From Psychrobium sp. MM17-31 (lineage in GTDB: Bacteria; Pseudomonadota; Gammaproteobacteria; Enterobacterales; Psychrobiaceae), in the NCBI RefSeq assembly GCF_022347785.1, contig NZ_JAKRGA010000003.1:124001-188000 (forward strand): a stretch of DNA of 64,000 nucleotides, written 5' to 3'. Positions within the stretch are counted from its first letter, which is position 1. Every line of letters begins with the position of its first letter. The notes below the pieces were generated by a model that searched no databases, had not been told where the DNA came from, and worked only from the letters and a program-made list of their open reading frames with translations. Both the position numbers and the translations under genes were made by a program. Below, piece after piece: positions 1 through 64,000 of this stretch.

Positions 1-1190
1 TCACGTTGTGCACCACCGATGATTTCACCGATGCCTGGGGCTAATACATCCATTGCTGCAACCGTTTTGCCATCATCGTTCATACGCATGTAGAAGGCTT
101 TGATGTCTTTCGGGTAGTTTTGCAGAATAACTGGCGCGCCAACGTGCTCTTCTGCAAGGTAACGTTCGTGCTCAGATGATAAATCTACGCCCCATTCAAC
201 TGGGAATTCGAATTTCTTACCAGATGCTTTTAAGATTTCGATGGCGTCGGTGTAATCCATGCGTACGAAATCTGAATCAATCATTTGCTCCATACGGCTG
301 ATACAATCTTTATCAACGCGTTGTTGGAAGAAGGCCATATCATCTGGACGCTCTTCAAGTACGGCTTTGAAGACGTATTTCAGCATGGCTTCAGCAAGAT
401 CAGCGGCATCGCTTAATTCAGCGAAGGCGATTTCCGGTTCAACCATCCAGAACTCAGCTAGGTGACGTGTCGTATTTGAGTTTTCTGCGCGGAACGTTGG
501 ACCAAAGGTGTACACTTTACCCATGGCACACGCATAAGCTTCAGCGTTTAACTGACCAGATACCGTTAAGAAAGTCTCTTTGCCGAAGAAGTCTTTGTCG
601 TAATCAACCATGCCTTTGTCGTCTAACGGCAGGTTCTCGTTATCTAAGGTACTAACGCGGAACATTTCGCCAGCGCCTTCACAGTCACTTGCTGTGATAA
701 GTGGCGTGCTAACCCAAATGTAGCCTTGCTCGTGGTAAAAACGGTGAATTGCTTGTGATAAACAGTTACGAACACGAGCAACAGCACCAATGATGTTAGT
801 GCGAGGACGTAGGTGAGCAACTTCACGTAAGTATTCAATAGAATGACGCTTAGCCGCCATTGGGTAAGTTTCTGGCTCATCAACTAAACCAATAACTTCT
901 ACAGCGGTTGCTTGCAGTTCAAAGGCTTGACCTTTACCTTGCGACTCAACCACGTTACCTGTTACTGCAACTGAACAGCCAGCAGTAAGCGATAACACGT
1001 CGTTATTGTAATTTTCTAGAGTATTTTCGATAACCGCCTGTACTGGATCAAAACCTGAACCATCGTAAATCGCCAAAAATGAGATCCCAGCTTTAGAATC
1101 TCGACGAGTACGAACCCATCCTTTAACTGTGGTAATTTCGCCGATACTGACTTTGCCAGCAAGAATATCGGCTACAGTGGCCAAACTCAT
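1..1190 (-). CDS. asnS: Asparaginyl-tRNA synthetase (3' end cut by window)
   Basis: Charges tRNA-Asn with asparagine in the cytoplasm. Translating the minus strand from ATG at 1190 gives about 396 residues of a family usually near 466, so the C-terminal class II motif 3 lies outside the window. The N-terminal OB-fold anticodon-binding domain ([17 protein letters not shown] near residue 25) is followed by the class II core, with motif 2 in [21 protein letters not shown]-like sequence (the usual TFRAE...HLAEFWM signature). The [14 protein letters not shown] form separates AsnRS from AspRS. No frameshift is seen. The start is followed by [10 protein letters not shown], typical for the family. 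Confidence 0.97.
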
Positions 1191-1378
1191 TAAACTATAC
1201 TCCAAAGATATTTTTTAAATTAATAATGTAGTCTGGCAATACTACTTGGCTTTATCGAATACACAAGGGCTAAAGGGCATTTATTACGGCATATTTGATA
1301 AATTATTTTGTTAACGGTTTAATTTTTGGGCACTCACTACGGCGATGGTTTAAAATTATAGTTATCAGTGGGGCTGTT

Positions 1379-1723
1379 ATGACAAAAAAGCTGTTAGATA
1401 AAATACATTTATTGAGTTACGCCATGACTATTGTCGGTTGGTGTTTAATTATCTATGCGTTGATAATTTTCGATAATGCGCGACCTGAAATGGCGACGGT
1501 GGTGACCAACTACTTTGGGATTGAGGTGCGAGAGAATTGGCTGGAGGACGTGTTTGAACGACTCAAATATTTATTGTGGTTTTGTGCAGTCACTAGTTTT
1601 ATAAGTTTGCTACTCAACTGGTATCTCAATATTACGTATCACAAACGCTTTTCAATGGCGATTGTTCTGTTGTTCATTGTGTCAGCTGTAGCTGTGATGC
1701 TCCTAGGTGCAATTGACCCTTAG
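1379..1723 (+). CDS. Small three-helix membrane protein, unknown function
   Basis: A 114-residue protein from ATG 1379, chosen over an upstream in-frame ATG at 1295 because GGGG lies just before it and the family-like start MTKKLLDKIHLL follows. Three hydrophobic segments are visible (about residues 13-32, 62-82 and 92-110), separated by a loop containing VTNYFGIEVRENWLEDVFER. I do not recognise the family. It lies alone between asnS (divergent) and a Nudix gene (convergent), so context gives no role. Confidence 0.7.
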   Translation: MTKKLLDKIHLLSYAMTIVGWCLIIYALIIFDNARPEMATVVTNYFGIEVRENWLEDVFERLKYLLWFCAVTSFISLLLNWYLNITYHKRFSMAIVLLFIVSAVAVMLLGAIDP

Positions 1724-1754
1724 ATCTAATATTGCTGGAAGATTTAGTCTTCAT

Positions 1755-2324
1755 TTAGTCTTCAAGCAGTAATCTAAACTGCTCAATAATGGCCGCTGTT
1801 GCTCCCCAAATTGCGTGGCCTTGGCAGGGTTTAAAATAGACATCGACTTTGATTTGAGGGCGTACAATGGGCAAGATGAAGTGGCGCGGATTACTCAGAA
1901 ACTCTTTTACTGGTACTTCAATTAATTCACTCACCTCGCCGTCGTTGACGGTAAAGTCAACATCACTTTTCACAAAGCCGATGTAAGGTTTGATTCTAAA
2001 GCCTGTGATGGTGTCGTGGTGGGGGAGCTCGCCAAATAATTCAATATCCCTAGCGCCAATACCAAGTTCTTCAAACGTTTCTCGTTTTGCTGTGTATCTT
2101 AAATCGCCGTCTTCTTGGTCGAATTTGCCACCCGGAAAGCTGATCTGTCCGGGATGATGTCTTAAATGAGGGCTGCGTTTGGTCAGCAACAGTACCATTT
2201 CACCATTACGCTCGATAAGAGGCAGAAGCACGGCACTTTGTTTAAGGCGCAGGTGTTTAACACTCAATTGTGTATGGGATAACGCTCTGAGGTTAAACCG
2301 GGTAATCAATTGCTGCCGATTCAT
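1755..2324 (-). CDS. Nudix hydrolase, CoA pyrophosphatase type (NudL-like)
   Basis: Predicted to split coenzyme A or acyl-CoA into 3',5'-ADP and phosphopantetheine. The 189-residue protein carries the CoA-specific signature LLTKRSPHLRHHPGQISFPGG (about residues 45-65), which matches the UPF0035 pattern of NudL/PCD1 enzymes, directly followed by the Nudix helix with REtfEELGI. The catalytic glutamates of REXXEEXGU are intact. AAGGA lies upstream of the ATG at 2324. It is followed on the same strand's upstream side by pabB with a 50-bp gap, a neighbourhood also found in enterobacteria (pabB-nudL), so the two are probably co-transcribed. Confidence 0.93.
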   Translation of the reverse strand: MNRQQLITRFNLRALSHTQLSVKHLRLKQSAVLLPLIERNGEMVLLLTKRSPHLRHHPGQISFPGGKFDQEDGDLRYTAKRETFEELGIGARDIELFGELPHHDTITGFRIKPYIGFVKSDVDFTVNDGEVSELIEVPVKEFLSNPRHFILPIVRPQIKVDVYFKPCQGHAIWGATAAIIEQFRLLLED

Positions 2325-2374
2325 GTCGCTGGTCCTTCCATTTGCCTAAGTTAGTGTTATTGGCGATTCAGTCG

Positions 2375-3751
2375 TCAACTTTCTTGCAGCACAGGCATGA
2401 TAGACGCCAATTTATCAAAGCACTCTTGATATTCTGATTCACAGATTGAGTCAGCAACAATACCACCGCCAGCCCAGCAATACATTAGATCTTTGGTCGC
2501 AAGCAAGGTTCTAATGGTAATAGAGGTGTCCATATTGCCATTAGCGCTGATATAGCCGATGGAGCCACAATAGACACTACGTCGTGATGGCTCAAGGGAA
2601 TCGATAATATTCATGGCACTAATTTTTGGTGCACCTGTAATTGAGCCACCAGGAAAGGCATCACGCAATAGTTGAATAGGGGAGACATCTTTAGGTAACT
2701 GAGCTGTAACTGTACTCACCAGATGATGTACATTTTCAAAACTCTCAATATCAAATAGCTTAGGTACTGCAACGCTACCAGCGACAGCAGTTCGGCCAAT
2801 GTCGTTTCGAAGGAGATCGACAATCATTAGGTTTTCGCTTTGATCTTTTTCGCTATTACGTAACCTTTGTGCCGACGCTTGATCTTTTACCGGATCTCGA
2901 TACCGCGGCATGGTGCCCTTAATTGGCTTAGTCTCGATTTGCTGGTCTTTGGTTTGTAAAAATCGCTCAGGTGAAACACTTAAAATTGCACAATCGTCTA
3001 GTCTTACAAACGCACTAAAGGGCGTCTCATTAGCATCTGTCAGCAATTGATAGGCTCTATATTCATCGCCTTGATAGCCCATCGAGAGGCGCTGCGTAAG
3101 GTTGATTTGATAACAATCACCAGCACGTAAATGATTCTGAACTTGCTGAAATTTTTGTTGATATTGCGCAAAGTCAATTTGTTTTTGCCATCCACTCATC
3201 GCCTTAAATGACGCTAGCTGTGGTTTAGACTCAAGTCGGTCATAAATATCTGACAACGTTTGCTGATGGCCGTGTTCATCACTTTGCGATACAAGGGTGT
3301 AATGCTGAGTAGCCTTGTTGAAGACAATGGCATGGCGATAAATGCCCACCGCCATTAAAGGCGCGTCAATATCTGATTTTGCAATCGAAGAAAGCTGTTC
3401 ACAATAACGTCCTAAATCATAACTAAATAATCCGACAGCTCCGCCAGTAAAGGGGAGTTGAGATGAGGCCGTAGCAAACGTCATGGATGCAAGCGACTTT
3501 TCTAGCAAATCAAAAGGATTGCCGTTGTGGACATCGGTTTTCCCTGTCTCTCGATTGACGATAGTTGTTGACGATTCGTCACTGAGTAATGTCATTGCTG
3601 GCTCGAACACAATAACGTCAGTTGTCGCATCAACGTGAGGAGAGTTGCCAGAATCGAGAAACATCGACCAAGGAATCTGTGCAAAATGAGCAAATAGTTC
3701 GCGAGGAGAAAGAGGAATTGTTAATTGGCTTTGGAAAATCGCTGCGGACAT
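2375..3751 (-). CDS. pabB: Aminodeoxychorismate synthase component I
   Basis: Makes 4-amino-4-deoxychorismate from chorismate with the PabA glutaminase, the first step of p-aminobenzoate and folate synthesis. The 458-residue protein has the chorismate-binding family motifs in order: IKGTMPR (the PabB-type KPIKGT signature with the active-site Lys), ENLMIVDLLRND, FPGGSITGAPK and the C-terminal ESEYQECFDK. The IKGT motif distinguishes PabB from anthranilate synthase (PIAGT). Length is normal for PabB. It precedes the NudL-like gene in a likely two-gene operon and is divergent from fumarase. Confidence 0.95.
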   Translation of the reverse strand: MSAAIFQSQLTIPLSPRELFAHFAQIPWSMFLDSGNSPHVDATTDVIVFEPAMTLLSDESSTTIVNRETGKTDVHNGNPFDLLEKSLASMTFATASSQLPFTGGAVGLFSYDLGRYCEQLSSIAKSDIDAPLMAVGIYRHAIVFNKATQHYTLVSQSDEHGHQQTLSDIYDRLESKPQLASFKAMSGWQKQIDFAQYQQKFQQVQNHLRAGDCYQINLTQRLSMGYQGDEYRAYQLLTDANETPFSAFVRLDDCAILSVSPERFLQTKDQQIETKPIKGTMPRYRDPVKDQASAQRLRNSEKDQSENLMIVDLLRNDIGRTAVAGSVAVPKLFDIESFENVHHLVSTVTAQLPKDVSPIQLLRDAFPGGSITGAPKISAMNIIDSLEPSRRSVYCGSIGYISANGNMDTSITIRTLLATKDLMYCWAGGGIVADSICESEYQECFDKLASIMPVLQES

Positions 3752-3947
3752 TTTAACCTATTACTGCTGTTGGACGTTGGTAGCACTTGGCTACTGAAGT
3801 AAATGCGGGGTATTATATACTTAAATAATAAAAAGTTTTAGCGCCATTACGCAGCCATATGTGTTGATCATTAATACCAATATGCTTAAGTTGTGCTAAA
3901 TCTTATCTAATAATCACAAGCAATAGTCCAATCCACAGGGGATTTTA

Positions 3948-5459
3948 ATGTCAGTTATCAAAAAAGCAGACTTTATCGAGAGTATCGAAGACGCGCTGCA
4001 ATATATTTCTTACTACCACCCGAAAGACTTTATTGATGCGATGGAAAAAGCTTACAACACTGAACAAAGCAGTGCTGCTAAGGACGCCATGGCGCAAATC
4101 TTAATTAACTCTCGCATGTCAGCTGAAGGACACCGTCCACTGTGTCAAGACACTGGTATTGTTACCTGTTTCGTGAAAATCGGCATGAACGTGCGTTGGG
4201 ATTCTGATCTTACAGTGCAAGAAATGGTTGATGAAGGTGTCCGTCGCGCTTACAACAACCCTGACAATCCACTTCGCGCTTCTATTGTTGCCGATCCTGC
4301 TGGCAGCCGTAAGAATACGCGTGATAATACGCCAGCCGTTGTTCATATCGATATGGTTGCAGGTGATGAAGTTGAAGTTATGATTGCAGCCAAAGGCGGC
4401 GGTAGTGAAAACAAATCAAAAATGGTGATGTTAAACCCAAGTGATTCGATTGAAGATTGGGTTCTAAAAACAGTACCAACCATGGGTGCAGGTTGGTGTC
4501 CACCAGGTATGCTAGGCATAGGCATTGGCGGCACCGCTGAAAAAGCGGCTGTTATGGCAAAAGAAGCGCTAATGGAAAGCATCGATATTCACGAGGTTAT
4601 CGAAAAAGGCCCACAGTCTGGTGAAGAGCAATTGCGTTTAGACATCTTCAACGGTGTAAACAAATTAGGTATCGGCGCACAAGGCCTTGGCGGTGTGCAT
4701 ACTGTATTAGATATTAAAATCAAATCTGCTCCAACGCACGCCGCGTCTAAACCTGTAGTGATGATTCCAAACTGTGCGGCGACGCGCCATGTACATTTCC
4801 ATCTTAACGGCAGTGGTCCTGCTGATCTTCAGCCGCCAAAACTTGAAGACTGGCCAGAAATCACCTGGGAAGTCGGAGAAAATGTGCGCCGTGTAAACGT
4901 TGATAACTTAGCTAAAGAAGATATTGCTGAGTGGAAAACGGGTGAAACCGTCTTGTTAAGCGGTAAGATCTTAACGGGTCGTGATGCTGCCCATAAGAAG
5001 ATTCAAGATCTATTAGCTTCTGGTGAAGGTTTACCTGCAGGTGTTGATTTCAACGGTAAGTTTATCTATTACGTTGGCCCTGTTGATGCTGTTGGTGATG
5101 AGGTTGTTGGTCCTGCTGGCCCAACAACGTCAACCCGAATGGATAAGTTCACTAAGATGATGTTAGAAGAGACTGGCCTGCTTGGTACTATAGGTAAAGC
5201 AGAGCGTGGCCCAGCGACCGTTGAAGTTATCAAAGATAACAAGTCAGTTTATTTAATGGCTGTTGGTGGCGCTGCATACCTTGTATCTAAAGCCATCAAG
5301 AAAGCAAAAGTAGTTGCCTTCCCAGAACTTGGTATGGAAGCTATCTACGAATTTGAAGTAGAGGACATGCCTGTTACTGTTGCGGTAGATTCAACTGGTG
5401 ATAACGCCCATGATACGGGACCAGCTACTTGGAAAGTTAAATTGCAAGATCCCGCATAG
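3948..5459 (+). CDS. fumA: Class I fumarate hydratase ([4Fe-4S], fumA/fumB type)
   Basis: Interconverts fumarate and malate in the TCA cycle. The 503-residue single-chain protein has the N-terminal alpha-like part (RPLCQDTGIVTCFVKIG, GGGSENKS, GWCPPG.LGIGIGG) and the C-terminal beta-like part (GKILTGRDAAHKK, YYVGPVDAVGDEVVGPAGPTT) of oxygen-sensitive iron-sulfur fumarases. The conserved Cys in LCQDTG, WCPPG and NCAATRH are the expected cluster ligands. AGGGG sits 10 bp before the ATG. It stands alone with its own terminator at 5481-5508. Class I enzymes are oxygen-labile, fitting an organism that also has FNR-controlled high-affinity oxidases. Confidence 0.96.
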   Translation: MSVIKKADFIESIEDALQYISYYHPKDFIDAMEKAYNTEQSSAAKDAMAQILINSRMSAEGHRPLCQDTGIVTCFVKIGMNVRWDSDLTVQEMVDEGVRRAYNNPDNPLRASIVADPAGSRKNTRDNTPAVVHIDMVAGDEVEVMIAAKGGGSENKSKMVMLNPSDSIEDWVLKTVPTMGAGWCPPGMLGIGIGGTAEKAAVMAKEALMESIDIHEVIEKGPQSGEEQLRLDIFNGVNKLGIGAQGLGGVHTVLDIKIKSAPTHAASKPVVMIPNCAATRHVHFHLNGSGPADLQPPKLEDWPEITWEVGENVRRVNVDNLAKEDIAEWKTGETVLLSGKILTGRDAAHKKIQDLLASGEGLPAGVDFNGKFIYYVGPVDAVGDEVVGPAGPTTSTRMDKFTKMMLEETGLLGTIGKAERGPATVEVIKDNKSVYLMAVGGAAYLVSKAIKKAKVVAFPELGMEAIYEFEVEDMPVTVAVDSTGDNAHDTGPATWKVKLQDPA

Positions 5460-5480
5460 ATAATTAGTGATTATCGGTTA

Positions 5481-5508
5481 AAAGGCACTCAATAGAGTGC
5501 CTTTTTTG
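5481..5508 (+). terminator. Rho-independent terminator of fumarase gene
   Basis: Perfect stem AAAGGCACTC / GAGTGCCTTT with an AATA loop, followed by a T run; 22 bp after the fumarase stop codon. Confidence 0.92.
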
Positions 5509-5610
5509 TAAAGGAGCTTCGTCATTTAGACGATTTCATTGCATCGCAATGCGCAAACTGGTATACCCTATACAAAAATAATTATTCTCATATTTTAAAG
5601 GCTTATTGAC

Positions 5611-7656
5611 ATGAAACGTCGATTTTCAACGCTAAATACACTAATGATTGCCGCCGGCTTAGTTGCCGCACCAAGCGCAATTGCCAAAGGGTTCGACGTT
5701 CGAACACTCACTAACTTAGATTCGATTCACTCAAGTGCCGTATCACCGGACGGTAGTGCACTAGTTTATGGCTTTAAACAAGTTAACAATGGTAAGAGTG
5801 TTTCAAACCTCTACCTAAAATCCCTCAATAGTAAAACCAATGATAAACAACTGACCAATAATGCGACGACAGAGCACAGTGTCGTGTTTAGTCCTGATAA
5901 TAAGTCTGTCTACTTTCTGTCTAGCCGCAGTGGCTCTTCACAGGTATGGCAATTGCCACTCACTGGTGGTGAAGCAATGCAGGTAACTGATCTGCCATTA
6001 AACGTTGATGGATTTAAACTATCGGGTGACGGTAAACACATCGTGCTGACGATGGCGGTATTTAACGAATGTAGTGATTTAAAATGTAGTAAGGACAAAT
6101 TCGCACAAATCGCTAACAAGCCGAACGCTGGCAAAGTGTATAACCAATTGATGGTGCGTCACTGGGATACGTGGAACGATGGCAGTTATAAACACTTATT
6201 TGTTGGTGGACTTAACGGAAAGGTGATAACCCAAGTTACCGATGTCACACAAGGTTTAGCGACAGATATTCCAGCGAAACCTTTCTCAGGGATGGAAGAA
6301 GTCAGTTTTACGCCAGATAATCAGGCAATTGTTTACTCAGCAAAAGCGCCGAGTAAAGACCAAGCGATGCACACCAACTTTGATTTATGGCAGGTCAAGT
6401 TAGACGGTAAAGATCGCGTTAATCTCACTGAAAAAAATAAAGCATGGGATGCGCATCCGACATTTTCGCCAGACGGCCGTTACATGGCATACGCCGCGAT
6501 GTCTAAACCGGGTGCTGAGTCAGATCGTTTTGCCATTATGCTAAAGGATTTGGTTACTGGTACGGTAAAAGAAGTTGCACCATTGTGGGATCGTTCGGTG
6601 AGACAAATGGCTTTCGCACCTGATAGTCGAAATTTGATTGTGACTGCGCAAGATCTCGGTCAGGTATCTCTCTTTATGATCAATATTCAGTTTGGCGATA
6701 TCAAGCAAATCCATAGCGATGGTAGTGCAGGGATTGTAGGTGTTGCCGACAAAGATATTGTGATTAGCAAAAAAGCACTAAATAACCCTGGACAGTTATA
6801 CAAGGTTAGTTTTGATGGTGGTCACATCGAGCAGCTAACTGATATCAACAAAGAGAAATTAAAAGACGTCGATTTTGGACAATTCTCACAGTTCTCATTT
6901 AAAGGTTGGAACGACGAGACGGTATACGGTTATTGGGTGAAGCCAGCTGGCTTTAAGGCTGGGCAAAAATACCCAATGGCATTCTTGATCCACGGCGGTC
7001 CTCAAGGCTCATTTGGAAACTCGTGGTCAACGCGTTGGAATCCACAACTATGGGCTGGTGCAGGCTATGGTGTTGTGATGATCGACTTCCATGGTTCTAC
7101 GGGCTATGGTCAAGAATTTACCGACTCAATTAATCAAGATTGGGGCGGTAAACCACTTGAAGATCTGCAAAAGGGCATGGCGGCCGTGACCAAGCAACAA
7201 CCGTGGCTCGATGGCAACAATGCCTGTGCGTTAGGTGCGTCGTATGGCGGTTACATGGTGAACTGGATTGCTGGTAATTGGAGTGATCAATTCAAGTGTC
7301 TGGTGAATCACGCTGGTCTATTTGATATGCGCATGTTCTACAACGTCACTGAAGAGCTGTGGTTCCCAAGCACTGATTTTGGTGGTAGTTACGAAGCGGT
7401 TTCAAAGAACTATGAGAAGTTTAACCCAGTAAACTATGTTGAAAATTGGAAAACGCCAATGTTGGTTATCCATGGCGAAAAAGACTTCCGTGTACCTTAT
7501 GGCCAAGGGCTCGCTGCCTTTACAGTTTTACAAAGTAAAAACATCGATTCGCAGCTGATTGTGTTTCCGAAAGAAAATCACTGGATCTTAAATAACGACA
7601 ATAAAGTGCAATGGTATGATGCAGTACTTAATTGGATGAACAAATATACTCGCTAA
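5611..7656 (+). CDS. Secreted S9-family serine peptidase (prolyl oligopeptidase / DPP-like)
   Basis: A 681-residue exopeptidase-like protein predicted to be exported: an N-terminal signal peptide (MKRRFSTLNTLMIAAGLVAA, cleavage near residues 25-26). Residues about 30-400 form a WD40-like beta-propeller (repeated SPDG/APDS motifs such as FSPDGRYMAY), and residues about 420-681 the alpha/beta hydrolase domain. The catalytic triad can be placed as Ser544 in GASYGGYM, Asp625 in GEKDFRV and His657 in KENHW. It probably trims dipeptides or acylated residues in the periplasm. It is monocistronic, with a terminator at 7698-7733. Its exact specificity cannot be told from sequence. Confidence 0.93.
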   Translation: MKRRFSTLNTLMIAAGLVAAPSAIAKGFDVRTLTNLDSIHSSAVSPDGSALVYGFKQVNNGKSVSNLYLKSLNSKTNDKQLTNNATTEHSVVFSPDNKSVYFLSSRSGSSQVWQLPLTGGEAMQVTDLPLNVDGFKLSGDGKHIVLTMAVFNECSDLKCSKDKFAQIANKPNAGKVYNQLMVRHWDTWNDGSYKHLFVGGLNGKVITQVTDVTQGLATDIPAKPFSGMEEVSFTPDNQAIVYSAKAPSKDQAMHTNFDLWQVKLDGKDRVNLTEKNKAWDAHPTFSPDGRYMAYAAMSKPGAESDRFAIMLKDLVTGTVKEVAPLWDRSVRQMAFAPDSRNLIVTAQDLGQVSLFMINIQFGDIKQIHSDGSAGIVGVADKDIVISKKALNNPGQLYKVSFDGGHIEQLTDINKEKLKDVDFGQFSQFSFKGWNDETVYGYWVKPAGFKAGQKYPMAFLIHGGPQGSFGNSWSTRWNPQLWAGAGYGVVMIDFHGSTGYGQEFTDSINQDWGGKPLEDLQKGMAAVTKQQPWLDGNNACALGASYGGYMVNWIAGNWSDQFKCLVNHAGLFDMRMFYNVTEELWFPSTDFGGSYEAVSKNYEKFNPVNYVENWKTPMLVIHGEKDFRVPYGQGLAAFTVLQSKNIDSQLIVFPKENHWILNNDNKVQWYDAVLNWMNKYTR

Positions 7657-7697
7657 TCTATAGTAGTAAATTCATCAGCTAGTGTTATTTAGTAAAG

Positions 7698-7733
7698 CAC
7701 CGTTTGATTTCTGTAATTAAACGGTGTTTTTTT
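7698..7733 (+). terminator. Rho-independent terminator after S9 peptidase
   Basis: Stem CACCGTTT / AAACGGTG with a 13-nt loop and a following run of T. Confidence 0.85.
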
Positions 7734-7826
7734 ATGCAGAAAATAACGTAACTACAGGTAAAAAGGGCAATAAACGGCTATAAAACAAGGTTCTTTTTCG
7801 AAATTTTATAGCGTATACTTGCCCCC

Positions 7827-7870
7827 TTGACACAATTTGTACAAGCGTTGTATTTTAAACGTTTGTTTAA
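7827..7870 (+). promoter_or_regulatory. psrA promoter with overlapping PsrA-type operator
   Basis: Sigma-70 promoter: TTGACA at 7827-7832, an 18-bp spacer, TATTTT at 7851-7856. A perfect inverted repeat TTAAAC-GTTT-GTTTAA occupies 7855-7870, overlapping the -10 and the start point. It contains AAAC-N4-GTTT, the spacing known for PsrA operators, and lies 16 bp before the GTG start of the PsrA-like gene. This indicates negative autoregulation (inference). Confidence 0.75.
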
Positions 7871-7886
7871 TCACGGGAAAAGTAGT

Positions 7887-8519
7887 GTGCAGAAAATAGA
7901 CACAAAAACAAAAATTCTTAACGCTGCCGAGCAACTATTTGCAGAGCGCGGTTTTGCTGACACGTCACTGCGATTAATTACCAGCCAAGCTGAAGTAAAC
8001 CTTGCGTCGGTGAATTATCACTTTGGCTCTAAAAAAGAATTGATCCAAGCAGTGCTAGCTCGCTACCTAGACGTCTTTGCGCCTGCTTTAGAATCGACCT
8101 TACAATCGCTAATCGACAAGCAAGAGCGCATCGATCAAATCCAAGTGTTTAATTGTTTAATCGAGCCATTGTTATCACTAGACTCATATAGACATCAAGG
8201 TACAACAGTGTTTTTAAGCTTGTTAGGCCGTGGTTATCTTGAAAGCCAAGGGCACTTACGTTGGTATATCATGACCAACTACGGCAAGGTGGTAAGTTTG
8301 TTTAACCATGTTGTACGTGAAGCAAATCCACACTTATCGAGTGAAGAGATCTTCTGGCGTCTTCACTTCACGCTTGGTTCTGTGGTATTTACAATGGGGT
8401 CAAGCAAGGCGCTTATCGATATCGCGAAAGCGGACTTTAACGCCGATGTTGATATCGAAGGTTTGATCCACCGCGTTATCCCATTTATTGCAGCGGGTGT
8501 TAGCAGCCCTGCAAAATAA
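7887..8519 (+). CDS. psrA: TetR-family regulator, PsrA-like
   Basis: A 210-residue regulator resembling PsrA of Pseudomonas/Shewanella along its whole length: N-terminal helix-turn-helix with AAEQLFAERGFADTSLR and VNLASVNYHFGSKKELIQAV (about residues 10-55), then an all-alpha ligand domain with SQGHLRWY..NYGKV and FWRLHFTLGSVVF. PsrA represses fatty-acid oxidation genes and is released by long-chain acyl ligands. I chose GTG 7887 because the longer TTG-started frame at 7827 would begin inside the -35 box. Upstream is a palindromic operator (7855-7870), so autoregulation is likely; a terminator follows at 8532-8556. Confidence 0.85.
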   Translation: MQKIDTKTKILNAAEQLFAERGFADTSLRLITSQAEVNLASVNYHFGSKKELIQAVLARYLDVFAPALESTLQSLIDKQERIDQIQVFNCLIEPLLSLDSYRHQGTTVFLSLLGRGYLESQGHLRWYIMTNYGKVVSLFNHVVREANPHLSSEEIFWRLHFTLGSVVFTMGSSKALIDIAKADFNADVDIEGLIHRVIPFIAAGVSSPAK

Positions 8520-8531
8520 ATTGTTAGTAAG

Positions 8532-8556
8532 AAACCCACCGCAAGGTGGGTTTTTT
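8532..8556 (+). terminator. Rho-independent terminator of psrA
   Basis: Stem AAACCCACC / GGTGGGTTT with a GCAA loop and a T run, 12 bp after the stop codon. Confidence 0.93.
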
Positions 8557-8703
8557 GTTTGTGCTATACCATCACGCAATGCGTCAACTTTGCGTAACAA
8601 CGATTTACAATAAAAACCAATACTGTCGGCTTAATTGTTAATTATCTTTCAGTTATGATCGTCGGCGTTACAAAAAATATAATTATAAATAAAGGAAGTT
8701 AGT

Positions 8704-10362
8704 GTGGAAGCCATACATAATTTTTTAACACTTCTCGATAGTTATCTTGGAAGTGCCCAATACTTTCCGTTCCTCTTGTTAGGTACCGGCCTCTTTTTCA
8801 CCATTTACCTAGGTTTTCCTCAGGTGCGCTATTTCAAGCATGCGTGGAATGTCGTAACGGGCAAATACGCCAAGAAAGAAGACAAAGGTGATACAACCCA
8901 TTTCCAAGCGCTTGCGACAGCACTATCAGGTACCGTTGGTACCGGTAACATTGGTGGTGTGGCGTTTGCGCTGTTCTTAGGTGGTCCTGCAGCACTGTTT
9001 TGGATGTGGGCGACAGCGTTTTTCGGTATGACAACGAAATTTGTTGAGGTAACACTTTCTCACAAATATCGCGATCAAGTAGAAGACGGTACCATGGCTG
9101 GTGGTCCAATGTACTACATGGACAAAGGGTTAAACATGAAGTGGTTGGCGGTTATCTTTGCTATCGCAACCATTATTTCGTCGTTTGGTACGGGTAACAT
9201 GCCACAGGTCAACAATATTACTGTTGGCTTAGAGGATTCATTTGGTATTGATCGTATGCTTGCTGGTGGCGTGCTTTCAATCATTCTTGCACTAGTTATT
9301 TTAGGTGGTATCTCACGTATTGCTAAAGTAACGTCGACCATAGTGCCATTTATGTCAGTGGTATACATCATTGGTGCGTTGGCGGTTATCTTTTATAACA
9401 TTGATAATCTAGTCCCTTCGTTCTTATCAGTATTTGAGTATGCATTTACTGGATCAGCAGCTGTTGGTGGATTCTTAGGTGCTAGTTTTGCTTACGCATT
9501 TAACCGCGGTGTAAATCGTGGTTTATTCTCGAATGAAGCGGGTCAGGGTAGTGCACCTATTGCTCACGCTTCTGCAAAAACAGATCAGCCAGTCGCTGAA
9601 GGTATGGTGTCAATTCTTGAACCATTCATCGATACCATTATTATCTGTACGCTAACTGGTATGGTAATTTTGTCATCTGGCGTGTGGAATCAAAAGTTTG
9701 AGAACGAATTCCAACGTTCTGACATGACTTACTTAACAGGTACGGTGAGCGACAAGGTTGATAGTGACCGCAAAGAGCTTTACAACTTGATTAATGAAGA
9801 AGAAACAACGTTAACCAACTTTAATGGTTCATTCCAAGTTATCGATGGCCAACCAACGAATACTGGTTACACCCTGTTGGCTTCTCGCTCTATCGCTGAA
9901 GATGTTTCTTATAGCATCGACGGTCAGCCATATAACGGCTCACTTGAAATCGTCGATGGTGAGCTAACCAATAGTGCCGTCGAAGTTACAGGTAAATCCC
10001 TAGTGCACTCAGCCAAACTAACAACGATTGCATTTAAACAAGGGTACTTTGGCGAATACGGTCAGTACATCGTATCAATTGGTTTATTATTGTTTGCATT
10101 CTCGACAGCTATTGCATGGTCGTACTATGGTGATCGCGCCGTGACGTATCTTTGGGGCAGTAAATGGGTTAATACTTACCGCGTATTCTATGTTGGCGGC
10201 TTCTTCTGGGCATCTTTTGCCGATACAACACTGGTATGGACACTCGCAGCAGTTGCAATCGTATTAATGACCATTCCAAACTTATTCGGTATTTTGATGC
10301 TAGCGAAAGAAATGAAAGCTACCGTTAAAGATTACTGGAAGAACTTTAACCCTAACGATTAG
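8704..10362 (+). CDS. Sodium:alanine/glycine symporter, AGCS family
   Basis: Inner-membrane Na+-coupled uptake of small neutral amino acids. Family signatures are clear: the N-terminal [20 protein letters not shown], the [30 protein letters not shown] motif region, [12 protein letters not shown] and the [24 protein letters not shown] signature. Start is GTG 8704 with AAAGGAAG eight bases upstream. At 552 residues it is longer than the usual 450-490; the excess is a hydrophilic insert of about 100 residues (roughly 335-440, including [14 protein letters not shown] and [16 protein letters not shown]) before the last helices. Ends with a strong terminator. Confidence 0.93.
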
Positions 10363-10388
10363 TGATTGATTAACGTTCTAGTTCTAAG

Positions 10389-10411
10389 GCCCTCACTATG
10401 AGGGCTTTTTT
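10389..10411 (+). terminator. Rho-independent terminator of AGCS symporter
   Basis: Stem GCCCTC / GAGGGC with ACTAT loop, then TTTTTT. Confidence 0.9.
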
Positions 10412-10473
10412 ATTTACTTTAAAAAAGTGCTCAGGTAGGATCAACGGCATATAACAAAAGCAATAGGTTAAGC

Positions 10474-10815
10474 ATGGCCATTATTAAATGTCCCGCTTGT
10501 AGTGAGCAAACTTCGGACAAAGTCAAAGAGTGTCCCCATTGTGATATGTCGATGACAGCGCAAACGCGAGAGCAACAAGAAAGCGCAAAACGCGTAGAGC
10601 GTATCAAGGTAGTTCAGTCCATTCAAATGCAAACGATGTTTGCGCTGATCATTAGTATAGGTGGTTTCATTTTCTATTATCTAGACGATCCTATCGGCGA
10701 TGAACAAATGCAAAGTGCAATAGGAATTGGTGGATTGATTCTAGGCTTAACGTGGCACTTGATAAACCGCGTAAGAGTTACCTACATCAACAAAAAATTT
10801 AAGAGTGAACGCTAA
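10474..10815 (+). CDS. Zinc-ribbon membrane protein, unknown function
   Basis: A 113-residue protein with an N-terminal zinc ribbon formed by two CxxC pairs (CPACSEQTSDKVKECPHCD, residues 6-24), a charged linker (residues 25-48) and two hydrophobic helices (about 52-70 and 80-97). It shares one base with the following YeaC-like gene (stop TAA overlaps the ATG), so the pair, and probably the GH3 gene 3 bp further on, form one operon. Function unknown; zinc-ribbon/TM architectures of this size are common and do not predict a role. Confidence 0.85.
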   Translation: MAIIKCPACSEQTSDKVKECPHCDMSMTAQTREQQESAKRVERIKVVQSIQMQTMFALIISIGGFIFYYLDDPIGDEQMQSAIGIGGLILGLTWHLINRVRVTYINKKFKSER

Positions 10816-11090
10816 TGAATATCGACCATCTGATTAATGCAATGTCGCCACGGGTTTACGAAGTAATAAAACAAGCGGTTGAAACGGGTAAGTGGCCAAA
10901 TGGAGTTGCTCTTGAAGCTGAGCAGCGCGAGCAGGCAATGCAAGCAATGATGTTGTATCAAGGTACGCATTTAGAGCAAACTGATCACATGACCGTTGGT
11001 AAAGGCGGCGTAATTAATCATCAAAGCAAATCACAATTACGCAATCAATTTAACGACAATGAAATTGTCCGTCAAAAACTAGAACAATAA
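10815..11090 (+). CDS. YeaC-like protein (DUF1315)
   Basis: A 91-residue cytoplasmic protein closely matching the Escherichia coli YeaC pattern: MN.D.LINAMSP.VYE at the start, then ETGKWPNGVALEAEQ and HMTVGKGG..NHQSKSQL. The family has no established function. Translationally coupled to the zinc-ribbon gene upstream by a one-base overlap. In enterobacteria yeaC lies in the same general neighbourhood as ansA and sppA, as here. Confidence 0.9.
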   Translation: MNIDHLINAMSPRVYEVIKQAVETGKWPNGVALEAEQREQAMQAMMLYQGTHLEQTDHMTVGKGGVINHQSKSQLRNQFNDNEIVRQKLEQ

Positions 11091-11093
11091 TCA

Positions 11094-12854
11094 ATGAATC
11101 CACCATCAGCGACGGCTAGAGAACAGCTTGCGATTGCGATTGGCCAAAAGTTGATGGTGGATATTCGCTATTACAGTGAAAATTCACAAGTAGATTTAAG
11201 CAATAAGCTTGTTGGTTACCAATCTGCCGACAATGCACCAGAGTGTAGACAAGACGTTACTGAATTACCACAAGCGATCAGCCAAGCGCTCACTGATTTA
11301 AACCTAGGTGGTGTAATTCTTTTTAGTGAAAATTGCCACAATGCACAGCAAATTACTAAGCTCACTGGCCAAATTCAAAAGGCTAGCCTAGTAAGTTCAG
11401 CCAAACTACCAAGCTTCATTTCTATTGACCAAGAAGGCGGGCGTGTAACACGGTTACCGCAAACGACATGGCCGGCGTTTAGCGGCAACATGGCAATTGG
11501 CGCAACCAATCAGCAAGCCGAGTCTTATGCAACACAAGTTGGTAAGGCGATCGGTGCGCAGCTCAGTGCGCTTGGTATAAATGTCAATCATGCACCAACC
11601 GTTGATGTAAATGTCAATCATCAAAATCCGGTCATTAATGTTCGTGCGTTTGGCGATTCAGCGAATCAGGTCAGTGAACTCGGTATTGCAATGGCACGCG
11701 GCATGTTTGCGAATGATGTGATTGCAACTTACAAACATTTTCCTGGTCACGGTGACACACACACCGATAGCCATACCGGGTTGCCTCTTGTAGCGCATGA
11801 TATTGATACCGTAAATAACGTTGATTTACTTCCTTTTAAAAATGCTATCGATTCTGGCGCCTGCTCAATGATCATGACGGCACATATCCAGTATCCAGCG
11901 CTAGATAGTTCAACGTTGATTAATGCCGATGGCAAGGAAATGATTCGGCCGGCAACACTGTCATTCGAAATTATTCAAAAACTGCTACGAGAGCAACTCG
12001 GCTTTGAAGGCATTGTGATTACTGATGCACTGGATATGGCGAGCATTAGTGCTTTTCTATCGCCACAACAGGCTGTATTGGAAACCTTTAAAGCAGGCGT
12101 TGATATTGCGTTGATGCCGTTTAAACTCCATACGCCTCTCGGTGTTAAAGCATTTTACACCTTGGTCAATGAATTGATTGATGAGGTGATGGAAGATGAG
12201 ATGCTTAAAGAAACAATCATGGCATCGTTTAACCGAATCAAAAAAGTAAAAGGCAAGCTAGAGCCACAGCAATGCCAACCTGATTTACTGCAACAGCGCA
12301 AATTGGAAAGGAAACTCGCATTCGATTCACTAGTGTCACTGTCCGATTTTCCAATCCCCAACACTAAGGATGTTTCCCTTAACATTGTGATGCCTGACTT
12401 GGGCCAAGCACTGGCGCTTCGCAGGGCGATTCACACAATAAATCAGGATAGTAAACAGGTAATTACTTGTCTGAGTTTACAAGATATTGGTGACGTTAAT
12501 TTAAATCAGCAATCGCTGACTATTGTTGGTATTGAAGACAAAAAAAGTCTTGTTACATTTGGTGGAATGGATGACCTAGGTAGCGAGCGAGCAGGCGACA
12601 ATCTTAATAATCGTAACGCGTTAAGACTTCTACAACTGGCGAAAGAACAAACGCAGGGCAGTGTTTTTGTTTCGTTAAAAGCGCCCTATAATTGTGAAGC
12701 ATTCATCGGCGCGGCAAGTTATGCGATAGCGAGTTTTGACGCCAATTGTCATCAAGATGAGAAAGGTGATTGGTATGGTGCAGCATTTGAAGCAATTGCT
12801 AAGGTGTTGTGTCAGGGTAAAGCACCGACTGGCACTTTACCCATAGATATTTAA
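11094..12854 (+). CDS. Glycoside hydrolase family 3, NagZ-like beta-N-acetylhexosaminidase
   Basis: Likely removes terminal beta-linked N-acetylglucosamine, from chitin oligomers or muropeptides. The first about 390 residues are a GH3 barrel: FISIDQEGGRVTRLP, NHAPTVDVN, the His-Asp loop KHFPGHGDTHTDSHTGLP that provides the acid/base in NagZ-type enzymes, and the nucleophile region GIVITDALDM. At 586 residues it has a C-terminal extension of about 190 residues that NagZ (about 340) lacks, as in larger marine beta-hexosaminidases. No signal peptide is visible, so it is probably cytoplasmic. ATG 11094 lies 3 bp after the YeaC-like stop. Confidence 0.88.
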   Translation: MNPPSATAREQLAIAIGQKLMVDIRYYSENSQVDLSNKLVGYQSADNAPECRQDVTELPQAISQALTDLNLGGVILFSENCHNAQQITKLTGQIQKASLVSSAKLPSFISIDQEGGRVTRLPQTTWPAFSGNMAIGATNQQAESYATQVGKAIGAQLSALGINVNHAPTVDVNVNHQNPVINVRAFGDSANQVSELGIAMARGMFANDVIATYKHFPGHGDTHTDSHTGLPLVAHDIDTVNNVDLLPFKNAIDSGACSMIMTAHIQYPALDSSTLINADGKEMIRPATLSFEIIQKLLREQLGFEGIVITDALDMASISAFLSPQQAVLETFKAGVDIALMPFKLHTPLGVKAFYTLVNELIDEVMEDEMLKETIMASFNRIKKVKGKLEPQQCQPDLLQQRKLERKLAFDSLVSLSDFPIPNTKDVSLNIVMPDLGQALALRRAIHTINQDSKQVITCLSLQDIGDVNLNQQSLTIVGIEDKKSLVTFGGMDDLGSERAGDNLNNRNALRLLQLAKEQTQGSVFVSLKAPYNCEAFIGAASYAIASFDANCHQDEKGDWYGAAFEAIAKVLCQGKAPTGTLPIDI

Positions 12855-12861
12855 AAGCAGG

Positions 12862-13872
12862 TTAGTCGGAAAGCTCCCCTGCAATATTTGTCTGCATTAA
12901 ACGCTTAATATTTTCGAAATCTTCATCGTTACTTAGCAGCCAATGCAGTTTCGTAAGCGCCGCTTCAATCGTCATATCGCTGCCACTTATCACGCCAATT
13001 TTTGCCAGTGCTGCGCCTGTTGCGTAGCCAGCCATATTGACCTTACCGCGTTGACACTGGCTTAGATTTACAATGGCAATGCCGTTATCGTTGGCTTTCG
13101 CTAAGACATCAAGCAATGCAGGATCTTGCGGCGCATTCCCAACACCATAACTAAGCATGATTAACGCCTTAACTGGTTGCTGGATAATATTCGCAACCAC
13201 TGACGCATTAATACCCGGGTAGAGCATTACAACACCAACCGCTTGGCTAGTGATATCTGCAACGTGAAATGGCTTGGTTGCTGGTTCGTTGATTTTACCT
13301 TCCACCAATTCGATGTTTATCCCAACATTCAGTAGCTCTGGCAGGTTAGGGGTTTCGAATGCGTTAAAGCCATCAGCATAGGCTTTGGTCGAGCGATTGC
13401 CACGCATTAATTTATTGTTGAAAAATAAGGTGACTTCATTGATTGGGTAATACGCCGCGAGAAAGAGGGCGTTTTGCAAATTAGACTGACCATCAGAGCG
13501 AAGCTGTGCGAACGGAATTTGCGACCCAGTCACAATCACAGGTTTGGTTAATCCTTGGAGCATGAACGATAAAGCCGATGCCGTATAGGCCATGGTATCC
13601 GTACCGTGCAAGATAACAAAGCCGTCGTAATCGTCGTAGCGCTCTTTTATATCTTGCGCAATGCGTTGCCAGTCACTTGGACGCATGTCAGATGAATCAA
13701 TTAATGGCGAGTATTCATTGATTGTATACTCAGGCATTTCGCTACGGGAAAACTCGGCAGATTGGCTAACACATTGGGTTAAAAAGCCTGCTTGTGGCAC
13801 AAAACCGTCTGGCGATAATGTCATGCCAATGGTGCCACCTGTATATGCGATATAAATTCGTTTCTTAGACAT
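12862..13872 (-). CDS. ansA: Type I (cytoplasmic) L-asparaginase
   Basis: Hydrolyses asparagine to aspartate and ammonia. Both catalytic threonine motifs are present: IAYTGGTIGM at the N-terminus and VILHGTDTMAYTASAL near residue 90; Lys-containing TGSQIPFAQLRSDG follows. No signal peptide, as expected for the cytoplasmic type I enzyme. The start MSKKRIYIAYTGG at 13872 matches the family better than a second ATG three codons upstream (13881). Convergent with the GH3 gene (7-bp gap) and downstream of sppA on the same strand, an order (sppA-ansA) shared with E. coli. Confidence 0.95.
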   Translation of the reverse strand: MSKKRIYIAYTGGTIGMTLSPDGFVPQAGFLTQCVSQSAEFSRSEMPEYTINEYSPLIDSSDMRPSDWQRIAQDIKERYDDYDGFVILHGTDTMAYTASALSFMLQGLTKPVIVTGSQIPFAQLRSDGQSNLQNALFLAAYYPINEVTLFFNNKLMRGNRSTKAYADGFNAFETPNLPELLNVGINIELVEGKINEPATKPFHVADITSQAVGVVMLYPGINASVVANIIQQPVKALIMLSYGVGNAPQDPALLDVLAKANDNGIAIVNLSQCQRGKVNMAGYATGAALAKIGVISGSDMTIEAALTKLHWLLSNDEDFENIKRLMQTNIAGELSD

Positions 13873-13973
13873 ATTAGTCATTCTAAATAGCTAAATTTAG
13901 GCGCAAGGTTACCATAAATTGCTGATGAACCAAGTCCTTTTTGAAGAGTAAGGGAGCCGATAAGCGTCAATAA

Positions 13974-14000
13974 AAAATGCCAGCACGAGGCTGGCATTTT
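13974..14000 (-). terminator. Rho-independent terminator between sppA and ansA
   Basis: Stem AAAATGCCAGC / GCTGGCATTTT with ACGAG loop; A run on the left gives a T run for the minus-strand sppA transcript. So ansA probably has its own promoter. Confidence 0.88.
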
Positions 14001-14022
14001 AAAAACTAGAAGAGATTAATGA

Positions 14023-15873
14023 TTAGCGTGTACATTCCATACAATACAAGTAAGCATTTTGCGGATCGTCAAAACGATTAAAGGTTTCTAGACTTGTGCT
14101 AACCTCACCGAGTAAACGACCAATAACCGTTGGTTGTGAAGGCTCAATACCCATTGAATCAACCGCGGTGTTAAATACATCGCGATAGAATTGTTCCATC
14201 GGTGTTAGGGTTTTCTCGATAATTTTGGTTGAGTAAGTCTCAAGGTTTGCTAATTGTGCCGCTGCTTTAACCGCATCATCGTAATTACCTAGCTGGTCAA
14301 CTAAACCAAATTCAAAGGCTTTTTGACCTGACCATACACGACCTTGGGCGATTTGATCTACTTGCTCTACCGTCATGTTACGTGAATTTGCAACAAGGGA
14401 TAAGAACTGGCGATAACCATGCTCGATATGTAATTGCATCATATCTTTAAAAACCTGTGGTAAATCACGAGTCACTGATAATCCAGCGAGTTCTTTTGTT
14501 GCTACGCCATCGGTAAATACGCCAACTTCTGCGAGGGTATTTTCAAAGGTGTTGATCATGCCAAAGATACCAATTGAACCAGTAATGGTTGTTGGTTGGG
14601 CGATGATTTTATCGCTGCTTGCTGCGATCCAATAGCCGCCTGATGCTGCTACGCTGCCAAGCGAGGCTACCACTGGTTTGCCAGCGGCTTGGAGTGCCAA
14701 TACTTCAGTGCGAATTTGCTCAGAAGCATAAGCACTGCCGCCACCTGAATCGATGCGCAGAACAACCGCTTTAATTTTGTCATCTAAGCGCGCTTTTTTC
14801 AGTAGCTTCGAAGTACTAACACCGCCGATAGTACCTGTTGGCTGATTACCGTTTAAGATAGTGCCTTTAGCAACGATTACCGCGATATTTCGCTCAGTCG
14901 CTGGCTCGTATGATGTAGGCATTGTCTCGCGATAAGTTAGGTAATCATCCATAGTGATCTTGTTGTAAGACATTTTGTTTTTAGAAGCACCTACAACATC
15001 GACTAGCGCCTTTGTGATGTTGAGATCTGAATCAATCACGTCTACTAAGCCGATATTTAACGCAGCTTTTGCTAAATCACCCTGGGCCTCATCAAGTGCT
15101 AATAAAAACTGATCGATCGGCATGTCTACTTGTTCAGGCGTCATTGCACGTTCACGAGCAACATCTTGCACATAAGCGCCCCATAAGTCATCTAACCAAG
15201 CCATATTGGCAGTCTTCGCAGCTGGTGACATGTCATTGCGAAGATAAGGCTCCAACGCCGACTTATAGGTACCTACGCGAAAGATATGAGAATTGATTTT
15301 TAGCTTATCTAAAAGGCCTTTGTGATACATGCGATAGCGTGAATAGCCGTCTAAAGACACATTGCCTTCGTGGTTCATAAAGATTTTGTCAGCGTAGCTG
15401 GCTAAGTAATACTGCGCTTGTGAATAACCACCACCGACGGCGTAAACTGGTTTTTCACTGGTCTTAAAATCATTAATAGCGGCGCCAATTTCTTGAAGCT
15501 TAGCTAATGAACCCCAGCTCATGCCGCCGTTACTCAAGACAAGCATTTTGATTTGATCATCATTTTTAGCTTGCTCGATAGCTTTGATAACATCACTTAC
15601 TAAGGTTTCGTTTTCTTTTGATTGGCCATAGGCATCGCGAGCAATTTCATCAAAAGGGTCTGTTGGTTGTTTTTGTTCAACTAAAGCGCCGCTGATATTA
15701 ACCACCAGTGCAGCGCCTTTTGGAGGCTGGATAACGTTATCACTTCCTGACGCCGCGATGACAGCGATTAATATACCGAAGAAGATAAGATTGAGGAGAA
15801 GTTTACGGGTGTTGTTAATTGCCCACCAAATTCCGCGGATAATTCTGACAAACAGATTGGGTTTATCTGACAT
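14023..15873 (-). CDS. sppA: Signal peptide peptidase SppA, 67-kDa type (protease IV)
   Basis: Inner-membrane enzyme that degrades cleaved signal peptides. The 616-residue protein has one N-terminal membrane helix (LLLNLIFFGILIAVIAAS) and two tandem S49 domains. The catalytic Lys lies in RVGTYKSALEPY of the first repeat and the nucleophilic Ser in GSVAASGGYWIAASSDKI of the second, as in E. coli SppA. DSGGGSAYASE supports the second domain. Length is that of the long bacterial form. Terminator at 13974-14000; the upstream region 15874-16093 is shared with a divergent membrane-protein gene. Confidence 0.96.
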   Translation of the reverse strand: MSDKPNLFVRIIRGIWWAINNTRKLLLNLIFFGILIAVIAASGSDNVIQPPKGAALVVNISGALVEQKQPTDPFDEIARDAYGQSKENETLVSDVIKAIEQAKNDDQIKMLVLSNGGMSWGSLAKLQEIGAAINDFKTSEKPVYAVGGGYSQAQYYLASYADKIFMNHEGNVSLDGYSRYRMYHKGLLDKLKINSHIFRVGTYKSALEPYLRNDMSPAAKTANMAWLDDLWGAYVQDVARERAMTPEQVDMPIDQFLLALDEAQGDLAKAALNIGLVDVIDSDLNITKALVDVVGASKNKMSYNKITMDDYLTYRETMPTSYEPATERNIAVIVAKGTILNGNQPTGTIGGVSTSKLLKKARLDDKIKAVVLRIDSGGGSAYASEQIRTEVLALQAAGKPVVASLGSVAASGGYWIAASSDKIIAQPTTITGSIGIFGMINTFENTLAEVGVFTDGVATKELAGLSVTRDLPQVFKDMMQLHIEHGYRQFLSLVANSRNMTVEQVDQIAQGRVWSGQKAFEFGLVDQLGNYDDAVKAAAQLANLETYSTKIIEKTLTPMEQFYRDVFNTAVDSMGIEPSQPTVIGRLLGEVSTSLETFNRFDDPQNAYLYCMECTR

Positions 15874-16057
15874 AAATTGATTCCAAATGATTAAAACTAA
15901 TGAGTATTCTTCAACCGCGCACGCGTATTGAAACGATATACACTGAGTTTAAGGATAACTAATCATCCTGTTTAGTGTTATCGATAAATTGTAACAGGTT
16001 TTTGACGTCCGGAGCATAAATATGACCTGAATGATTTTATAAACAACACTTTACCTT

Positions 16058-16063
16058 TATAAT
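16058..16063 (+). promoter_or_regulatory. Consensus -10 box for the YciC-like gene
   Basis: TATAAT at 16058-16063; no good -35 is seen. Transcription would start near 16070, which makes ATG 16094 the usable start and excludes the GTG at 16073. Confidence 0.5.
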
Positions 16064-16093
16064 AGCGCCATTGTGTTTTTACTTTTTGCCACT

Positions 16094-16738
16094 ATGAGCC
16101 AACAATCGACCATCAAACTGTCTGAAATCTTCAGCCAAGCATTCAAGCAAACTAAATCAAACTTTATAGCGTTTCTACCGCTTATTGTCGCGATTATCGT
16201 CATCGCAACCTATGCAGCCAACACTTATATTGGCGATATTGATTTAACAGATCCCGCCGCACTCGAAGCGCTGCAACACAAAGCTAATATGGTGACTTTG
16301 GTTAGTGTTTTGCTAACACCAATAGAGATAGGCTTTATGCTGATGGGCGTTAAAGCATCACGAGGCCTGACGCTTAATACTTCTGATATTTTTAAGATTC
16401 TACCTGATGCACCAAAAATTATTATATTGGCCATCATATCGTTTATCTTCGTGCAAATCGGCATGGCGCTGTTAATTTTACCCGGGCTATTTCTTCTCGC
16501 GATGATCTCAATGGCTCAGCCTTTGATGGTGGACTATCGTTTACCGATGTTAGAAGCAGTAAAGCAGAGCATGAAAAAGTGTTATGAGCACGCAGGCCTC
16601 GTACTTCAAATGTACACTTTTCTATTCATTCTAATCATTGCATCGTTTTTTACGTTCGGCATCGCATTGATTTTGACGATACCTTTCTATGTCAATGCGA
16701 AGGGCATTTTGTATTGCCACTTTTTCGATAAAGAGTAA
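16094..16738 (+). CDS. YciC/UPF0259-like polytopic membrane protein
   Basis: A 214-residue inner-membrane protein with about five or six hydrophobic helices. The middle section VQIGMALLILPGLFLLAMISMAQPLMVD followed by AVKQSMKK resembles the E. coli YciC (UPF0259) pattern LVQIG...VPGI...A..LV. The function of that family is unknown. ATG 16094 is preferred because a TATAAT box at 16058-16063 places the transcript start too close to the GTG at 16073. Followed after 46 bp by a glucosaminidase gene with its own good ribosome site. Confidence 0.75.
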   Translation: MSQQSTIKLSEIFSQAFKQTKSNFIAFLPLIVAIIVIATYAANTYIGDIDLTDPAALEALQHKANMVTLVSVLLTPIEIGFMLMGVKASRGLTLNTSDIFKILPDAPKIIILAIISFIFVQIGMALLILPGLFLLAMISMAQPLMVDYRLPMLEAVKQSMKKCYEHAGLVLQMYTFLFILIIASFFTFGIALILTIPFYVNAKGILYCHFFDKE

Positions 16739-16784
16739 TGGCGAAGGCACCTAGCAGTGTCGTGATTTCTATAAGGAGTTGTCG

Positions 16785-17567
16785 ATGAGATTTGGTTTTG
16801 TTGCAAAATTTGTCGTAGCACTAACATTGCTAGTGTTGGCGATTGTGTTATTAAAGTCGACCTTTAACCGTCAGTTTACGACTAAAGATCCTGTTATTGT
16901 CGGCAAGCAGCCGTTGCCGACTAAAGATGTCATTCCAGCATTTTCGGCGATGACAGACGTCAAAGAGAAGAAGAGGGCGTTTTTTAACTTTATTCGCCCC
17001 GGCATTGTTAACGCCAATCGTGCCATAGCGTTAGACCGTCAATATTTGTTAGATCTCAAAGCAGGCTTCGCCAACGACATGCAGATACCCGATCGCTTTG
17101 AAGATATTTTGCATCGTTACAAACTAAGTGATGAAGATTTTTCGCTGCAAACTATCGAAAAGCTGTTACATCGAGTCGATGTCATCCCTAACGAATTGGT
17201 AATGGTGCAAGCAGCCAACGAGTCAGGCTGGGGCACATCGAGATTTGCACGTTTGGGCCTCAACTTCTTCGGCCAGTGGTGTTTTAGCAAAGGTTGTGGC
17301 TTGGTGCCAAGCGCGCGCAATGAAGATGCTAATCACGAAGTCAAAGTGTTTAAGAGCGTCGATGAATCTATCGCTAGTTACCTTAATAATCTAAATACCC
17401 ATCCTGCTTATCGTCACTTGCGAGACGTTCGAGGTGTATTGCGCCAAAACAACGAGGCAGTGACCGCGGCTAAACTTGCACCTGGCCTGACGAGCTACTC
17501 AGAGCGCGGTGAAGAATATGTATTCGAACTACTTCAGATGTTACGTCACAACAAGGCTTATTTATGA
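16785..17567 (+). CDS. Bax-like glucosaminidase-domain protein, membrane-anchored
   Basis: Predicted peptidoglycan hydrolase facing the periplasm. One N-terminal anchor helix (about residues 6-25) is followed by a linker and a glucosaminidase domain (about residues 120-260) with VQAANESGWGTSRFA, LNFFGQWCFSKGCG and HEVKVFKSVDESIASYLNNLN, closely resembling E. coli Bax. The Glu in ANESGWG is the expected catalytic acid. ATG 16785 is chosen because AAGGAG sits 6 bp upstream; a TTG at 16779 overlaps that site. The end overlaps the next gene by four bases (ATGA). Confidence 0.9.
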   Translation: MRFGFVAKFVVALTLLVLAIVLLKSTFNRQFTTKDPVIVGKQPLPTKDVIPAFSAMTDVKEKKRAFFNFIRPGIVNANRAIALDRQYLLDLKAGFANDMQIPDRFEDILHRYKLSDEDFSLQTIEKLLHRVDVIPNELVMVQAANESGWGTSRFARLGLNFFGQWCFSKGCGLVPSARNEDANHEVKVFKSVDESIASYLNNLNTHPAYRHLRDVRGVLRQNNEAVTAAKLAPGLTSYSERGEEYVFELLQMLRHNKAYL

Positions 17568-18256
17568 TGTGTAAAACACTTGCTGCAACCAGTGTTGCTT
17601 TATTATTTGCTTTCTCGCCGATTAGCAATGCGCAGCAAACTAAGAATTCTAGTCAAGATCTTAAAGAAACTGCGTTTACCTATGCTGGTTTATACAAAAG
17701 TTTAAAAACGTCGAAGAAATCGGAGTTTTCTCAGCTTAAACTCAACTTTGTATTAAAACAAACTGGCAAAGACGCGGTTTGTCCTACCGACGCTGTCTAT
17801 TTAGGGGATGGTGAAAAACAATACCAAGTACTAACAGATAAGCATGGCGCACTGTTATTACCACTTGATAAATCTTTGAAACAAGATCACGCTGCGATAC
17901 GTTTTAAAACTAAGTCAGAGATAACTTGTCATCTTTCGATGAAAATTAGTGTCGCAGAGTTCGAATTAGAAGATGTTACAGCGAAAAACGTCAAGTCTTG
18001 GCTTGGACAATTTAAAGACTTGTACAGTACGTTAGCTGGCTGGCCTGGTCGCTATTTCATGCCTGAGGTTGCTGCATTGTCCTTGAGTTTTGATAAGGCA
18101 GTGAGTTTGAAAATAACCCAAGGAGAGAACGTATTAGTGAATGAACAGGGCAACGACGTCTCTCTTACAACTAATGTCATTGAAACCTTGGCGGAGGACG
18201 CCAAGATTTACTTCAACGGCAAACTAATTAGCGTGACTCCTGTCCTCGCGAAGTAA
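17564..18256 (+). CDS. Exported DUF2987-like protein
   Basis: A 230-residue protein with a signal peptide (MMCKTLAATSVALLFAFSPIS, cleavage after SNA near residue 23). The rest is a soluble beta-rich domain with FTYAGLYKSLKTSKKSEFSQLKLNFVL and LAGWPGRYFMPEVAALSL, which fits the Alteromonadales/Vibrio family DUF2987 of unknown function. Translationally coupled to the glucosaminidase gene by an ATGA overlap, so a role linked to the cell envelope is plausible (inference). Family assignment is from memory of pattern, moderately sure. Confidence 0.8.
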   Translation: MMCKTLAATSVALLFAFSPISNAQQTKNSSQDLKETAFTYAGLYKSLKTSKKSEFSQLKLNFVLKQTGKDAVCPTDAVYLGDGEKQYQVLTDKHGALLLPLDKSLKQDHAAIRFKTKSEITCHLSMKISVAEFELEDVTAKNVKSWLGQFKDLYSTLAGWPGRYFMPEVAALSLSFDKAVSLKITQGENVLVNEQGNDVSLTTNVIETLAEDAKIYFNGKLISVTPVLAK

Positions 18257-18285
18257 GGCGCAATATAAAGTTAAAGAGTTTTCTA

Positions 18286-18316
18286 TAAAAAAAGCGCTGG
18301 TGTTCAGCGATTTTTT
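18286..18316. terminator. Bidirectional terminator between DUF2987 gene and ttcA
   Basis: Stem CGCTG / CAGCG (18295-18309) flanked by A7 on the left and T6 on the right; serves the two convergent genes. Confidence 0.8.
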
Positions 18317-18342
18317 GTTTTCACATACCGATTAGAAATTCA

Positions 18343-19242
18343 TTAGAGTTCGACAATCTGTACTGCGTTGTCTTTTTCTAGTGGTTGCGGTTTTACTTCT
18401 TGATCAAAAGCGGTATCACCGCCATCAATCATGTCACCTGCCTCAATATTTTTGAAATCAAAAAGCTGGTGGTCGGCTAAATGCGACGGCACTACGTTTT
18501 GCATCGCGGTGAACATCGACTCGATTCGGCCAGGAAATCGCTCGCTCCAGTCGTTAAGCATGGCTTTAACTGCTTGTCGTTGTAGGTTTTCTTGTGAGCC
18601 ACAAAGATTACATGGAATGATTGGGAACTGCTTTAAGCTCGCAAACTTTTCGATATCACTTTCTACGCAGTATGCTAACGGGCGGATAATAATGTGCTTA
18701 CCATCATCACTACCAAGTTTTGGTGGCATAGATTTTAGTTTACCTGAGTAGAACATGTTGAGCATCAAGGTCTCTAGCATGTCATCTCGATGATGGCCTA
18801 GTGCTATTTTTGTTGCGCCAAGTTCGGTGGCTGTGCGATACAAAATGCCGCGGCGCATGCGAGAACAAAGCGAACAGGTTGTTTTACCCGGTTCGATTTT
18901 GTCCATCACAATTGAATAGGTATCTTCTTCAACAATTTTATAATCGACGCCAATGCTATCTAAATAGTTAGGTAGAACCTCTTCAGGAAAGCCAGGCTGC
19001 TTTTGATCAAGGTTTACTGCGACAACGTCAAAGTGGATGGGGGCACGTTTTTTTAACGCTAATAAGATGTCTAGCATTGCGTAACTGTCTTTACCACCAG
19101 ACAAACACACCATGATTTTGTCGCCGTCTTCAATCATGTTGAAATCACTAATGGCCTTGCCGACATTGCGGCTAAGTTTTTTATCGAGTTTTTTAAGCGC
19201 TTTTTCATCAGCCGCTTGCTGGGAAGTGATTTGATCAGACAT
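18343..19242 (-). CDS. ttcA: tRNA 2-thiocytidine(32) synthetase
   Basis: Thiolates cytidine 32 of certain tRNAs, using ATP and a [4Fe-4S] cluster. The PP-loop [10 protein letters not shown] is at about residues 48-57. The cluster cysteines are seen in [10 protein letters not shown] (CxxC) and in [30 protein letters not shown] is the other family signature. The 299-residue length is normal. It follows uspE on the same strand with a 108-bp gap; the fnr-uspE-ttcA order is conserved in many gammaproteobacteria. Confidence 0.96.
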
Positions 19243-19350
19243 AGTAAAACAATTGCTAAAAAGAAAGGCCGCATTATACCCAAACGCGCTGCTAAAGCTA
19301 GCTCAGCACGCTGGGCAAATGCGACCTTTTTCTAAAATATTGAACGTAGG

Positions 19351-20277
19351 CTAATCTTCGTCCACTGGGCATTCAAAGCCGTCTGGTTTCACGGCAAGTA
19401 GATCACAGTTAATGCCATCGATAACATGTTCCGCGGTGTTGCCGATAAATGCCGCTGAAAAACCAGTACGACCGATGGTGCCGATAATCACCAGCTCTGC
19501 GTCAAGCTCTGTTGAGATGCGGGGTATCACGTCTTCAGCGAGGCCTTCTTCGACGATACAGTCAGTTGCGTCAATCCCGAAATCGGCGGCAAGTGCCTTA
19601 GTTTTTTCATCGTGATGCGCTTTAACGCTATCGTTGTATTCGCTGCTATTAAACTCTGGGATCTCTATGGCGATATTTACTGGTGTGCCAGGATACGCGT
19701 TAATGACTTTAACGTTGGCATTGATCACTTTCGACATATCGACCGCATGTTGCAGTACCTTAGCATTAAGATTGATATGGTCACTATCTTCGCTAACAGA
19801 ATTAACTGCGGTGGCTATGGTGCCATCGACTGGCCAATCGTGATCTTTTACTAGTAACACGTCGCAAGGCGATTTACGTAACAAATGCCAATCGGTCGGT
19901 GTAAATATGACTGATTTTAGCTTGTCATGACGATGAGTTGTTTTAACTAAAAGGTCGTGTTTATTGGCTAACACTTGTTTTATGGCAGCTTCGAAAGGGC
20001 GGTTGTGCCATGCAACAGTTGTTTCCATTGCTACGTCACTGTAGTCGGCTATGACTTCGTTTAGCCATTGCTCGTGTTGGCTAAGCACGACTTTACGCAT
20101 TGAATCGCGCTCTTCCTGCGACAACATGGATGTCATTTCATAAGATAAATCATAAACACATAAAATCACTGAGATTTTTGCGCCATAACTACGGGCGAGA
20201 AATACAGCGCGTTTTAGGCTAGGTTGCTCCTCTTTAGTTGGATCAACCATTACCAATATATTCTTGTATTCCATCAT
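19351..20277 (-). CDS. uspE: Tandem universal stress protein, UspE type
   Basis: Two Usp domains in one 308-residue chain (about 1-150 and 155-305). The second ends with the nucleotide-binding loop VIIGTIGRTGFSAAFIGNTAEHV; the first has VKTTHRHDKLKSVIFTPTDWHLLR, typical of UspE rather than UspA. Cytoplasmic, associated with stress and motility phenotypes in E. coli. It sits between fnr and ttcA. A second ATG at 20274 is equally possible. Upstream (20339-20354) only half an FNR box is seen. Confidence 0.93.
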   Translation of the reverse strand: MMEYKNILVMVDPTKEEQPSLKRAVFLARSYGAKISVILCVYDLSYEMTSMLSQEERDSMRKVVLSQHEQWLNEVIADYSDVAMETTVAWHNRPFEAAIKQVLANKHDLLVKTTHRHDKLKSVIFTPTDWHLLRKSPCDVLLVKDHDWPVDGTIATAVNSVSEDSDHINLNAKVLQHAVDMSKVINANVKVINAYPGTPVNIAIEIPEFNSSEYNDSVKAHHDEKTKALAADFGIDATDCIVEEGLAEDVIPRISTELDAELVIIGTIGRTGFSAAFIGNTAEHVIDGINCDLLAVKPDGFECPVDED

Positions 20278-20350
20278 AATTTAAGTCTCTTTCGCTGTTA
20301 ACTATTTCTATAGTATGCCAACTTTAGTCGAACCCCAAGCGAATTTAGAT

Positions 20351-20379
20351 CAAAAAAAAGCCGATAAATCATCGGCTTT
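20351..20379 (-). terminator. Rho-independent terminator of fnr
   Basis: Stem AAAGCCGAT / ATCGGCTTT with AAATC loop; the A run on the left is a T run for the minus-strand fnr transcript. Indicates uspE starts a separate transcript. Confidence 0.88.
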
Positions 20380-20407
20380 CAATAATTAGGGTAATTGACG
20401 ACTAGAA

Positions 20408-21136
20408 TTAGTCTTTAACGACGCCTGCGACTGTATCTAATGCATCTTTGTCGAGAATAGTGACATATTTTCCCGTCACTTCGATAATCTTATCTCGCTT
20501 AAAGCGACCTAATAATCGAGAAATCGTTTCAACCGTTAAACCCAAGTAATTCCCGATGTCGCCACGTGTCATTGTCAAACGGAATTCCTTCGAAGAAAAT
20601 CCGCGCTCACCAAAACGTTCACCTAAGGAGCTAATAAAGGTGGCTAATCGTTCTTCCGCATTGCGTTGACTTAGCAGCATTAACATAGCTTGATCATTGA
20701 GAATTTCATCACTCATCAAGCGCATCATTTGTTGGCGCAGGCGAGGCATACGACCAGACAATTGTTCTACTGTATCAAACGGGATTTCACAAACCATCGC
20801 AGTTTCAAGGGCGATGGCAAAACTTTGGTGGACACCGCGACCGATACTATCAAAACCGATGATATCGCCAGCAAGGTTAAAGGAAACAACTTGCTCGTTA
20901 CCGTCGCTACTTAGGGTGTAACTCTTAAAACTGCCAGAGCGAATAGCGAAAATCGAATTTAGCTTGTCACCAGCGCTACAAATGATTTGGCCTTTTTGTA
21001 TTGGCTTTTTGCGCTCGATGATATTGTCGAGTTGATCCATTTCCGTTTCATTTAATGAAAAAGGAATACACAAGTCAGACATACTGCAGCTTTGACAATG
21101 AATGCTACCAACACCTGAACATGAACTACTGCTCAT
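20408..21136 (-). CDS. fnr: Anaerobic regulator FNR (EtrA-type)
   Basis: Oxygen-sensing Crp/Fnr-family regulator. The four cluster cysteines are all present: Cys14, Cys17, Cys23 and Cys116, spaced exactly as E. coli Cys20/23/29/122. A cyclic-nucleotide-binding-like beta-barrel (about residues 28-150) leads to the dimer helix and the helix-turn-helix [22 protein letters not shown], whose ETxSR recognition helix reads TTGAT-N4-ATCAA sites. Two perfect sites of this kind lie in the window, before ccoN (28501-28514) and the cyd operon (36693-36706). Linked to the cco genes and uspE. Confidence 0.97.
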
Positions 21137-21206
21137 TTACACACCTTTCGTAAACATTTAGGATTAATTTGCGTAATGTTATCATCTAAAAGAAGGTTGA
21201 GCGAGA

Positions 21207-21899
21207 TCAAATTATAAAAGGGATCAAGGTTTTACTCATCATCACTAAGCCGTAGCCAAGAATTACCAAGGCACATAAGATTCTGATTACCTTATTATTT
21301 AACAGCTTCTTGAGCTGTTCAGAGAAAAAACCCATTGAGATCATTGCCGGTAGTGTACCTAGACCAAAGCCTAACATGATCAAGGCGCCATTTAGTGCTG
21401 AGCCAGATGCTGCAGACCATGTCAGCGTGCTATAAACCAGTCCGCAAGGTAACCAGCCCCATACTAAACCGAATGGCATTGCTGAAAGGGGAGATTTAAA
21501 AGGAATAAATTTATTGGCAAATGGCGCGATACGCGGCCATAAATGTTTGCCGATGAGCTCAGTCTTACGCACCGCATTACCGACGCCAAGTAAATATAAC
21601 CCGATCAGGACGAGCATCAGGCCAGCGACAAATTGTAGCCAATAGAGAACCGATGATGATTTTAACGCGAAGAAGCTCACCGAGTAACCGATGAACGCGC
21701 CTGCTAGCGTATAGCTGGCTATACGACCGATGTTGTAGCTGAGCACGTATTGAATACGATGTGCTTTACTCACGCGATGGTGTAGAGGGATGTTGGACGA
21801 GAAAGCGCCTACTACGCCACCACACATGCCAAAACAATGGCCTGCACTTAATAACCCAACGACAAGTGCAGCCCAAAAATCATAGTTAGCCAAACTCAA
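21207..21899 (-). CDS. TauE/SafE-like membrane protein of the cco cluster
   Basis: A 230-residue inner-membrane protein with about six helices. The N-terminal LLSAGHCFGMCGGVVGAFS and the later FGLVWGWLPCGLVYSTLTWSAASGSALNGALIMLGFGLGTLPAM halves are the pseudo-repeat typical of the 'sulfite exporter TauE/SafE' proteins found beside cbb3 oxidase genes. Related proteins are proposed to help copper or thiol handling during oxidase assembly, which fits its position directly after ccoS (7-bp gap) and before fnr. The conserved Cys in HCFGMCGG and LPCG may bind metal (inference). Confidence 0.88.
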   Translation of the reverse strand: MSLANYDFWAALVVGLLSAGHCFGMCGGVVGAFSSNIPLHHRVSKAHRIQYVLSYNIGRIASYTLAGAFIGYSVSFFALKSSSVLYWLQFVAGLMLVLIGLYLLGVGNAVRKTELIGKHLWPRIAPFANKFIPFKSPLSAMPFGLVWGWLPCGLVYSTLTWSAASGSALNGALIMLGFGLGTLPAMISMGFFSEQLKKLLNNKVIRILCALVILGYGLVMMSKTLIPFII

Positions 21900-21906
21900 T
21901 TCCTTG

Positions 21907-22077
21907 CTATTGCGGTGGCTTATCTTTGCCCGATTTTACATCGTCATCAAACAGGATGTTGGAGCCTTGACGATCCAAATCTTCAAATTGGTCTGTTTTT
22001 ACTGCCCAAATAAACAGATAACAGGCAAGAATAACCACGCCAATAGCAACGGGAATAAGGAGCAGAATAATGTTCAT
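21907..22077 (-). CDS. ccoS: cbb3 oxidase maturation protein CcoS
   Basis: A 56-residue single-span membrane protein. MNIILLLIPVAIGVVILACY is the helix, followed by the CcoS signature FIWAVKTDQFEDLDR..SNILFDDD. CcoS is needed to insert haem and copper cofactors into cbb3 oxidase. The ATG at 22077 shares one base with the ccoI stop codon (TAATG), so translation is coupled. A longer in-frame extension to 22215 lies inside ccoI and is not used. Confidence 0.95.
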   Translation of the reverse strand: MNIILLLIPVAIGVVILACYLFIWAVKTDQFEDLDRQGSNILFDDDVKSGKDKPPQ

Positions 22078-24506
22078 TATTTTACCTTTAATAATCGCAG
22101 TGAATTCACCACGACGATAATAGAGCTTAGGGACATTCCAATCGCTGCCGCCCAAGGTGGAAGCCAACCGGCAACCGCAAAAGGAACAGCGGTTAGATTG
22201 TAACCCAGTGCCCAAACGAAGTTTTGTTTTATAACGCGCTTGGTACGTTTAGCGAGTTCAATCGCTTTGCTAATCGCTGCTAAATCATTGTGCAAGATTA
22301 CAATATCAGCCGAAGATTTGGCAATATCGGCGCCAGTTCCCATCGCAAATGACAGATGAGCCTGACTAAGTACTGGTGCGTCGTTAACGCCATCGCCAAA
22401 CATTGCCACGATAGTATTGTTTTGCTGAGTATTCTTAAGGTAATTAAGCTTGTCTTGCGGCGATTGCCCTTGGCGTAGATGCTTAATTCCAAGTTGCTGC
22501 GCGACAAACTTCGCATTATCTGAGCTATCTCCTGTGAGCATAGTTGTTTCTATGCCTTGGGCGTGAAGTGCAGTCACCAATTGTTTACTTTCAACACGGA
22601 TACTGTCACTTAACTCAATTTTGGCAACGCATTGTGTGTTAATGCTAACAAAAATGACGACGCTGTGGCTTGGACTCACGTGCTCAGCAAAAATTTGAGG
22701 TAAGGCTTTTTCTTGGCAAACGAAATTCTGACTACCAATCCTAACAACAGATTCATTGACATTGGCACTCAAGCCACCACCTTGTACTGTTTGCAAGTCT
22801 TTTACAGTATTAGTACTGCTATCATATTGACTAAATGCTTGCGCGATAGGGTGGTTAGACTGGAGCTCGATTGCGCTAACAAGCTCAAGGATTGCTTCTT
22901 GCGAAAATGATGTATCCGCCAAAATCACTTTATCAACGGAAAACTCACCAGTGGTTAGCGTCCCTGTTTTGTCAAAACAGATATGGTTGATTTGGGTTAG
23001 CGTGTCTAAGGTCTTACCTTGTTTAGCCAATAACCCGAACTGCTGTAGTTTGGTGGTTGCAGCGGTATAGGCTGAAGGCGTTGCCAAACTAAGTGCACAA
23101 GGGCAGGTAGCAACTAAGACGGCGAGTGAATACCAAAGCGCATGACTTGGTTCAATAAAATACCAGCCAATGTAAGTCGCAGCAGCAAGCAGCAGAATAC
23201 CAATAACGACGTAGCTTGAAAGCGTATCAGCAATAGTCGCTAGCTTAGGTTTATCATTCGACGCTTTTTCTTGTAGGTCAATTATCTTGGTGATTAATTG
23301 GCCGCCACGTTCTTCCTTAACAATCACTTCAAGCGTCTGATCGTTATTGATGGTACTGGCAAATACCCAATCACCAACGTTCTTTGCGACTGGCAGTTGT
23401 TCACCCGTTAATACCGCTTCATTACAGTGACTTTTACCTGTCGCGATGACGCCATCACATGGAATCACTTCGCCGGGCTTAACCAACACTCGTTGACCTT
23501 TCTTAAGAGTTTTTGCTGGCACGCTAGAAATGTCATCGCCCTCCATCAAACTTGCAGTAGACGGAATGAGTTTGAGTAAGTTAGAGCTCGATTGCGCTGC
23601 TTTTCGTTTCGCTGATTGCTCTAGATGGCGACCAAGCAACAAAAAGAACGCAAACATACAAATTGACTCGAAGTAAACTTCACCTTGATCGGTTAGAGTT
23701 GCATAAGCACTGGCGAAAAATGACAACAAAATAGCAATGGAGACAGGAACGTCCATGTTAAGCCGTTTTGCTAAAAGGGCGCTAAAAGCATTCTTGTAGA
23801 AAGGCAAACTTGCATAAAAGACAACGGGGAGAGCAAAGAGCAAACTCACATAGCGAAAATAGTCGCTAAAGCCCTCAGTTAATGTGCTACTTTCACCTGG
23901 CATATCGACATAGGTCGCCATAGCAAACATCATTATTTGCATCGTGGCTAGGCCGGAAATGGTAACCCGGCGCAGATAGGCTTTAGCGCTGGCAACTTCA
24001 TTTTCTTCAGCGACGTCTGCTTTAAACGGGTAGGCCTTATAGCCAATTTCAGCAAGGGCCAACAAGATATCCGATAGCTTAAGGATTTTGTGTTGCCACT
24101 TGATACTTAAGCGAGCACTCGACGTATTTACGCTCGATTGGATAATGCCGTCAATAGTCGCCAGTTTACGTTCGATTAACCATGCACAAGCTGCACAGGT
24201 AACATTTTCGACGGTAAGAATGACTTCTTTTACATCTCCACTTTCAACGGTAAATTCTTGCTCGATTTCAGTCAGATCATAGGATTGGAGTGTCCGCAGT
24301 TCTTCCGGCACCAGCTCTGCGCCTTTAACACCTTTTTCAGTACGATGGCGGTAGTAACCCGTTAATCCATTATCGACAATGGTTTGAGCTACGGCAGCAC
24401 AACCGATACAGCACATTGGCTGTGGTTTATTGTCGATGGTTACGGACTGCTCAAAGTCTGTGGGGATCTCCTCCCCACAGTGGAAACAATCGTGATGATG
24501 TGTCAT
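22077..24506 (-). CDS. ccoI: Copper-translocating P-type ATPase CcoI/FixI
   Basis: Delivers copper across the inner membrane for cbb3 oxidase. The 809-residue protein has an N-terminal metal-binding region (CFHCGEE..., CCIGCAAVAQ), an HMA domain with VTCAACAWLIERKL, the ion-path motif TCPCALSLA in the sixth helix, the phosphorylation site DKTGTLT, and the hinge MFGDGVNDAPVLSQA. The N-terminal Cys-rich module and genome context separate it from ordinary CopA. It overlaps ccoH upstream and ccoS downstream by one base each, giving a tightly coupled ccoH-I-S operon. Confidence 0.97.
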   Translation of the reverse strand: MTHHHDCFHCGEEIPTDFEQSVTIDNKPQPMCCIGCAAVAQTIVDNGLTGYYRHRTEKGVKGAELVPEELRTLQSYDLTEIEQEFTVESGDVKEVILTVENVTCAACAWLIERKLATIDGIIQSSVNTSSARLSIKWQHKILKLSDILLALAEIGYKAYPFKADVAEENEVASAKAYLRRVTISGLATMQIMMFAMATYVDMPGESSTLTEGFSDYFRYVSLLFALPVVFYASLPFYKNAFSALLAKRLNMDVPVSIAILLSFFASAYATLTDQGEVYFESICMFAFFLLLGRHLEQSAKRKAAQSSSNLLKLIPSTASLMEGDDISSVPAKTLKKGQRVLVKPGEVIPCDGVIATGKSHCNEAVLTGEQLPVAKNVGDWVFASTINNDQTLEVIVKEERGGQLITKIIDLQEKASNDKPKLATIADTLSSYVVIGILLLAAATYIGWYFIEPSHALWYSLAVLVATCPCALSLATPSAYTAATTKLQQFGLLAKQGKTLDTLTQINHICFDKTGTLTTGEFSVDKVILADTSFSQEAILELVSAIELQSNHPIAQAFSQYDSSTNTVKDLQTVQGGGLSANVNESVVRIGSQNFVCQEKALPQIFAEHVSPSHSVVIFVSINTQCVAKIELSDSIRVESKQLVTALHAQGIETTMLTGDSSDNAKFVAQQLGIKHLRQGQSPQDKLNYLKNTQQNNTIVAMFGDGVNDAPVLSQAHLSFAMGTGADIAKSSADIVILHNDLAAISKAIELAKRTKRVIKQNFVWALGYNLTAVPFAVAGWLPPWAAAIGMSLSSIIVVVNSLRLLKVK

Positions 24507-25003
24507 TACATTCTATTTGCGAATGAATCTAACATAGTGTCGATATCTGTTGGGAACTTATCGACGGTTTGAATGCGCCAGCTGGCGTCGAATGATTCTA
24601 ATTGGATAGTCCACTTGCCTTCAAGTGGCTTGTTAAGCGTTTGCTCAAACTCGCCGGCAGCGTTTGCAGTTAATAGAAGCTCGAAGTCTTTCGCTTTTTG
24701 GGTACGGTGGATAAAACGCAGTTTGAGGGCTGCATTTTGTGGCTCGCCAAACGTTTGAGTAAGTTTGATGTTTTCACCTTCAACGTTTAGACGGAACTTA
24801 AGCGCTAATCGATATGCTTTATCGAGGCGAGAAAGGTCGACATTAATCGCTTTACCTTTTTTATAGTAGTCTTCGGCGACGAGATCTGGTTTGTTTTCGA
24901 TCGCTATCATTAACATGATGACACAGGCGACAACAACGATAAGAGGAAGGATGATTAACGCCCAAGGCCAGCCTTGTTTGTACCATGGTTCTACTTTGTT
25001 CAC
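24506..25003 (-). CDS. ccoH: cbb3 oxidase assembly protein CcoH/FixH
   Basis: A 165-residue membrane-anchored protein. It starts with WYKQGWPWALIILPLIVVVA (the FixH-type PWYKQ.WPW anchor), followed by EDYYKKGKAINVDLSR, the FixH signature, and a periplasmic beta-rich domain. CcoH is a stable assembly factor of cbb3 oxidase. One-base stop/start overlap with ccoI. A terminator between ccoP and this gene (25087-25118) suggests that ccoHIS is transcribed partly on its own or by read-through. Confidence 0.93.
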   Translation of the reverse strand: MNKVEPWYKQGWPWALIILPLIVVVACVIMLMIAIENKPDLVAEDYYKKGKAINVDLSRLDKAYRLALKFRLNVEGENIKLTQTFGEPQNAALKLRFIHRTQKAKDFELLLTANAAGEFEQTLNKPLEGKWTIQLESFDASWRIQTVDKFPTDIDTMLDSFANRM

Positions 25004-25086
25004 AAAAAACTCCAGTGGATAAATGTATTGGCGTTAACTCAAAAAGATTTTGCTAACGGTAACACACTCGATGTGGATTTTTATCT

Positions 25087-25118
25087 TAAAAAAAGGGGCT
25101 TCGCAACACGAAGCCCCT
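25087..25118 (-). terminator. Rho-independent terminator after ccoNOQP
   Basis: Stem AGGGGCTTCG / CGAAGCCCCT (25094-25118) followed on the minus strand by seven T; 18 bp past the ccoP stop. Confidence 0.92.
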
Positions 25119-25135
25119 CATTAGATTGTTACAAT

Positions 25136-26089
25136 CTATTTTTTGTTAGACAGGCTGTATACGTATGCAGATAATACGTGAACCTTGTCTTCACCAAGGA
25201 TATCTCTCCAAGGTGGCATTACACCAGCACGACCTTTAGCAACTGAGTCAGTGATAGCAGCAGTAGAACCGCCGTATAACCAGATGTTATCAGTTAGGTT
25301 AGGTGCACCAAGCGCTTGGTTACCTTTACCGTCGATGCCGTGACAACCAGCACACAGACCAAACTTAAGTTTACCGGCCGCTGCGTCTTTAGTGTTTACA
25401 CTACGACCACTTAGGCTACGTACATAAGTTACTACGTCTTTAACCGCTTCGTCACCGCCTAGCGCGTCTTTCCATGCAATCATACCAGTGCTGATACGAC
25501 CGTCATTGATAGTCTCTTTGATCTTGTCAAAGCTACCGCCGAATAACCAATCGTTGTCAGTTAGGTTAGGGAAGCCGCGTTGACCACGTGCATCACTACC
25601 ATGACATTGGGCACAGTTTTGGATGAATAGACGTTGACCAACTTTTAACGCTTCTTCGTCTTGCATTAACTCATCAACAGACATTGCTGCGTATTTCGCA
25701 TAAGTTTTACCGTATACGGCGTCAGCAGTGTCTAATTCGTTAACGTATTGAACAAGTTCGTTATTGGCACGAGAGGCTGCGTTTTGCGCTTTAGAATCAG
25801 CAAGTGAATAAACTTGCTTATTCGCACTCTTCCAACCAATGATGCCTTGGTAACTACCTAATCCAAACACGATGAAGTAGCCTAAGCCCCAAATGATGCT
25901 CACTACGAACATGATTGTCCACCAACGTGGAAGCGGGTTGTTCATTTCAACAATGCCGTCAAACTTGTGCGACATTTCCTTGCCTTCTTCACCCATAGTG
26001 TCAACGATAACCATGCGTAATAAATATGCACAGCCAAAGATAACAATAAGTGATCCGGCTATAATCCAAGCACTCCAGAAGTTACTCAT
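25136..26089 (-). CDS. ccoP: cbb3 cytochrome c oxidase subunit III (dihaem CcoP)
   Basis: Membrane-anchored dihaem cytochrome c passing electrons to CcoO/CcoN. Two c-type haem motifs are seen, CAQCH and CAGCH, each with a later Met ligand region (GRISTGMIAWKD and RAGVMPPWRD). The N-terminus has two helices (WSAWIIAGSLIVIFGCAYLL and WWTIMFVVSIIWGLGYFIVF). The protein is 317 residues from ATG 26089, which has AGGAG upstream and overlaps the ccoQ end by 8 bp; a longer frame to 26140 lies within ccoQ and is not used. Confidence 0.96.
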   Translation of the reverse strand: MSNFWSAWIIAGSLIVIFGCAYLLRMVIVDTMGEEGKEMSHKFDGIVEMNNPLPRWWTIMFVVSIIWGLGYFIVFGLGSYQGIIGWKSANKQVYSLADSKAQNAASRANNELVQYVNELDTADAVYGKTYAKYAAMSVDELMQDEEALKVGQRLFIQNCAQCHGSDARGQRGFPNLTDNDWLFGGSFDKIKETINDGRISTGMIAWKDALGGDEAVKDVVTYVRSLSGRSVNTKDAAAGKLKFGLCAGCHGIDGKGNQALGAPNLTDNIWLYGGSTAAITDSVAKGRAGVMPPWRDILGEDKVHVLSAYVYSLSNKK

Positions 26090-26264
26090 GTGTACTCTTC
26101 TCCTGATCTTTATCTTTCTGTTTTGGTTGCTCATCAGCAAATACTAGGTTTGCTGCTTCATCAAAGCTTTTCTTGCGTCGTGAGCTGTAAGCCCAAGCGT
26201 AAATGCCGATAAACAAAATCAGCATTCCCACTGTTACGATGCCACGAAATGTACCGTAATCCAT
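26082..26264 (-). CDS. ccoQ: cbb3 oxidase subunit CcoQ
   Basis: A 60-residue single-helix protein (MDYGTFRGIVTVGMLILFIG then a charged tail SSRRKKSFDEAANLVFADE) with the FDEAA..F..E pattern of CcoQ, which stabilises the cbb3 complex. Lies between ccoO and ccoP, overlapping ccoP by 8 bp. Confidence 0.95.
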   Translation of the reverse strand: MDYGTFRGIVTVGMLILFIGIYAWAYSSRRKKSFDEAANLVFADEQPKQKDKDQEKSTHE

Positions 26265-26273
26265 GGGAACTCC

Positions 26274-26888
26274 TTATTTTAGGTTCGTGCCAAGTGACTG
26301 CAGGTAAGCGATTAACGCTTCCATCTCAGTTTTGCCTTTAACAGCATCTTTAGCGCCTGCAATGTCAGCGTCGGTGTAAGGAACGTCAAAGGTGTTCTTG
26401 AAGATGCTAAGTTTCTGAGCAGTCAATTCACCGTCTAACGTGTTTTCAGCCAACCAAGGGAAACCTGGCATGTTTGACTCAGGCACAACCGCACGAGGAT
26501 CGATTAGATGTGCTTCGTGCCATGCATCGCTGTAACGACCACCAACACGTGCCAAATCAGGACCAGTTCGCTTAGAACCCCATAGGAATGGGTGATTCCA
26601 TACAGATTCACCAGCTAATGAGTAGTGACCGTAACGCTCTGTTTCATGACGGAACGGACGAATCATTTGCGAGTGACATTGAACACAACCTTCGCGAATG
26701 TAAATATCACGACCTTCGAACTGCAGTGCCGTTAAAGGCTTCATGCCATCGATAGGGCGGTTGGTTTCTTCTAAGAATAAGTTTGGCGTAATTTCTACCA
26801 ATGTACCAAAGCTGATCGCAAGGATAGTAAAGATACCAAGTAAGCCAGCGTTCTTTTCAACGCGTTCATGATTTAATTTTTTAAACAT
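26274..26888 (-). CDS. ccoO: cbb3 cytochrome c oxidase subunit II (monohaem CcoO)
   Basis: Membrane-anchored monohaem cytochrome c. One anchor helix near residues 18-38, then the haem site in [26 protein letters not shown], a family signature, and the [16 protein letters not shown] region with later NMPGFPWL supplying the Met ligand. Of two adjacent ATGs (26891, 26888), the second has AAGGAG at the better 6-bp spacing, giving 204 residues. Ten bp after ccoN. Confidence 0.97.
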
Positions 26889-26898
26889 CATTCGCTCC

Positions 26899-28320
26899 TT
26901 ACGCTTCTTCTTCGATTAGTGAGCCTTTCGGCGCAGCAATTGTTTTAATAACGTTGTAAAGCATGATGAACATACCGAACAAGAAGAATGCACCACCGAT
27001 AGTACGCATTAAGTAGAATGGCATTGATGCTTCAACACTTTCTACGAAGCTGTAAGTTAGAGTACCGTCAGCGTTTACAGCAGACCACATTAGACCTTGC
27101 ATAACACCAGAGATCCACATAGCTACGATGTATAGTACTGTACCGATAGTTGCTAACCAGAAGTGAGTGTTAATCAGTGACTTGCTGTACATACGAGTGT
27201 TGCCGTATAGACGTGGGATCATGTGGTATAGCGCACCAACAGAAACCATTGCAACCCAACCTAATGCACCAGAGTGTACGTGACCAACAGTCCAGTCAGT
27301 GTAGTGAGATAATGCGTTTACAGTCTTAATAGACATCATTGGGCCTTCGAAGGTAGACATACCGTAGAAAGATAATGAAACGATTAAGAAACGCAGAATA
27401 GGGTCAGTACGTAATTTGTGCCATGCACCTGATAGCGTCATGATACCGTTGATCATACCACCCCAAGAAGGAGCGAATAAGATAACAGACATAACCATAC
27501 CTACAGTTTGCGTCCAATCAGGAAGCGCTGTGTAGTGAAGGTGATGTGAACCAGCCCAAATGTATAGTGCAACTAACGCCCAGAAGTGAACGATAGATAG
27601 ACGGTAAGAGTAAACCGGGCGTTCAGCTTGCTTAGGAACGAAGTAGTACATCATACCTAAGAAACCAGCAGTTAATAGGAAACCTACCGCGTTATGACCG
27701 TACCACCATTGCACCATTGCATCGGTAGCACCAGCGTATGCTGAGTAAGATTTTAACCATGATACAGGTACTGCTGCACTGTTTACGATATGTAAGATAG
27801 CTACAACTAAGATGAAACCACCGTAGAACCAGTTCGCAACATAGATGTGCGACGTTTTACGTTTCATTAAGGTGCCAAAGAAGTTGATGGCATACGCAAC
27901 CCATACTACCGCGATAGCGATATCGATTGGCCATTCTAATTCAGCGTATTCTTTAGACGAGGTGTAACCTAGTGGTAAAGTGATAACTGCTGATGCGATG
28001 ATTGCCATCCAACCGTAGAAGGTGAATGCGGCAAGCTTGTCGCTGAATAACCTGACTTGACAGGTGCGTTGAACAACGTAGTAAGACGTTGCGAAAAGGG
28101 CGCTTGTACCAAAACCGAAAATTACGGCGTTAGTGTGAAGCGGTCGTAACCGACTAAAGGTTAACCAAGGAGTATCGAAATTTAAACTTGGCCAGTAGAG
28201 CTGTGCTGCGATAAATACACCAACTGCCATACCCACAATCCCCAAAATTACAGTGGCAATCGCGAATTGGCGGACAACAGTGTAGTTATAATCAGCGTGT
28301 GATGGACTAGTGTGACTCAT
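26899..28320 (-). CDS. ccoN: cbb3 cytochrome c oxidase subunit I (CcoN)
   Basis: Catalytic haem-copper subunit of the high-affinity oxidase. The 473-residue protein has 12 predicted helices. Key ligands are in [12 protein letters not shown] (haem b), [18 protein letters not shown] (CuB and the cross-linked Tyr region), [12 protein letters not shown] (CuB) and [18 protein letters not shown] (haem b3/b). ATG 28320 begins [19 protein letters not shown], the normal start; an upstream in-frame extension to 28425 is leader. A class II FNR promoter lies at 28472-28514. Confidence 0.97.
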
Positions 28321-28471
28321 CTTATTGCTTCCAGTGCTTACATTTGCTTGTGAATGCCGAACCCGAAGGTAACGGCTGAAAACCTTAATTATTTTTATAA
28401 AAATTACTAAGGACCCGTGCTGCATTAGCTATGGTTTCATTACGGTTCCACCATGACCAATTTGCAGCGTT

Positions 28472-28514
28472 ATCATACGTTAAAACGGCGGTATTGTAGC
28501 TTGATTTAGATCAA
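28472..28514 (-). promoter_or_regulatory. FNR-dependent promoter of ccoNOQP
   Basis: Perfect FNR box TTGAT-TTAG-ATCAA at 28501-28514. On the minus strand a -10 hexamer TATGAT (complement of 28472-28477) lies 33 bp centre to centre downstream, which places the box near -41.5, the class II position. The predicted transcript start is near 28466, leaving a leader of about 145 nt that holds nothing else I recognise. The 320-bp gap between ccoN and the divergent lipoprotein gene is otherwise plain. Confidence 0.88.
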
Positions 28515-28640
28515 AGATGAAATTTGCAGAAGGAGAATTCAGAAATATTTTGACAAATATTAACTAAGTGACGCTTTTATACGCAGAAAGTTGCAAAAAT
28601 ATCGCTATAATCCGTGCATCAAAAATCAATTTGTAAGCAA

Positions 28641-29033
28641 ATGAAACGAATTTTACTAGCCAGTTTACTTGCCTTAGCAGGCTGTAACGACACGCAAGAA
28701 TCGCAGAAAGAAGTTACTCAATACCAGACTTTTAATGCAGCGGAAATCACGCTCTCTGTTCCCGTTAAGATGCGGGCTGAAGAGCTATTTGAAATGCAAG
28801 CATCATTCAACGGTACCGTGTCAAATCTGCAAGGAAAATTGGAAGGCATCTCGATGGATATGGGAATAGTTCCGGTTTTTTTTCAACCCAATAACGACAA
28901 AGACAATAACTATACGACTAAAGTTTTACTAGGTGCCTGTGCATTACCTGTGATGGAGTGGCGCTTGACCTTGACGTGGCAACAAGGCGGAAAAGCCAAG
29001 TTTTATCAGCAAAGCATTAACGTAATTCGCTAA
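28641..29033 (+). CDS. Lipoprotein with YtkA/FixH-like domain
   Basis: A 130-residue lipoprotein: MKRILLASLLALAGC carries a lipobox (ALAGC) with acylated Cys15. The mature part has ITLSVPVKMRAEELFEMQAS, then SMDMGIVPVFF and CALPVMEWRLTLTW. The M-x-MG...P and W-x-L-x-x pattern resembles YtkA-like and FixH-type periplasmic domains (moderate confidence, from pattern only). It diverges from ccoN, so a part in oxidase or copper handling is possible (inference). ATG 28641 is chosen because it starts the signal peptide; an upstream frame to 28614 adds nothing. Convergent with the ComFB-like gene, 7 bp apart. Confidence 0.78.
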   Translation: MKRILLASLLALAGCNDTQESQKEVTQYQTFNAAEITLSVPVKMRAEELFEMQASFNGTVSNLQGKLEGISMDMGIVPVFFQPNNDKDNNYTTKVLLGACALPVMEWRLTLTWQQGGKAKFYQQSINVIR

Positions 29034-29040
29034 TCGAAAG

Positions 29041-29322
29041 TTACTGTGCTTGCGGGCGGTGCTCGGCTTTATTACGTAGATATTCAATTGCCGCCTTTAC
29101 TGCTTGATCAACTTGATAATTCATTTTGAGACGATCATCCGAGCTAAGATAGAAAGACATATCAATTTCATGTCTGATATAACGGGCGGGTAATTGTGTC
29201 AGCGCTAAACAGCATACGTCTGCCATAAACTCTTTATCAAATTCACCATATTCGGGATGGGAAACGAGGTGTTCAATCATTAACTTTTCATAGTAATTAT
29301 GAATATCGAGATCTAAATGCAT
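29041..29322 (-). CDS. ComFB-like protein (candidate c-di-GMP receptor)
   Basis: A 93-residue protein with the late-competence ComFB pattern: IHNYYEKLMIEHL at the start, then DVCCLALTQLPARYIRHEID, where family members have DVCCLALN.LPP.YV. Proteins of this family have recently been described as cyclic dinucleotide (c-di-GMP) receptors in cyanobacteria and bacilli; that is family knowledge, not shown here. AGAGGTGTCCG precedes the ATG at 29322, a good ribosome site. Stand-alone gene, convergent with the lipoprotein gene. Confidence 0.8.
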   Translation of the reverse strand: MHLDLDIHNYYEKLMIEHLVSHPEYGEFDKEFMADVCCLALTQLPARYIRHEIDMSFYLSSDDRLKMNYQVDQAVKAAIEYLRNKAEHRPQAQ

Positions 29323-29382
29323 CGGACACCTCTTTTAACCTAAGACTATATTATTAGCTTAGCAGACTTTTTAAACTTTACT

Positions 29383-30018
29383 TTATTCTTCACCCCAGCC
29401 TTCAGACTCTTCAAAATCGTAAAGTCCGGTACTTAACGCAGCTTGCTCTACGAGTGCAGCGTATTCAGGTACAAGATCAACAATCATTTGATACATAATA
29501 GGGGAAAAAAGATTAATGTTGCTATTATCCTGGCTATCCACCACTTCTTGTGCCATCTGGCGATCGGCGAAGAAGGTTAATGCCATAATGGCTAATGTGA
29601 ACGACTCAAGAATTTCAGACTCTTCAGTCATGTTATCGAGTAATTTATTTGAATAGAAGTTTGCACCACAAGCAAAGCCATAACACCACTCGTGTAACGG
29701 ATGACCACTGAGAAAGTTGGCTTCGACCATTTCCTCAGAAAACTCAGTGACTTTTGGCAGTGCATAACCCTCGTCGAACACCAAATCACTGGTGTGATTA
29801 TAAAGCTGTGCCAGAATCATGGTGATTTCATCTGGGATTTTATCGGCCTCGTCGTTAAAAATTACTGGCAGCCATTGTGACACTTCTATCGGATCAGGAC
29901 TGGCGATTACAGCAAATAGATATCCTTTAACTGCGTTAAGGCACAGGGTTTGGCTAGGCGCTTCATCGTTTAGCCAATGAGAAAGTTGTTGCTCTTGTTC
30001 GTTCGTTAATTGATGCAC
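29383..30018 (-). CDS. UPF0149 / YecA-like protein
   Basis: A 211-residue acidic cytoplasmic protein of the YecA/YgfB (UPF0149) type: N-terminal LNDEAPSQTLCLNAVKGYLFAVIASPDPIEVSQWLPVIF and the HPLHEWCYGFACGANF signature. It lacks the C-terminal SEC-C zinc motif that full YecA proteins carry. Function unknown. Ten bp downstream of a DUF3087 gene on the same strand, so the two may be co-transcribed. Confidence 0.85.
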   Translation of the reverse strand: MHQLTNEQEQQLSHWLNDEAPSQTLCLNAVKGYLFAVIASPDPIEVSQWLPVIFNDEADKIPDEITMILAQLYNHTSDLVFDEGYALPKVTEFSEEMVEANFLSGHPLHEWCYGFACGANFYSNKLLDNMTEESEILESFTLAIMALTFFADRQMAQEVVDSQDNSNINLFSPIMYQMIVDLVPEYAALVEQAALSTGLYDFEESEGWGEE

Positions 30019-30027
30019 GAAATTTCC

Positions 30028-30537
30028 TTATGAAAATTGCTCTAATAAATCACGTGAATAGCGGTTCACATCGGTTTGAAAGTTTGCTTGATTGACTTTC
30101 TCAAAGAATTTTCCTTCCTTGACGTTCAACTCACTCAAAGTGATGTTGTTATCATCGAGTTCCCAAACCTGACGCGTTGCTTGGTAATAAAAGGCCATGA
30201 TATCAAACGCATCAGGGTTGTTATTCGCCACTGATTTTTCGATGGCTTTTAATTTCCGATTAATATGTGACAATTCAAACTTAAGTTTTGACACGTATAC
30301 AATCTCACTAAAATAAGGCTTGTCCTTTAATCGACTTGCTGCGATGGCCATTAATACAATAGTTACAACCACACCGGTTAAGTTGAAATTGAAATTACTG
30401 CCTTGTGGGTTTCCAAACAGCGCTATTAGCGTTGTCGAAATAGCTAGTGCTCCGACCATCAAACAACCAATGGCTGCAAAAGTGGTGTGCTTAAAATGTT
30501 TGCGATAAGTCGCTTTATCGATGTCGCGTAATTGCAA
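30028..30537 (-). CDS. DUF3087-like two-helix membrane protein
   Basis: A 169-residue protein: cytoplasmic N-terminus MQLRDIDKATYRKHF, two helices (about residues 18-40 and 49-66, with FGNPQGSNFNFNLTGV between), and a long soluble C-terminal domain with KLKAIEKSV...DAFDIMAFYYQATRQVWELDDN. Matches my recollection of DUF3087, which is restricted to marine gammaproteobacteria; function unknown. Divergent from the DUF501 gene with 129 bp between. Confidence 0.8.
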   Translation of the reverse strand: MQLRDIDKATYRKHFKHTTFAAIGCLMVGALAISTTLIALFGNPQGSNFNFNLTGVVVTIVLMAIAASRLKDKPYFSEIVYVSKLKFELSHINRKLKAIEKSVANNNPDAFDIMAFYYQATRQVWELDDNNITLSELNVKEGKFFEKVNQANFQTDVNRYSRDLLEQFS

Positions 30538-30666
30538 AAGGAGCCCTTAATTTTCAATACAGATCAAATTATTGCGGCGGATTTTACCAGAACATACAAC
30601 AATTACAGTCAAAACAACAAAATTATCTGTATAATCGCGCGAATTTTTTCAAAAGAGCGTCAGAGC

Positions 30667-31185
30667 ATGTCCAATAGTCAATTAACACAAGAGCAACTTG
30701 AAATCATTAACCAACAGCTTGGTAGAATGCCACGTGGTGTCATCAAAATTGCCCATGAAACTGAAAAAGGAATACCAACGGTACTGCAAACTAGGAGCTT
30801 AGTGGCGGATAAGCCTTTCCCAACAATGTATTGGCTGTGTTCTAAAGATTTACACAAGGCAATCAATAAAATTGAAACCAGTGGTTGGACAAAATCGATA
30901 GAGCAGCGCTTAGAAGAAGACGAAGACTTGCGTGATGTTTTTTACAAGAACCATCAGCAATATGTTAAAGCGCGTTGGGAGGCGATGCTTCCAGAAGATA
31001 ATGCTCGGCTAGAAGACCTTGGGTATATAAAGCTTTTTGAACAATACGGCATCGGCGGTATCACTAATTGGACTAAAGTGAGATGTCTTCACATGCAATA
31101 TGCTCATCACCTTTGTGGCGAAAATATTATAGGCCAACTGATGGACCAAGAATTCGAACTCAATAAGCTCGTGATTAACATCTAA
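30667..31185 (+). CDS. DUF501 family protein
   Basis: A 172-residue cytoplasmic protein with the DUF501 features QQLGRMPRGVIKIAHETEKGIPTVLQTRSLVADKPFPTMYWLC at the N-terminus, and IGGITNWTKVRCLHMQYAHHLCGENIIGQLMD at the C-terminus. The conserved His/Cys set (CLHMQYAHHLC) looks like a metal or catalytic site, but the role is unknown. ATG 30667 opens the conserved region; the frame extends upstream only into the promoter. Convergent with the TRIC gene, one base apart. Confidence 0.88.
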   Translation: MSNSQLTQEQLEIINQQLGRMPRGVIKIAHETEKGIPTVLQTRSLVADKPFPTMYWLCSKDLHKAINKIETSGWTKSIEQRLEEDEDLRDVFYKNHQQYVKARWEAMLPEDNARLEDLGYIKLFEQYGIGGITNWTKVRCLHMQYAHHLCGENIIGQLMDQEFELNKLVINI

Positions 31186-31186
31186 T

Positions 31187-31819
31187 CTATCGTTTGGATT
31201 GATATGAGGGTAAGGACAGCCCCCAAATGATTGCGGCACTGCGCAGGCCAAATGCCGCAAGAAAACCACCTAACATTGCGACACTTTCTAATACGCCAGC
31301 CCAATGTAACAACCAATATACTGAACCACCAGCAACGGCTGTGGTTACGTAAAGTTCTCTGTTACTTAACACTAAATCATAACCGCACAACACATCACGA
31401 ATAATGCCACCGAAAGAGGCAGTAACAACACCCATACAAACGCAAATTAACGGCGGTGCGCCAACCGATGCCGCGATTTGAGTGCCTGTCACACAAAACA
31501 GGGCGAGCCCTAAGGCATCCATCCAAATTAGCGCTTTGGTTCGTGATTCTAGTTTTGGCGCGATGAAATAAGTCATTAGCGACATCAACATACACAATCC
31601 AACGTATGTCGCATCCATAATCCAGTAAACAGGCAGGTTCCCCAAAAGGACGTCGCGAATAGTACCGCCACCGAGGCCTGTTGCGGTGCCAATTAACATA
31701 AAACCAAGGATATCCATTTCTTTACGTGCAGCGTCTAAGGCACCGGATACTGCAAAAACAGCGATACCGAAAAGCCCTAGTAGGGTCACCATAAAGTTAA
31801 GATCTAAAAATTGGTTCAT
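31187..31819 (-). CDS. TRIC-type cation channel (UPF0126 / YicG-like)
   Basis: A 210-residue membrane protein with two copies of a three-helix module. The first has GIAVFAVSGALDAARKEMDILGFMLIGTATGLGGGTIRDVLLG; the second repeats the pattern as ALGLALFCVTGTQIA..GVVTASFGGIIRDVLCG. The doubled GGG.IRDV.G is the hallmark of trimeric intracellular cation channel homologues in bacteria, thought to pass K+ or Na+. Convergent with DUF501. The 292-bp gap to gnd (31820-32111) shows only an AT-rich promoter-like region with TATACT at 32066-32071. Confidence 0.92.
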   Translation of the reverse strand: MNQFLDLNFMVTLLGLFGIAVFAVSGALDAARKEMDILGFMLIGTATGLGGGTIRDVLLGNLPVYWIMDATYVGLCMLMSLMTYFIAPKLESRTKALIWMDALGLALFCVTGTQIAASVGAPPLICVCMGVVTASFGGIIRDVLCGYDLVLSNRELYVTTAVAGGSVYWLLHWAGVLESVAMLGGFLAAFGLRSAAIIWGLSLPSYQSKR

Positions 31820-32111
31820 CTTTGTATGTAAGTTCAGGAAAATGAAGGGGATTGAAAAATAATAAACCCAAAATCGATTGAAGAATAGTCAAGAGTTAGA
31901 ATTTTTAGAAATAGCCTCACAAACCGTAGGAATATCACATTAATGTAACAAAATTACACATACCAATGCTTTTAGGTGACATTTTATGACGCAAAGCACA
32001 TTAACTACGGCGAAATTAGTTTAGAGAATTTCAGGATTGGTATTATTTTTACATAGTAATTAAGTTATACTCCGCGCCAACTTCACAATCCTCTGCATTA
32101 AGGTACAAAAG

Positions 32112-33641
32112 ATGACAGAACAAACGGCGTTATGCGACATTGGTTTTATCGGTTTAGGTGTTATGGGTAAAAACATCGCACTGAACCTTGCGGATAATGG
32201 TTATAAAATTGCAGGCTTCGACCTTGACCACAATAAGGTTGAAGAGACATTAAGTGCCGATGCAGCAGAAAACACAACTACTGAACCTCGCATAATCCCA
32301 TGTCACTCGTTCACTGAATTGCTCGGTAAACTAAAAGCACCGCATCTTATTATTTTGTCAATCCCTGCAGGCGCGCCAGTCGATGACGTGTGTGGCAAGT
32401 TAATAGACGCGGGGATTAAGGCTGATGATATTATCGTCGACACTGGCAATAGCCTTTGGACCGATACTATCGAGCGTGAAAAGCGCTATCGCGGTAAATT
32501 TAACTTCTTTACCACGGCGGTATCTGGCGGTGAAGTGGGGGCACGTTTTGGCCCGAGTTTAATGCCAAGCGGCGACCCATACGCGTGGGCGCGCATTGAG
32601 CCAGTATGGCATGCTATTGCCGCCAAAGTTGACCCAGAAACAGGTCGTGCACTTGAGCGAACTCACCATACGCAGCCATTACCTCAAGGTGAGCCTTGTG
32701 CTACTTATATTGGTCCAGCGGGCAGTGGCCATTACGTAAAAATGGTTCATAACGGCATTGAATATGCTGATATGCAAATGATTTGCGAGGCATACCACAT
32801 TATGCGTGAATCATTATCTATGTCGCCTATGGAAATCGCCGATATTTTCGAGCAATGGAACAACGGTATTCTAAATAGTTACTTGATGGAAATTAGTAGC
32901 GATGTGCTGCGTGAATTCGATCCAGAAACGAAAAAGCCATTGGTGGATGTAATTTTAGATAAAGCAGGTCAAAAGGGCACAGGCTTGTGGACTGCGGTTG
33001 GTGCACTGCAGGTAGGCGCGCCAGCGACAACCATTGCACAATCCGTATTCGCTCGTTCACTATCGACATTAAAACACGCCCGTATTCGCGCAGCGAAATT
33101 GCTAACTGGCCCAACAATCGCACAAGTAGACGTGCAAGAGCGCAAAGATTGTATCGAGCAGATCCACGATGCACTTTATTGCTCAAAAATTGTTGCTTAC
33201 GCACAAGGTTTCCAATTAATTAAACTAGCGGCTCGTGAACAAAACTGGCCAATTGATTTTGGCGGCATTGCGAAAATATGGCGCGCAGGTTGTATCATTA
33301 GAGCGGCATTCCTACAAAAAATTACCGATGCTTATAATCGTGATTCAGATTTAGGCAACTTATTGTTAGATGAGTACTTTGCGGGGGAAATTGCTAAATA
33401 TCAGCACAACTGGCGTCATGCAATTGCCAAAGCGACCTTGGATGGGATTCCTTGTGGTGCATTTAGCTCCGCGCTTGCGTATTATGATTCTTACCGTATG
33501 GATACGCTACCAGCAAACTTGCTCCAAGCCCAACGTGATTTCTTTGGCGCTCATACTTTTGAGCGTGTTGATAAGGCACCAGGTAAGAAATATCACGTGA
33601 CTTGGTCTGCGGATAAACGCCAAATGGTTGAAATTGATTAA
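32112..33641 (+). CDS. gnd: 6-phosphogluconate dehydrogenase (decarboxylating)
   Basis: Oxidises 6-phosphogluconate to ribulose 5-phosphate with NADP+ in the pentose phosphate pathway. The Rossmann motif GFIGLGVMGKNIALNLADNG is at residues 10-29, the VSGGEVGARFGPSLMPSG substrate loop near 140, and KMVHNGIEYADMQMICEAYH with the catalytic Lys and His/Asn follows. The C-terminal all-helical domain includes ILDKAGQKGTGLWT. Length 509, slightly longer than the usual 468-485. Bidirectional terminator at 33663-33690. Confidence 0.96.
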   Translation: MTEQTALCDIGFIGLGVMGKNIALNLADNGYKIAGFDLDHNKVEETLSADAAENTTTEPRIIPCHSFTELLGKLKAPHLIILSIPAGAPVDDVCGKLIDAGIKADDIIVDTGNSLWTDTIEREKRYRGKFNFFTTAVSGGEVGARFGPSLMPSGDPYAWARIEPVWHAIAAKVDPETGRALERTHHTQPLPQGEPCATYIGPAGSGHYVKMVHNGIEYADMQMICEAYHIMRESLSMSPMEIADIFEQWNNGILNSYLMEISSDVLREFDPETKKPLVDVILDKAGQKGTGLWTAVGALQVGAPATTIAQSVFARSLSTLKHARIRAAKLLTGPTIAQVDVQERKDCIEQIHDALYCSKIVAYAQGFQLIKLAAREQNWPIDFGGIAKIWRAGCIIRAAFLQKITDAYNRDSDLGNLLLDEYFAGEIAKYQHNWRHAIAKATLDGIPCGAFSSALAYYDSYRMDTLPANLLQAQRDFFGAHTFERVDKAPGKKYHVTWSADKRQMVEID

Positions 33642-33662
33642 TTACTTTATTTCATGCAGATT

Positions 33663-33690
33663 AAAAAAGGGCTCAAATGAGCCCTTTTTT
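33663..33690. terminator. Bidirectional terminator between gnd and cydB
   Basis: Stem GGGCTC / GAGCCC with AAAT loop, A6 on the left and T6 on the right. Confidence 0.92.
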
Positions 33691-33714
33691 CGTAAATTAT
33701 TTAAATAATGTCGT

Positions 33715-34722
33715 TTAATAGTACTGTAATGGCGATACCTTACCCCAAAACACGCGATAAGAGTATGCCGTATACGCCAAGATCGTCGGTATAACAATCA
33801 TGGCCCCCCACAGTAAAAAGTTTAGTGCTTGTGGCGCAGCCACCGATTCCCAAATTGTAAGTTTGCCCGGGACAATTTCTGGATAAAAGCTCAAACAAAA
33901 ACCTGTAAAGCATAAAACGTATATCGCTACCGTCCACAGGAATGGAGCCCAACAGCGCTCATCGTTGGTAGTGTCTTGCCATTTACGCTCTCGTATCTTA
34001 CTAATTTCTACATAGGCAATGGCGAAACATGCAACGCATAAAACTGGCAACAGCCAATAGGCTGGGGTATTAAACCAACGCTTTGCCACATCACTATTGA
34101 CCATAGGATTAACTATCGACACCAGCAGTACACCAATAGCCGCAACGATGAGCGCAATCTTGAACCAGCGAATGGCTCTAACTTGCAAATCTCCCTCACA
34201 TTTCATGATTAACCAGGCAGTACCAATCAATGAATAGGCCATGGCAACGCCAATTCCGCTTAGCAAGCTAAATAAAATCGCTGTACTATTCTGCTCAAAA
34301 CCAACAACATACTGGCCAAGCATGTAGCCTTGCGCAATTGAAGCGACTAGTGATGCGTATTTAAAGGCGCGATCCCAAATCGGTTTATGGGTAAATAGGG
34401 CTTTGGCTCTGAAATCAAACGCAATTCCACGAATGATTAACGCAATTAACATCACCAATGTTGGTAAATAAAGGGCTTTAAACACCATGGAATGAGCGAG
34501 TGGGAAGGCAATAAACAGAAGGCCCATTGCCATTACTAGCCAAGTTTCATTGGCATCCCAAAACGGGCCGATCGAGGCGATCATTTCGTCTGCTTGCTTG
34601 TCGTTTTCTAGTGGCAACAACATACCAACGCCCAAATCATAACCATCGAGAATAGCGTATAGCAAAATAGTTAGCGCCATTAAGCCGCCAAAGATCAGTG
34701 CGAGTGCTTCTTGACCAAACAT
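33715..34722 (-). CDS. cydB: Cytochrome bd-type quinol oxidase subunit II (CioB type)
   Basis: Second subunit of a bd oxidase. The 335-residue, about nine-helix protein begins ALIFGGLMALTILLYAILDGYDLGVGMLLP, the CydB signature, and contains GPFWDANETWLVMAMGLLFIAFPLAHS. It is shorter than E. coli CydB (379), as in the cyanide-insensitive (Cio) subgroup. Two bp after cydA. No cydX-like small gene fits in the 73 bp before the gnd terminator region. Confidence 0.95.
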   Translation of the reverse strand: MFGQEALALIFGGLMALTILLYAILDGYDLGVGMLLPLENDKQADEMIASIGPFWDANETWLVMAMGLLFIAFPLAHSMVFKALYLPTLVMLIALIIRGIAFDFRAKALFTHKPIWDRAFKYASLVASIAQGYMLGQYVVGFEQNSTAILFSLLSGIGVAMAYSLIGTAWLIMKCEGDLQVRAIRWFKIALIVAAIGVLLVSIVNPMVNSDVAKRWFNTPAYWLLPVLCVACFAIAYVEISKIRERKWQDTTNDERCWAPFLWTVAIYVLCFTGFCLSFYPEIVPGKLTIWESVAAPQALNFLLWGAMIVIPTILAYTAYSYRVFWGKVSPLQYY

Positions 34723-34724
34723 AT

Positions 34725-36083
34725 TTAAGCCTCCTTCATTGGTTGGGTGTGAGAGTAGTACTCATTATCAGAAATTTCTTCTACTTCAACGGCACGTCGG
34801 CTCATGACGAGTAACGTATGTAAATACGCCCACATCACCACAACATAAGTAATTAAGTATGCAACGAGTGAGAACATCACATTCGATGGCGCAATGTCAG
34901 TTGCAGCTTCTTTGACCGTTAGTACGCCAGTGACTAGCCATGGTTGGCGTCCAATTTCAGTGACATACCAGCCAGCTAACGTAGCGATCCATCCCGAAAA
35001 TGTCATCAAGACGAGAATCTTAAGCATCCAATTCGGTAATTCGTTCCTTCTTGCCAAGGTAATACGGGCTATCCAAGAGACGGCCAACATGAAGAATCCC
35101 AGACCGACCATAATGCGAAAAGCATAAAAAACGGGGGCTACTGGTGGGTGATTACCTTCAAACTCATTAAGTCCTTTAAGCTCACCATCAAATTCGTGGG
35201 TTAAGATCAAACTAGCAAGTTTAGGAATCGCGATTTCAAAACCATTTTCACGATTTTCTTCATCGATGGTTGCAAATAGTAATAAAGGTACGCCAGATTC
35301 TGTTTCCCAAAGTCCTTCCATGGCAGCAACTTTCTGAGGCTGATGCTTAAGCGTGTTCAAACCATGTAAATCGCCAACGTAGACTTGTAAAGTTGTTAAG
35401 ATCATCGCCGCGGTTAAACTAATTTTCAGCGTTTTGGTTGGTGCTTTTTTGTTGTCACCTTTAAGCAAACGATACGCTGTAATACCAGCGACTAAAAATG
35501 ACGCTGTTAATCCAGAAGCGATAAGCATATGCGCTAAACGATAAGGGAAAGATGGGTTAAATATAATTGCCCACCAGTCCGTCGGGTAAGCTACACCGTC
35601 GATCATCTCAAAGCCCTGAGGCGTTTGCATCCACGAGTTTAACGCGAGGATCCAAAATGCTGATAAGCTAGTGCCAACGGCAACCACTATCGTTGAGATG
35701 GTATGAACAACAGGCGGCACTCGCTTAATACCAAAGAGCATGATACCTAGAAAAGACGCCTCTAAGAAAAATGCGGTGAGTACTTCATAGCCGAGCAAAG
35801 GCCCTGCGATATTGCCGACTTTTTCCATGAACTGAGGCCAGTTCGTACCGAATTGAAAAGACATGGTAACGCCAGATACAACGCCAATAGCGAAGGAAAG
35901 GGCAAATATTTTGACCCAAAAGCGATACATGCGCATCCACACAGGATCTTTGGTGATATTGGCTTTTACCTTAAAGTAAACTAAAAACCAGCTTAACGCG
36001 ATGGTGATTGTCGGAAATAGAATGTGAAAACTTATATTGGCGGCAAACTGAATACGCGACAGCATCAGTGTTTCTTCAATCAT
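34725..36083 (-). CDS. cydA: Cytochrome bd-type quinol oxidase subunit I (CioA, short Q-loop)
   Basis: Haem-bearing subunit oxidising ubiquinol and reducing oxygen. Haem ligand regions are visible: ISFHILFPTITI (His), YRLAHMLIASGLTASF (His) and FRIMVGLGFFML (Met). The quinol motif GWYVTEIGRQPW is intact. At 452 residues, with a short Q-loop and FALSFAIGVVSGVTMSFQFGTNW, it fits the cyanide-insensitive CioA subgroup better than E. coli CydA (522). Follows the GbsR/MarR-type regulator by 9 bp, so the operon is regulator-cydA-cydB under the FNR-box promoter at 36660-36706. Confidence 0.95.
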   Translation of the reverse strand: MIEETLMLSRIQFAANISFHILFPTITIALSWFLVYFKVKANITKDPVWMRMYRFWVKIFALSFAIGVVSGVTMSFQFGTNWPQFMEKVGNIAGPLLGYEVLTAFFLEASFLGIMLFGIKRVPPVVHTISTIVVAVGTSLSAFWILALNSWMQTPQGFEMIDGVAYPTDWWAIIFNPSFPYRLAHMLIASGLTASFLVAGITAYRLLKGDNKKAPTKTLKISLTAAMILTTLQVYVGDLHGLNTLKHQPQKVAAMEGLWETESGVPLLLFATIDEENRENGFEIAIPKLASLILTHEFDGELKGLNEFEGNHPPVAPVFYAFRIMVGLGFFMLAVSWIARITLARRNELPNWMLKILVLMTFSGWIATLAGWYVTEIGRQPWLVTGVLTVKEAATDIAPSNVMFSLVAYLITYVVVMWAYLHTLLVMSRRAVEVEEISDNEYYSHTQPMKEA

Positions 36084-36092
36084 GACATCTCC

Positions 36093-36641
36093 TTAGCTGT
36101 TATTGGCAAGTAGTTTGTCTTTTATATCCAGTACCTTACTGACACCAGAACCCAATTTCATGAGGGTTGTAAGGTTTTCCGGATTCATTGTTTGCAGCTC
36201 GCCAGCCCACTGAGTGACGGTTTCTAACAGATCATGGATCTCATGGAGCTGCTTATGCGCATATTCTTCTTTTTCGTTAGTCGGTTCATCAAGTAGATTA
36301 TCGCGAAGTAAAGACAGGGTAGGGTCAACCTCTCGTTTGCGGCGCTCTTCAAATACGCGAATCGCCATATCCCAGATTGAGCCAGCAGGCGAGTAATATT
36401 CTTTTCGGTCTTTCGGTTTGTGGGTAACGCTAATTAAACGCCAAGATTGTAATTCCTTGATGCCCATAGAGACATTGCCGCGAGAAATATTAAGTGTTTC
36501 CGCTAACTCTACTGCCGTTAATGGCTCCTCACAAATAATCATCAAACCGTACATTTGGCCAACTGTGCGGTTAAATCCCCAACGACTGCCCATTTCGCCA
36601 CAATGCATGACAAAGGATTCTAATTTAGGTGCTATTATCAT
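36093..36641 (-). CDS. GbsR/MarR-type transcriptional regulator of the cyd operon
   Basis: A 182-residue regulator. The winged helix-turn-helix has QMYGLMIICEEPLTAVELAETLNISRGNVSMGIKELQSWRLI (about residues 28-70) followed by the wing KPKDRKEYYSP, the GbsR pattern; the C-terminal half is helical, probably for dimerisation. It is the first gene of the operon with cydAB. A palindrome with 8-bp arms (36660-36681) lies directly over its promoter's -10, the natural operator for autorepression (inference). AGAAGG lies 10 bp before the ATG. Confidence 0.88.
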   Translation of the reverse strand: MIIAPKLESFVMHCGEMGSRWGFNRTVGQMYGLMIICEEPLTAVELAETLNISRGNVSMGIKELQSWRLISVTHKPKDRKEYYSPAGSIWDMAIRVFEERRKREVDPTLSLLRDNLLDEPTNEKEEYAHKQLHEIHDLLETVTQWAGELQTMNPENLTTLMKLGSGVSKVLDIKDKLLANNS

Positions 36642-36659
36642 TAGACTATTACCTTCTGA

Positions 36660-36706
36660 AGTTTCAGTATTTTCTGAAACTATACGCCGATATTGATAAA
36701 GATCAA
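36660..36706 (-). promoter_or_regulatory. cyd operon promoter: FNR box plus palindromic operator
   Basis: Perfect FNR box TTGAT-AAAG-ATCAA at 36693-36706. On the minus strand AATACT (complement of 36666-36671) lies 31 bp centre to centre downstream, a class II arrangement. A perfect inverted repeat, AGTTTCAG - 6 bp - CTGAAACT at 36660-36681, covers that -10. So activation by FNR and occlusion by a repressor, most simply the first gene product of the operon, act on one promoter (inference). Confidence 0.8.
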
Positions 36707-36893
36707 TATTTATTCGGATAATTAACTAATCAAAGTAGTTATGCGTTAGGTCAATTGTCTTTCGAATTCGTTTGAGCTCGATTACTCAATTTTACTCATG
36801 TTCGACAACCTAATGGTCTTTAAGTATTATTCTTTAAGGCAATCTAAATAGTATTTCTTTGAGAATTTGAAATTGACCATGGAGGGATGGCAA

Positions 36894-37577
36894 ATGAAAG
36901 CGCAACAACTTGGATATCAACAAGCGAGGGCCCAAATGCAACCGGGTGATGTGATTGCCTTTGGCGGCAACGGTGCATTCTCCAAAGTCATTAAACTAGC
37001 GACATTTTCGCAAGTATCTCATGTCGGAATTATTCTAAAAACGCAGTTACCTGATGCAAGTGACGGACAGTTTTTTAATCAGATTATCGAATCAACAGGG
37101 AAAAAAGGGGTAGCAATTTCGCGTTTTAGTCAGGTTTTGGAAGACTACGATGGCGATGTGTGGTGGTTACCATTATCCGAGCAGCTTCGTCAGCACCGAT
37201 TTAATGCCCAAGCCTTTTTTGACTTTCTCTATCATCAATCTCAACAAGCGATTTCTTATGATCTAGGGCAGGCGTTGATGTCTGCAGTCGACGCGTTCGA
37301 AAAACTCTTTGATACAAATTCGATAATCGGTGGGAATGATGAAGATTTCAGTAAATTTTTCTGCTCTGAATTAGTCGCCGCAGCGTTAGAGCGCTCACAA
37401 GCGGTCGATTCCGTTAACGCGTCAGAAGTGACGCCAATTGACTTATGCCGTTGGAATATTTATCAAAACCAATACTATTTACTCAAAGGCGATAGCGAGA
37501 AAACAATCTCTCGCTTTAACTCAACAGCGCCTCAAGTGTGGAATAAAGAAGTCGTTGCAACAACGGAAGTCATTTAA
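36894..37577 (+). CDS. YiiX/YebB-like permuted NlpC/P60 cysteine hydrolase
   Basis: A 227-residue predicted papain-fold amidase or peptidase in circularly permuted order: the catalytic His comes first (FSQVSHVGIILKT, about residue 45) and the Cys later (FSKFFCSELVAAALE, about residue 160), with MQPGDVIAFGGNGAFSKVIKL at the N-terminus. The order matches the YiiX/YaeF class. No signal peptide. ATG 36894 has GGAGG 8 bp upstream, which rules out the ATG-less extension to 36867. Monocistronic with a terminator at 37584-37610. Substrate unknown; lipids or cell-wall amides are possible. Confidence 0.85.
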   Translation: MKAQQLGYQQARAQMQPGDVIAFGGNGAFSKVIKLATFSQVSHVGIILKTQLPDASDGQFFNQIIESTGKKGVAISRFSQVLEDYDGDVWWLPLSEQLRQHRFNAQAFFDFLYHQSQQAISYDLGQALMSAVDAFEKLFDTNSIIGGNDEDFSKFFCSELVAAALERSQAVDSVNASEVTPIDLCRWNIYQNQYYLLKGDSEKTISRFNSTAPQVWNKEVVATTEVI

Positions 37578-37583
37578 ACATAT

Positions 37584-37610
37584 AAAAGCCAAGCTGTTGC
37601 TTGGCTTTTT
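37584..37610 (+). terminator. Terminator of the YiiX-like gene
   Basis: Stem AAAAGCCAAGC / GCTTGGCTTTT with TGTT loop and T run; may also serve the convergent antiporter operon. Confidence 0.9.
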
Positions 37611-37640
37611 CTTTAACTAGTCGATTTAACGCCCGCCGTA

Positions 37641-39377
37641 CTAAAAGTAATACATCAGCAAAATCCCGCCTAACAGCAGCGCTACCCACATCACCATAGT
37701 TTCGGTGGGCCACAGCTTGGCGAAATAGCCACGTGGTCGTTCTTTTTTCCCATCGTACGACTGATTGATAAGACCTTTAACGCCCGCAATTACAGCGTTT
37801 TCTACTAGTTCAACACTGTTACGCAATGCGCTAAATATCGGCTTAACGAATGCAGGTGCGAGTTTTCGATAGAGCCAGTCTGTGTCGAGATTGGTCGAAG
37901 GCAGCTCTGGCGGATACATGTTTTTCAGATTAAGCCATACAAACGCCATTGCAGAGAAGAACAATAGTTGAAGCTGGGTTAACACATGTGTCACATCATA
38001 AGGTTGATAGTGCTCGTTCCATGGCAATAACGCGTAGACTGTATATGCTGGGAAACTACCGATAACAACACATAAGATTGCTGCTAGTGCCATCGCAACA
38101 AGCATATTCTTTGGTGGCTCAGTGGTCCTGATGCCCGAGTCGTGAGCGAAAAAGGCAAAATAAGGAATTTTAATGCCCGCGTGATGGAATACACCAGCCG
38201 CAGCGAACAATAGCAGCAACCAAACAACTTCGTAATTCTCTGCTATAGCGGCACTCATGATCATCGATTTTGACACGAACCCACTAAACAGCGGGAAGGC
38301 GGAAATTGATGCTGCCCCGACAACACATAATATTGTGGTTTTGGGCATACTCTTATAAAGGCCGCCGAGCTCAGAGCCATTTATTCGACCTGTCATGTGT
38401 AGTACTGCGCCCATGCTCATCATTAACAGCCCTTTAAAAATGACGTCATTAAATGCATGAGCAACAGCGCCGTTTAACGCCAGTGACGTTCCTATACCAA
38501 CGCCAACAACCATAAAACCAATTTGGTTAATCATCGAATAGGCTAGGACTCGGCGTAGATCATTTTCTATTACCGCATAGAAAATAGGGAAACATGCCAT
38601 AGTAACGCCTATCCATACCAGCAATTCAGTGCCTGCGAAACCACGTGCTAGGGCATACACGGCTACCTTGGTGGTAAATGACGCCAAAAAGACAGTACCG
38701 GTCGGTGTTGCCTCAGGGTAGGCGTCGGTAAGCCACGTATGGGCAAAGGGAAACGCACATTTGATACCAAATGCAATAAAGATTAACCATGCACCTATGT
38801 TGAGCATTCCCTCATGCTCAAGACCAATATCTTCAAAGCGGGCACTGCCTGTCTGATGAATAAAAATAATAGTGCCAACGAGCAATAATACGCCAGATAA
38901 TACCTTGATCATGATATAGCGCATGCCAGCGCTGTAAGCGCGATCGGTGCGTCTAGCCCAAATCAAGAACACGGAGGTGAGTGCTAACAATTCCCAAAAA
39001 ATAAATAAGGTCAGCAAATCGCCCGCAAACACAGCGCCAACAGCACTAGATGCATAACTAAGACCAGCGAAGTGCTGAATGGTGTCTTTTAGATGTAATG
39101 AATAAATGACCGCAATAAAAGCAGCTAAATGAAAGAGGTAGCCGAAAATTAAGCTTAATTTATCAACCCGAACTGGCTCTAATTGGTAACCGATAAATTC
39201 AAAACTCCAGTACACCCCTGGCTCAATACCAGCTAGCGCAAGTGCACCCCAGATCGGGGTAATGAGCATAATGAAGCTGCGCAGGTAACCACGTAAAAAT
39301 ATTGCGGCAAGCGCGCCAATCATCAAGGGCAAGAAAGGCGGCAGCGATGGTAGCATCTGTGACAAGCTACTTATCAT
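37641..39377 (-). CDS. Third MnhD/NuoL-like antiporter subunit of the mnh cluster
   Basis: A 578-residue polytopic protein of the proton-conducting NuoL/M/N-MrpA/D superfamily. Transport residues are in place: Glu in LLTLFIFWELLALTSVFLIWA and Lys in AFGIKCAFPFAHTWLTDAYPEATPTG, with ASFTTKVAVYALARGF carrying the second Lys. It is longer than MnhD (about 500) and has a C-terminal extension ending in one more helix. It overlaps the 83-residue membrane protein by 11 bp. It is the last gene of the cluster and the third such subunit, where typical Mrp systems have two (A and D). Confidence 0.88.
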   Translation of the reverse strand: MISSLSQMLPSLPPFLPLMIGALAAIFLRGYLRSFIMLITPIWGALALAGIEPGVYWSFEFIGYQLEPVRVDKLSLIFGYLFHLAAFIAVIYSLHLKDTIQHFAGLSYASSAVGAVFAGDLLTLFIFWELLALTSVFLIWARRTDRAYSAGMRYIMIKVLSGVLLLVGTIIFIHQTGSARFEDIGLEHEGMLNIGAWLIFIAFGIKCAFPFAHTWLTDAYPEATPTGTVFLASFTTKVAVYALARGFAGTELLVWIGVTMACFPIFYAVIENDLRRVLAYSMINQIGFMVVGVGIGTSLALNGAVAHAFNDVIFKGLLMMSMGAVLHMTGRINGSELGGLYKSMPKTTILCVVGAASISAFPLFSGFVSKSMIMSAAIAENYEVVWLLLLFAAAGVFHHAGIKIPYFAFFAHDSGIRTTEPPKNMLVAMALAAILCVVIGSFPAYTVYALLPWNEHYQPYDVTHVLTQLQLLFFSAMAFVWLNLKNMYPPELPSTNLDTDWLYRKLAPAFVKPIFSALRNSVELVENAVIAGVKGLINQSYDGKKERPRGYFAKLWPTETMVMWVALLLGGILLMYYF

Positions 39378-39618
39378 AGTAGTCTTCCTCTTTCATTAAC
39401 ACTTTGCGCATGGCTTTAGCAATTAATACCAAGACAACACAACCAATAAATCCATAAATGGCGTAAAAAGCGGGAATGTTCTCCCAATCGTGATAGATGT
39501 GGCGATGTACAACGAAATCAACCAATACTAAAACGGCGCAAAGTACGTAAAACACTCTGAGCATCATCTGAATATTGGAAGGCTTATCAAAGAAGTCTTG
39601 CTGTTCATTCTCTTTCAT
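39367..39618 (-). CDS. Small two-helix membrane protein inside the mnh cluster
   Basis: An 83-residue protein with a hydrophilic start MKENEQQDFFDKPSNIQMML, two helices (about residues 22-39 and 48-67) and a charged tail MRKVLMKEEDYYDK. ATG 39618 is chosen because GGAGG lies 8 bp upstream and the preceding stop is at 39620; an ATG at 39633 would overlap that ribosome site. Overlaps the next gene by 11 bp, so it is translated with the antiporter subunits. I do not recognise a family; it sits where no canonical mnh gene is expected. Confidence 0.82.
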   Translation of the reverse strand: MKENEQQDFFDKPSNIQMMLRVFYVLCAVLVLVDFVVHRHIYHDWENIPAFYAIYGFIGCVVLVLIAKAMRKVLMKEEDYYDK

Positions 39619-39619
39619 T

Positions 39620-41158
39620 TTAGAAGCCTCCATTTATGCCAGTGGAAACACCGGGAATTAGGTTGATTAGCGCAATTAATGGTTGCGGGTAAAAGAACAA
39701 CACAAAGCAGCCTAGTGTCGTGAAGCCAATGGCTAATAAACTTGGGAGCGGAGCTTCTTTAATCTCGGCGGTTGACCATGCTTTTTTCTCTGTATTTTCG
39801 CCATCCTGAGGTTTCGCGAAGAATGCTTTGATTGGAATTGGTAATAAATACGCAATGTTAAGCAGCGAACTTATCATTAATACCGCGACGATAATCAGTT
39901 TGTCGCTATCGAGCGCACCAACAACCAAATACCATTTACTCCAGGTACCGGCTAGCGGTGGCAGGCCAATGATGCTGAGCGCTCCCACTGCAAATGCTGC
40001 CATGGTGAAGGGCATAACACGACCAAGACCTACCATTTCGCTGATGTTCTTCTTGTGTGAAGCCACCATAATGGCGCCTGCACAAAAGAATAGGGTAATT
40101 TTACCGATGGCGTGAGTCGCAATATGCAGCGTTGCACCAGCAGCCGCAACCGATGAAGCGAGCAGCGCACCTACTACAATATAACTGAGCTGACTAACAG
40201 TCGAATATGCCAGACGTGCCTTTAAATTGTCCTTGGTCATTGCGATGCATGATGAAAGTAGCACTGTGGCAGCGCCGATATAGAGCATGACATCTGCTGT
40301 TGGGATCTGAGTGAGTGATTCAATACCGAAAATGTAAATCACAATTTTAAGGATACTGAACACGCCCGCTTTTACGACAGCCACCGCGTGTAGTAGGGCA
40401 CTCACAGGCGTTGGCGCCACCATAGCCGCGGGTAACCAACGGTGAAACGGCATAATGGCCGCTTTACCAACACCGTAACAAAACAGCACTAAGAGTAGCC
40501 CAGTCGTTGAACTAGACGGTTGCGACAATATACCGCCTTCGCTGAAGGTTAACGTACCTGCTGTGACCCAAGTAATTAAAATGGCAAACAATAGGAACGC
40601 GATCGAGGTGCCTAACAAGATACCTAAGTAAATACGCCCGCCACGTTTTGCATCTTCAGTACCTGCATGGGTTACGAGCGGAAATGTCGATAACGTTAGT
40701 AGTTCGTAAAAGATAAATAGAGTCAGTAGGTTAGCGGAGAAACAAATCGCCATCACCGTGCTGATTGCTAGCGCAAAACAGGTAAAGAATCGCGTTTGAT
40801 TTATTTCACCGTGACCTCGCATATAACCAATGGCGTACACTGTTGTCACTATCCATAGCAGGCTTGCAACCAGCGCGAATAAGACACCCAGTGGCTCAAC
40901 TGAAAATTCAATGGCTAAGTTAGGTAGGATGCTGATCCACTGTGTAGCCGTCTCAATAGATTGCGTAGGAAACAGCTCAAAGGTTCGCGTCGTGATGGCT
41001 AACACAATGCTAAACAATACCACACCAGTACTGATAGATGCGGCTTCGCGCAAGTTGGGCTGTTTTCCAAGCAACATCACAAGTATCGCCCCTATTAAAG
41101 GCGTCACTATAGCAGCATTGACTAATTGCCCCATATCAAAGGCTGTCCATAAATCCAT
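39620..41158 (-). CDS. Second MnhD/NuoL-like antiporter subunit
   Basis: A 512-residue proton-conducting membrane subunit. The core shows LLTLFIFYELLTLSTFPLVTHA (essential Glu), YGVGKAAIMPFHRWLPAAMVAPTPVSALLHAVAVVKAGVF (Lys and HA-V-K motif of NuoL/MnhA/MnhD) and LAYSTVSQLSYIVVGALL. It could be the counterpart of the MrpA N-terminal half, because the C-terminal MrpA domain (DUF4040) is encoded separately at 43001-43978. Start is one base from the mnhD stop. Confidence 0.88.
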   Translation of the reverse strand: MDLWTAFDMGQLVNAAIVTPLIGAILVMLLGKQPNLREAASISTGVVLFSIVLAITTRTFELFPTQSIETATQWISILPNLAIEFSVEPLGVLFALVASLLWIVTTVYAIGYMRGHGEINQTRFFTCFALAISTVMAICFSANLLTLFIFYELLTLSTFPLVTHAGTEDAKRGGRIYLGILLGTSIAFLLFAILITWVTAGTLTFSEGGILSQPSSSTTGLLLVLFCYGVGKAAIMPFHRWLPAAMVAPTPVSALLHAVAVVKAGVFSILKIVIYIFGIESLTQIPTADVMLYIGAATVLLSSCIAMTKDNLKARLAYSTVSQLSYIVVGALLASSVAAAGATLHIATHAIGKITLFFCAGAIMVASHKKNISEMVGLGRVMPFTMAAFAVGALSIIGLPPLAGTWSKWYLVVGALDSDKLIIVAVLMISSLLNIAYLLPIPIKAFFAKPQDGENTEKKAWSTAEIKEAPLPSLLAIGFTTLGCFVLFFYPQPLIALINLIPGVSTGINGGF

Positions 41159-42648
41159 TAGTTAGCCTCCGTAACGTTTGTTGTGGTCAACCACTGTGCT
41201 GCAGACTCTGCTGCGCCTACTGTCATTGACGTATCAATACCGAAATAGATATTCGCAACAACTAAAAGCCACATAGGGATCAACATAAGTAGAGGAGCCT
41301 CTTGAATGGACACATCGTTTTCAGCTTTTTGAAAATAGGCAGCTTCTAATACTCGTCCGATATAGACCACTGCTAATAAAGAGCCTGCTAATAAGAAGAA
41401 TGCTATCAGCCAGTGTTGCTGCTCAAGCGCCGCAGTGACTAAATACCACTTGCTGACAAACCCCGCAGTGAGCGGCACACCAATAATACTTAATCCCGCA
41501 ATGGTAAACGCTGCCATCGTCCACGGCATCTTACGACCCAAACCTTGGAAGGCTTTAATATCTACAGAACCTGTGCGTAGCGCGACGCATCCTACTGCCA
41601 TAAACAACGCGCCTTTCATGAGGGCGTGATTAAAGATATGGAGCAAGCCCGCCATTAATCCAAGTGACGTCGCAAGGCTAATACCTAAAATCATATAGCC
41701 AATTTGCGCCACACTACTGTAGGCAAGTACGGTCTTCACGTTACTTTGGACGGTGGCCATGAAAGAGCATTTGAAAATAGCGACAATCGCTAACACTAAT
41801 AAGATGATGCTCATGCCCATTTCTTCAAACACATAGCTCGCGCCGAATATCGTGAAGATAAAGCGGATCATTACATACACAGCAACCTTAGTTGCGGTAC
41901 TTGCGAGAAACGCACTAACCACCGACGGTGCATGTGTGTAAGCCGGTGGTAACCACATGTGCAGAGGAAAGAGGGCAAGCTTGATACTAACGCCGATCAA
42001 AATAAACGCCAGTCCAGTGTTAAGCGTGCGATTGCCATCGAGTAACGCGAGGCGTTCACTCAAATCCATCATATTAAGGGTGCCGGTTTTCATGTAAAGC
42101 ATGCCAACACCAATCAAAATAAAGGTTGCCCCGATGGTGCCCATAATTAAGTAGCGAAATGCAGCGGTTAAACAGCGGCGATCACGCCCTAAACTTACTA
42201 AGGTGTATGTTGCTAACGAAGAGATTTCTAAAAATACGAACAAATTAAAGGCATCGCCTGTAATTAGAATGCCTGATAGCCCGGTTAAACACAGCAAATG
42301 GGCTGTATAGAACAGACTGCATTGCTCGGCGGCTATTTCATGGGCAATACTGTCTTTGGCATAAATTAAAACGAGGGATGAAATGCCGCTCACCGCGCAA
42401 AGAACGATGGCGCTTGCGACATCGATGCGCATTTCGATCCCCCACGGCGCGGACCAGCCGCCAACCGCATAGCTAACTACGCCTTGTTCCATGGTGAGTA
42501 ACAATAAGGATAGCGCGACGGCAAAACTAACGAAGTTGGTTGCACAGGCAACGAGCCAAGCAAGTGAATGTCTTGGTAGAATAAAGCACAGGGGCGCTGC
42601 AACTAAAGGCAGCACGACTGGCAGAATAGCAAGGTGTTGGTCAATCAT
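41158..42648 (-). CDS. mnhD: Na+/H+ antiporter subunit D
   Basis: A 496-residue, about 14-helix protein: FNLFVFLEISSLATYTLVSLG carries the essential Glu, FILIGVSIKLALFPLHMWLPPAYTHAPSVVSAFLASTATKVAVYVMIRF the two Lys of the channel, and LAYSSVAQIGYMILGISLAT the core helix. It follows mnhC with a one-base stop/start overlap, the normal C-D order of mnh/mrp operons, which identifies this copy as the true D subunit. Confidence 0.93.
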   Translation of the reverse strand: MIDQHLAILPVVLPLVAAPLCFILPRHSLAWLVACATNFVSFAVALSLLLLTMEQGVVSYAVGGWSAPWGIEMRIDVASAIVLCAVSGISSLVLIYAKDSIAHEIAAEQCSLFYTAHLLCLTGLSGILITGDAFNLFVFLEISSLATYTLVSLGRDRRCLTAAFRYLIMGTIGATFILIGVGMLYMKTGTLNMMDLSERLALLDGNRTLNTGLAFILIGVSIKLALFPLHMWLPPAYTHAPSVVSAFLASTATKVAVYVMIRFIFTIFGASYVFEEMGMSIILLVLAIVAIFKCSFMATVQSNVKTVLAYSSVAQIGYMILGISLATSLGLMAGLLHIFNHALMKGALFMAVGCVALRTGSVDIKAFQGLGRKMPWTMAAFTIAGLSIIGVPLTAGFVSKWYLVTAALEQQHWLIAFFLLAGSLLAVVYIGRVLEAAYFQKAENDVSIQEAPLLMLIPMWLLVVANIYFGIDTSMTVGAAESAAQWLTTTNVTEAN

Positions 42649-43004
42649 TAGATAAGATCTTCCTTGTCTTCAAATTCATTTTCTTCAATCGTGCCATAGG
42701 CTTGTTTGATACGAATAATTAAGGCGAGGGCGACGGCAGTGGTGGCAACACCAACCACAATCGCCGTTAAAATAAGAACATGAGGTAGCGGGTTAGAGAA
42801 ACTCTCAACGCCCTCAGCCACTATTGGTGCGGAGCCGCCTTTGACTTTACCGATAGTGATATACATCATAAACACAGCCGTCTGGAATATTCCCAAGCCA
42901 ACGACTTTCTTGACTAAGTTATTTGCTGCAATGACAACATAAAACCCTGCCATCATTAAAAATACTACGACCCAGTAGTTGTAATAATCGGTGACAAAAC
43001 TCAT
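42648..43004 (-). CDS. mnhC: Na+/H+ antiporter subunit C
   Basis: A 118-residue, three-helix NuoK-like protein: FYVVIAANNLVKKVVGLGIFQTAVFMMYITIGKVKGG and PLPHVLILTAIVVGVATTAVALALI are the MnhC/NuoK signature helices. Four-base overlap with the preceding gene and one-base overlap with mnhD. Confidence 0.93.
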   Translation of the reverse strand: MSFVTDYYNYWVVVFLMMAGFYVVIAANNLVKKVVGLGIFQTAVFMMYITIGKVKGGSAPIVAEGVESFSNPLPHVLILTAIVVGVATTAVALALIIRIKQAYGTIEENEFEDKEDLI

Positions 43005-43978
43005 GAGATATTCTTCCTTTCAGCGCGATTAGCAAACGCGAAAAATATGCTTAGCATCGCTGCGAATACAGTAATACCGACGCCTAATTCAATAAGAATG
43101 ATGCCGAGATGTTGACCAGCGACAGGATCGCTGCTTAAAACATTGTAATCGAGGAAGTTAGCGCCAAGTGCAAAACTTACTAGCCCAGTGCCTGCATAAA
43201 TAAGGACGCCACTTGCAACAAGAATGTTAAGCGTACTTGGTGGCAATACCTTGAGTGCGACAGGTAATCCAAAGACCAATGCGTAAAGAATGATTGCTGC
43301 AGCAGCAATAACCCCAGCTTGGAACCCGCCGCCGGGTCCATAATCGCCGTGGAATTGCACATAGAGGGCAAACAAAATTGTTAGTGGAATAATGAGTTTG
43401 GCAACGACTTTTAGTACCAAGTGCGATTGAAGACCCGATGCTAGTGCAGTGCGTTCAGATTTTGGGAGTCCCAAAATGCTAAGAACGCCAATTGCCGCAG
43501 CAAATACCACGGCTGTTTCCCCTAAGGTATCGAAAGCACGGTAGCTCGCTAATACCGAGGTAACCATATTTGGCAAGCCAATCTCTTTTGGAGACTCTTC
43601 AATATAACGCGGAGCGACATGCTGATGCGCAGGGTTATTTGGATCGCCAAATGGCGGCATGTCTAACGTGCCATACAAAAGCGCACCGCCAGTGACCAAC
43701 ACGACGAGCAAAGGCATGAGTTTTATGGTACTAGTCGACTTTTCTTTACGCCCGGTTAGCGCTAACGTGCCCAACATAAGAACCGTTGAAATTCCTGCAC
43801 CAACAGAGGCTTCTGTAAACGCCACATCGACTGCGTCTAAATTGACAAAGATTAACGCTGACAACAAGCTGTAAACGCCAAACAGCATGACAACCGCGAA
43901 CAGATCTTTTAGAACAATGACGCCAAGAGCGGTAATTGCAAGCATCCCAAGCAAGACAATATCGATAAACTCATTCAT
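43001..43978 (-). CDS. mnhB: Fused DUF4040 + MnhB subunit
   Basis: A 325-residue protein joining two pieces. The N-terminal about 100 residues (VIVLKDLFAVVMLFGVYSLLSALIFVNLDAVDVAFTEASVGAGISTVLML) are the DUF4040 module that normally forms the C-terminal part of MrpA. The C-terminal about 140 residues (LFALYVQFHGDYGPGGGFQAGVIAAAAIIL) are MnhB. The middle has SVLASYRAFDTLGETAVVFAAAIGV, the MbhE-like segment. The same D-E-F order occurs as separate genes in archaeal Mbh complexes. It overlaps mnhG and mnhC by four bases each. Confidence 0.92.
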   Translation of the reverse strand: MNEFIDIVLLGMLAITALGVIVLKDLFAVVMLFGVYSLLSALIFVNLDAVDVAFTEASVGAGISTVLMLGTLALTGRKEKSTSTIKLMPLLVVLVTGGALLYGTLDMPPFGDPNNPAHQHVAPRYIEESPKEIGLPNMVTSVLASYRAFDTLGETAVVFAAAIGVLSILGLPKSERTALASGLQSHLVLKVVAKLIIPLTILFALYVQFHGDYGPGGGFQAGVIAAAAIILYALVFGLPVALKVLPPSTLNILVASGVLIYAGTGLVSFALGANFLDYNVLSSDPVAGQHLGIILIELGVGITVFAAMLSIFFAFANRAERKNIS

Positions 43979-44301
43979 GAATTGCTGTCCTTTTGGTTAC
44001 TCTTAGATTCCGGCATCGTTAACAGACCACCATGACGCGCCGACTTTGCTAAAGCATGTGACGCAGTCGGTCCGGTTAGCAATAGGAAGATAGCGATAAA
44101 TAGTAGTTTTACTGTGACCAAGTCAAAGTCAGTGCGCAGCATTAAGCCCGCAACAATTAAGAGAGTCACAATCGAATCCGTAACACTGGCAGCGTGAACT
44201 CGGGTAAAAAAATCCGGAAACCGAAATAAGCCAAAGGCACCTGTCAGACTGAAAAATGCGCCTAGTAATAAACAAATAGCGCTCAACACGTCTAAAATCA
44301 T
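43975..44301 (-). CDS. mnhG: Na+/H+ antiporter subunit G
   Basis: A 108-residue, three-helix protein: LLLGAFFSLTGAFGLFRFPDFFTRVHAASVTDS is the MnhG signature, followed by LFIAIFLLLTGPTASHALAKSA. Four-base overlaps with mnhF and the DUF4040-mnhB gene. Confidence 0.93.
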   Translation of the reverse strand: MILDVLSAICLLLGAFFSLTGAFGLFRFPDFFTRVHAASVTDSIVTLLIVAGLMLRTDFDLVTVKLLFIAIFLLLTGPTASHALAKSARHGGLLTMPESKSNQKDSNS

Positions 44302-44585
44302 TTCGATTGCTCCTCAACGCCGCTATCCGCGTTGTCACAGGTGTATTCAAAAAAACGCAACACCGCGACCATGCCAATGAAGTTAATCAACGCATAAACA
44401 ATTGCAATATCGAGAAAATCTGGTCGGCCAGCTAAAAAACCCATTACTGCAATAAAGAGGGCGGTTTTAGTGCCAAACATATTTACGCCGAGAATGCGGT
44501 CGTAGACAGTTTCTGCCTTTAACGCTCTGGCGAGTGCTAAAGCCATTACGGATAAAATTGCGATGGAAGTTGCCGCCAAAATCAT
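44298..44585 (-). CDS. mnhF: Na+/H+ antiporter subunit F
   Basis: A 95-residue, three-helix protein with ALARALKAETVYDRILGVNMFGTKTALFIAVMG and DIAIVYALINFIGMVAVLRFFE, the MnhF pattern (PT..DRI...N). Four-base overlaps on both sides. Confidence 0.93.
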   Translation of the reverse strand: MILAATSIAILSVMALALARALKAETVYDRILGVNMFGTKTALFIAVMGFLAGRPDFLDIAIVYALINFIGMVAVLRFFEYTCDNADSGVEEQSK

Positions 44586-45091
44586 GATGATTCTCCCTCT
44601 TTATTGACGTTAGCAACCCTTCGCGCCATCTCACCTTTATCAAGTTGTTCAACAGATTTATGTTGTAGGGCATGGACGGTAACGTTCTCTTCATCAATAT
44701 CGATACACAGCGTACCAGGTGTTAAAGTAATGGAATTAGCATAAAGCACACGAGTGTTGACAGATTTATCTCTGATAGACAATGTAGCTAATGTCGGCTC
44801 GACAGTTTTTCCCTGTGTCCAAACTAGTTTTGTTACTTGAATACCGGATTTAAAAACCTGAACCAATAGCCATCCAACGTAAGCGAAAAAGCGAGGAGAA
44901 AGAGGTAGTGGCTGAGTCTGTTCGTCGTGTTTGTCCATTTTGTAAAGTAATGAAACAACAGTTACTACCGAAACCACACCTAATCCGAGCAACAAAGGTT
45001 TAAAAAATCCAGAGAGTAATAGCCAAAATGCAAAAAGTACTAATGGCCAAACAATGACATAGTGAACAATTGGATTTGTTTTTTGCGACAT
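44582..45091 (-). CDS. mnhE: Na+/H+ antiporter subunit E
   Basis: A 169-residue protein with N-terminal helices (IVWPLVLFAFWLLLSGFFKPLLLGLGVVSVV) and the MnhE C-terminal domain with YANSITLTPGTLCIDIDEENVTVHAL, its signature. ATG 45091 follows GAGAGGAAAAT, a clear ribosome site; an earlier ATG at 45109 is less likely. First antiporter gene, 62 bp after the tandem Usp gene on the same strand, so the stress protein may head the operon. Confidence 0.93.
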   Translation of the reverse strand: MSQKTNPIVHYVIVWPLVLFAFWLLLSGFFKPLLLGLGVVSVVTVVSLLYKMDKHDEQTQPLPLSPRFFAYVGWLLVQVFKSGIQVTKLVWTQGKTVEPTLATLSIRDKSVNTRVLYANSITLTPGTLCIDIDEENVTVHALQHKSVEQLDKGEMARRVANVNKEGESS

Positions 45092-45153
45092 ATTTTCCTC
45101 TCGCGGCATTGCTATTGTTGACCAGCGTACTTACTTAACTTAGGTGCAATGAA

Positions 45154-46017
45154 CTAATTATTCTCGAGTTCAATAGAGAGAGAATCGGTGCGCAGATTGT
45201 GCATTACTTTCTCGGTAATATTGCCAAAGATTAATCCTTTAAGGCCGCTTTTACCTGTACTTCCCATAATGACTAATTCTGCTTTAAGCTCATTAGCGCA
45301 GTGGGGAATAGTGCGATCTGGTGCACCTGCAGTAATGTGAATATTAGCGTCAGCTAAACCGTGTTTTTCTAACAACGCTGTCACTTTTTGCTCACCTTCA
45401 ACACGGTGTTTATTGGCGTATTCTTCCATGTCGATTATATCGAGTTCTTTTAAGATGTTTGGTACTGGAAGGCTATAGACTACATTCACTGTTGAACCGA
45501 ACGTGTGTGCCCATTTCTTACTCCATTGCAAAATGGTGTCGTTTAACGCTTTGTGAGCATCGTCTTTTGCATCGGGGTTTATTGCTGACAAAATTGCGTG
45601 TTTGTTACGCCAATGCTGTTGGCTGGCGATTAACACAGGAACCTGCAATGTGCGAATTAACTCCCAATCACAAGGCGTGTGGAAGAAGGTTTCAGAGCGA
45701 TGTCCTGCCTTAACCACTAAATCAAAATCATTATTTTCGCAGTGCGTGTTAACCCAACTTACAATGTCGTCGGTAACCACTACTTGGTTGATGATGTTTT
45801 CTTTGTGAGGGTAATCAGCAAAAATGCGGTCGATGGAAGCTTGGAGATTGTCTTTGGTGGCGGCGATATCGCTTGGGTTATTCTGATTACTGCCCGTTTT
45901 AACAAAACGTACCACTTCAATCTGCTCACCTAAAGGTGCCGCTATTTCATGTGCCTTGTTTAACGCACAATTTCCAGACTCGTTGATATCTGATAAAACC
46001 AAAATTGACTTCGCCAT
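45154..46017 (-). CDS. Tandem universal stress protein linked to the mnh operon
   Basis: A 287-residue protein with two Usp domains (about 1-138 and 145-285). The second domain has the ATP-binding loop ELVIMGSTGKSGLKGLIFGNITEKV; the first has DLVVKAGHRSETFFHTPCDWELIR, a UspE-type feature. It resembles the UspE at 19351-20277 but is clearly divergent. It lies 62 bp upstream of mnhE on the same strand with no terminator between, suggesting shared expression and a regulatory role for the antiporter (inference). Confidence 0.9.
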   Translation of the reverse strand: MAKSILVLSDINESGNCALNKAHEIAAPLGEQIEVVRFVKTGSNQNNPSDIAATKDNLQASIDRIFADYPHKENIINQVVVTDDIVSWVNTHCENNDFDLVVKAGHRSETFFHTPCDWELIRTLQVPVLIASQQHWRNKHAILSAINPDAKDDAHKALNDTILQWSKKWAHTFGSTVNVVYSLPVPNILKELDIIDMEEYANKHRVEGEQKVTALLEKHGLADANIHITAGAPDRTIPHCANELKAELVIMGSTGKSGLKGLIFGNITEKVMHNLRTDSLSIELENN

Positions 46018-46358
46018 AATCTTCCTCGAACTTTCACGTTTTCATTAAGTTAGCGGCTAAATATTGCCCAGTCAAGACAAGTAGATCAAGATAAAGTAGT
46101 TGTAAAACTATGGGATTTAAGATAGGAAATTGGACATTAGTCGCAAAATTTTGCCTGAAACCTTTATTGTAAAAGAAATGTTGCGAAAGTAGATTAACTG
46201 TGAACTGGACCGTGCTAGCGTTTTAGCATGTGCTAACTGAAAAACTGTTTGCTGGTATTTTAGCCACTTATGGCGAATCTTTTGCGAAAAGATAGCGGGG
46301 TTAGTTGAAACAAGCAATTAAAATTACGCTGTAACGTGCGTGTCGTAATTCTCGTTTA
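46018..46358. other. 341-bp gap between Usp gene and integrase
   Basis: Holds the Usp/mnh promoter region and several short repeats: ATTGGACATTAG at 46129-46140 (an exact copy of the recombinase-site arm), the 12-bp palindrome GCAAAATTTTGC at 46143-46154, TGCTAG/TTAGCA/TGCTAA motifs at 46213-46236, and a hairpin ATCTTTT-GCG-AAAAGAT at 46277-46293. No open frame of note. Confidence 0.6.
46129..46140 (+). repeat. 12-bp direct repeat, copy 1 (integrase 3' side)
   Basis: ATTGGACATTAG, identical to 47701-47712 on the far side of the integrase gene, 1,572 bp away and in the same orientation. Confidence 0.8.
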
Positions 46359-47624
46359 TCAAACTTTGCGATGCTGTCCTGAGCGCGCGCGATCTTTGAT
46401 ATTACTTTGAATATAATTTCGGTCAGTGGTTTCTGATGATGCATGGCCAAGTTCGTCGGCAAGATGTTTAAGTGGCCGGCTACCTGCATCTTCAGTAGCG
46501 CCCGTATGACGAAGCCAGTGTGTTGTCGCAGCCATTAAGTAATTTGCGTCATCTACAAAACCATCCTTTTTTAATGCTGCGATAGCTAGGTCAAAACTTT
46601 CTTCGACAATGCGTCGAATTTGACGTGCAGTAAGATTGCCCGCACCACGTAATTTATTGAGCATAGTCGTATCTTCATCAGGCGCGGGTAGGGAAGGCAG
46701 CCCACGTGACACACGATAACGTTTTAAATAGGGCATGTATGCCTCTGGCACAGTTACGTCTCTGACTTTATTACCTTTTCCGAATACTGTTAGATACCAA
46801 AATCCATCATCATCCACTGAAAAATCAGACATTTTTGGTGACCATTTCGCGTGTTCAGACAGCTCTGAAACGCGAAGATATAGGCTCTTTAATGTCGCAA
46901 TAATAAACAGATTGCGCTCAAATTTTGGATTTTCATCCGCTGATTCTTTGGTGATGCCTAACACATATTCCCATTGCAGTTGATTAAGCGTGTCAGGCGT
47001 TTTTCGTTGAACTTGCTTAATTAAGTATGGACAAGATTTTTTAACGACAGGCACGTAATTTTTATCGCAAACATCTTCCATTTGCGCGTGTTGATAAAGA
47101 ACGCTTAGCGCTGTGAAGGTCGCCACTAGCGATTCTTGCGAAGGACGGTAACTATCAACGGGTGCGGATTGTGACGGATTTCGTTTGGTAAGCGACTTTG
47201 CAAGTTTGGCCACAAACGGACGCCACTTAGGATTTGATTTTGCTAAACCATTTACGTCGATAAAGCGTTGTTGAACCGAAGTGCCAATCCAATCCTTATC
47301 AGGCTGATACACAAAATCGATATAGGCTTCGAGATCTTTGCGGGTTACATCGAAGATACTTTTAGCACGTGCTTGCCAACAATAAAGACACCAACGCTCA
47401 ATTTCGTTTCGAAAACGCATATAAGTGCCATTTGATTTGCGTCCCATTAAATAGAGAAATTCCATCACAAAACAAAGCTCGTTTTCGATATCTAAAATAG
47501 TTGGTGATAGTGATTCCAAGAAATGAGCGAGATCTGGATAGCTATTATGAAGGTATCGATCTCTAACTAATGCTTGTTGCTGTTTAAGGTTATCAAAAGT
47601 ATCGATAAGCGGCGTTGCTTGCAT
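46359..47624 (-). CDS. Tyrosine recombinase / site-specific integrase
   Basis: A 421-residue recombinase with the full catalytic set: Arg251 (LRVSELSEH), Lys283 (GKGNKVRDV), His369 and Arg372 (THWLRHTGAT), His394 (ELGHASSETT) and the Tyr404 nucleophile (TDRNYIQS). The N-terminal part (about residues 50-150) is the core-binding domain. ATG 47624 is used; the frame reaches a TTG at 47633. No ribosome site is obvious. No excisionase, phage or plasmid genes lie nearby. Its promoter (TTGGAC-18 bp-TATAAT) is embedded in a 34-bp palindrome at 47679-47712. Possibly the only intact gene of a mini-element. Confidence 0.92.
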   Translation of the reverse strand: MQATPLIDTFDNLKQQQALVRDRYLHNSYPDLAHFLESLSPTILDIENELCFVMEFLYLMGRKSNGTYMRFRNEIERWCLYCWQARAKSIFDVTRKDLEAYIDFVYQPDKDWIGTSVQQRFIDVNGLAKSNPKWRPFVAKLAKSLTKRNPSQSAPVDSYRPSQESLVATFTALSVLYQHAQMEDVCDKNYVPVVKKSCPYLIKQVQRKTPDTLNQLQWEYVLGITKESADENPKFERNLFIIATLKSLYLRVSELSEHAKWSPKMSDFSVDDDGFWYLTVFGKGNKVRDVTVPEAYMPYLKRYRVSRGLPSLPAPDEDTTMLNKLRGAGNLTARQIRRIVEESFDLAIAALKKDGFVDDANYLMAATTHWLRHTGATEDAGSRPLKHLADELGHASSETTDRNYIQSNIKDRARSGQHRKV

Positions 47625-47659
47625 AAATGACAAAATACGTGGAACTGGATTGATGAAGG

Positions 47660-47689
47660 ATTATATTTACCGAATTACCTAATGTCCAA
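47660..47689 (-). promoter_or_regulatory. Integrase promoter
   Basis: On the minus strand TTGGAC (complement of 47684-47689), an 18-bp spacer, TATAAT (complement of 47660-47665). The -35 lies inside one arm of the palindrome, so binding there would control the gene. Confidence 0.65.
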
Positions 47690-47712
47690 TACTTAAGAGT
47701 ATTGGACATTAG
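47679..47712. repeat. 34-bp palindrome, loxP-like 13-8-13 layout
   Basis: Perfect inverted repeat: CTAATGTCCAATA (47679-47691), 8-bp centre CTTAAGAG, TATTGGACATTAG (47700-47712). The arms extend to 15 bp if the centre is read as TAAG. Arm and spacer lengths match loxP-type recombination sites. 55 bp before the integrase ATG. The right arm shares 12 bp with 46129-46140. Confidence 0.8.
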
Positions 47713-48100
47713 AGAGGGTTAAGATAGTTGCGTAATTAAGGACTGCCTGTCGCACAAATCATATGTCTTATAATCTCACATTAATAGGATTTAACATAAT
47801 ATAGATTATGCGCACTATGATATTTTGAATTTCAAGGGGGCATTCTAGCTTCGTTTACCAAATGCGTTGCAGTTCTTTGTGCTACTCCGTGTTGAATACT
47901 GTCATTCGTTTAGTAAAAAATCTCTTACTAAGTCCGCATCATCACGCTTCCCTGTGTTTGTGGATATTAAATAAGCAACGCTACGTGAAATCTGATAAAA
48001 GTTACTAGACTTACCCTTGAATAATTTACGTAGCGTCGCCTTAATTTTGTACAGAATAAATTCTGAATTTAGAATTTACGTTCAGTTATTAATTGGTCAT
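47713..48100. other. 388-bp gap upstream of integrase
   Basis: No complete gene. AT-rich, with one 57-codon open stretch on the minus strand (47902-48075, listed separately). Otherwise nothing recognisable. Confidence 0.5.
47902..48075 (-). pseudogene. Startless 57-codon ORF remnant
   Basis: Minus-strand open frame bounded by TAA (48076-48078) and TGA (47902-47904). It reads as a plausible protein end, with KATLRKLFKGKSSNFYQISR and SVAYLISTNTGKRDDADLVR followed by DFLLNE, but has no ATG, GTG or TTG. I infer a gene fragment left by rearrangement next to the recombinase site. Not recognised; chance ORF is possible. Confidence 0.3.
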
Positions 48101-49846
48101 TTAATTTGCTGTCGCAATTTTTTCTTTATGTTTATCGGTTAAGAATTTAATTGCAGCATCTAACACTTCATCTTTACCGGCTTTGATGCCTTCGATGGTT
48201 CGACCAACTCTAATGTCAGGAATTATACCGATACGTTGTGTTGGTTTTCCGTCTGGATAGAAAACGCCTATACCAGAAAACGCTGTATTAATCGGTCCAG
48301 GTAAAAGAATGTGAGACATGTTGCCATCGCTTCCTTCAGTCGTTCGTCCGAAAACAGTTGCTTTTGGCGTGGCCCTTAATGCTAAAGCAGTATATTCAGG
48401 TAAGCTCTTAGAATTCTCGTTTACCAAAACCGCTATGGGGTTGTCGTAATGTTCATTACGCGGTTCAATGTAGTCCATAGTGAGATTAACTATCTCACCT
48501 GGGTTATCGATATTAAAAGTCGTTAATTTTGCTACAGGAGTTTTCTCTTTAATAAGCCAGCCACCTAGTTCATGCACTATAAACCTTGGGTAGTTCCGGA
48601 GGTCAACCACAATGCTATTGGTTTCATTGAACGCTGCTTTTATCGCTGGCATGTCATCGCCTTGGATTTTGCTGGGGTCTAAATAGCCTATGTTGTCAGA
48701 TATAATTTTATACCCCACAGGTTGAGTTTTTGGTTGGCTAAACATACCACTCGTTTGCATATCATATAGGGGCACTATTTTATTGTCAGATTTTCCGCCA
48801 CGACTATATGTAATTTTTAGTTGTTGATCGTCTGAGCGAAGAATTTCGTCCGCTATCCACGCCATCTTTCCGTGTTTCGTAGAGCTTGATGTTATCGATA
48901 GTTGTTTAGAAACAATGTCATGGATTGCGACATCATTTATAGCATGTATTTCGTCGCCGAGCGCTAATACAGGAGGCGTGTCAATATCGTTATCGTAAAA
49001 TTTAGTAACGATTAAACGTTCATCAAGAAATTCTGTTTTGAACCTAGGAAAATTTACGCCTTTTGACCGGTGAAATACCACCATTCCCCCCATAAACGCA
49101 TGGCCATCATCGAGGTCAGATATCAAGTTTGCAATGTGAGTTTGATAGTCTAATGGAACTGTTGATTCAAAGACTTTAGGAATGTACTCGCCAAGCACCC
49201 TGCTCCATTCTTTATCCGTTACATCTTTATGGGGAGAAAAATACTCGATCATATTCCAAAATCGGAAGAGTGTTAAAAGAGGATGGTTTTGATCAGGATT
49301 GCCTAGTGCTTTATAGCCGTTTTCGTTTGTAAATTTAGGATGCTCAGCACTACTTTTGACAATATAATGCTGGTCCCCCTGATGTCGGTTCTTATAGATG
49401 AATTGAATTCTACTACGAAGGCTCGTCGGTAATTCGGTTTGATAAATCCAGCGGTGGTCTGGTTTTAACACCGCGTTTTCACTTGTTGGCTTACATGTTT
49501 TACACAGTTCTACGGGGCCAAGCTCATCAATCCACTTAACCAAAAACTGATTACGCGCATCAATTGAATTTAATGCCAAATAGCTTGGTAGTCGCTCAAT
49601 AAGCTCTTTATCCCAATCGTATTTACCAGTAGCAACCGCAGGATGGTGATATTTTAAGAATCCCCAGACTCTGCCAAGGAGTTCTAGGTTTTGTTTTTGT
49701 AAATCAGTAAGTGGTGCTAATTGTTGCTTGGATTGGCTGGCTGTTTGAGTATTTGTTGGTGCGCCTGTTGTTGGAGTTGTGTTCGCGCTAATTGAAGTTG
49801 TAGCTAAACTTAGCGCGATTGCGCTAAAAATTGGTGCTAGTTTCAT
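48101..49846 (-). CDS. Exported S41-family peptidase
   Basis: A 581-residue predicted periplasmic or secreted protease: signal peptide MKLAPIFSAIALSLATTSISA, a Thr/Gln-rich linker, an N-terminal helical region with LGRVWGFLKYHHPAVATGKYDWDKEL and TLFRFWNMIEYFSPHKD, a PDZ-like part (VLALGDEIHAINDVAIHDI) and the C-terminal S41 domain, where the nucleophile Ser is expected in VLVNENSKSLPEYTALALRA. IGIIPDIRV closes the domain. ATG 49846 starts the signal peptide; MELF upstream adds little. Lies in the accessory stretch beside the recombinase; base composition is slightly more AT-rich than the mnh cluster. Confidence 0.9.
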   Translation of the reverse strand: MKLAPIFSAIALSLATTSISANTTPTTGAPTNTQTASQSKQQLAPLTDLQKQNLELLGRVWGFLKYHHPAVATGKYDWDKELIERLPSYLALNSIDARNQFLVKWIDELGPVELCKTCKPTSENAVLKPDHRWIYQTELPTSLRSRIQFIYKNRHQGDQHYIVKSSAEHPKFTNENGYKALGNPDQNHPLLTLFRFWNMIEYFSPHKDVTDKEWSRVLGEYIPKVFESTVPLDYQTHIANLISDLDDGHAFMGGMVVFHRSKGVNFPRFKTEFLDERLIVTKFYDNDIDTPPVLALGDEIHAINDVAIHDIVSKQLSITSSSTKHGKMAWIADEILRSDDQQLKITYSRGGKSDNKIVPLYDMQTSGMFSQPKTQPVGYKIISDNIGYLDPSKIQGDDMPAIKAAFNETNSIVVDLRNYPRFIVHELGGWLIKEKTPVAKLTTFNIDNPGEIVNLTMDYIEPRNEHYDNPIAVLVNENSKSLPEYTALALRATPKATVFGRTTEGSDGNMSHILLPGPINTAFSGIGVFYPDGKPTQRIGIIPDIRVGRTIEGIKAGKDEVLDAAIKFLTDKHKEKIATAN

Positions 49847-49913
49847 GAAAAGTTCCATTTTTACTATAAATTGTTGAAGTATTTATAGTTATTCAATAGA
49901 ACTTTGTCAATTG

Positions 49914-50126
49914 TTAACTCATTTTCTGATTTGCCAGCGGTGACTTTATCCAAAGATAAAGTAAATAAAATAATCCGAATGGTTGAAAGATTGACAGTAC
50001 AAATCCAATGACTCCTACTGAAGTAGCAGAGTCAGATTTTGATTGTCCTTCGCGGTAACACAATACTCCAATCAATACGGCAAACGCCATATAAACTTGC
50101 CCATAAATAGTAAGTTCAATATTCAT
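49914..50126 (-). CDS. Small two-helix membrane protein
   Basis: A 70-residue protein with helices at about residues 6-24 (YGQVYMAFAVLIGVLCY) and 38-60 (VGVIGFVLSIFQPFGLFYLLYLW), joined by a polar Ser-rich loop. AAGGATATTT precedes the ATG at 50126. Family unknown. Lies 67 bp upstream of the S41 peptidase on the same strand. Confidence 0.6.
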   Translation of the reverse strand: MNIELTIYGQVYMAFAVLIGVLCYREGQSKSDSATSVGVIGFVLSIFQPFGLFYLLYLWIKSPLANQKMS

Positions 50127-50220
50127 AAATATCCTTAGTAATGAATAAGATTGCTCGCAGTATGATGCCGACAGTACATAAATGCAAATAATTCTTAATA
50201 TGATATGGGCGCGGTATATT

Positions 50221-50230
50221 AGAGTATTGG
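50221..50230 (+). repeat. 10-bp copy of the recombinase-site centre and arm
   Basis: AGAGTATTGG, identical to 47696-47705 of the palindrome, immediately before the stop codon of the DsbA-fold gene. Possible outer boundary of the accessory stretch; short enough to be chance. Confidence 0.3.
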
Positions 50231-50827
50231 CTACAGCTCTAACTTAATCGCTTCAACGATTTTATCTGGATGCTTAAGATAATGAGAATGATCTAGTAAT
50301 ACCGCATTATCCCCCATAGCCAATAACATAATTGGGAAAGAGCGCATGCCAATCAATTCTTGAATTTCATTAACATCTTCGACGATCTGCATTGCATCGG
50401 CACTTAGCTTATCTTTGAAAATTTTACCTGGTGGTGACAGTTTTAACGATTCAAGCGTTGCAGTTAACTCTGCTTTATTAGCAAGAGACTTATTATGTTG
50501 AAAGTGTTCTTCCATCAGCGCGCTCAACACGGCTAAAGCTTGCTTCGGCTGCTTGTTAACTAGCCATGCCATAGTGTTTGCCATGAGAGTCGCATCTTTT
50601 GACTGACTGACTTGCGCTGAATATTCAGCGCCAAAGCTGATATTAGAATCTGCAATAACGGTTTTAAGTTGCGCTTTTGCAGGACCATCACTGCCGTTGT
50701 AATGGGCAGCGTGCATGAAATGAATATCAATGGCTAAATCAGAATTAGCGATAGCTTTGATTAAAGGTAAGCAAGCATAACTCCATGGGCAATGGGAGTC
50801 ATAAACGAAATAAAGTTGTGAGTTCAT
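50231..50827 (-). CDS. DsbA-family thioredoxin-fold protein, monothiol CPWS site
   Basis: A 198-residue cytoplasmic protein of the DsbA/FrnE/HCCA-isomerase fold: thioredoxin start YFVYDSHCPWSYACLPLI, a helical insert (about residues 60-140), and the cis-Pro segment MRSFPIMLLAMG. The second active-site Cys of CPxC is replaced by Ser (CPWS), though another Cys follows three residues on. So it is unlikely to be a standard disulfide isomerase; a glutathione-dependent isomerase or adaptor role is possible. No signal peptide. Confidence 0.85.
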   Translation of the reverse strand: MNSQLYFVYDSHCPWSYACLPLIKAIANSDLAIDIHFMHAAHYNGSDGPAKAQLKTVIADSNISFGAEYSAQVSQSKDATLMANTMAWLVNKQPKQALAVLSALMEEHFQHNKSLANKAELTATLESLKLSPPGKIFKDKLSADAMQIVEDVNEIQELIGMRSFPIMLLAMGDNAVLLDHSHYLKHPDKIVEAIKLEL

Positions 50828-51005
50828 GCGGATTCTTCTAAACAGATAATATGACGTGATCTTATGGGGTTTAGCGCCCTATTTCAATTGCTTAATCAAT
50901 GTTGGCAGCGTTATTTGCGAGGAATTTGTCATTATGTCTCAATGTCAGTATTAATCTGCATCTGTTTATGCTAATTTGCGCAAAATTTTTCAAAAGGCCC
51001 TAATT

Positions 51006-51494
51006 ATGATCAACAACTTGGTATTACGCCGCCTGCGCTATGCTTTGAATCTTCGTGAAGCCACGATGGTAGACATCTTTAAACTCGCCAAAGCCAATGT
51101 TAAAGCAAACACTATTAGCGGCTTACTTAAACGCGAAAAGCAAGACGGTTATATCGAGTGTTCTGATGTTGTACTAGAGCAATTTTTAGATGGTTTGATC
51201 ATTAAAAACCGTGGTCCTGCTGACCCAAGTAAAGCGCCTGCTCCGACCAAGGTTCGCATCAACAACAATATCATTCTTAAGAAAATCCGTGTTGCGCTTG
51301 AGCTTCGTGAAGAAAACCTGCTAGAGATCATGCAGATTGCCGATTTTAAATTTTCAAAATCTGAAATGAGCGCATTTTTCCGTAAGCCAGGCTCAAGACA
51401 ATACAAGCCTTGCGGCGATCAAATGCTGCGTAATTTCTTAATTGGTTTATGTGAGAAGTATCGTCCTGCGGAACAGGATAAAGCAACTAAATAA
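51006..51494 (+). CDS. YehS-like protein (two DUF1456 repeats)
   Basis: A 162-residue protein with the two DUF1456 repeats: LVLRRLRYALNLREATMVDIFKLA...VLEQFLDGLIIKNRG, and RINNNIILKKIRVALELREENLLEIMQ...CGDQMLRNFLIGL. Matches E. coli YehS throughout; function unknown, cytoplasmic. ATG 51006 is used (MINNLVLRR); the TTG-started frame at 50976 is not conserved. Terminator at 51517-51545. Confidence 0.93.
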   Translation: MINNLVLRRLRYALNLREATMVDIFKLAKANVKANTISGLLKREKQDGYIECSDVVLEQFLDGLIIKNRGPADPSKAPAPTKVRINNNIILKKIRVALELREENLLEIMQIADFKFSKSEMSAFFRKPGSRQYKPCGDQMLRNFLIGLCEKYRPAEQDKATK

Positions 51495-51516
51495 GTTTCA
51501 TAATACAGTGGAAACA

Positions 51517-51545
51517 AAAAAGCCAATCAGTTGATTGGCTTTTTA
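51517..51545. terminator. Bidirectional terminator between yehS-like and Kef-type genes
   Basis: Stem AAAAAGCCAATC / GATTGGCTTTTT with AGTT loop. Confidence 0.92.
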
Positions 51546-51572
51546 TTTGAATGACCGACGCAAATTCTAGAT

Positions 51573-53174
51573 TTAAGTTCGTTGAGTCGAAGCCTCTTTA
51601 CCTTCTTTAAACAAGGTTTCAGTCACGTGATCACCAAAACCTGCCCCTGCTTCTAAATAGAAGTTGTAGGTGGTTTGCACACCGAGCTCTTCGAGTTCGC
51701 GTTGCTGATCGGGATAATTCGCTATTGCCGATACTTGACCATCAAAATTTGCGGCTTTTAACTGTTCAAGCGCGGTTAAATTCTGAATGTGTTTTGGCAT
51801 TGCCAACATAACCATTTCTACTTGCGAATGATTAACCCGAGTCCAGAAATCTGGGTCGGTTGCATCCGCCATAATCACATGGCGACCGCGCTCTTGATGA
51901 CGACGTACAGCGTCAGGATTAATATCAACACCAGCAACAGACGTAGGATAACGCTGGGCGATGGTTTCATAAGCACCGGCACCGATACGCCCCATTCCGA
52001 AAATCAAAATCTTGGCTTGGAACAGTGACATTGGTTGCTCAACTTCTAATCTCACCGGACGCTCGTATTTGAGCAAGAATTTTTCTATTTTTACGTACAA
52101 TTCATTGGAATGGGTATTGATTGGCGAAGCAATAATAAAAGTTAACGACACAGCGATGGCCATCACTGCCAACCACTCGCCCGAAATCCAACCTGATGTA
52201 GCAGCTAGCGCACAAACAATTAAACCGAATTCACTAAAGTTAGATAATGTGAATGAGTTAAGCAGTGAAGTACGTGCACGTAATCTAAATACGTTAGTTA
52301 ACACATAATACAGAGCGACCTTTAGTGGCAGCACCAACACAATCAACAGTGCGGCGATGCCAGCTTCCATCGAAATATGTGCGTTAAGGCCGATAGTTAA
52401 AAAGAAGCCTACCAACATTAAGTCTTTAAAATTGAGTAAGGATTTAGCTAACTCACTGGCTTTTTTATGCGACGCGAACATCATACCGATAATTAGTGCG
52501 CCTAAATCCCCTTTCAAGCCCGCGAACTCAAACGCTTGGTAGCCGACTAATAATGCGAAGAAGAACCCGAATAATGGTAGTAACTCACCATGCTCAGATT
52601 TATTGAGGACTTTGTATAGCAATGGACGTAGTAGCGGCAGACCAATCAACAAACCAAGAGCCCATATATTTGGGGCCTTACCTGTGCTTATTGCTAAGAA
52701 CAGTACTGCAAACACATCCTGCATAACGAGAATGCCGATAGATAACTTACCGTGAATACTCGACATTTCACCACGTTGTTCCAACACTTTAACGGCGAAT
52801 ACAGTACTAGAGAAACTGAGAGCAAAACCTATTAGTAATGCGGTTTCGAAGGTTAAATCGGTAAACATTGGCAAACCGAACGCACCAAACGCCAACATAA
52901 CAGCAGAAAACATCAAACTAGTAAGTATTAAATGGATGGAGGATGGTCCCCACACGTAGGCCTTTGTTAGACTTTTAACTTTGAGTTTTAAACCGATTGA
53001 AAATAACAGCAGCGTCACACCAAGTGCAGCAATTTGTTCTAAAAGCGGGGTTGACTGATAACCTGCTCCATTGAGGATGAAGCCTGCGGCAAGAAAGCCA
53101 ATAAGCGGAGGTAACCGCAATTGAAGAATGATAAATCCACAAACAAAAGCAATAGAAAAATAGAGTAATTCCAT
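51573..53174 (-). CDS. Kef-type K+/H+ antiporter (CPA2) with TrkA-N domain
   Basis: A 533-residue transporter: 12 or so helices of the Na+/H+ exchanger fold (residues about 1-370, with LRLPPLIGFLAAGFILNG, LLFSIGLKLKVKSL and FALSFSSTVFAVKVLEQRGE), then a cytoplasmic RCK/TrkA-N domain with the NAD-binding GMGRIGAGAYETIAQ (about residues 395-530). It probably expels K+ in exchange for protons. ATG 53174 (MELLYFSIAFVCG) is preferred to a GTG at 53195. It follows the PilZ gene by 119 bp on the same strand. Confidence 0.93.
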   Translation of the reverse strand: MELLYFSIAFVCGFIILQLRLPPLIGFLAAGFILNGAGYQSTPLLEQIAALGVTLLLFSIGLKLKVKSLTKAYVWGPSSIHLILTSLMFSAVMLAFGAFGLPMFTDLTFETALLIGFALSFSSTVFAVKVLEQRGEMSSIHGKLSIGILVMQDVFAVLFLAISTGKAPNIWALGLLIGLPLLRPLLYKVLNKSEHGELLPLFGFFFALLVGYQAFEFAGLKGDLGALIIGMMFASHKKASELAKSLLNFKDLMLVGFFLTIGLNAHISMEAGIAALLIVLVLPLKVALYYVLTNVFRLRARTSLLNSFTLSNFSEFGLIVCALAATSGWISGEWLAVMAIAVSLTFIIASPINTHSNELYVKIEKFLLKYERPVRLEVEQPMSLFQAKILIFGMGRIGAGAYETIAQRYPTSVAGVDINPDAVRRHQERGRHVIMADATDPDFWTRVNHSQVEMVMLAMPKHIQNLTALEQLKAANFDGQVSAIANYPDQQRELEELGVQTTYNFYLEAGAGFGDHVTETLFKEGKEASTQRT

Positions 53175-53293
53175 AATATTAGGGAAAACCAACACGATTA
53201 ATTAGTGCTGAAAGTCTATCACCTAAAAGTGATCTTCCCAACGCTTTTGTGTCATTTTATGTCGAACATTAGCAGTGCCAATAATAGCCTTCG

Positions 53294-53974
53294 TTAGTCA
53301 GCCGAAATTGACAGCTCATCGAGCAGCGCATCTATTTTATCAAGGCTGTTGTCATCGAACATAATGCCCACCAAAATGTGTCCATTCTCAACGCGGTGAT
53401 TCTTAACATGTGCGTCAACTAACAATGGCTCGTCATAACCGACAAGACTAATGGCAATGTGAATAGGACATTTCTTAACACCGGTATTGCTGCCTTGTTG
53501 CTTGAAGGAAAACTGACAACCACGTGGTGATATATCGACAATGTAACCGCCAATACAGTTACCTGAAAGTTTTCCATCGCTAATGCTTTGTGAAATTTGT
53601 GCCGGCAAATGTGTTTTTTCGCGCTGATGGGTACGCAACTGACGATTCTCAATTTTCGATGGATAATTTAAGAAAATCAGACGATCTGGCACTGTCGAAA
53701 TATGTTGTATGGTGGTTGAAAACGCAACACACTCGCCGCGCATTCCCTCAACGATGTAACGCACGATAGCACCATTACCCTGCAGCATGACGTCTTTGTA
53801 GTCATTGGCATTGAGTTTACTTGGAAATTTAACCAATAAGTAACGACCGATGTCTAAACCAATTACTGTTGGCTTGATTCGAGGTCCGTTTAAGCCCCCT
53901 AATTGTAAATCAATCGTTTGGCCCGGGTTAAGATGAGTCATAAACTCATTGACATTAAGATCTTGTGGCTGCAT
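53294..53974 (-). CDS. PilZ-domain c-di-GMP-binding protein with YcgR-like N-terminal domain
   Basis: A 226-residue protein. The N-terminal about 105 residues form a flagellar-brake-type beta domain (LNPGQTIDLQLGG..GRYLLVKFPS). The C-terminal PilZ domain has both c-di-GMP-binding motifs: RxxxR in RTHQR and DxSxxG in VDISPRGCQFSF. It should sense c-di-GMP and act on motility or adhesion, but no flagellar genes are near. Lies between an FKBP gene and the Kef-type transporter on the same strand. Confidence 0.92.
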   Translation of the reverse strand: MQPQDLNVNEFMTHLNPGQTIDLQLGGLNGPRIKPTVIGLDIGRYLLVKFPSKLNANDYKDVMLQGNGAIVRYIVEGMRGECVAFSTTIQHISTVPDRLIFLNYPSKIENRQLRTHQREKTHLPAQISQSISDGKLSGNCIGGYIVDISPRGCQFSFKQQGSNTGVKKCPIHIAISLVGYDEPLLVDAHVKNHRVENGHILVGIMFDDNSLDKIDALLDELSISAD

Positions 53975-54018
53975 TTACTTCTTATTATTTTTTTATCGTG
54001 GTTCGGTAACTTTAGCGC

Positions 54019-54055
54019 AAAAAAAAGCGGACAATGATTTTGCATCGTCCACTTT
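54019..54055 (-). terminator. Terminator of the FKBP gene
   Basis: Minus-strand stem AAAGTGGAC / GTCCGCTTT (one G:U pair), 14-nt loop, then eight T. Confidence 0.78.
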
Positions 54056-54078
54056 ATTAAATCAACCGAATCAAACAA

Positions 54079-54555
54079 CTATTTGAAATCGATTAACTCG
54101 ATATCGAAAATTAACGTAGAGCCTGGTTTAATTTTACCAGCAGCACGATTGCCGTACGCGAGGTGCGCTGGGATAAAGAAGCGTGTTTTATCGCCCTTTA
54201 CCATCAGCTGAACGCCTTCCGTCCAACCTGGAATCACTTGATTCAAACCAAATGAAATGGTTTTACCACGCTCAACAGAGCTATCAAACACTGTGCCGTC
54301 AAGTAGCGTACCGTGATAATGAACGGTGACATTACTTCTAGCCGTTGGGTGTTCTTCGCCCTCACCTTTTTCTAGCACGAGATATTGCAAACCTGATGGT
54401 GTTGTTTGCACACCGTCTTGACCTTTATTACCCGCCAAAAACGCATTGCCTTCTGCAATGTTAACCGCAGCCGCTTTTTTAGCTTGATCGCTACGGTAAA
54501 AAAACCATACAACAGCAATAACTAAAAGACTAAATATAACAAACTTAGACATCAT
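54079..54555 (-). CDS. Membrane-anchored FKBP-type peptidyl-prolyl isomerase
   Basis: A 158-residue protein: anchor helix KFVIFSLLVIAVVWFFYRS, a linker with TTPSGLQYLVLEKGEG, and a C-terminal FKBP domain with VTVHYHGTLLDGTVFDSSVERG, VIPGWTEGVQLM, GDKTRFFIPAHLAYGNRAAG and LIFDIELIDF. All FK506-fold signatures are intact. It probably helps fold periplasmic proteins. Own terminator. Confidence 0.93.
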   Translation of the reverse strand: MMSKFVIFSLLVIAVVWFFYRSDQAKKAAAVNIAEGNAFLAGNKGQDGVQTTPSGLQYLVLEKGEGEEHPTARSNVTVHYHGTLLDGTVFDSSVERGKTISFGLNQVIPGWTEGVQLMVKGDKTRFFIPAHLAYGNRAAGKIKPGSTLIFDIELIDFK

Positions 54556-54697
54556 GATTTCCTTGGAAAGTTAACTGGCGACACCATACGTCAAAACAAA
54601 GAAATGTGCTAGTTTTTCATCCATTTGCGTATTTGAACTGCAAAGTCGATCATTAATTAGTTATCATGAATATGGTTAAGCAACGAGTGATTAAAAG

Positions 54698-55027
54698 ATG
54701 AAGAAACTAGCGCTAATAATAACAACCTGTTTACTCACTGGCTGTTACAGTAACTGGCCATCCTTAGACAAGGCCAGTAAAGCGATTAAATGTGATATGG
54801 ATGTTGCGGCGCTTTCTAAACTGGCGAAACGCTATCAAGCACAGGGTACCTTTGACGAGATTTCAAATAGTTTCGCAATTACCAAACACGATGACGCTAT
54901 TGCAGTAGCCTTCAACCACAAAGCGCAAATCATGACAATTGCTAACACTAAATCAGAGATTTCCCTTGGCGGGTTAATGCGCCGCCAAGGTGATGTGGTG
55001 ATTGTTAAGCGCTGTATTAAACAATAA
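54698..55027 (+). CDS. Small lipoprotein, unknown function
   Basis: A 109-residue lipoprotein; MKKLALIITTCLLTGC has a lipobox LLTGC with Cys16. The mature part starts YSNWPSLDKASKAIKCDMDV and has two further Cys, able to form a disulfide. No family recognised. Divergent from FKBP and convergent with the thioredoxin-fold gene, 5 bp apart. Confidence 0.75.
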   Translation: MKKLALIITTCLLTGCYSNWPSLDKASKAIKCDMDVAALSKLAKRYQAQGTFDEISNSFAITKHDDAIAVAFNHKAQIMTIANTKSEISLGGLMRRQGDVVIVKRCIKQ

Positions 55028-55032
55028 GCAGT

Positions 55033-55494
55033 CTATTGATTAACAATATCAGCAAGGTCTTGCGCAATTGACGCCTTTGGTCGTTCGATAATGCGGCCAA
55101 TCTCCACGCCTTCTGAAAACACAATAAAGGTTGGCGTGTATTTTAAGTCATATTTTTCATCAGCCGTTTTCTTGTAATCAACGCCAATGAGCTTAGTGGT
55201 TATGTTCTTGTTGCCAGCGTCAGCAAGTAACTTTAAGTAGCGCGGCACTTCACGAGCACTGTCGTGACACCAAGTTCCAAATAACACATGAATATCTAGC
55301 GGCCTGTCGATATTCTTAATTAGCGCAACGTCCGCTTCTGCGACATCGTAACTCTCGTGCTCAGCCTTAAAATCGTCATAGTTTGTCACCAGTTTTACGC
55401 CAGTGATTTCCCCGGTAAATGGTTTGTTGTCACTAGCACAGGCTGTGGCTGAAAACAGGAAGGCGCTAAGTACAATTGTTGTTATTTTTCTCAT
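55033..55494 (-). CDS. Exported thioredoxin-fold protein with CxxS site
   Basis: A 153-residue protein with signal peptide MRKITTIVLSAFLFSATACA and a thioredoxin domain: HVLFGTWCHDSAREVPRY holds the active site as WCHDS, with Ser in place of the resolving Cys, and YTPTFIVF the cis-Pro. Such CxDS proteins form a widespread family near 'thioredoxin family protein'; a monothiol mechanism is expected. Sixteen bp downstream of the RNA methyltransferase gene on the same strand. Confidence 0.85.
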   Translation of the reverse strand: MRKITTIVLSAFLFSATACASDNKPFTGEITGVKLVTNYDDFKAEHESYDVAEADVALIKNIDRPLDIHVLFGTWCHDSAREVPRYLKLLADAGNKNITTKLIGVDYKKTADEKYDLKYTPTFIVFSEGVEIGRIIERPKASIAQDLADIVNQ

Positions 55495-55510
55495 AGTAAA
55501 ATTTACGCTT

Positions 55511-56050
55511 TTAAACTTTTAATCGATTGTTATTGTCACGTGAAGCACGAATAAGATCGTCGCCTTGTGCTAATGGCCCAAGTTTGGCCATGCGATCGTA
55601 AAGCACCACATTAACGGTGGCTGCTAGGTTCATGCACCCCACGGTTGGAATATAGATGACGTGCTTACACCAAGCAACCACTTCTTTATCCAGTGACTTA
55701 TCTTCAGGACCGAAAATATAATAGGCATTTTCTGGGTGCTCAAAATCGACTAATGATGTAGCGCCTTCAACAAGCTCAATAGCAACAGGCACTGCGCCTT
55801 GTGGAATGGACGATTGAAAACTCCCAACCGATTGCAACGGAATTCTCCGAATTACGTTTTTAGTATCAGTATGAAGTTTCTGACCGCGACTCATTGCCGC
55901 GTCAAATCGTTTACCGGTATAAAATACGCCATTGGCGTTATAACATCCGGCAGCACGCATGACACTGCCGACATTATCTGGACTCTTTGGATTAGTTAGA
56001 CCGATATAGGCTCTGCGTATATCGTCTTTATTTGATTCTGATTGGCTCAT
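55511..56050 (-). CDS. SpoU/TrmH-family RNA 2'-O-methyltransferase
   Basis: A 179-residue SPOUT enzyme. Motif 1 NPKSPDNVGSVMRAA, motif 2 YIFGPEDKSLDKEV and motif 3 IPTVGCMNLAATVNVVLYDRM form the knotted SAM-binding site. It is short, lacking an N-terminal RNA-binding domain, like TrmL-sized members; the target is not evident, and the Cys in VGCMNLA replaces the usual Ser of IP...SLN. Upstream of the thioredoxin-fold gene. Confidence 0.88.
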   Translation of the reverse strand: MSQSESNKDDIRRAYIGLTNPKSPDNVGSVMRAAGCYNANGVFYTGKRFDAAMSRGQKLHTDTKNVIRRIPLQSVGSFQSSIPQGAVPVAIELVEGATSLVDFEHPENAYYIFGPEDKSLDKEVVAWCKHVIYIPTVGCMNLAATVNVVLYDRMAKLGPLAQGDDLIRASRDNNNRLKV

Positions 56051-56108
56051 GGAAACGCCCGCACATTAAAATTGTGCGTCAGTTTACAGGAACTTCTCAG
56101 CAAATAAA

Positions 56109-56459
56109 TTATAAAAAGTTGGTCTGTGACAAAATTGGCATTGGGCAGCTGATCACAGTGACATTCTCATAACCAACGCGAGTTAGTTGTTCTGCTGCGA
56201 AAATCGCTCTTACACCGCTTGCGCAATGCAAATAGATTGGGCGTTGGGGATCTTTTTCTAACTCAAGCATCTTCATTTCTAACAAGCCACGTGGAATGTT
56301 AATGCTGCCAGCAGCGACTATTTGTTCTCGCTCGGCAGGTTCACGAACATCAACTAACATTCCTTTATTGTCTGTCATTTCTTTCGCAGCCGAGTCTGCG
56401 GTAATAATGCGAGTGTTTAGTTTAATCTGGGCAACGATATCTGGAATAGTGCTTAACAT
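56109..56459 (-). CDS. Single-domain rhodanese (sulfurtransferase)
   Basis: A 116-residue rhodanese domain: MLVDVREPAEREQIVAAGSINIPRG and the active loop LHCASGVRA, whose Cys carries the persulfide. A second Cys is near the C-terminus (ISCPMPI). GGAG precedes the ATG at 56459. It diverges from an ArsR-type gene with the BigR/SqrR cysteine pair, and both promoters lie over palindromes (56490-56540), so it is very likely part of a persulfide-detoxifying regulon. Confidence 0.9.
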   Translation of the reverse strand: MLSTIPDIVAQIKLNTRIITADSAAKEMTDNKGMLVDVREPAEREQIVAAGSINIPRGLLEMKMLELEKDPQRPIYLHCASGVRAIFAAEQLTRVGYENVTVISCPMPILSQTNFL

Positions 56460-56489
56460 GTCTATAAACTCCGTTATTCAAATGACTTC

Positions 56490-56540
56490 AGCATATAGAT
56501 TAAATCTATATTAGCAAGTGCTAATGCAGTTGGTTATACT
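56490..56540. promoter_or_regulatory. Divergent rhodanese/arsR-type control region with two palindromes
   Basis: Perfect palindrome ATATAGATT-A-AATCTATAT at 56493-56511 and TTAGCA-AG-TGCTAA at 56511-56524. The rhodanese promoter on the minus strand reads TTGCTA (complement of 56512-56517), 16 bp, TATGCT (complement of 56490-56495), so the first palindrome fills its spacer. The arsR-type promoter reads TTAGCA (56511-56516), 18 bp, TATACT (56535-56540), so its -35 lies in the second palindrome. Confidence 0.78.
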
Positions 56541-56574
56541 GAGTCAAGCAAGTTCAATCTAATAGAGATTTACC

Positions 56575-56871
56575 ATGTCACCAGAATTAATGGCAGAGAA
56601 AGCAACCGTTGTCGAAGGCTTATTGAAAATGATGGCCAATCGAAACCGTCTTATGATTTTGTGTAGCCTACTTGAACAAGAGCGCAGCGTTAGCGAGCTC
56701 AATGAAATTGTGCCACTGTCGCAATCAGCATTATCACAACACCTAAGCGCCCTACGCCAAGCTGAATTAGTCTCAACCAGACGCCAAGCGCAAACTATAT
56801 ACTACTCGGTGGCAAGCGATAACGTGCGCGCCGTATTAGACACCCTCTATCAGCGTTTTTGCCAAGAGTAA
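56575..56871 (+). CDS. ArsR-family regulator, BigR/SqrR-type persulfide sensor
   Basis: A 98-residue winged-helix repressor: ANRNRLMILCSLLEQERSV, recognition helix LSQSALSQHLSALRQAELV, wing TRRQAQTIYYSV. Cys30 and Cys96 are 66 residues apart, exactly as Cys42/Cys108 of BigR and Cys41/Cys107 of SqrR, which form a tetrasulfide bridge when reactive sulfur is present. It lacks metal-binding CVC motifs of ArsR proper. Divergent from the rhodanese gene with palindromes between; autoregulation and rhodanese control are expected. Confidence 0.9.
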   Translation: MSPELMAEKATVVEGLLKMMANRNRLMILCSLLEQERSVSELNEIVPLSQSALSQHLSALRQAELVSTRRQAQTIYYSVASDNVRAVLDTLYQRFCQE

Positions 56872-56885
56872 GCCCAATAAATCTT

Positions 56886-57710
56886 ATGCAAAAATCTATT
56901 TTAATAACTGGTTGCTCAACCGGCATCGGTTTAAACGCCGCGCTAACACTTCAAAAGCGCGGCTATCGGGTGTTCGCTACCGTGCGCAATCCAAACGACA
57001 TCGAAAGATTACAAAACCTAGGACTAGACTGTTATCACTTAGATGTCACCGATAACGACTCTATTGAACAAACACTCGCTGCAATTTTTGAACAGACTAA
57101 TCGCCAGTTAGATTTTTTGTTTAACAACGGTGCTTACGGTCAGCCGGGCGCGATAGAAGATCTGCCGACAGCAGCGCTGCGCGAGCAATTTGAAACCAAT
57201 CTATTTGGGTGGCACGAACTCACAAAACGTATTATTCCCGTCATGCGCACACAGGGGCATGGTCGTATTATTCAATGTAGCTCAGTATTGGGATTTGTAT
57301 CGCTTAAATATCGCGGTGCTTATAATGCCTCTAAATACGCGCTAGAAGGTTTGACCGATACCATGCGTTTGGAGTTAAAAGACGCCAATATTCAAGTGTC
57401 ATTAATTCAACCGGGACCCATTGATACAAAATTTCGTGCCAATGCGTTAACAGCGTTCAATAAGCATATTGATATCGAGCCAAGCGCTTATAAAGATGAT
57501 TACTTAGTGCAGATTGAACGACTATCTTCGAAGAATCCTGGTGGGGCAATGACGCTTCCTTCTTCTGCAGTAACCAAAGCTTTGATTCACGCGTTAGAAG
57601 CCAAGCGTGCGAAAGTGCGTTACCGCGTAACTACGCCAACAAAAATGTTTTCGCTGTTAAAAAGGCTATTACCAAGCTGTTGGTTAGATAAGCTCTTGGC
57701 GAAAGGATAG
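56886..57710 (+). CDS. Short-chain dehydrogenase/reductase
   Basis: A 274-residue classical SDR: cofactor motif ITGCSTGIGLNAAL (TGxxxGIG), LDFLFNNGAYG (NNAG region), the catalytic Ser of QCSSVLGFV and YNASKYALEGL (YxxxK). LIQPGPIDTKF follows. The substrate is unknown. ATG 56886 lies 15 bp after the arsR-type stop; the frame upstream of it overlaps that gene. It may be read through from the arsR promoter. Confidence 0.92.
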   Translation: MQKSILITGCSTGIGLNAALTLQKRGYRVFATVRNPNDIERLQNLGLDCYHLDVTDNDSIEQTLAAIFEQTNRQLDFLFNNGAYGQPGAIEDLPTAALREQFETNLFGWHELTKRIIPVMRTQGHGRIIQCSSVLGFVSLKYRGAYNASKYALEGLTDTMRLELKDANIQVSLIQPGPIDTKFRANALTAFNKHIDIEPSAYKDDYLVQIERLSSKNPGGAMTLPSSAVTKALIHALEAKRAKVRYRVTTPTKMFSLLKRLLPSCWLDKLLAKG

Positions 57711-57822
57711 CTTTGCATTTTTAGTGCTTAGTTCTGATATGATCGAAATAAAATAATAATAATCTATGAATAGCCGATTTTTTTTTGCTAGACTCAAAGC
57801 AAGTGCTCGATGAGGGTTAATA

Positions 57823-59037
57823 GTGAAAAGATCGTATTTATTTATTCTCCTTCTGTTAGGCATTACTGTTATTTTATTGCCACTGACTAAATACCTTAGT
57901 GACAAGCACCTCAAAGAGATTATTTATAATCAAAATCAACTAAGCGCCGCTATTGTTTCCGATTTACTCAATAAAGCGAGACAAAATTATAGCCATGACG
58001 CTTTAAAGAAATTTCAGCAGCTAAAACCCGATGTTTTGTCAGGGCACGACTATCATCAACGCGACAATATGGTCCCAAATCCCGCAACTTTTGCGATAGA
58101 GCTTGCGGATACTATTACTGCCGATAAAGAGAATATTCGTATTTGGATGTACTCTAACTATCCATTTCCTTGGCGAGAAAAAACCGCGGTGCCCAAAAAT
58201 GAAATTGAGCGAGAAGCACTCGATTTTTTAACCAAAAATCCGCAACAAATATTCATCCACTCCAAGGGCCAAGAATTCTTTTATGCCTCGCCAATTGCCA
58301 TGAGCGACGATACTTGTGTCGATTGCCACAACAATCATCCCTACAGCCAAAAAACCGACTGGGAGATTGGTGATGTCAGGGCTATTCTGGCGGTTAACAT
58401 TAACAATAAAAAGCAGATGGCAAGCGAAAGCTTCTCTACTATTAGCTATATTCTCTATTTTCTGTTGTTAGTTTGCTGCGGCACGATTATCTATTTGCTA
58501 AGCAGTTTAAACAAGCTCAAACTCACGACAGAAACAGCAAATCGTGACAAATTGACGGGTTTGTACAATCGAAATTACGTCAGTCGCTATCTAATGCCAA
58601 AGTTTTATCGCGCTAAGAACGAAAAAGGACAATACCATCTTGCCCTGCTCCTTATAGATATCGACCACTTCAAAGCGGTGAATGATCAATACGGTCACAA
58701 TATTGGTGATCAGTGTCTTGTCGAGGTAACAACAATCATTCAACAGCAATTACGCGATTCCGATATCGCGGTGCGCTGGGGCGGCGAAGAGTTTTTGATC
58801 TTTATTCCAAACATTTCGCAAAAGAGCCTTGAAGAGGTCTCACAGCGAGTAAGAAAGGCTGTAAATGCACAAAAAGTTTCTGAGAAAGAACTTTTTACAA
58901 CAGTGAGTATAGGTGCCTGTTTTGTTGAAAGCTCTCATAAGCCGGAGTTTGCGATGGTCGTCAAATGTGCAGATAAAGCCTTATATCAAGCCAAAGCCGC
59001 TGGCAGAGACAAAGTAGTAATTAGCGAACTGAATTAG
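57823..59037 (+). CDS. Haem-sensor diguanylate cyclase (DUF3365/Tll0287-like + GGDEF)
   Basis: A 404-residue inner-membrane enzyme making c-di-GMP. Helix 1 is at residues 5-24; residues about 30-195 form a periplasmic DUF3365-like domain with one c-type haem site C165-V-D-C168-H169 and the GDVRAILAVNI ending; helix 2 at about 202-222; GGDEF domain about 240-404 with the active GGEEF at 320-324. The inhibitory I-site RDSD (Arg311-Asp314) is present. Start GTG 57823 follows GAGGG. It likely senses redox state or a gas; no effector is adjacent. Confidence 0.9.
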   Translation: MKRSYLFILLLLGITVILLPLTKYLSDKHLKEIIYNQNQLSAAIVSDLLNKARQNYSHDALKKFQQLKPDVLSGHDYHQRDNMVPNPATFAIELADTITADKENIRIWMYSNYPFPWREKTAVPKNEIEREALDFLTKNPQQIFIHSKGQEFFYASPIAMSDDTCVDCHNNHPYSQKTDWEIGDVRAILAVNINNKKQMASESFSTISYILYFLLLVCCGTIIYLLSSLNKLKLTTETANRDKLTGLYNRNYVSRYLMPKFYRAKNEKGQYHLALLLIDIDHFKAVNDQYGHNIGDQCLVEVTTIIQQQLRDSDIAVRWGGEEFLIFIPNISQKSLEEVSQRVRKAVNAQKVSEKELFTTVSIGACFVESSHKPEFAMVVKCADKALYQAKAAGRDKVVISELN

Positions 59038-59055
59038 AACGCTAGTCAAAATAAT

Positions 59056-59265
59056 CTAGTCTACTCTATTTGTTTCCGACTTTCCTAGCTCATAGGCCTT
59101 GGATAACGCAGCGCTGAACACCGAAATAAATGAACCGATAATCACACTGCTGATAACTGAGATTGGAAGCTCACCAAGCAAGGCTTCGAGTATGAGAATA
59201 CTCGTTACCATAACGGCCAAACCTAAGACGGAAGTTTTAATTTGCAAAATAGTAAGCTTATTCAT
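59056..59265 (-). CDS. Small two-helix membrane protein
   Basis: A 69-residue protein, helices at about 12-29 (SVLGLAVMVTSILILEAL) and 33-54 (LPISVISSVIIGSFISVFSAAL). AAAGGAA precedes the ATG at 59265 at good spacing. Family unknown; probably real from ribosome site and convincing hydrophobic pattern. Confidence 0.6.
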   Translation of the reverse strand: MNKLTILQIKTSVLGLAVMVTSILILEALLGELPISVISSVIIGSFISVFSAALSKAYELGKSETNRVD

Positions 59266-59418
59266 GTAATTCCTTTTACTTAAAGAAAAGTTTGATGTGT
59301 TTTAAGCAATGTTGCTTGGTTATTAATTTGAAAGAATGGTACCTGTTTATTAAAACCGAATAAAGTTATAATTTTCAGTAGTCTAGCGGTTGACCATTGA
59401 CTCCGTTGTGAAAGCTAA

Positions 59419-59454
59419 TTGAACTGCCACTGCGACGCATGTATACTGTATACA
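59419..59454 (+). promoter_or_regulatory. Promoter with GntR-type operator
   Basis: TTGAAC (59419-59424), 17-bp spacer, TATACT (59442-59447). A perfect 15-bp palindrome TGTATAC-T-GTATACA at 59440-59454 overlaps the -10. GTATAC-N-GTATAC is the usual form of FadR/VanR-type GntR operators. No gntR gene is in the window. Confidence 0.75.
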
Positions 59455-59481
59455 ATCTTGTTTAAAGAAAGAGAAAATACA

Positions 59482-60450
59482 ATGGAAACAACAACTACGA
59501 CAGATTGGCGCTACACGGTTATGCCAGCTGTATTTACATGGCTGAAAGAAACAGACAACGGTTTAGAAATCGATCTTCCAGCGACACAAAAGTATGCGGC
59601 AGACATTTTACGTGTTCAAGGCAAAGGCGGCACTCGCATGGGCGGCCTAGTCGGCTCTGGTACGCTTGGCGAAAACAGCTACCTAACTGTAGAACAACGT
59701 CTTTCTTTACTTAAAGCACTTTCAGAAGTTGCTAAAGAATTCAATGTACCGTTAGTTAGCGGCGCTACAGCTGAAACCAAAGAAGAGCTAGCAACAATCG
59801 TTAAAGAACTTGCTGCTGTTGGCGTTGACACTGTAATGGTTATGCCACCGAAAACACAAGCGACTCCAACTGACGAAGAAATGTATGACTACTATGCCCT
59901 TTCTACTGCTGCTGCACGCGAAGCTGGCATTAACATCATGCCATACAACAATCCAGATGCAGCCGGTTACCACGCGCTTTCAACTGAGCTTCTACGAAAA
60001 TTAGCAGAGCTTCCAGAAGTAACAGCGCTAAAAATCTCTACCTCTGATGTATCGGTTATCGAAACACTAACCTTAGAAAACGAAGAGTTAAAAGTGTTAG
60101 CAGGTGTTGATACGGTAACTATTCACGCCGGCCTAGCTGGTGCATGTGGTGGTATCACAGGTGTTGGTTGTATTTTCCCGAAAGCTAGCGTAACCATGCA
60201 AGAATACGTGAATGCTGGTAACTGGGCAGAGGCAAACAAAATCTCTCGCGCCATGAATTCAATCTCGTACCTTGACGCACAGCCGCTATTGCTTGAATAC
60301 CTTAAGTTTGCGTTTGGTGTTCACCACGACGACGCTGTTGGCGGTCTTCGTACACTCGGTAAAAAATTAACTGATGAGCAAATTGAAGATGTTCGCGCAA
60401 GATACGCCCTTGCAAAAGAACGCCTTGCTGCGATTGATTTGTTAGATTAA
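59482..60450 (+). CDS. Dihydrodipicolinate-synthase-family aldolase/lyase
   Basis: A 322-residue (beta/alpha)8 enzyme: GLVGSGTLGENSYLTVEQRL (the G-S-x-G-E signature), IMPYNNPDAAGY with the conserved Tyr, and Schiff-base Lys in EVTALKISTSD. YNNP instead of YNVP and the long N-terminus make it unlikely to be the biosynthetic DapA; catabolic members such as hydroxyproline or keto-sugar-acid lyases fit better. ATG 59482 lies behind AAAGAGAAAATACA. Controlled by a GntR-type operator, again pointing to inducible catabolism. Single gene with terminator. Confidence 0.88.
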   Translation: METTTTTDWRYTVMPAVFTWLKETDNGLEIDLPATQKYAADILRVQGKGGTRMGGLVGSGTLGENSYLTVEQRLSLLKALSEVAKEFNVPLVSGATAETKEELATIVKELAAVGVDTVMVMPPKTQATPTDEEMYDYYALSTAAAREAGINIMPYNNPDAAGYHALSTELLRKLAELPEVTALKISTSDVSVIETLTLENEELKVLAGVDTVTIHAGLAGACGGITGVGCIFPKASVTMQEYVNAGNWAEANKISRAMNSISYLDAQPLLLEYLKFAFGVHHDDAVGGLRTLGKKLTDEQIEDVRARYALAKERLAAIDLLD

Positions 60451-60473
60451 TCGGCATCGATTTTACGAGATTT

Positions 60474-60501
60474 AAAAGCCCCGTTCATTCGGGGCTTTTT
60501 A
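60474..60501 (+). terminator. Terminator of the DHDPS-family gene
   Basis: Stem AAAAGCCCCG / CGGGGCTTTT with TTCATT loop and T run. Confidence 0.93.
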
Positions 60502-60640
60502 TTTCCAAAATAAAGCGACCTATTATATGAATCTGAGTAGCTTGACTAAGGAGAAAAATAAAACGCTGATATTATCTTGGGTCTATTATTAGTAATAAGT
60601 AAAAAGGCCAGATCTTTTGTAGTAAATAAATAACCAAGAG

Positions 60641-61063
60641 ATGAAAAATGCTATGACAACATACAAATCCTCGAAGCGTCATGTTCACGTCAAACAACTG
60701 TTAAGTAAGATGGACCCTGAAATTGCTGCGAGTTTTACTTATAAACAGCGTAAAGCCTTACAAAAATCGATAAGTACCCGCGACTTTGGTAATCACACAA
60801 TCGATTTGCGACCCACCTTAGCGCTGCCGCTTTTGCCTTGGAGTTTCTATATCGTTTTTCTCGGCGGAATCAATAAACGTAGTTTAACGCCTACTGAGCG
60901 TTTTAGTGCCGCCTTAGTTTTTATTGCCGCAATTTTTGTGGTTGGAGCGATTATTCTAGGACTGATTTTTGTAATTCTATACCTATTAAAATCATGGCTA
61001 GGTATCGATATATTCCCCAATGAATCGATGGGGATTTGGGATGAATTTAAACAGCTTTGGTGA
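60641..61063 (+). CDS. Two-helix membrane protein, unknown function
   Basis: A 140-residue protein with a basic N-terminal part (SKRHVHVKQLLSKMDPEIAASFTYKQRKALQKSI), then RPTLALPLLPWSFYIVFLGG and RFSAALVFIAAIFVVGAIILGLIFVILYLL, giving two or three helices. The L-P-L-L-P-W-S-F-Y-I-V-F-L-G-G motif followed by basic residues looks conserved, but I cannot name the family. A second ATG at 60653 is a possible start. Convergent with the esterase gene, 6 bp apart. Confidence 0.7.
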   Translation: MKNAMTTYKSSKRHVHVKQLLSKMDPEIAASFTYKQRKALQKSISTRDFGNHTIDLRPTLALPLLPWSFYIVFLGGINKRSLTPTERFSAALVFIAAIFVVGAIILGLIFVILYLLKSWLGIDIFPNESMGIWDEFKQLW

Positions 61064-61069
61064 ATCTGC

Positions 61070-61984
61070 TTAACTTGCTATTTGGTTTGCTATCGAAGTG
61101 ATACAGCGCTTAGCCGCGCCACTAATGCCAGCAAGCTGAAAGAAGCCGTGGATTACTCCTAGATAACGCTCACAATAAGCATCAACGCCTTGCGCAAGCA
61201 TCAGTTTGTAAAGCACCTCGCCTTCATCACGAAGAGGATCATACTCTGCTGTAATTATCGAAGTTGTCGGCAAGCCGCTAAAATCCGCACTTAACAAGTT
61301 GAGCTCTGGCTTAGCCTTTATATCCGAATCATCGTTCGCATATAAACTAAAACCCGAAAGCAGCATCTTGGCAGTGATTACATAATCAGTAGCATTATCG
61401 TTATAGCTTTGTGACTTGCCCAAAGGATCCAACATTGGATAAATGAGAATTTGTTTGCGGGGTAACCATCGTTGTAGCGTTTTGAGTCTAAGTGTCGTTG
61501 CCAAAGCAAGTTGACCACCTGCACTATCGCCAACAAAAGTTAAATGTTGTGTGTCTCCACCCCATTTTTGGCCATGTTCCTTGATGCCTAATACAGCTTG
61601 ATACACATCGTCGTGTGCTGCTGGATAAGTAAATTCCGGCGCCAAGCGATATTTTATGCAAACCACGATTGAATTAGACTGCAGCGCAATTTTCCTCAGT
61701 TGAATATCATGAGTTTTAAAACCACCGCTAACAAAACACCCACCGTGAAAATAAACAGTAATTGGTAGGTCAAATTCGTTCGTTGGTTTATAAACTTTAA
61801 CTTCAATGTCGTTTACAACGTCTAGAAACTCACTATCCATTGTTACATTGTCGCCAGCTAAAACTGTACTCGCTATATAACCATTGCGGCGCGCTGCGAT
61901 TGTCTGCTGTGAAGGACACACTTTTCCGTTAGATTGGAATTCATCAACAAGTTCTTTTATTCCAGCTTCTAGGTATTGAGTCAT
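61070..61984 (-). CDS. Alpha/beta hydrolase, hormone-sensitive-lipase-like esterase
   Basis: A 304-residue carboxylesterase of the HSL/family IV type: oxyanion motif YFHGGCFVSGG (HGGC in place of HGGG), nucleophile Ser in FVGDSAGGQLALA, Asp in TAEYDPLRDEGEVL and His in VIHGFFQLAG. VCIKYRLAPEFTYPAAHDDVY is the family's typical segment. No signal peptide. The third Gly to Cys change is at a backbone-donor position and need not stop activity. Monocistronic. Confidence 0.92.
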   Translation of the reverse strand: MTQYLEAGIKELVDEFQSNGKVCPSQQTIAARRNGYIASTVLAGDNVTMDSEFLDVVNDIEVKVYKPTNEFDLPITVYFHGGCFVSGGFKTHDIQLRKIALQSNSIVVCIKYRLAPEFTYPAAHDDVYQAVLGIKEHGQKWGGDTQHLTFVGDSAGGQLALATTLRLKTLQRWLPRKQILIYPMLDPLGKSQSYNDNATDYVITAKMLLSGFSLYANDDSDIKAKPELNLLSADFSGLPTTSIITAEYDPLRDEGEVLYKLMLAQGVDAYCERYLGVIHGFFQLAGISGAAKRCITSIANQIAS

Positions 61985-62095
61985 CTCTTAATTCCTTAAT
62001 AAATACCAAAGGAATCATATACTAATGCAAATAAATGTGTATACATACAGTCGTAAACTTGTGAGGTGAAGTAGGTTTATCTGGTGTGAGCTACA

Positions 62096-62353
62096 TTAAT
62101 CACCAGAAGAAACACCGCTACTGTCTCTTGGGCCGCCGCCGAATTCACCACGGCTTGGTTTGTACTCTTCGTCTTGACTCCTGAGAAATAGCCAAATTCC
62201 AATTGCAGCAATGACCGGTATTAACCAAACAATCGCTAACTGTGCTGTCTTTTGTGGCTTTTCGAAATCATCCCGCTTGATAATCGCAAGTGTTATGAAA
62301 AGATTCAGTATAAGAATCATGAGACCGAGTATATATAAGTAATTTACTTCCAT
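62096..62353 (-). CDS. Small membrane protein, PLDc_N-like
   Basis: An 85-residue protein with helices at about 3-24 (VNYLYILGLMILILNLFITLA) and 40-58 (LAIVWLIPVIAAIGIWLFL), then a hydrophilic Gly/Ser-rich tail ending GGPRDSSGVSSGD. The W-L-I-P-V-I-A-x-I-G helix resembles the phospholipase D-type N-terminal membrane module. ATG 62353 is chosen since it follows the upstream stop by two bases; a longer frame runs into that gene. Confidence 0.65.
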   Translation of the reverse strand: MEVNYLYILGLMILILNLFITLAIIKRDDFEKPQKTAQLAIVWLIPVIAAIGIWLFLRSQDEEYKPSRGEFGGGPRDSSGVSSGD

Positions 62354-62355
62354 TA

Positions 62356-62667
62356 CTAGCGTCCATTTTTTTCCTGAATTGTAATCTTCAGCGATCGACA
62401 AAGTTCATCAACCGACCTAACAAGCTCAGTTTTCGAGGAACCATGAACGATGTTGCCAACCATAATCCACGTATTATTGGTCCACTTTTCTAGCATCCCA
62501 CAATCTTCTTCTCCATCCCAAGAAACCATAAAACGACTCGCCCCCAGCGCGTAAATACAGTCGACAGAGCCGTCTAGATCACGTTCAGTATCTATTGTCA
62601 CTTCAACATAGTTGAGAGGGACCAAAATCGCACTAATTTTAGTTTTTAGAAGCTGATAGTCTGTCAT
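62356..62667 (-). CDS. Hypothetical 103-residue acidic protein
   Basis: A soluble protein starting MTDYQLLKTKISAILVPLNY, with SRFMVSWDGEEDCGMLEKW in the middle and SVDELCRSLKITIQEKNGR at the end; alternating beta strands and helices. Not recognised. Size and acidity resemble small immunity-type proteins, but no toxin gene is beside it. Coupled to the downstream membrane protein by a 2-bp gap. Confidence 0.65.
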   Translation of the reverse strand: MTDYQLLKTKISAILVPLNYVEVTIDTERDLDGSVDCIYALGASRFMVSWDGEEDCGMLEKWTNNTWIMVGNIVHGSSKTELVRSVDELCRSLKITIQEKNGR

Positions 62668-62701
62668 TATTTCCTATGAGGCTCTATTCATAAAAGTAGA
62701 A

Positions 62702-63313
62702 TTAATAGATGCAGCGAAGGTTATCACCATCTTTCAAGATTCGCATATCCGTTAATATTAACTCTGGAATTGGATGTGGCCAGCTTTCATAGACTGATAG
62801 ATTTTGGCGTACTGGGCAACTACTGGTTTGATGAGGTTCGCCTTTAAAGTCAATCATATTCAAGTGGTATTTGATATTGAAAGGAAAAGGATTTTTAACA
62901 GATAACATCATGCCTGTACTTGAATCCATTTGCGTAAAGGAAAATCTAATCGTCTTATCGGGATTAACATTCTCAGTTACCAATTTAAAATTGCCAATCC
63001 GTTGTCCATCAATTACTTCTGCTTCAATGAGTAAAACATCACCCGGAAGAATCGATAACTTGTCGCCCATGGCTGCTGGCCAGTATAGCGGCAGCATTTG
63101 ATCAATTGGTCCATTATCCGTGTTAAATTGAACGCGTCGATTCTCGCGACATTGATTGGTTTTACAAAACTCTTCAAGCGTAACTTCTATTTGCTCTATT
63201 GGTTCTTTCGTATCTTTTTGCTCCTCTAACGGAGCTTGTGCTTTTGGTGCCTCTGTAGATTGACAGCCGAGCAATAGCATTGATGATGCGAGTAATAATG
63301 TTGAATATTTCAC
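62702..63313 (-). CDS. Lipoprotein, unknown function
   Basis: A 203-residue lipoprotein from GTG 63313 (preceded by AAAAGGACG). KYSTLLLASSMLLLGC contains a lipobox LLLGC; then an acidic/Glu-rich linker, a Cys-containing EEFCKTNQCRENRR motif and a beta-rich domain with LPLYWPAAMGDKLSILPGDVLLIEAEVIDG. The frame upstream to 63361 lacks a signal-like start. Not recognised; first gene of the accessory group running to 62096. Confidence 0.7.
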   Translation of the reverse strand: MKYSTLLLASSMLLLGCQSTEAPKAQAPLEEQKDTKEPIEQIEVTLEEFCKTNQCRENRRVQFNTDNGPIDQMLPLYWPAAMGDKLSILPGDVLLIEAEVIDGQRIGNFKLVTENVNPDKTIRFSFTQMDSSTGMMLSVKNPFPFNIKYHLNMIDFKGEPHQTSSCPVRQNLSVYESWPHPIPELILTDMRILKDGDNLRCIY

Positions 63314-63435
63314 GAAACGTCCTTTTATGTGTTTATTGTTTAAATGGAAATCACCATACATATTTTCATTGCTAAAGTATTGAAAATCATTTGGTTATGC
63401 AAGGAGAATTGTGGATGGTTAGAATTTAGTGTTAG

Positions 63436-63699
63436 TTAAAAGGTGTTAGAACTAACATCTAATTTTTGTTGCACGGCTTTGGTGTCCATATTAAATGTCA
63501 GCATTTCTGGATACAAATGAAAAACTATTCTTAATGTGACGATTATTATAAGAGTAGTAAGCAAAGGAAACAGATTTGCTTTTATACTATTCCCTTTCAA
63601 ATAATCTTTTATGGTTTTTATGAATAAGTAAAATCCAAAAATGATCAGCAATAACCAAATAAAAGCTAAGAAAATACCTAATACGTTTATATCAAACAT
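63436..63699 (-). CDS. Small two-helix membrane protein
   Basis: An 87-residue protein, helices at about 6-28 (VLGIFLAFIWLLLIIFGFYLFI) and 43-63 (LFPLLTTLIIIVTLRIVFHLY), with a polar C-terminal tail MDTKAVQQKLDVSSN. Strongly AT-rich. Ribosome site weak. Not recognised. Confidence 0.5.
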   Translation of the reverse strand: MFDINVLGIFLAFIWLLLIIFGFYLFIKTIKDYLKGNSIKANLFPLLTTLIIIVTLRIVFHLYPEMLTFNMDTKAVQQKLDVSSNTF

Positions 63700-63789
63700 A
63701 AATACCTAATCATCAAATCTGACGGAGTGTTCAAAGACATATTTTATCGTGCATAAATTTATGGGTGTCTAGGGTTTCTGAGGGTTTTC

Positions 63790-63844
63790 CTTTAACGCCT
63801 AAATCAGGCGCGCCGTAGGCGTCACCTGGATTTTCTTGTTATAA
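63790..63844 (-). repeat. attC-like integron recombination site
   Basis: On the minus strand: TTATAAC, unpaired AAGA, stem AAATCCAGGTGACGCC, loop TAC, stem GGCGCGCCTGATTT, unpaired AGGC, GTTAAAG. The stem pairs along its length with one G:T and two extrahelical bases (an A and a C), and the outer TAAC/GTTA boxes pair across an unpaired spacer: the architecture of attC. Outer boxes deviate from RYYYAAC/GTTRRRY. The stop codon of the HEPN-like gene lies inside the outer box, as in cassettes. Could instead be a terminator hairpin. Confidence 0.45.
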
Positions 63845-64000
63845 GTATTTTTGCACATCCTTAAGTTCAAAGTTTGTAGCAATATTCGTATACCTATGGA
63901 TTTGATCCAATATAAGAAATCCAATTAGAGATGACTTCTTAGTAAATGCTGACGAGCCTACTACACCATGACTAAGCGTATTTCGACTTATGAAGTTATT
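63839..64000 (-). CDS. C-terminus of a HEPN-like protein (5' end outside window)
   Basis: The last 53 codons of a minus-strand gene entering from the right edge; the stop TAA is at 63839-63841. It contains RNTLSHG (R-N-x3-H, fitting the Rx4-6H HEPN ribonuclease motif), followed by SLIGFLILDQIHRY. This pattern closes DUF4209-like and other HEPN proteins found in defence and toxin systems (inference from a short motif). It ends in the attC-like element, so it may be an integron cassette gene. Confidence 0.55.
   Translation of the reverse strand, partial: NNFISRNTLSHGVVGSSAFTKKSSLIGFLILDQIHRYTNIATNFELKDVQKYL

What the first reader, a model, noticed from the sequence alone, without database searches (positions are those of the whole stretch)
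47660..47712. 34-bp loxP-proportioned palindrome at the promoter of a lone tyrosine recombinase
Seen: perfect 13-bp arms around an 8-bp centre (47679-47712), 55 bp from the start of an intact tyrosine recombinase gene; the recombinase -35 (TTGGAC) lies inside one arm. Known: Cre/loxP sites are 13-8-13. Inference: this is either the recombinase's own crossover site or an operator by which it controls its own expression, possibly both. I know of no described system with this sequence.
Basis: partly seen in the sequence, partly recalled or inferred. Interest (0 to 1): 0.82.

Follow-up and report, generated by a model that had tools for sequence, protein, structure and literature searches.

The report
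Second chromosome-separation site beside dif
The palindrome looks like the 28-bp target site of the neighbouring recombinase and lies 76 bp from the chromosome's normal dimer-resolution site (dif); relatives that have lost the normal XerC/XerD/dif system keep this one, so it appears to be an unrecognised back-up or replacement for separating joined sister chromosomes.

Summary
The palindrome is real: perfect 15-bp arms around 4 bp (47679-47712), once in the genome. Comparison defines a 28-bp site, ATGTCCAATAC-TTAAGA-GTATTGGACAT, with dif-like 11-6-11 geometry, not loxP-like 13-8-13. Its arms are identical in nine genomes whose flanks are at background identity.

The recombinase family occurs in 100 of 395 genomes of the order. 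In 48 of 51 gene-dif pairs on one contig it lies within 15 kb of dif. Each clade has its own arm sequence and a variable 6-bp centre. In Pseudoalteromonas the site lies mostly 60-100 bp from dif even where the gene is elsewhere, and two replicons have different centres. Ten large genomes with the recombinase have no dif, XerC or XerD; in a closed one the gene sits at the terminus.

Best explanation: a self-contained single-recombinase chromosome-dimer-resolution system that coexists with XerCD/dif and has repeatedly replaced it. The site overlaps the gene's -35, so autoregulation is likely too. No activity was tested. I found no open-access paper describing it.

The parts
47679..47712 (.). Perfect 15-4-15 palindrome
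47682..47709 (.). 28-bp recombination site: arms ATGTCCAATAC (47682-47692) and GTATTGGACAT (47699-47709), 6-bp centre TTAAGA (47693-47698)
   Evidence: arms 100% identical in 9 genomes with flanks about 30% identical; same layout across the family
46359..47624 (-). Tyrosine recombinase gene (421 aa from ATG; TTG at 47633 possible), Pfam Phage_integrase, far below the XerC/XerD cut-offs
47684..47689 (-). -35 TTGGAC of the recombinase promoter, inside the gene-proximal arm
   Evidence: TTGGAC in all 9 relatives, a TATAAT-like -10 (at least 5 of 6) at 17-19 bp in 7 of 9
47660..47665 (-). -10 TATAAT of the recombinase promoter
47789..47816 (-). Canonical chromosomal XerCD dif site AGTGCGCATAATCTATATTATGTTAAAT, the only one found in this genome
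47981..47994 (-). Conserved motif CAGATTTCACGTAG on the far side of dif, similar in other Psychrobium loci; role unknown

Best explanation
The palindrome is the crossover site of the adjacent tyrosine recombinase. Four copies of this one protein would synapse two 11-6-11 sites on sister chromosomes and exchange strands across the 6-bp centre, turning a circular dimer into two monomers. It lies beside dif because only terminus sites are brought together at the septum at the right moment (FtsK translocation towards the point where KOPS converge). It is thus a second, single-recombinase Xer-like dimer-resolution system: redundant with XerCD/dif here, and the likely sole system in relatives that lost XerC, XerD and dif. 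Because the site covers the -35 of its own gene, bound recombinase probably also represses its own transcription. Shown by sequence: site conservation, covariation with the recombinase, dif and terminus location, replicon-specific centres, joint absence of XerC, XerD and dif. Inferred: binding, strand exchange, dimer resolution, FtsK involvement, autorepression.
For: (1) Arms identical in 9 genomes with flanks about 30% identical. (2) Wider family: 26 of 30 listed distant-subfamily loci hold ATGCCGATAA-N6-TTATCGGCAT with at most 2 mismatches near the gene; other clades have other arms; arm class changes 6 times on the tree, shuffles give at least 18. (3) Genomes whose gene has no adjacent site carry one elsewhere; in Pseudoalteromonas it is mostly 60-100 bp from dif without the gene. 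(4) Sites on two contigs of one genome have different centres in 5 of 5 genomes. (5) 48 of 51 same-contig gene-dif pairs within 15 kb, 30 within 1.5 kb. (6) Site and dif sit at the KOPS switch and in the GC-skew switch region of the window's chromosome. (7) Ten of 16 large genomes without XerC/XerD hits carry the family; 15 of the 16 also lack dif. In genus g8 the only two of 18 species with the recombinase are the only two without XerCD; likewise G172 against G183. (8) XerCD-less closed genome G137: gene 12 kb from the cumulative skew maximum, site upstream. (9) Predicted fold best matches Cre and XerH, both single recombinases.
Against: No biochemical or genetic data. Most genomes with the recombinase still have XerC, XerD and dif, so why two systems persist is unexplained; crossovers at both sites would cancel. 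Six large XerCD-less genomes lack this family. A few loci (for example G005, G006, Hahella, Algicola) have no recognised site nearby, and in 11 drafts gene and dif are on different contigs. The comparisons across genomes are not corrected for phylogeny. Some relatives lie on plasmids, where the role would be plasmid dimer resolution.
Confidence: 0.82

Rival explanations
1. Operator only: the palindrome is a binding site by which the recombinase (or another dimeric regulator) controls the recombinase promoter, with no strand exchange there.
For: -35 TTGGAC lies in the arm and a good -10 follows in most Psychrobium-type loci; the palindrome is just upstream of the gene in many clades.
Against: The site exists without the gene, beside dif; in the distant subfamily it can lie 0.1-1 kb downstream of the gene; the centre is always 6 bp and varies; position next to the gene is not conserved but position next to dif is.
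Confidence: 0.06
2. Mobile-element integrase with its attachment site: gene plus palindrome is a resident or remnant integrative element inserted near dif (an IMEX-like module).
For: Relatives on plasmids and chromids; apparent transfer to Oceanospirillaceae/Osedax symbionts (tree); prophages sit near dif2 in Pseudoalteromonas (PMC7858055).
Against: Single-copy and near-universal in several genera (20 of 21 in g35, 12 of 12 in g25); no second site or element boundary around the gene here; the site persists alone next to dif.
Confidence: 0.05
3. Architectural accessory to XerCD: the recombinase binds 60-100 bp from dif and shapes the XerCD synapse, as ArgR/PepA do at cer, without cutting DNA itself.
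For: Close spacing to dif in many genomes.
Against: Catalytic residues invariant; exact 6-bp centre; the pair survives in genomes lacking XerC, XerD and dif.
Confidence: 0.05
4. Transcription terminator or RNA hairpin unrelated to the recombinase.
For: Perfect inverted repeat with a 4-nt loop; bases just outside the site stay self-complementary in several species.
Against: No T-run, low G+C arms, no Rfam match; identical arms in nine genomes with random flanks; same arms at gene-free places next to dif.
Confidence: 0.02

Closest known systems
XerS/difSL (streptococci, lactococci) and XerH/difH (epsilonproteobacteria)
   Same: Single tyrosine recombinase with its site at the replication terminus, gene and site usually linked as a module (PMC2731167)
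   Different: Sequence only distantly related (family profile against XerH E=5e-6); here the module sits beside an intact-looking XerCD/dif in most hosts
XerL/dif of Legionellales (PMC9765430)
   Same: Single-recombinase stand-in for XerCD/dif in gammaproteobacteria; chromosome and plasmid copies of the site
   Different: Described only in Legionellales; homology to the present family not tested here
XerCD/dif
   Same: 28-bp, 11-6-11 site at the terminus with a variable 6-bp centre that can differ between replicons (V. cholerae dif1/dif2, own knowledge)
   Different: One recombinase and symmetric arms of unrelated sequence; protein scores 56 bits against a XerC cut-off of 335
Cre/loxP
   Same: One recombinase on a palindromic site for replicon dimer resolution; best fold matches are Cre; Cre/loxP at the terminus can stand in for dif in E. 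coli (cited in PMC2731167)
   Different: 6-bp centre and 11-bp arms, not 8 and 13; no Cre among the sequence matches

Membership tests
Single-recombinase Xer/dif systems (functional class: XerS, XerH, XerL) | One tyrosine recombinase with intact catalytic residues | tested here: met
Single-recombinase Xer/dif systems (functional class: XerS, XerH, XerL) | Short two-armed site with about 6-bp centre, arms specific to the recombinase | tested here: met
Single-recombinase Xer/dif systems (functional class: XerS, XerH, XerL) | Site at the replication terminus | tested here: met
Single-recombinase Xer/dif systems (functional class: XerS, XerH, XerL) | Stands in for XerCD/dif (these absent) | tested here: inconclusive
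   Met in G003, G009, G096, G137, G149, G161, G172, G194, G225, G357; not met in the window's genome, which has XerC, XerD and dif
Single-recombinase Xer/dif systems (functional class: XerS, XerH, XerL) | RecA-independent recombination at the site and filamentation on loss | not testable with these tools
   needs experiment
XerL (Legionellales) by descent | Sequence orthology to XerL | not tested
   XerL sequence not fetched
XerC/XerD | Score above the NCBIfam equivalog cut-off | tested here: not met
   XerC 55.9 bits (cut-off 335), XerD 35.9 (329.6)
Cre/loxP | 13-bp arms, 8-bp centre | tested here: not met
   conserved unit is 11-6-11
Phage or ICE integrase with att sites | Element bounded by two copies of the site | tested here: not met
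   one site in the genome

The most novel reading that the evidence does not exclude
A widespread, previously unrecognised family of self-contained chromosome-dimer-resolution systems lives next to dif in many aquatic gammaproteobacteria, with a replicon-specific site on each chromosome or chromid, and has several times displaced XerCD/dif completely. This would answer how large-genome bacteria reported to lack dif/Xer (Colwellia psychrerythraea and perhaps Saccharophagus degradans, the open question in PMC2731167) resolve chromosome dimers.
Probability: 0.72. Interest if true: 0.9.

Novelty: new variant of a known kind. Interest (0 to 1): 0.85.

Why it matters
XerCD/dif is treated as the near-universal way to separate chromosome dimers, and its absence from some large-genome gammaproteobacteria has been an open puzzle since 2009 (PMC2731167). 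A portable recombinase-plus-site module that sits beside dif, coexists with XerCD and then replaces it would give a natural series of intermediates for the replacement of an important cell-cycle system. It would also give a set of Cre-like recombinases with short defined sites (several arm specificities, many centres). It is directly testable in laboratory strains.

Tried and rejected
loxP-like 13-8-13: rejected, conservation is 11-6-11. Repeat family or REP: rejected, one copy in the genome. Rfam element: none. Site-flanked invertible or mobile segment: no second site nearby. Direct repeats of the site flanking Pseudoalteromonas prophages: only L089 showed two sites, with different centres. 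Half-site copies downstream of the gene in the P. rubra group look like conserved coding sequence, not sites. phmmer against the PDB gave nothing; the family profile reached XerD, XerA, XerH and IntI4. Literature searches for a third recombinase linked to dif gave nothing relevant; only open-access papers are held.

Full report
1. Observation. The palindrome is real and perfect over 15 bp on each side of TAAG (47679-47712). Sixty Markov-resampled windows gave no 15-bp-arm inverted repeat. The half-site occurs exactly only at this place in the 4.17-Mb genome. The recombinase gene is single-copy, belongs to Pfam Phage_integrase and is far below the cut-offs for XerC and XerD. The genome has its own XerD (391 bits) and a XerC-like protein (302 bits) on other contigs.

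2. The site. In five other Psychrobium-type genomes (71-83% protein identity) the same palindrome lies upstream of the gene. With three Oceanospirillaceae/Osedax-symbiont genomes this gives nine loci. Both 11-bp arms are 100% identical in all nine, while 60 bp on either side are 29-32% identical, about what unrelated sequence gives. The conserved unit is ATGTCCAATAC-N6-GTATTGGACAT. In Pseudoalteromonas the arms are nearly the same (ATGTCCAATAC ... GTATCGGACTT) and the centre is TAGACA, TAACCA and others. More distant relatives (28-34% identity) use ATGCCGATAA-N6-TTATCGGCAT: 26 of 30 listed loci hold it with at most 2 mismatches near the gene, with many centres. Other clades use CCGTATAA-N6-TTATACGG or, in Colwelliaceae and SAR92-type relatives, GTCCNNTAA-N6-TTANNGGAC. 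On a protein tree the arm class changes 6 times for 59 labelled rows; 100 label shuffles gave at least 18. So the arms follow the recombinase, as a recombinase-binding site should, and the centre varies, as a crossover region does.

3. The genome's only canonical dif (AGTGCGCATAATCTATATTATGTTAAAT) is at 47789-47816, 76 bp from the palindrome. On the 884-kb contig, GC skew changes sign between 140 and 200 kb (cumulative maximum at 144 kb; the site is at 171.7 kb), and the FtsK-orienting motif GGGNAGGG changes polarity at about 171 kb. This is the chromosome terminus. Three congeneric genomes (G001, G004, G008) also have dif within about 200 bp of the gene.

4. Family-wide linkage. A profile of the family found it in 100 of 395 genomes of the order, nearly always once per genome, and almost universally in some genera. 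Where a listed dif was on the same contig, 48 of 51 gene-dif pairs were within 15 kb and 30 within 1.5 kb (the dif list was cut at 150 rows, and two of the three exceptions belong to one genome, G023). In genomes whose gene has no site beside it, a site was found elsewhere. In Pseudoalteromonas (G402, G403, G404, G302, G366, G244) this gene-free site lies 60-100 bp from a dif; G405 is an exception at 8.8 kb. G403 and G404 have two sites, each beside its own dif, on different contigs. Pseudoalteromonas is known to have two circular replicons with dif1 and dif2 (PMC7858055). In five of five genomes with sites on two contigs, the two centres differ (G302, G366, G403, G404, G405). On many Pseudoalteromonas chromids a dif2-like sequence is about 0.8 kb or 0.1 kb upstream of the gene.

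5. Replacement of XerCD/dif. G003 and G009 carry the recombinase and palindrome but no dif at up to 3 mismatches, and neither has a XerC/XerD hit at E <= 1e-50, with all candidates scored. The same holds for G096, G137, G149, G161, G172, G194 and G225 (dif at up to 2 or 3 mismatches) and, in the order-wide survey, G357. Overall, 26 of 395 genomes lack XerC/XerD hits: 10 are tiny symbiont genomes and 16 are large. Of the 16, 15 also lack dif and 10 carry this family. One-sided Fisher P = 0.0009 for the dif-less set, not corrected for phylogeny. Within genus g8 the only two of 18 species with the recombinase are the only two without XerCD (P = 0.0065); in g73, G172 has the recombinase and no XerCD while G183 has XerCD and no recombinase. 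In G137, a single-contig 4.39-Mb chromosome without XerCD or dif, the gene is 12 kb from the cumulative GC-skew maximum of the 400 kb examined, with the site upstream.

6. Mechanism. With one site per replicon, the only ordinary partners for recombination are the two copies in a dimer or on sister chromosomes. Together with the terminus position, the differing centres on two replicons and the survival of the pair where XerCD/dif is gone, dimer resolution is the simplest function. That the protein binds and recombines the site is inferred from conservation and covariation; FtsK involvement is inferred from position. Because TTGGAC of the promoter lies in the arm, bound recombinase should block its own promoter; this is plausible but is not the reason for the site, since gene-free copies exist.

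7. Compared with what is known. It works like the single-recombinase systems XerS/difSL, XerH/difH and XerL/dif, and like Cre/loxP in plasmid P1. It is not XerC or XerD by score, and not loxP-like by geometry. A predicted structure (mean pLDDT 81, low confidence in the last 47 residues) matches Cre and XerH best (low TM-scores, so fold class only). Whether it is related by descent to XerL was not tested; the XerL paper searched for orthologues only within Legionellales (PMC9765430). The 2009 survey named Colwellia psychrerythraea and Saccharophagus degradans as large genomes without dif/Xer and asked whether a substitute exists (PMC2731167). The family is present in Thalassotalea and Thalassomonas (Colwelliaceae) and in Cellvibrionaceae plasmids, but those two named species were not examined.

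8. Limits. Related genomes are not independent. Absence of dif or XerCD in drafts can be an assembly gap, though G003 and G137 are rated 100% complete and dif, XerC and XerD are missing together. Only open-access literature was searchable.

Noticed in passing
window 47693-47698 and relatives: In nine genomes the centre is only TTAAGA or its exact reverse complement TCTTAA relative to the gene (4 against 5), with at least 3 flips on the tree: inversions of the centre, not substitutions.
   Followed up: partly
window 47679-47681 and 47710-47712, and relatives: The bases just outside the 28-bp site differ between species but stay self-complementary in most (CTA/TAG, CACT/AGTG, CCCTA/TAGGG, GACT/AGTC).
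   Followed up: no
window 47981-47994: Motif CAGATTTCACGTAG on the far side of dif, similar in G001, G003 and G009, including the two genomes without dif.
   Followed up: no
L089 4716-4743; IMG/VR loci L167-L174: Prophage-like genes (replication protein, DUF3693) end near the dif2-like sequence next to this recombinase on Pseudoalteromonas chromids; in L089 they include a second copy of the site with a different centre.
   Followed up: partly
G078, G087, G234, G321, G393 (large genomes): These lack XerC/XerD hits and dif and also lack this family (G393 is only 82% complete), so another dimer-resolution route may exist.
   Followed up: no
G005:C76, G006:C14: Two Psychrobium genomes carry the other subfamily of the recombinase, with dif on a different contig and no recognised site near the gene.
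   Followed up: partly
window 33663-33690, 51517-51544, 13974-14000, 37584-37609, 5480-5505, 60474-60499: Other strong inverted repeats in the window look like ordinary intrinsic terminators with A/T tails.
   Followed up: no
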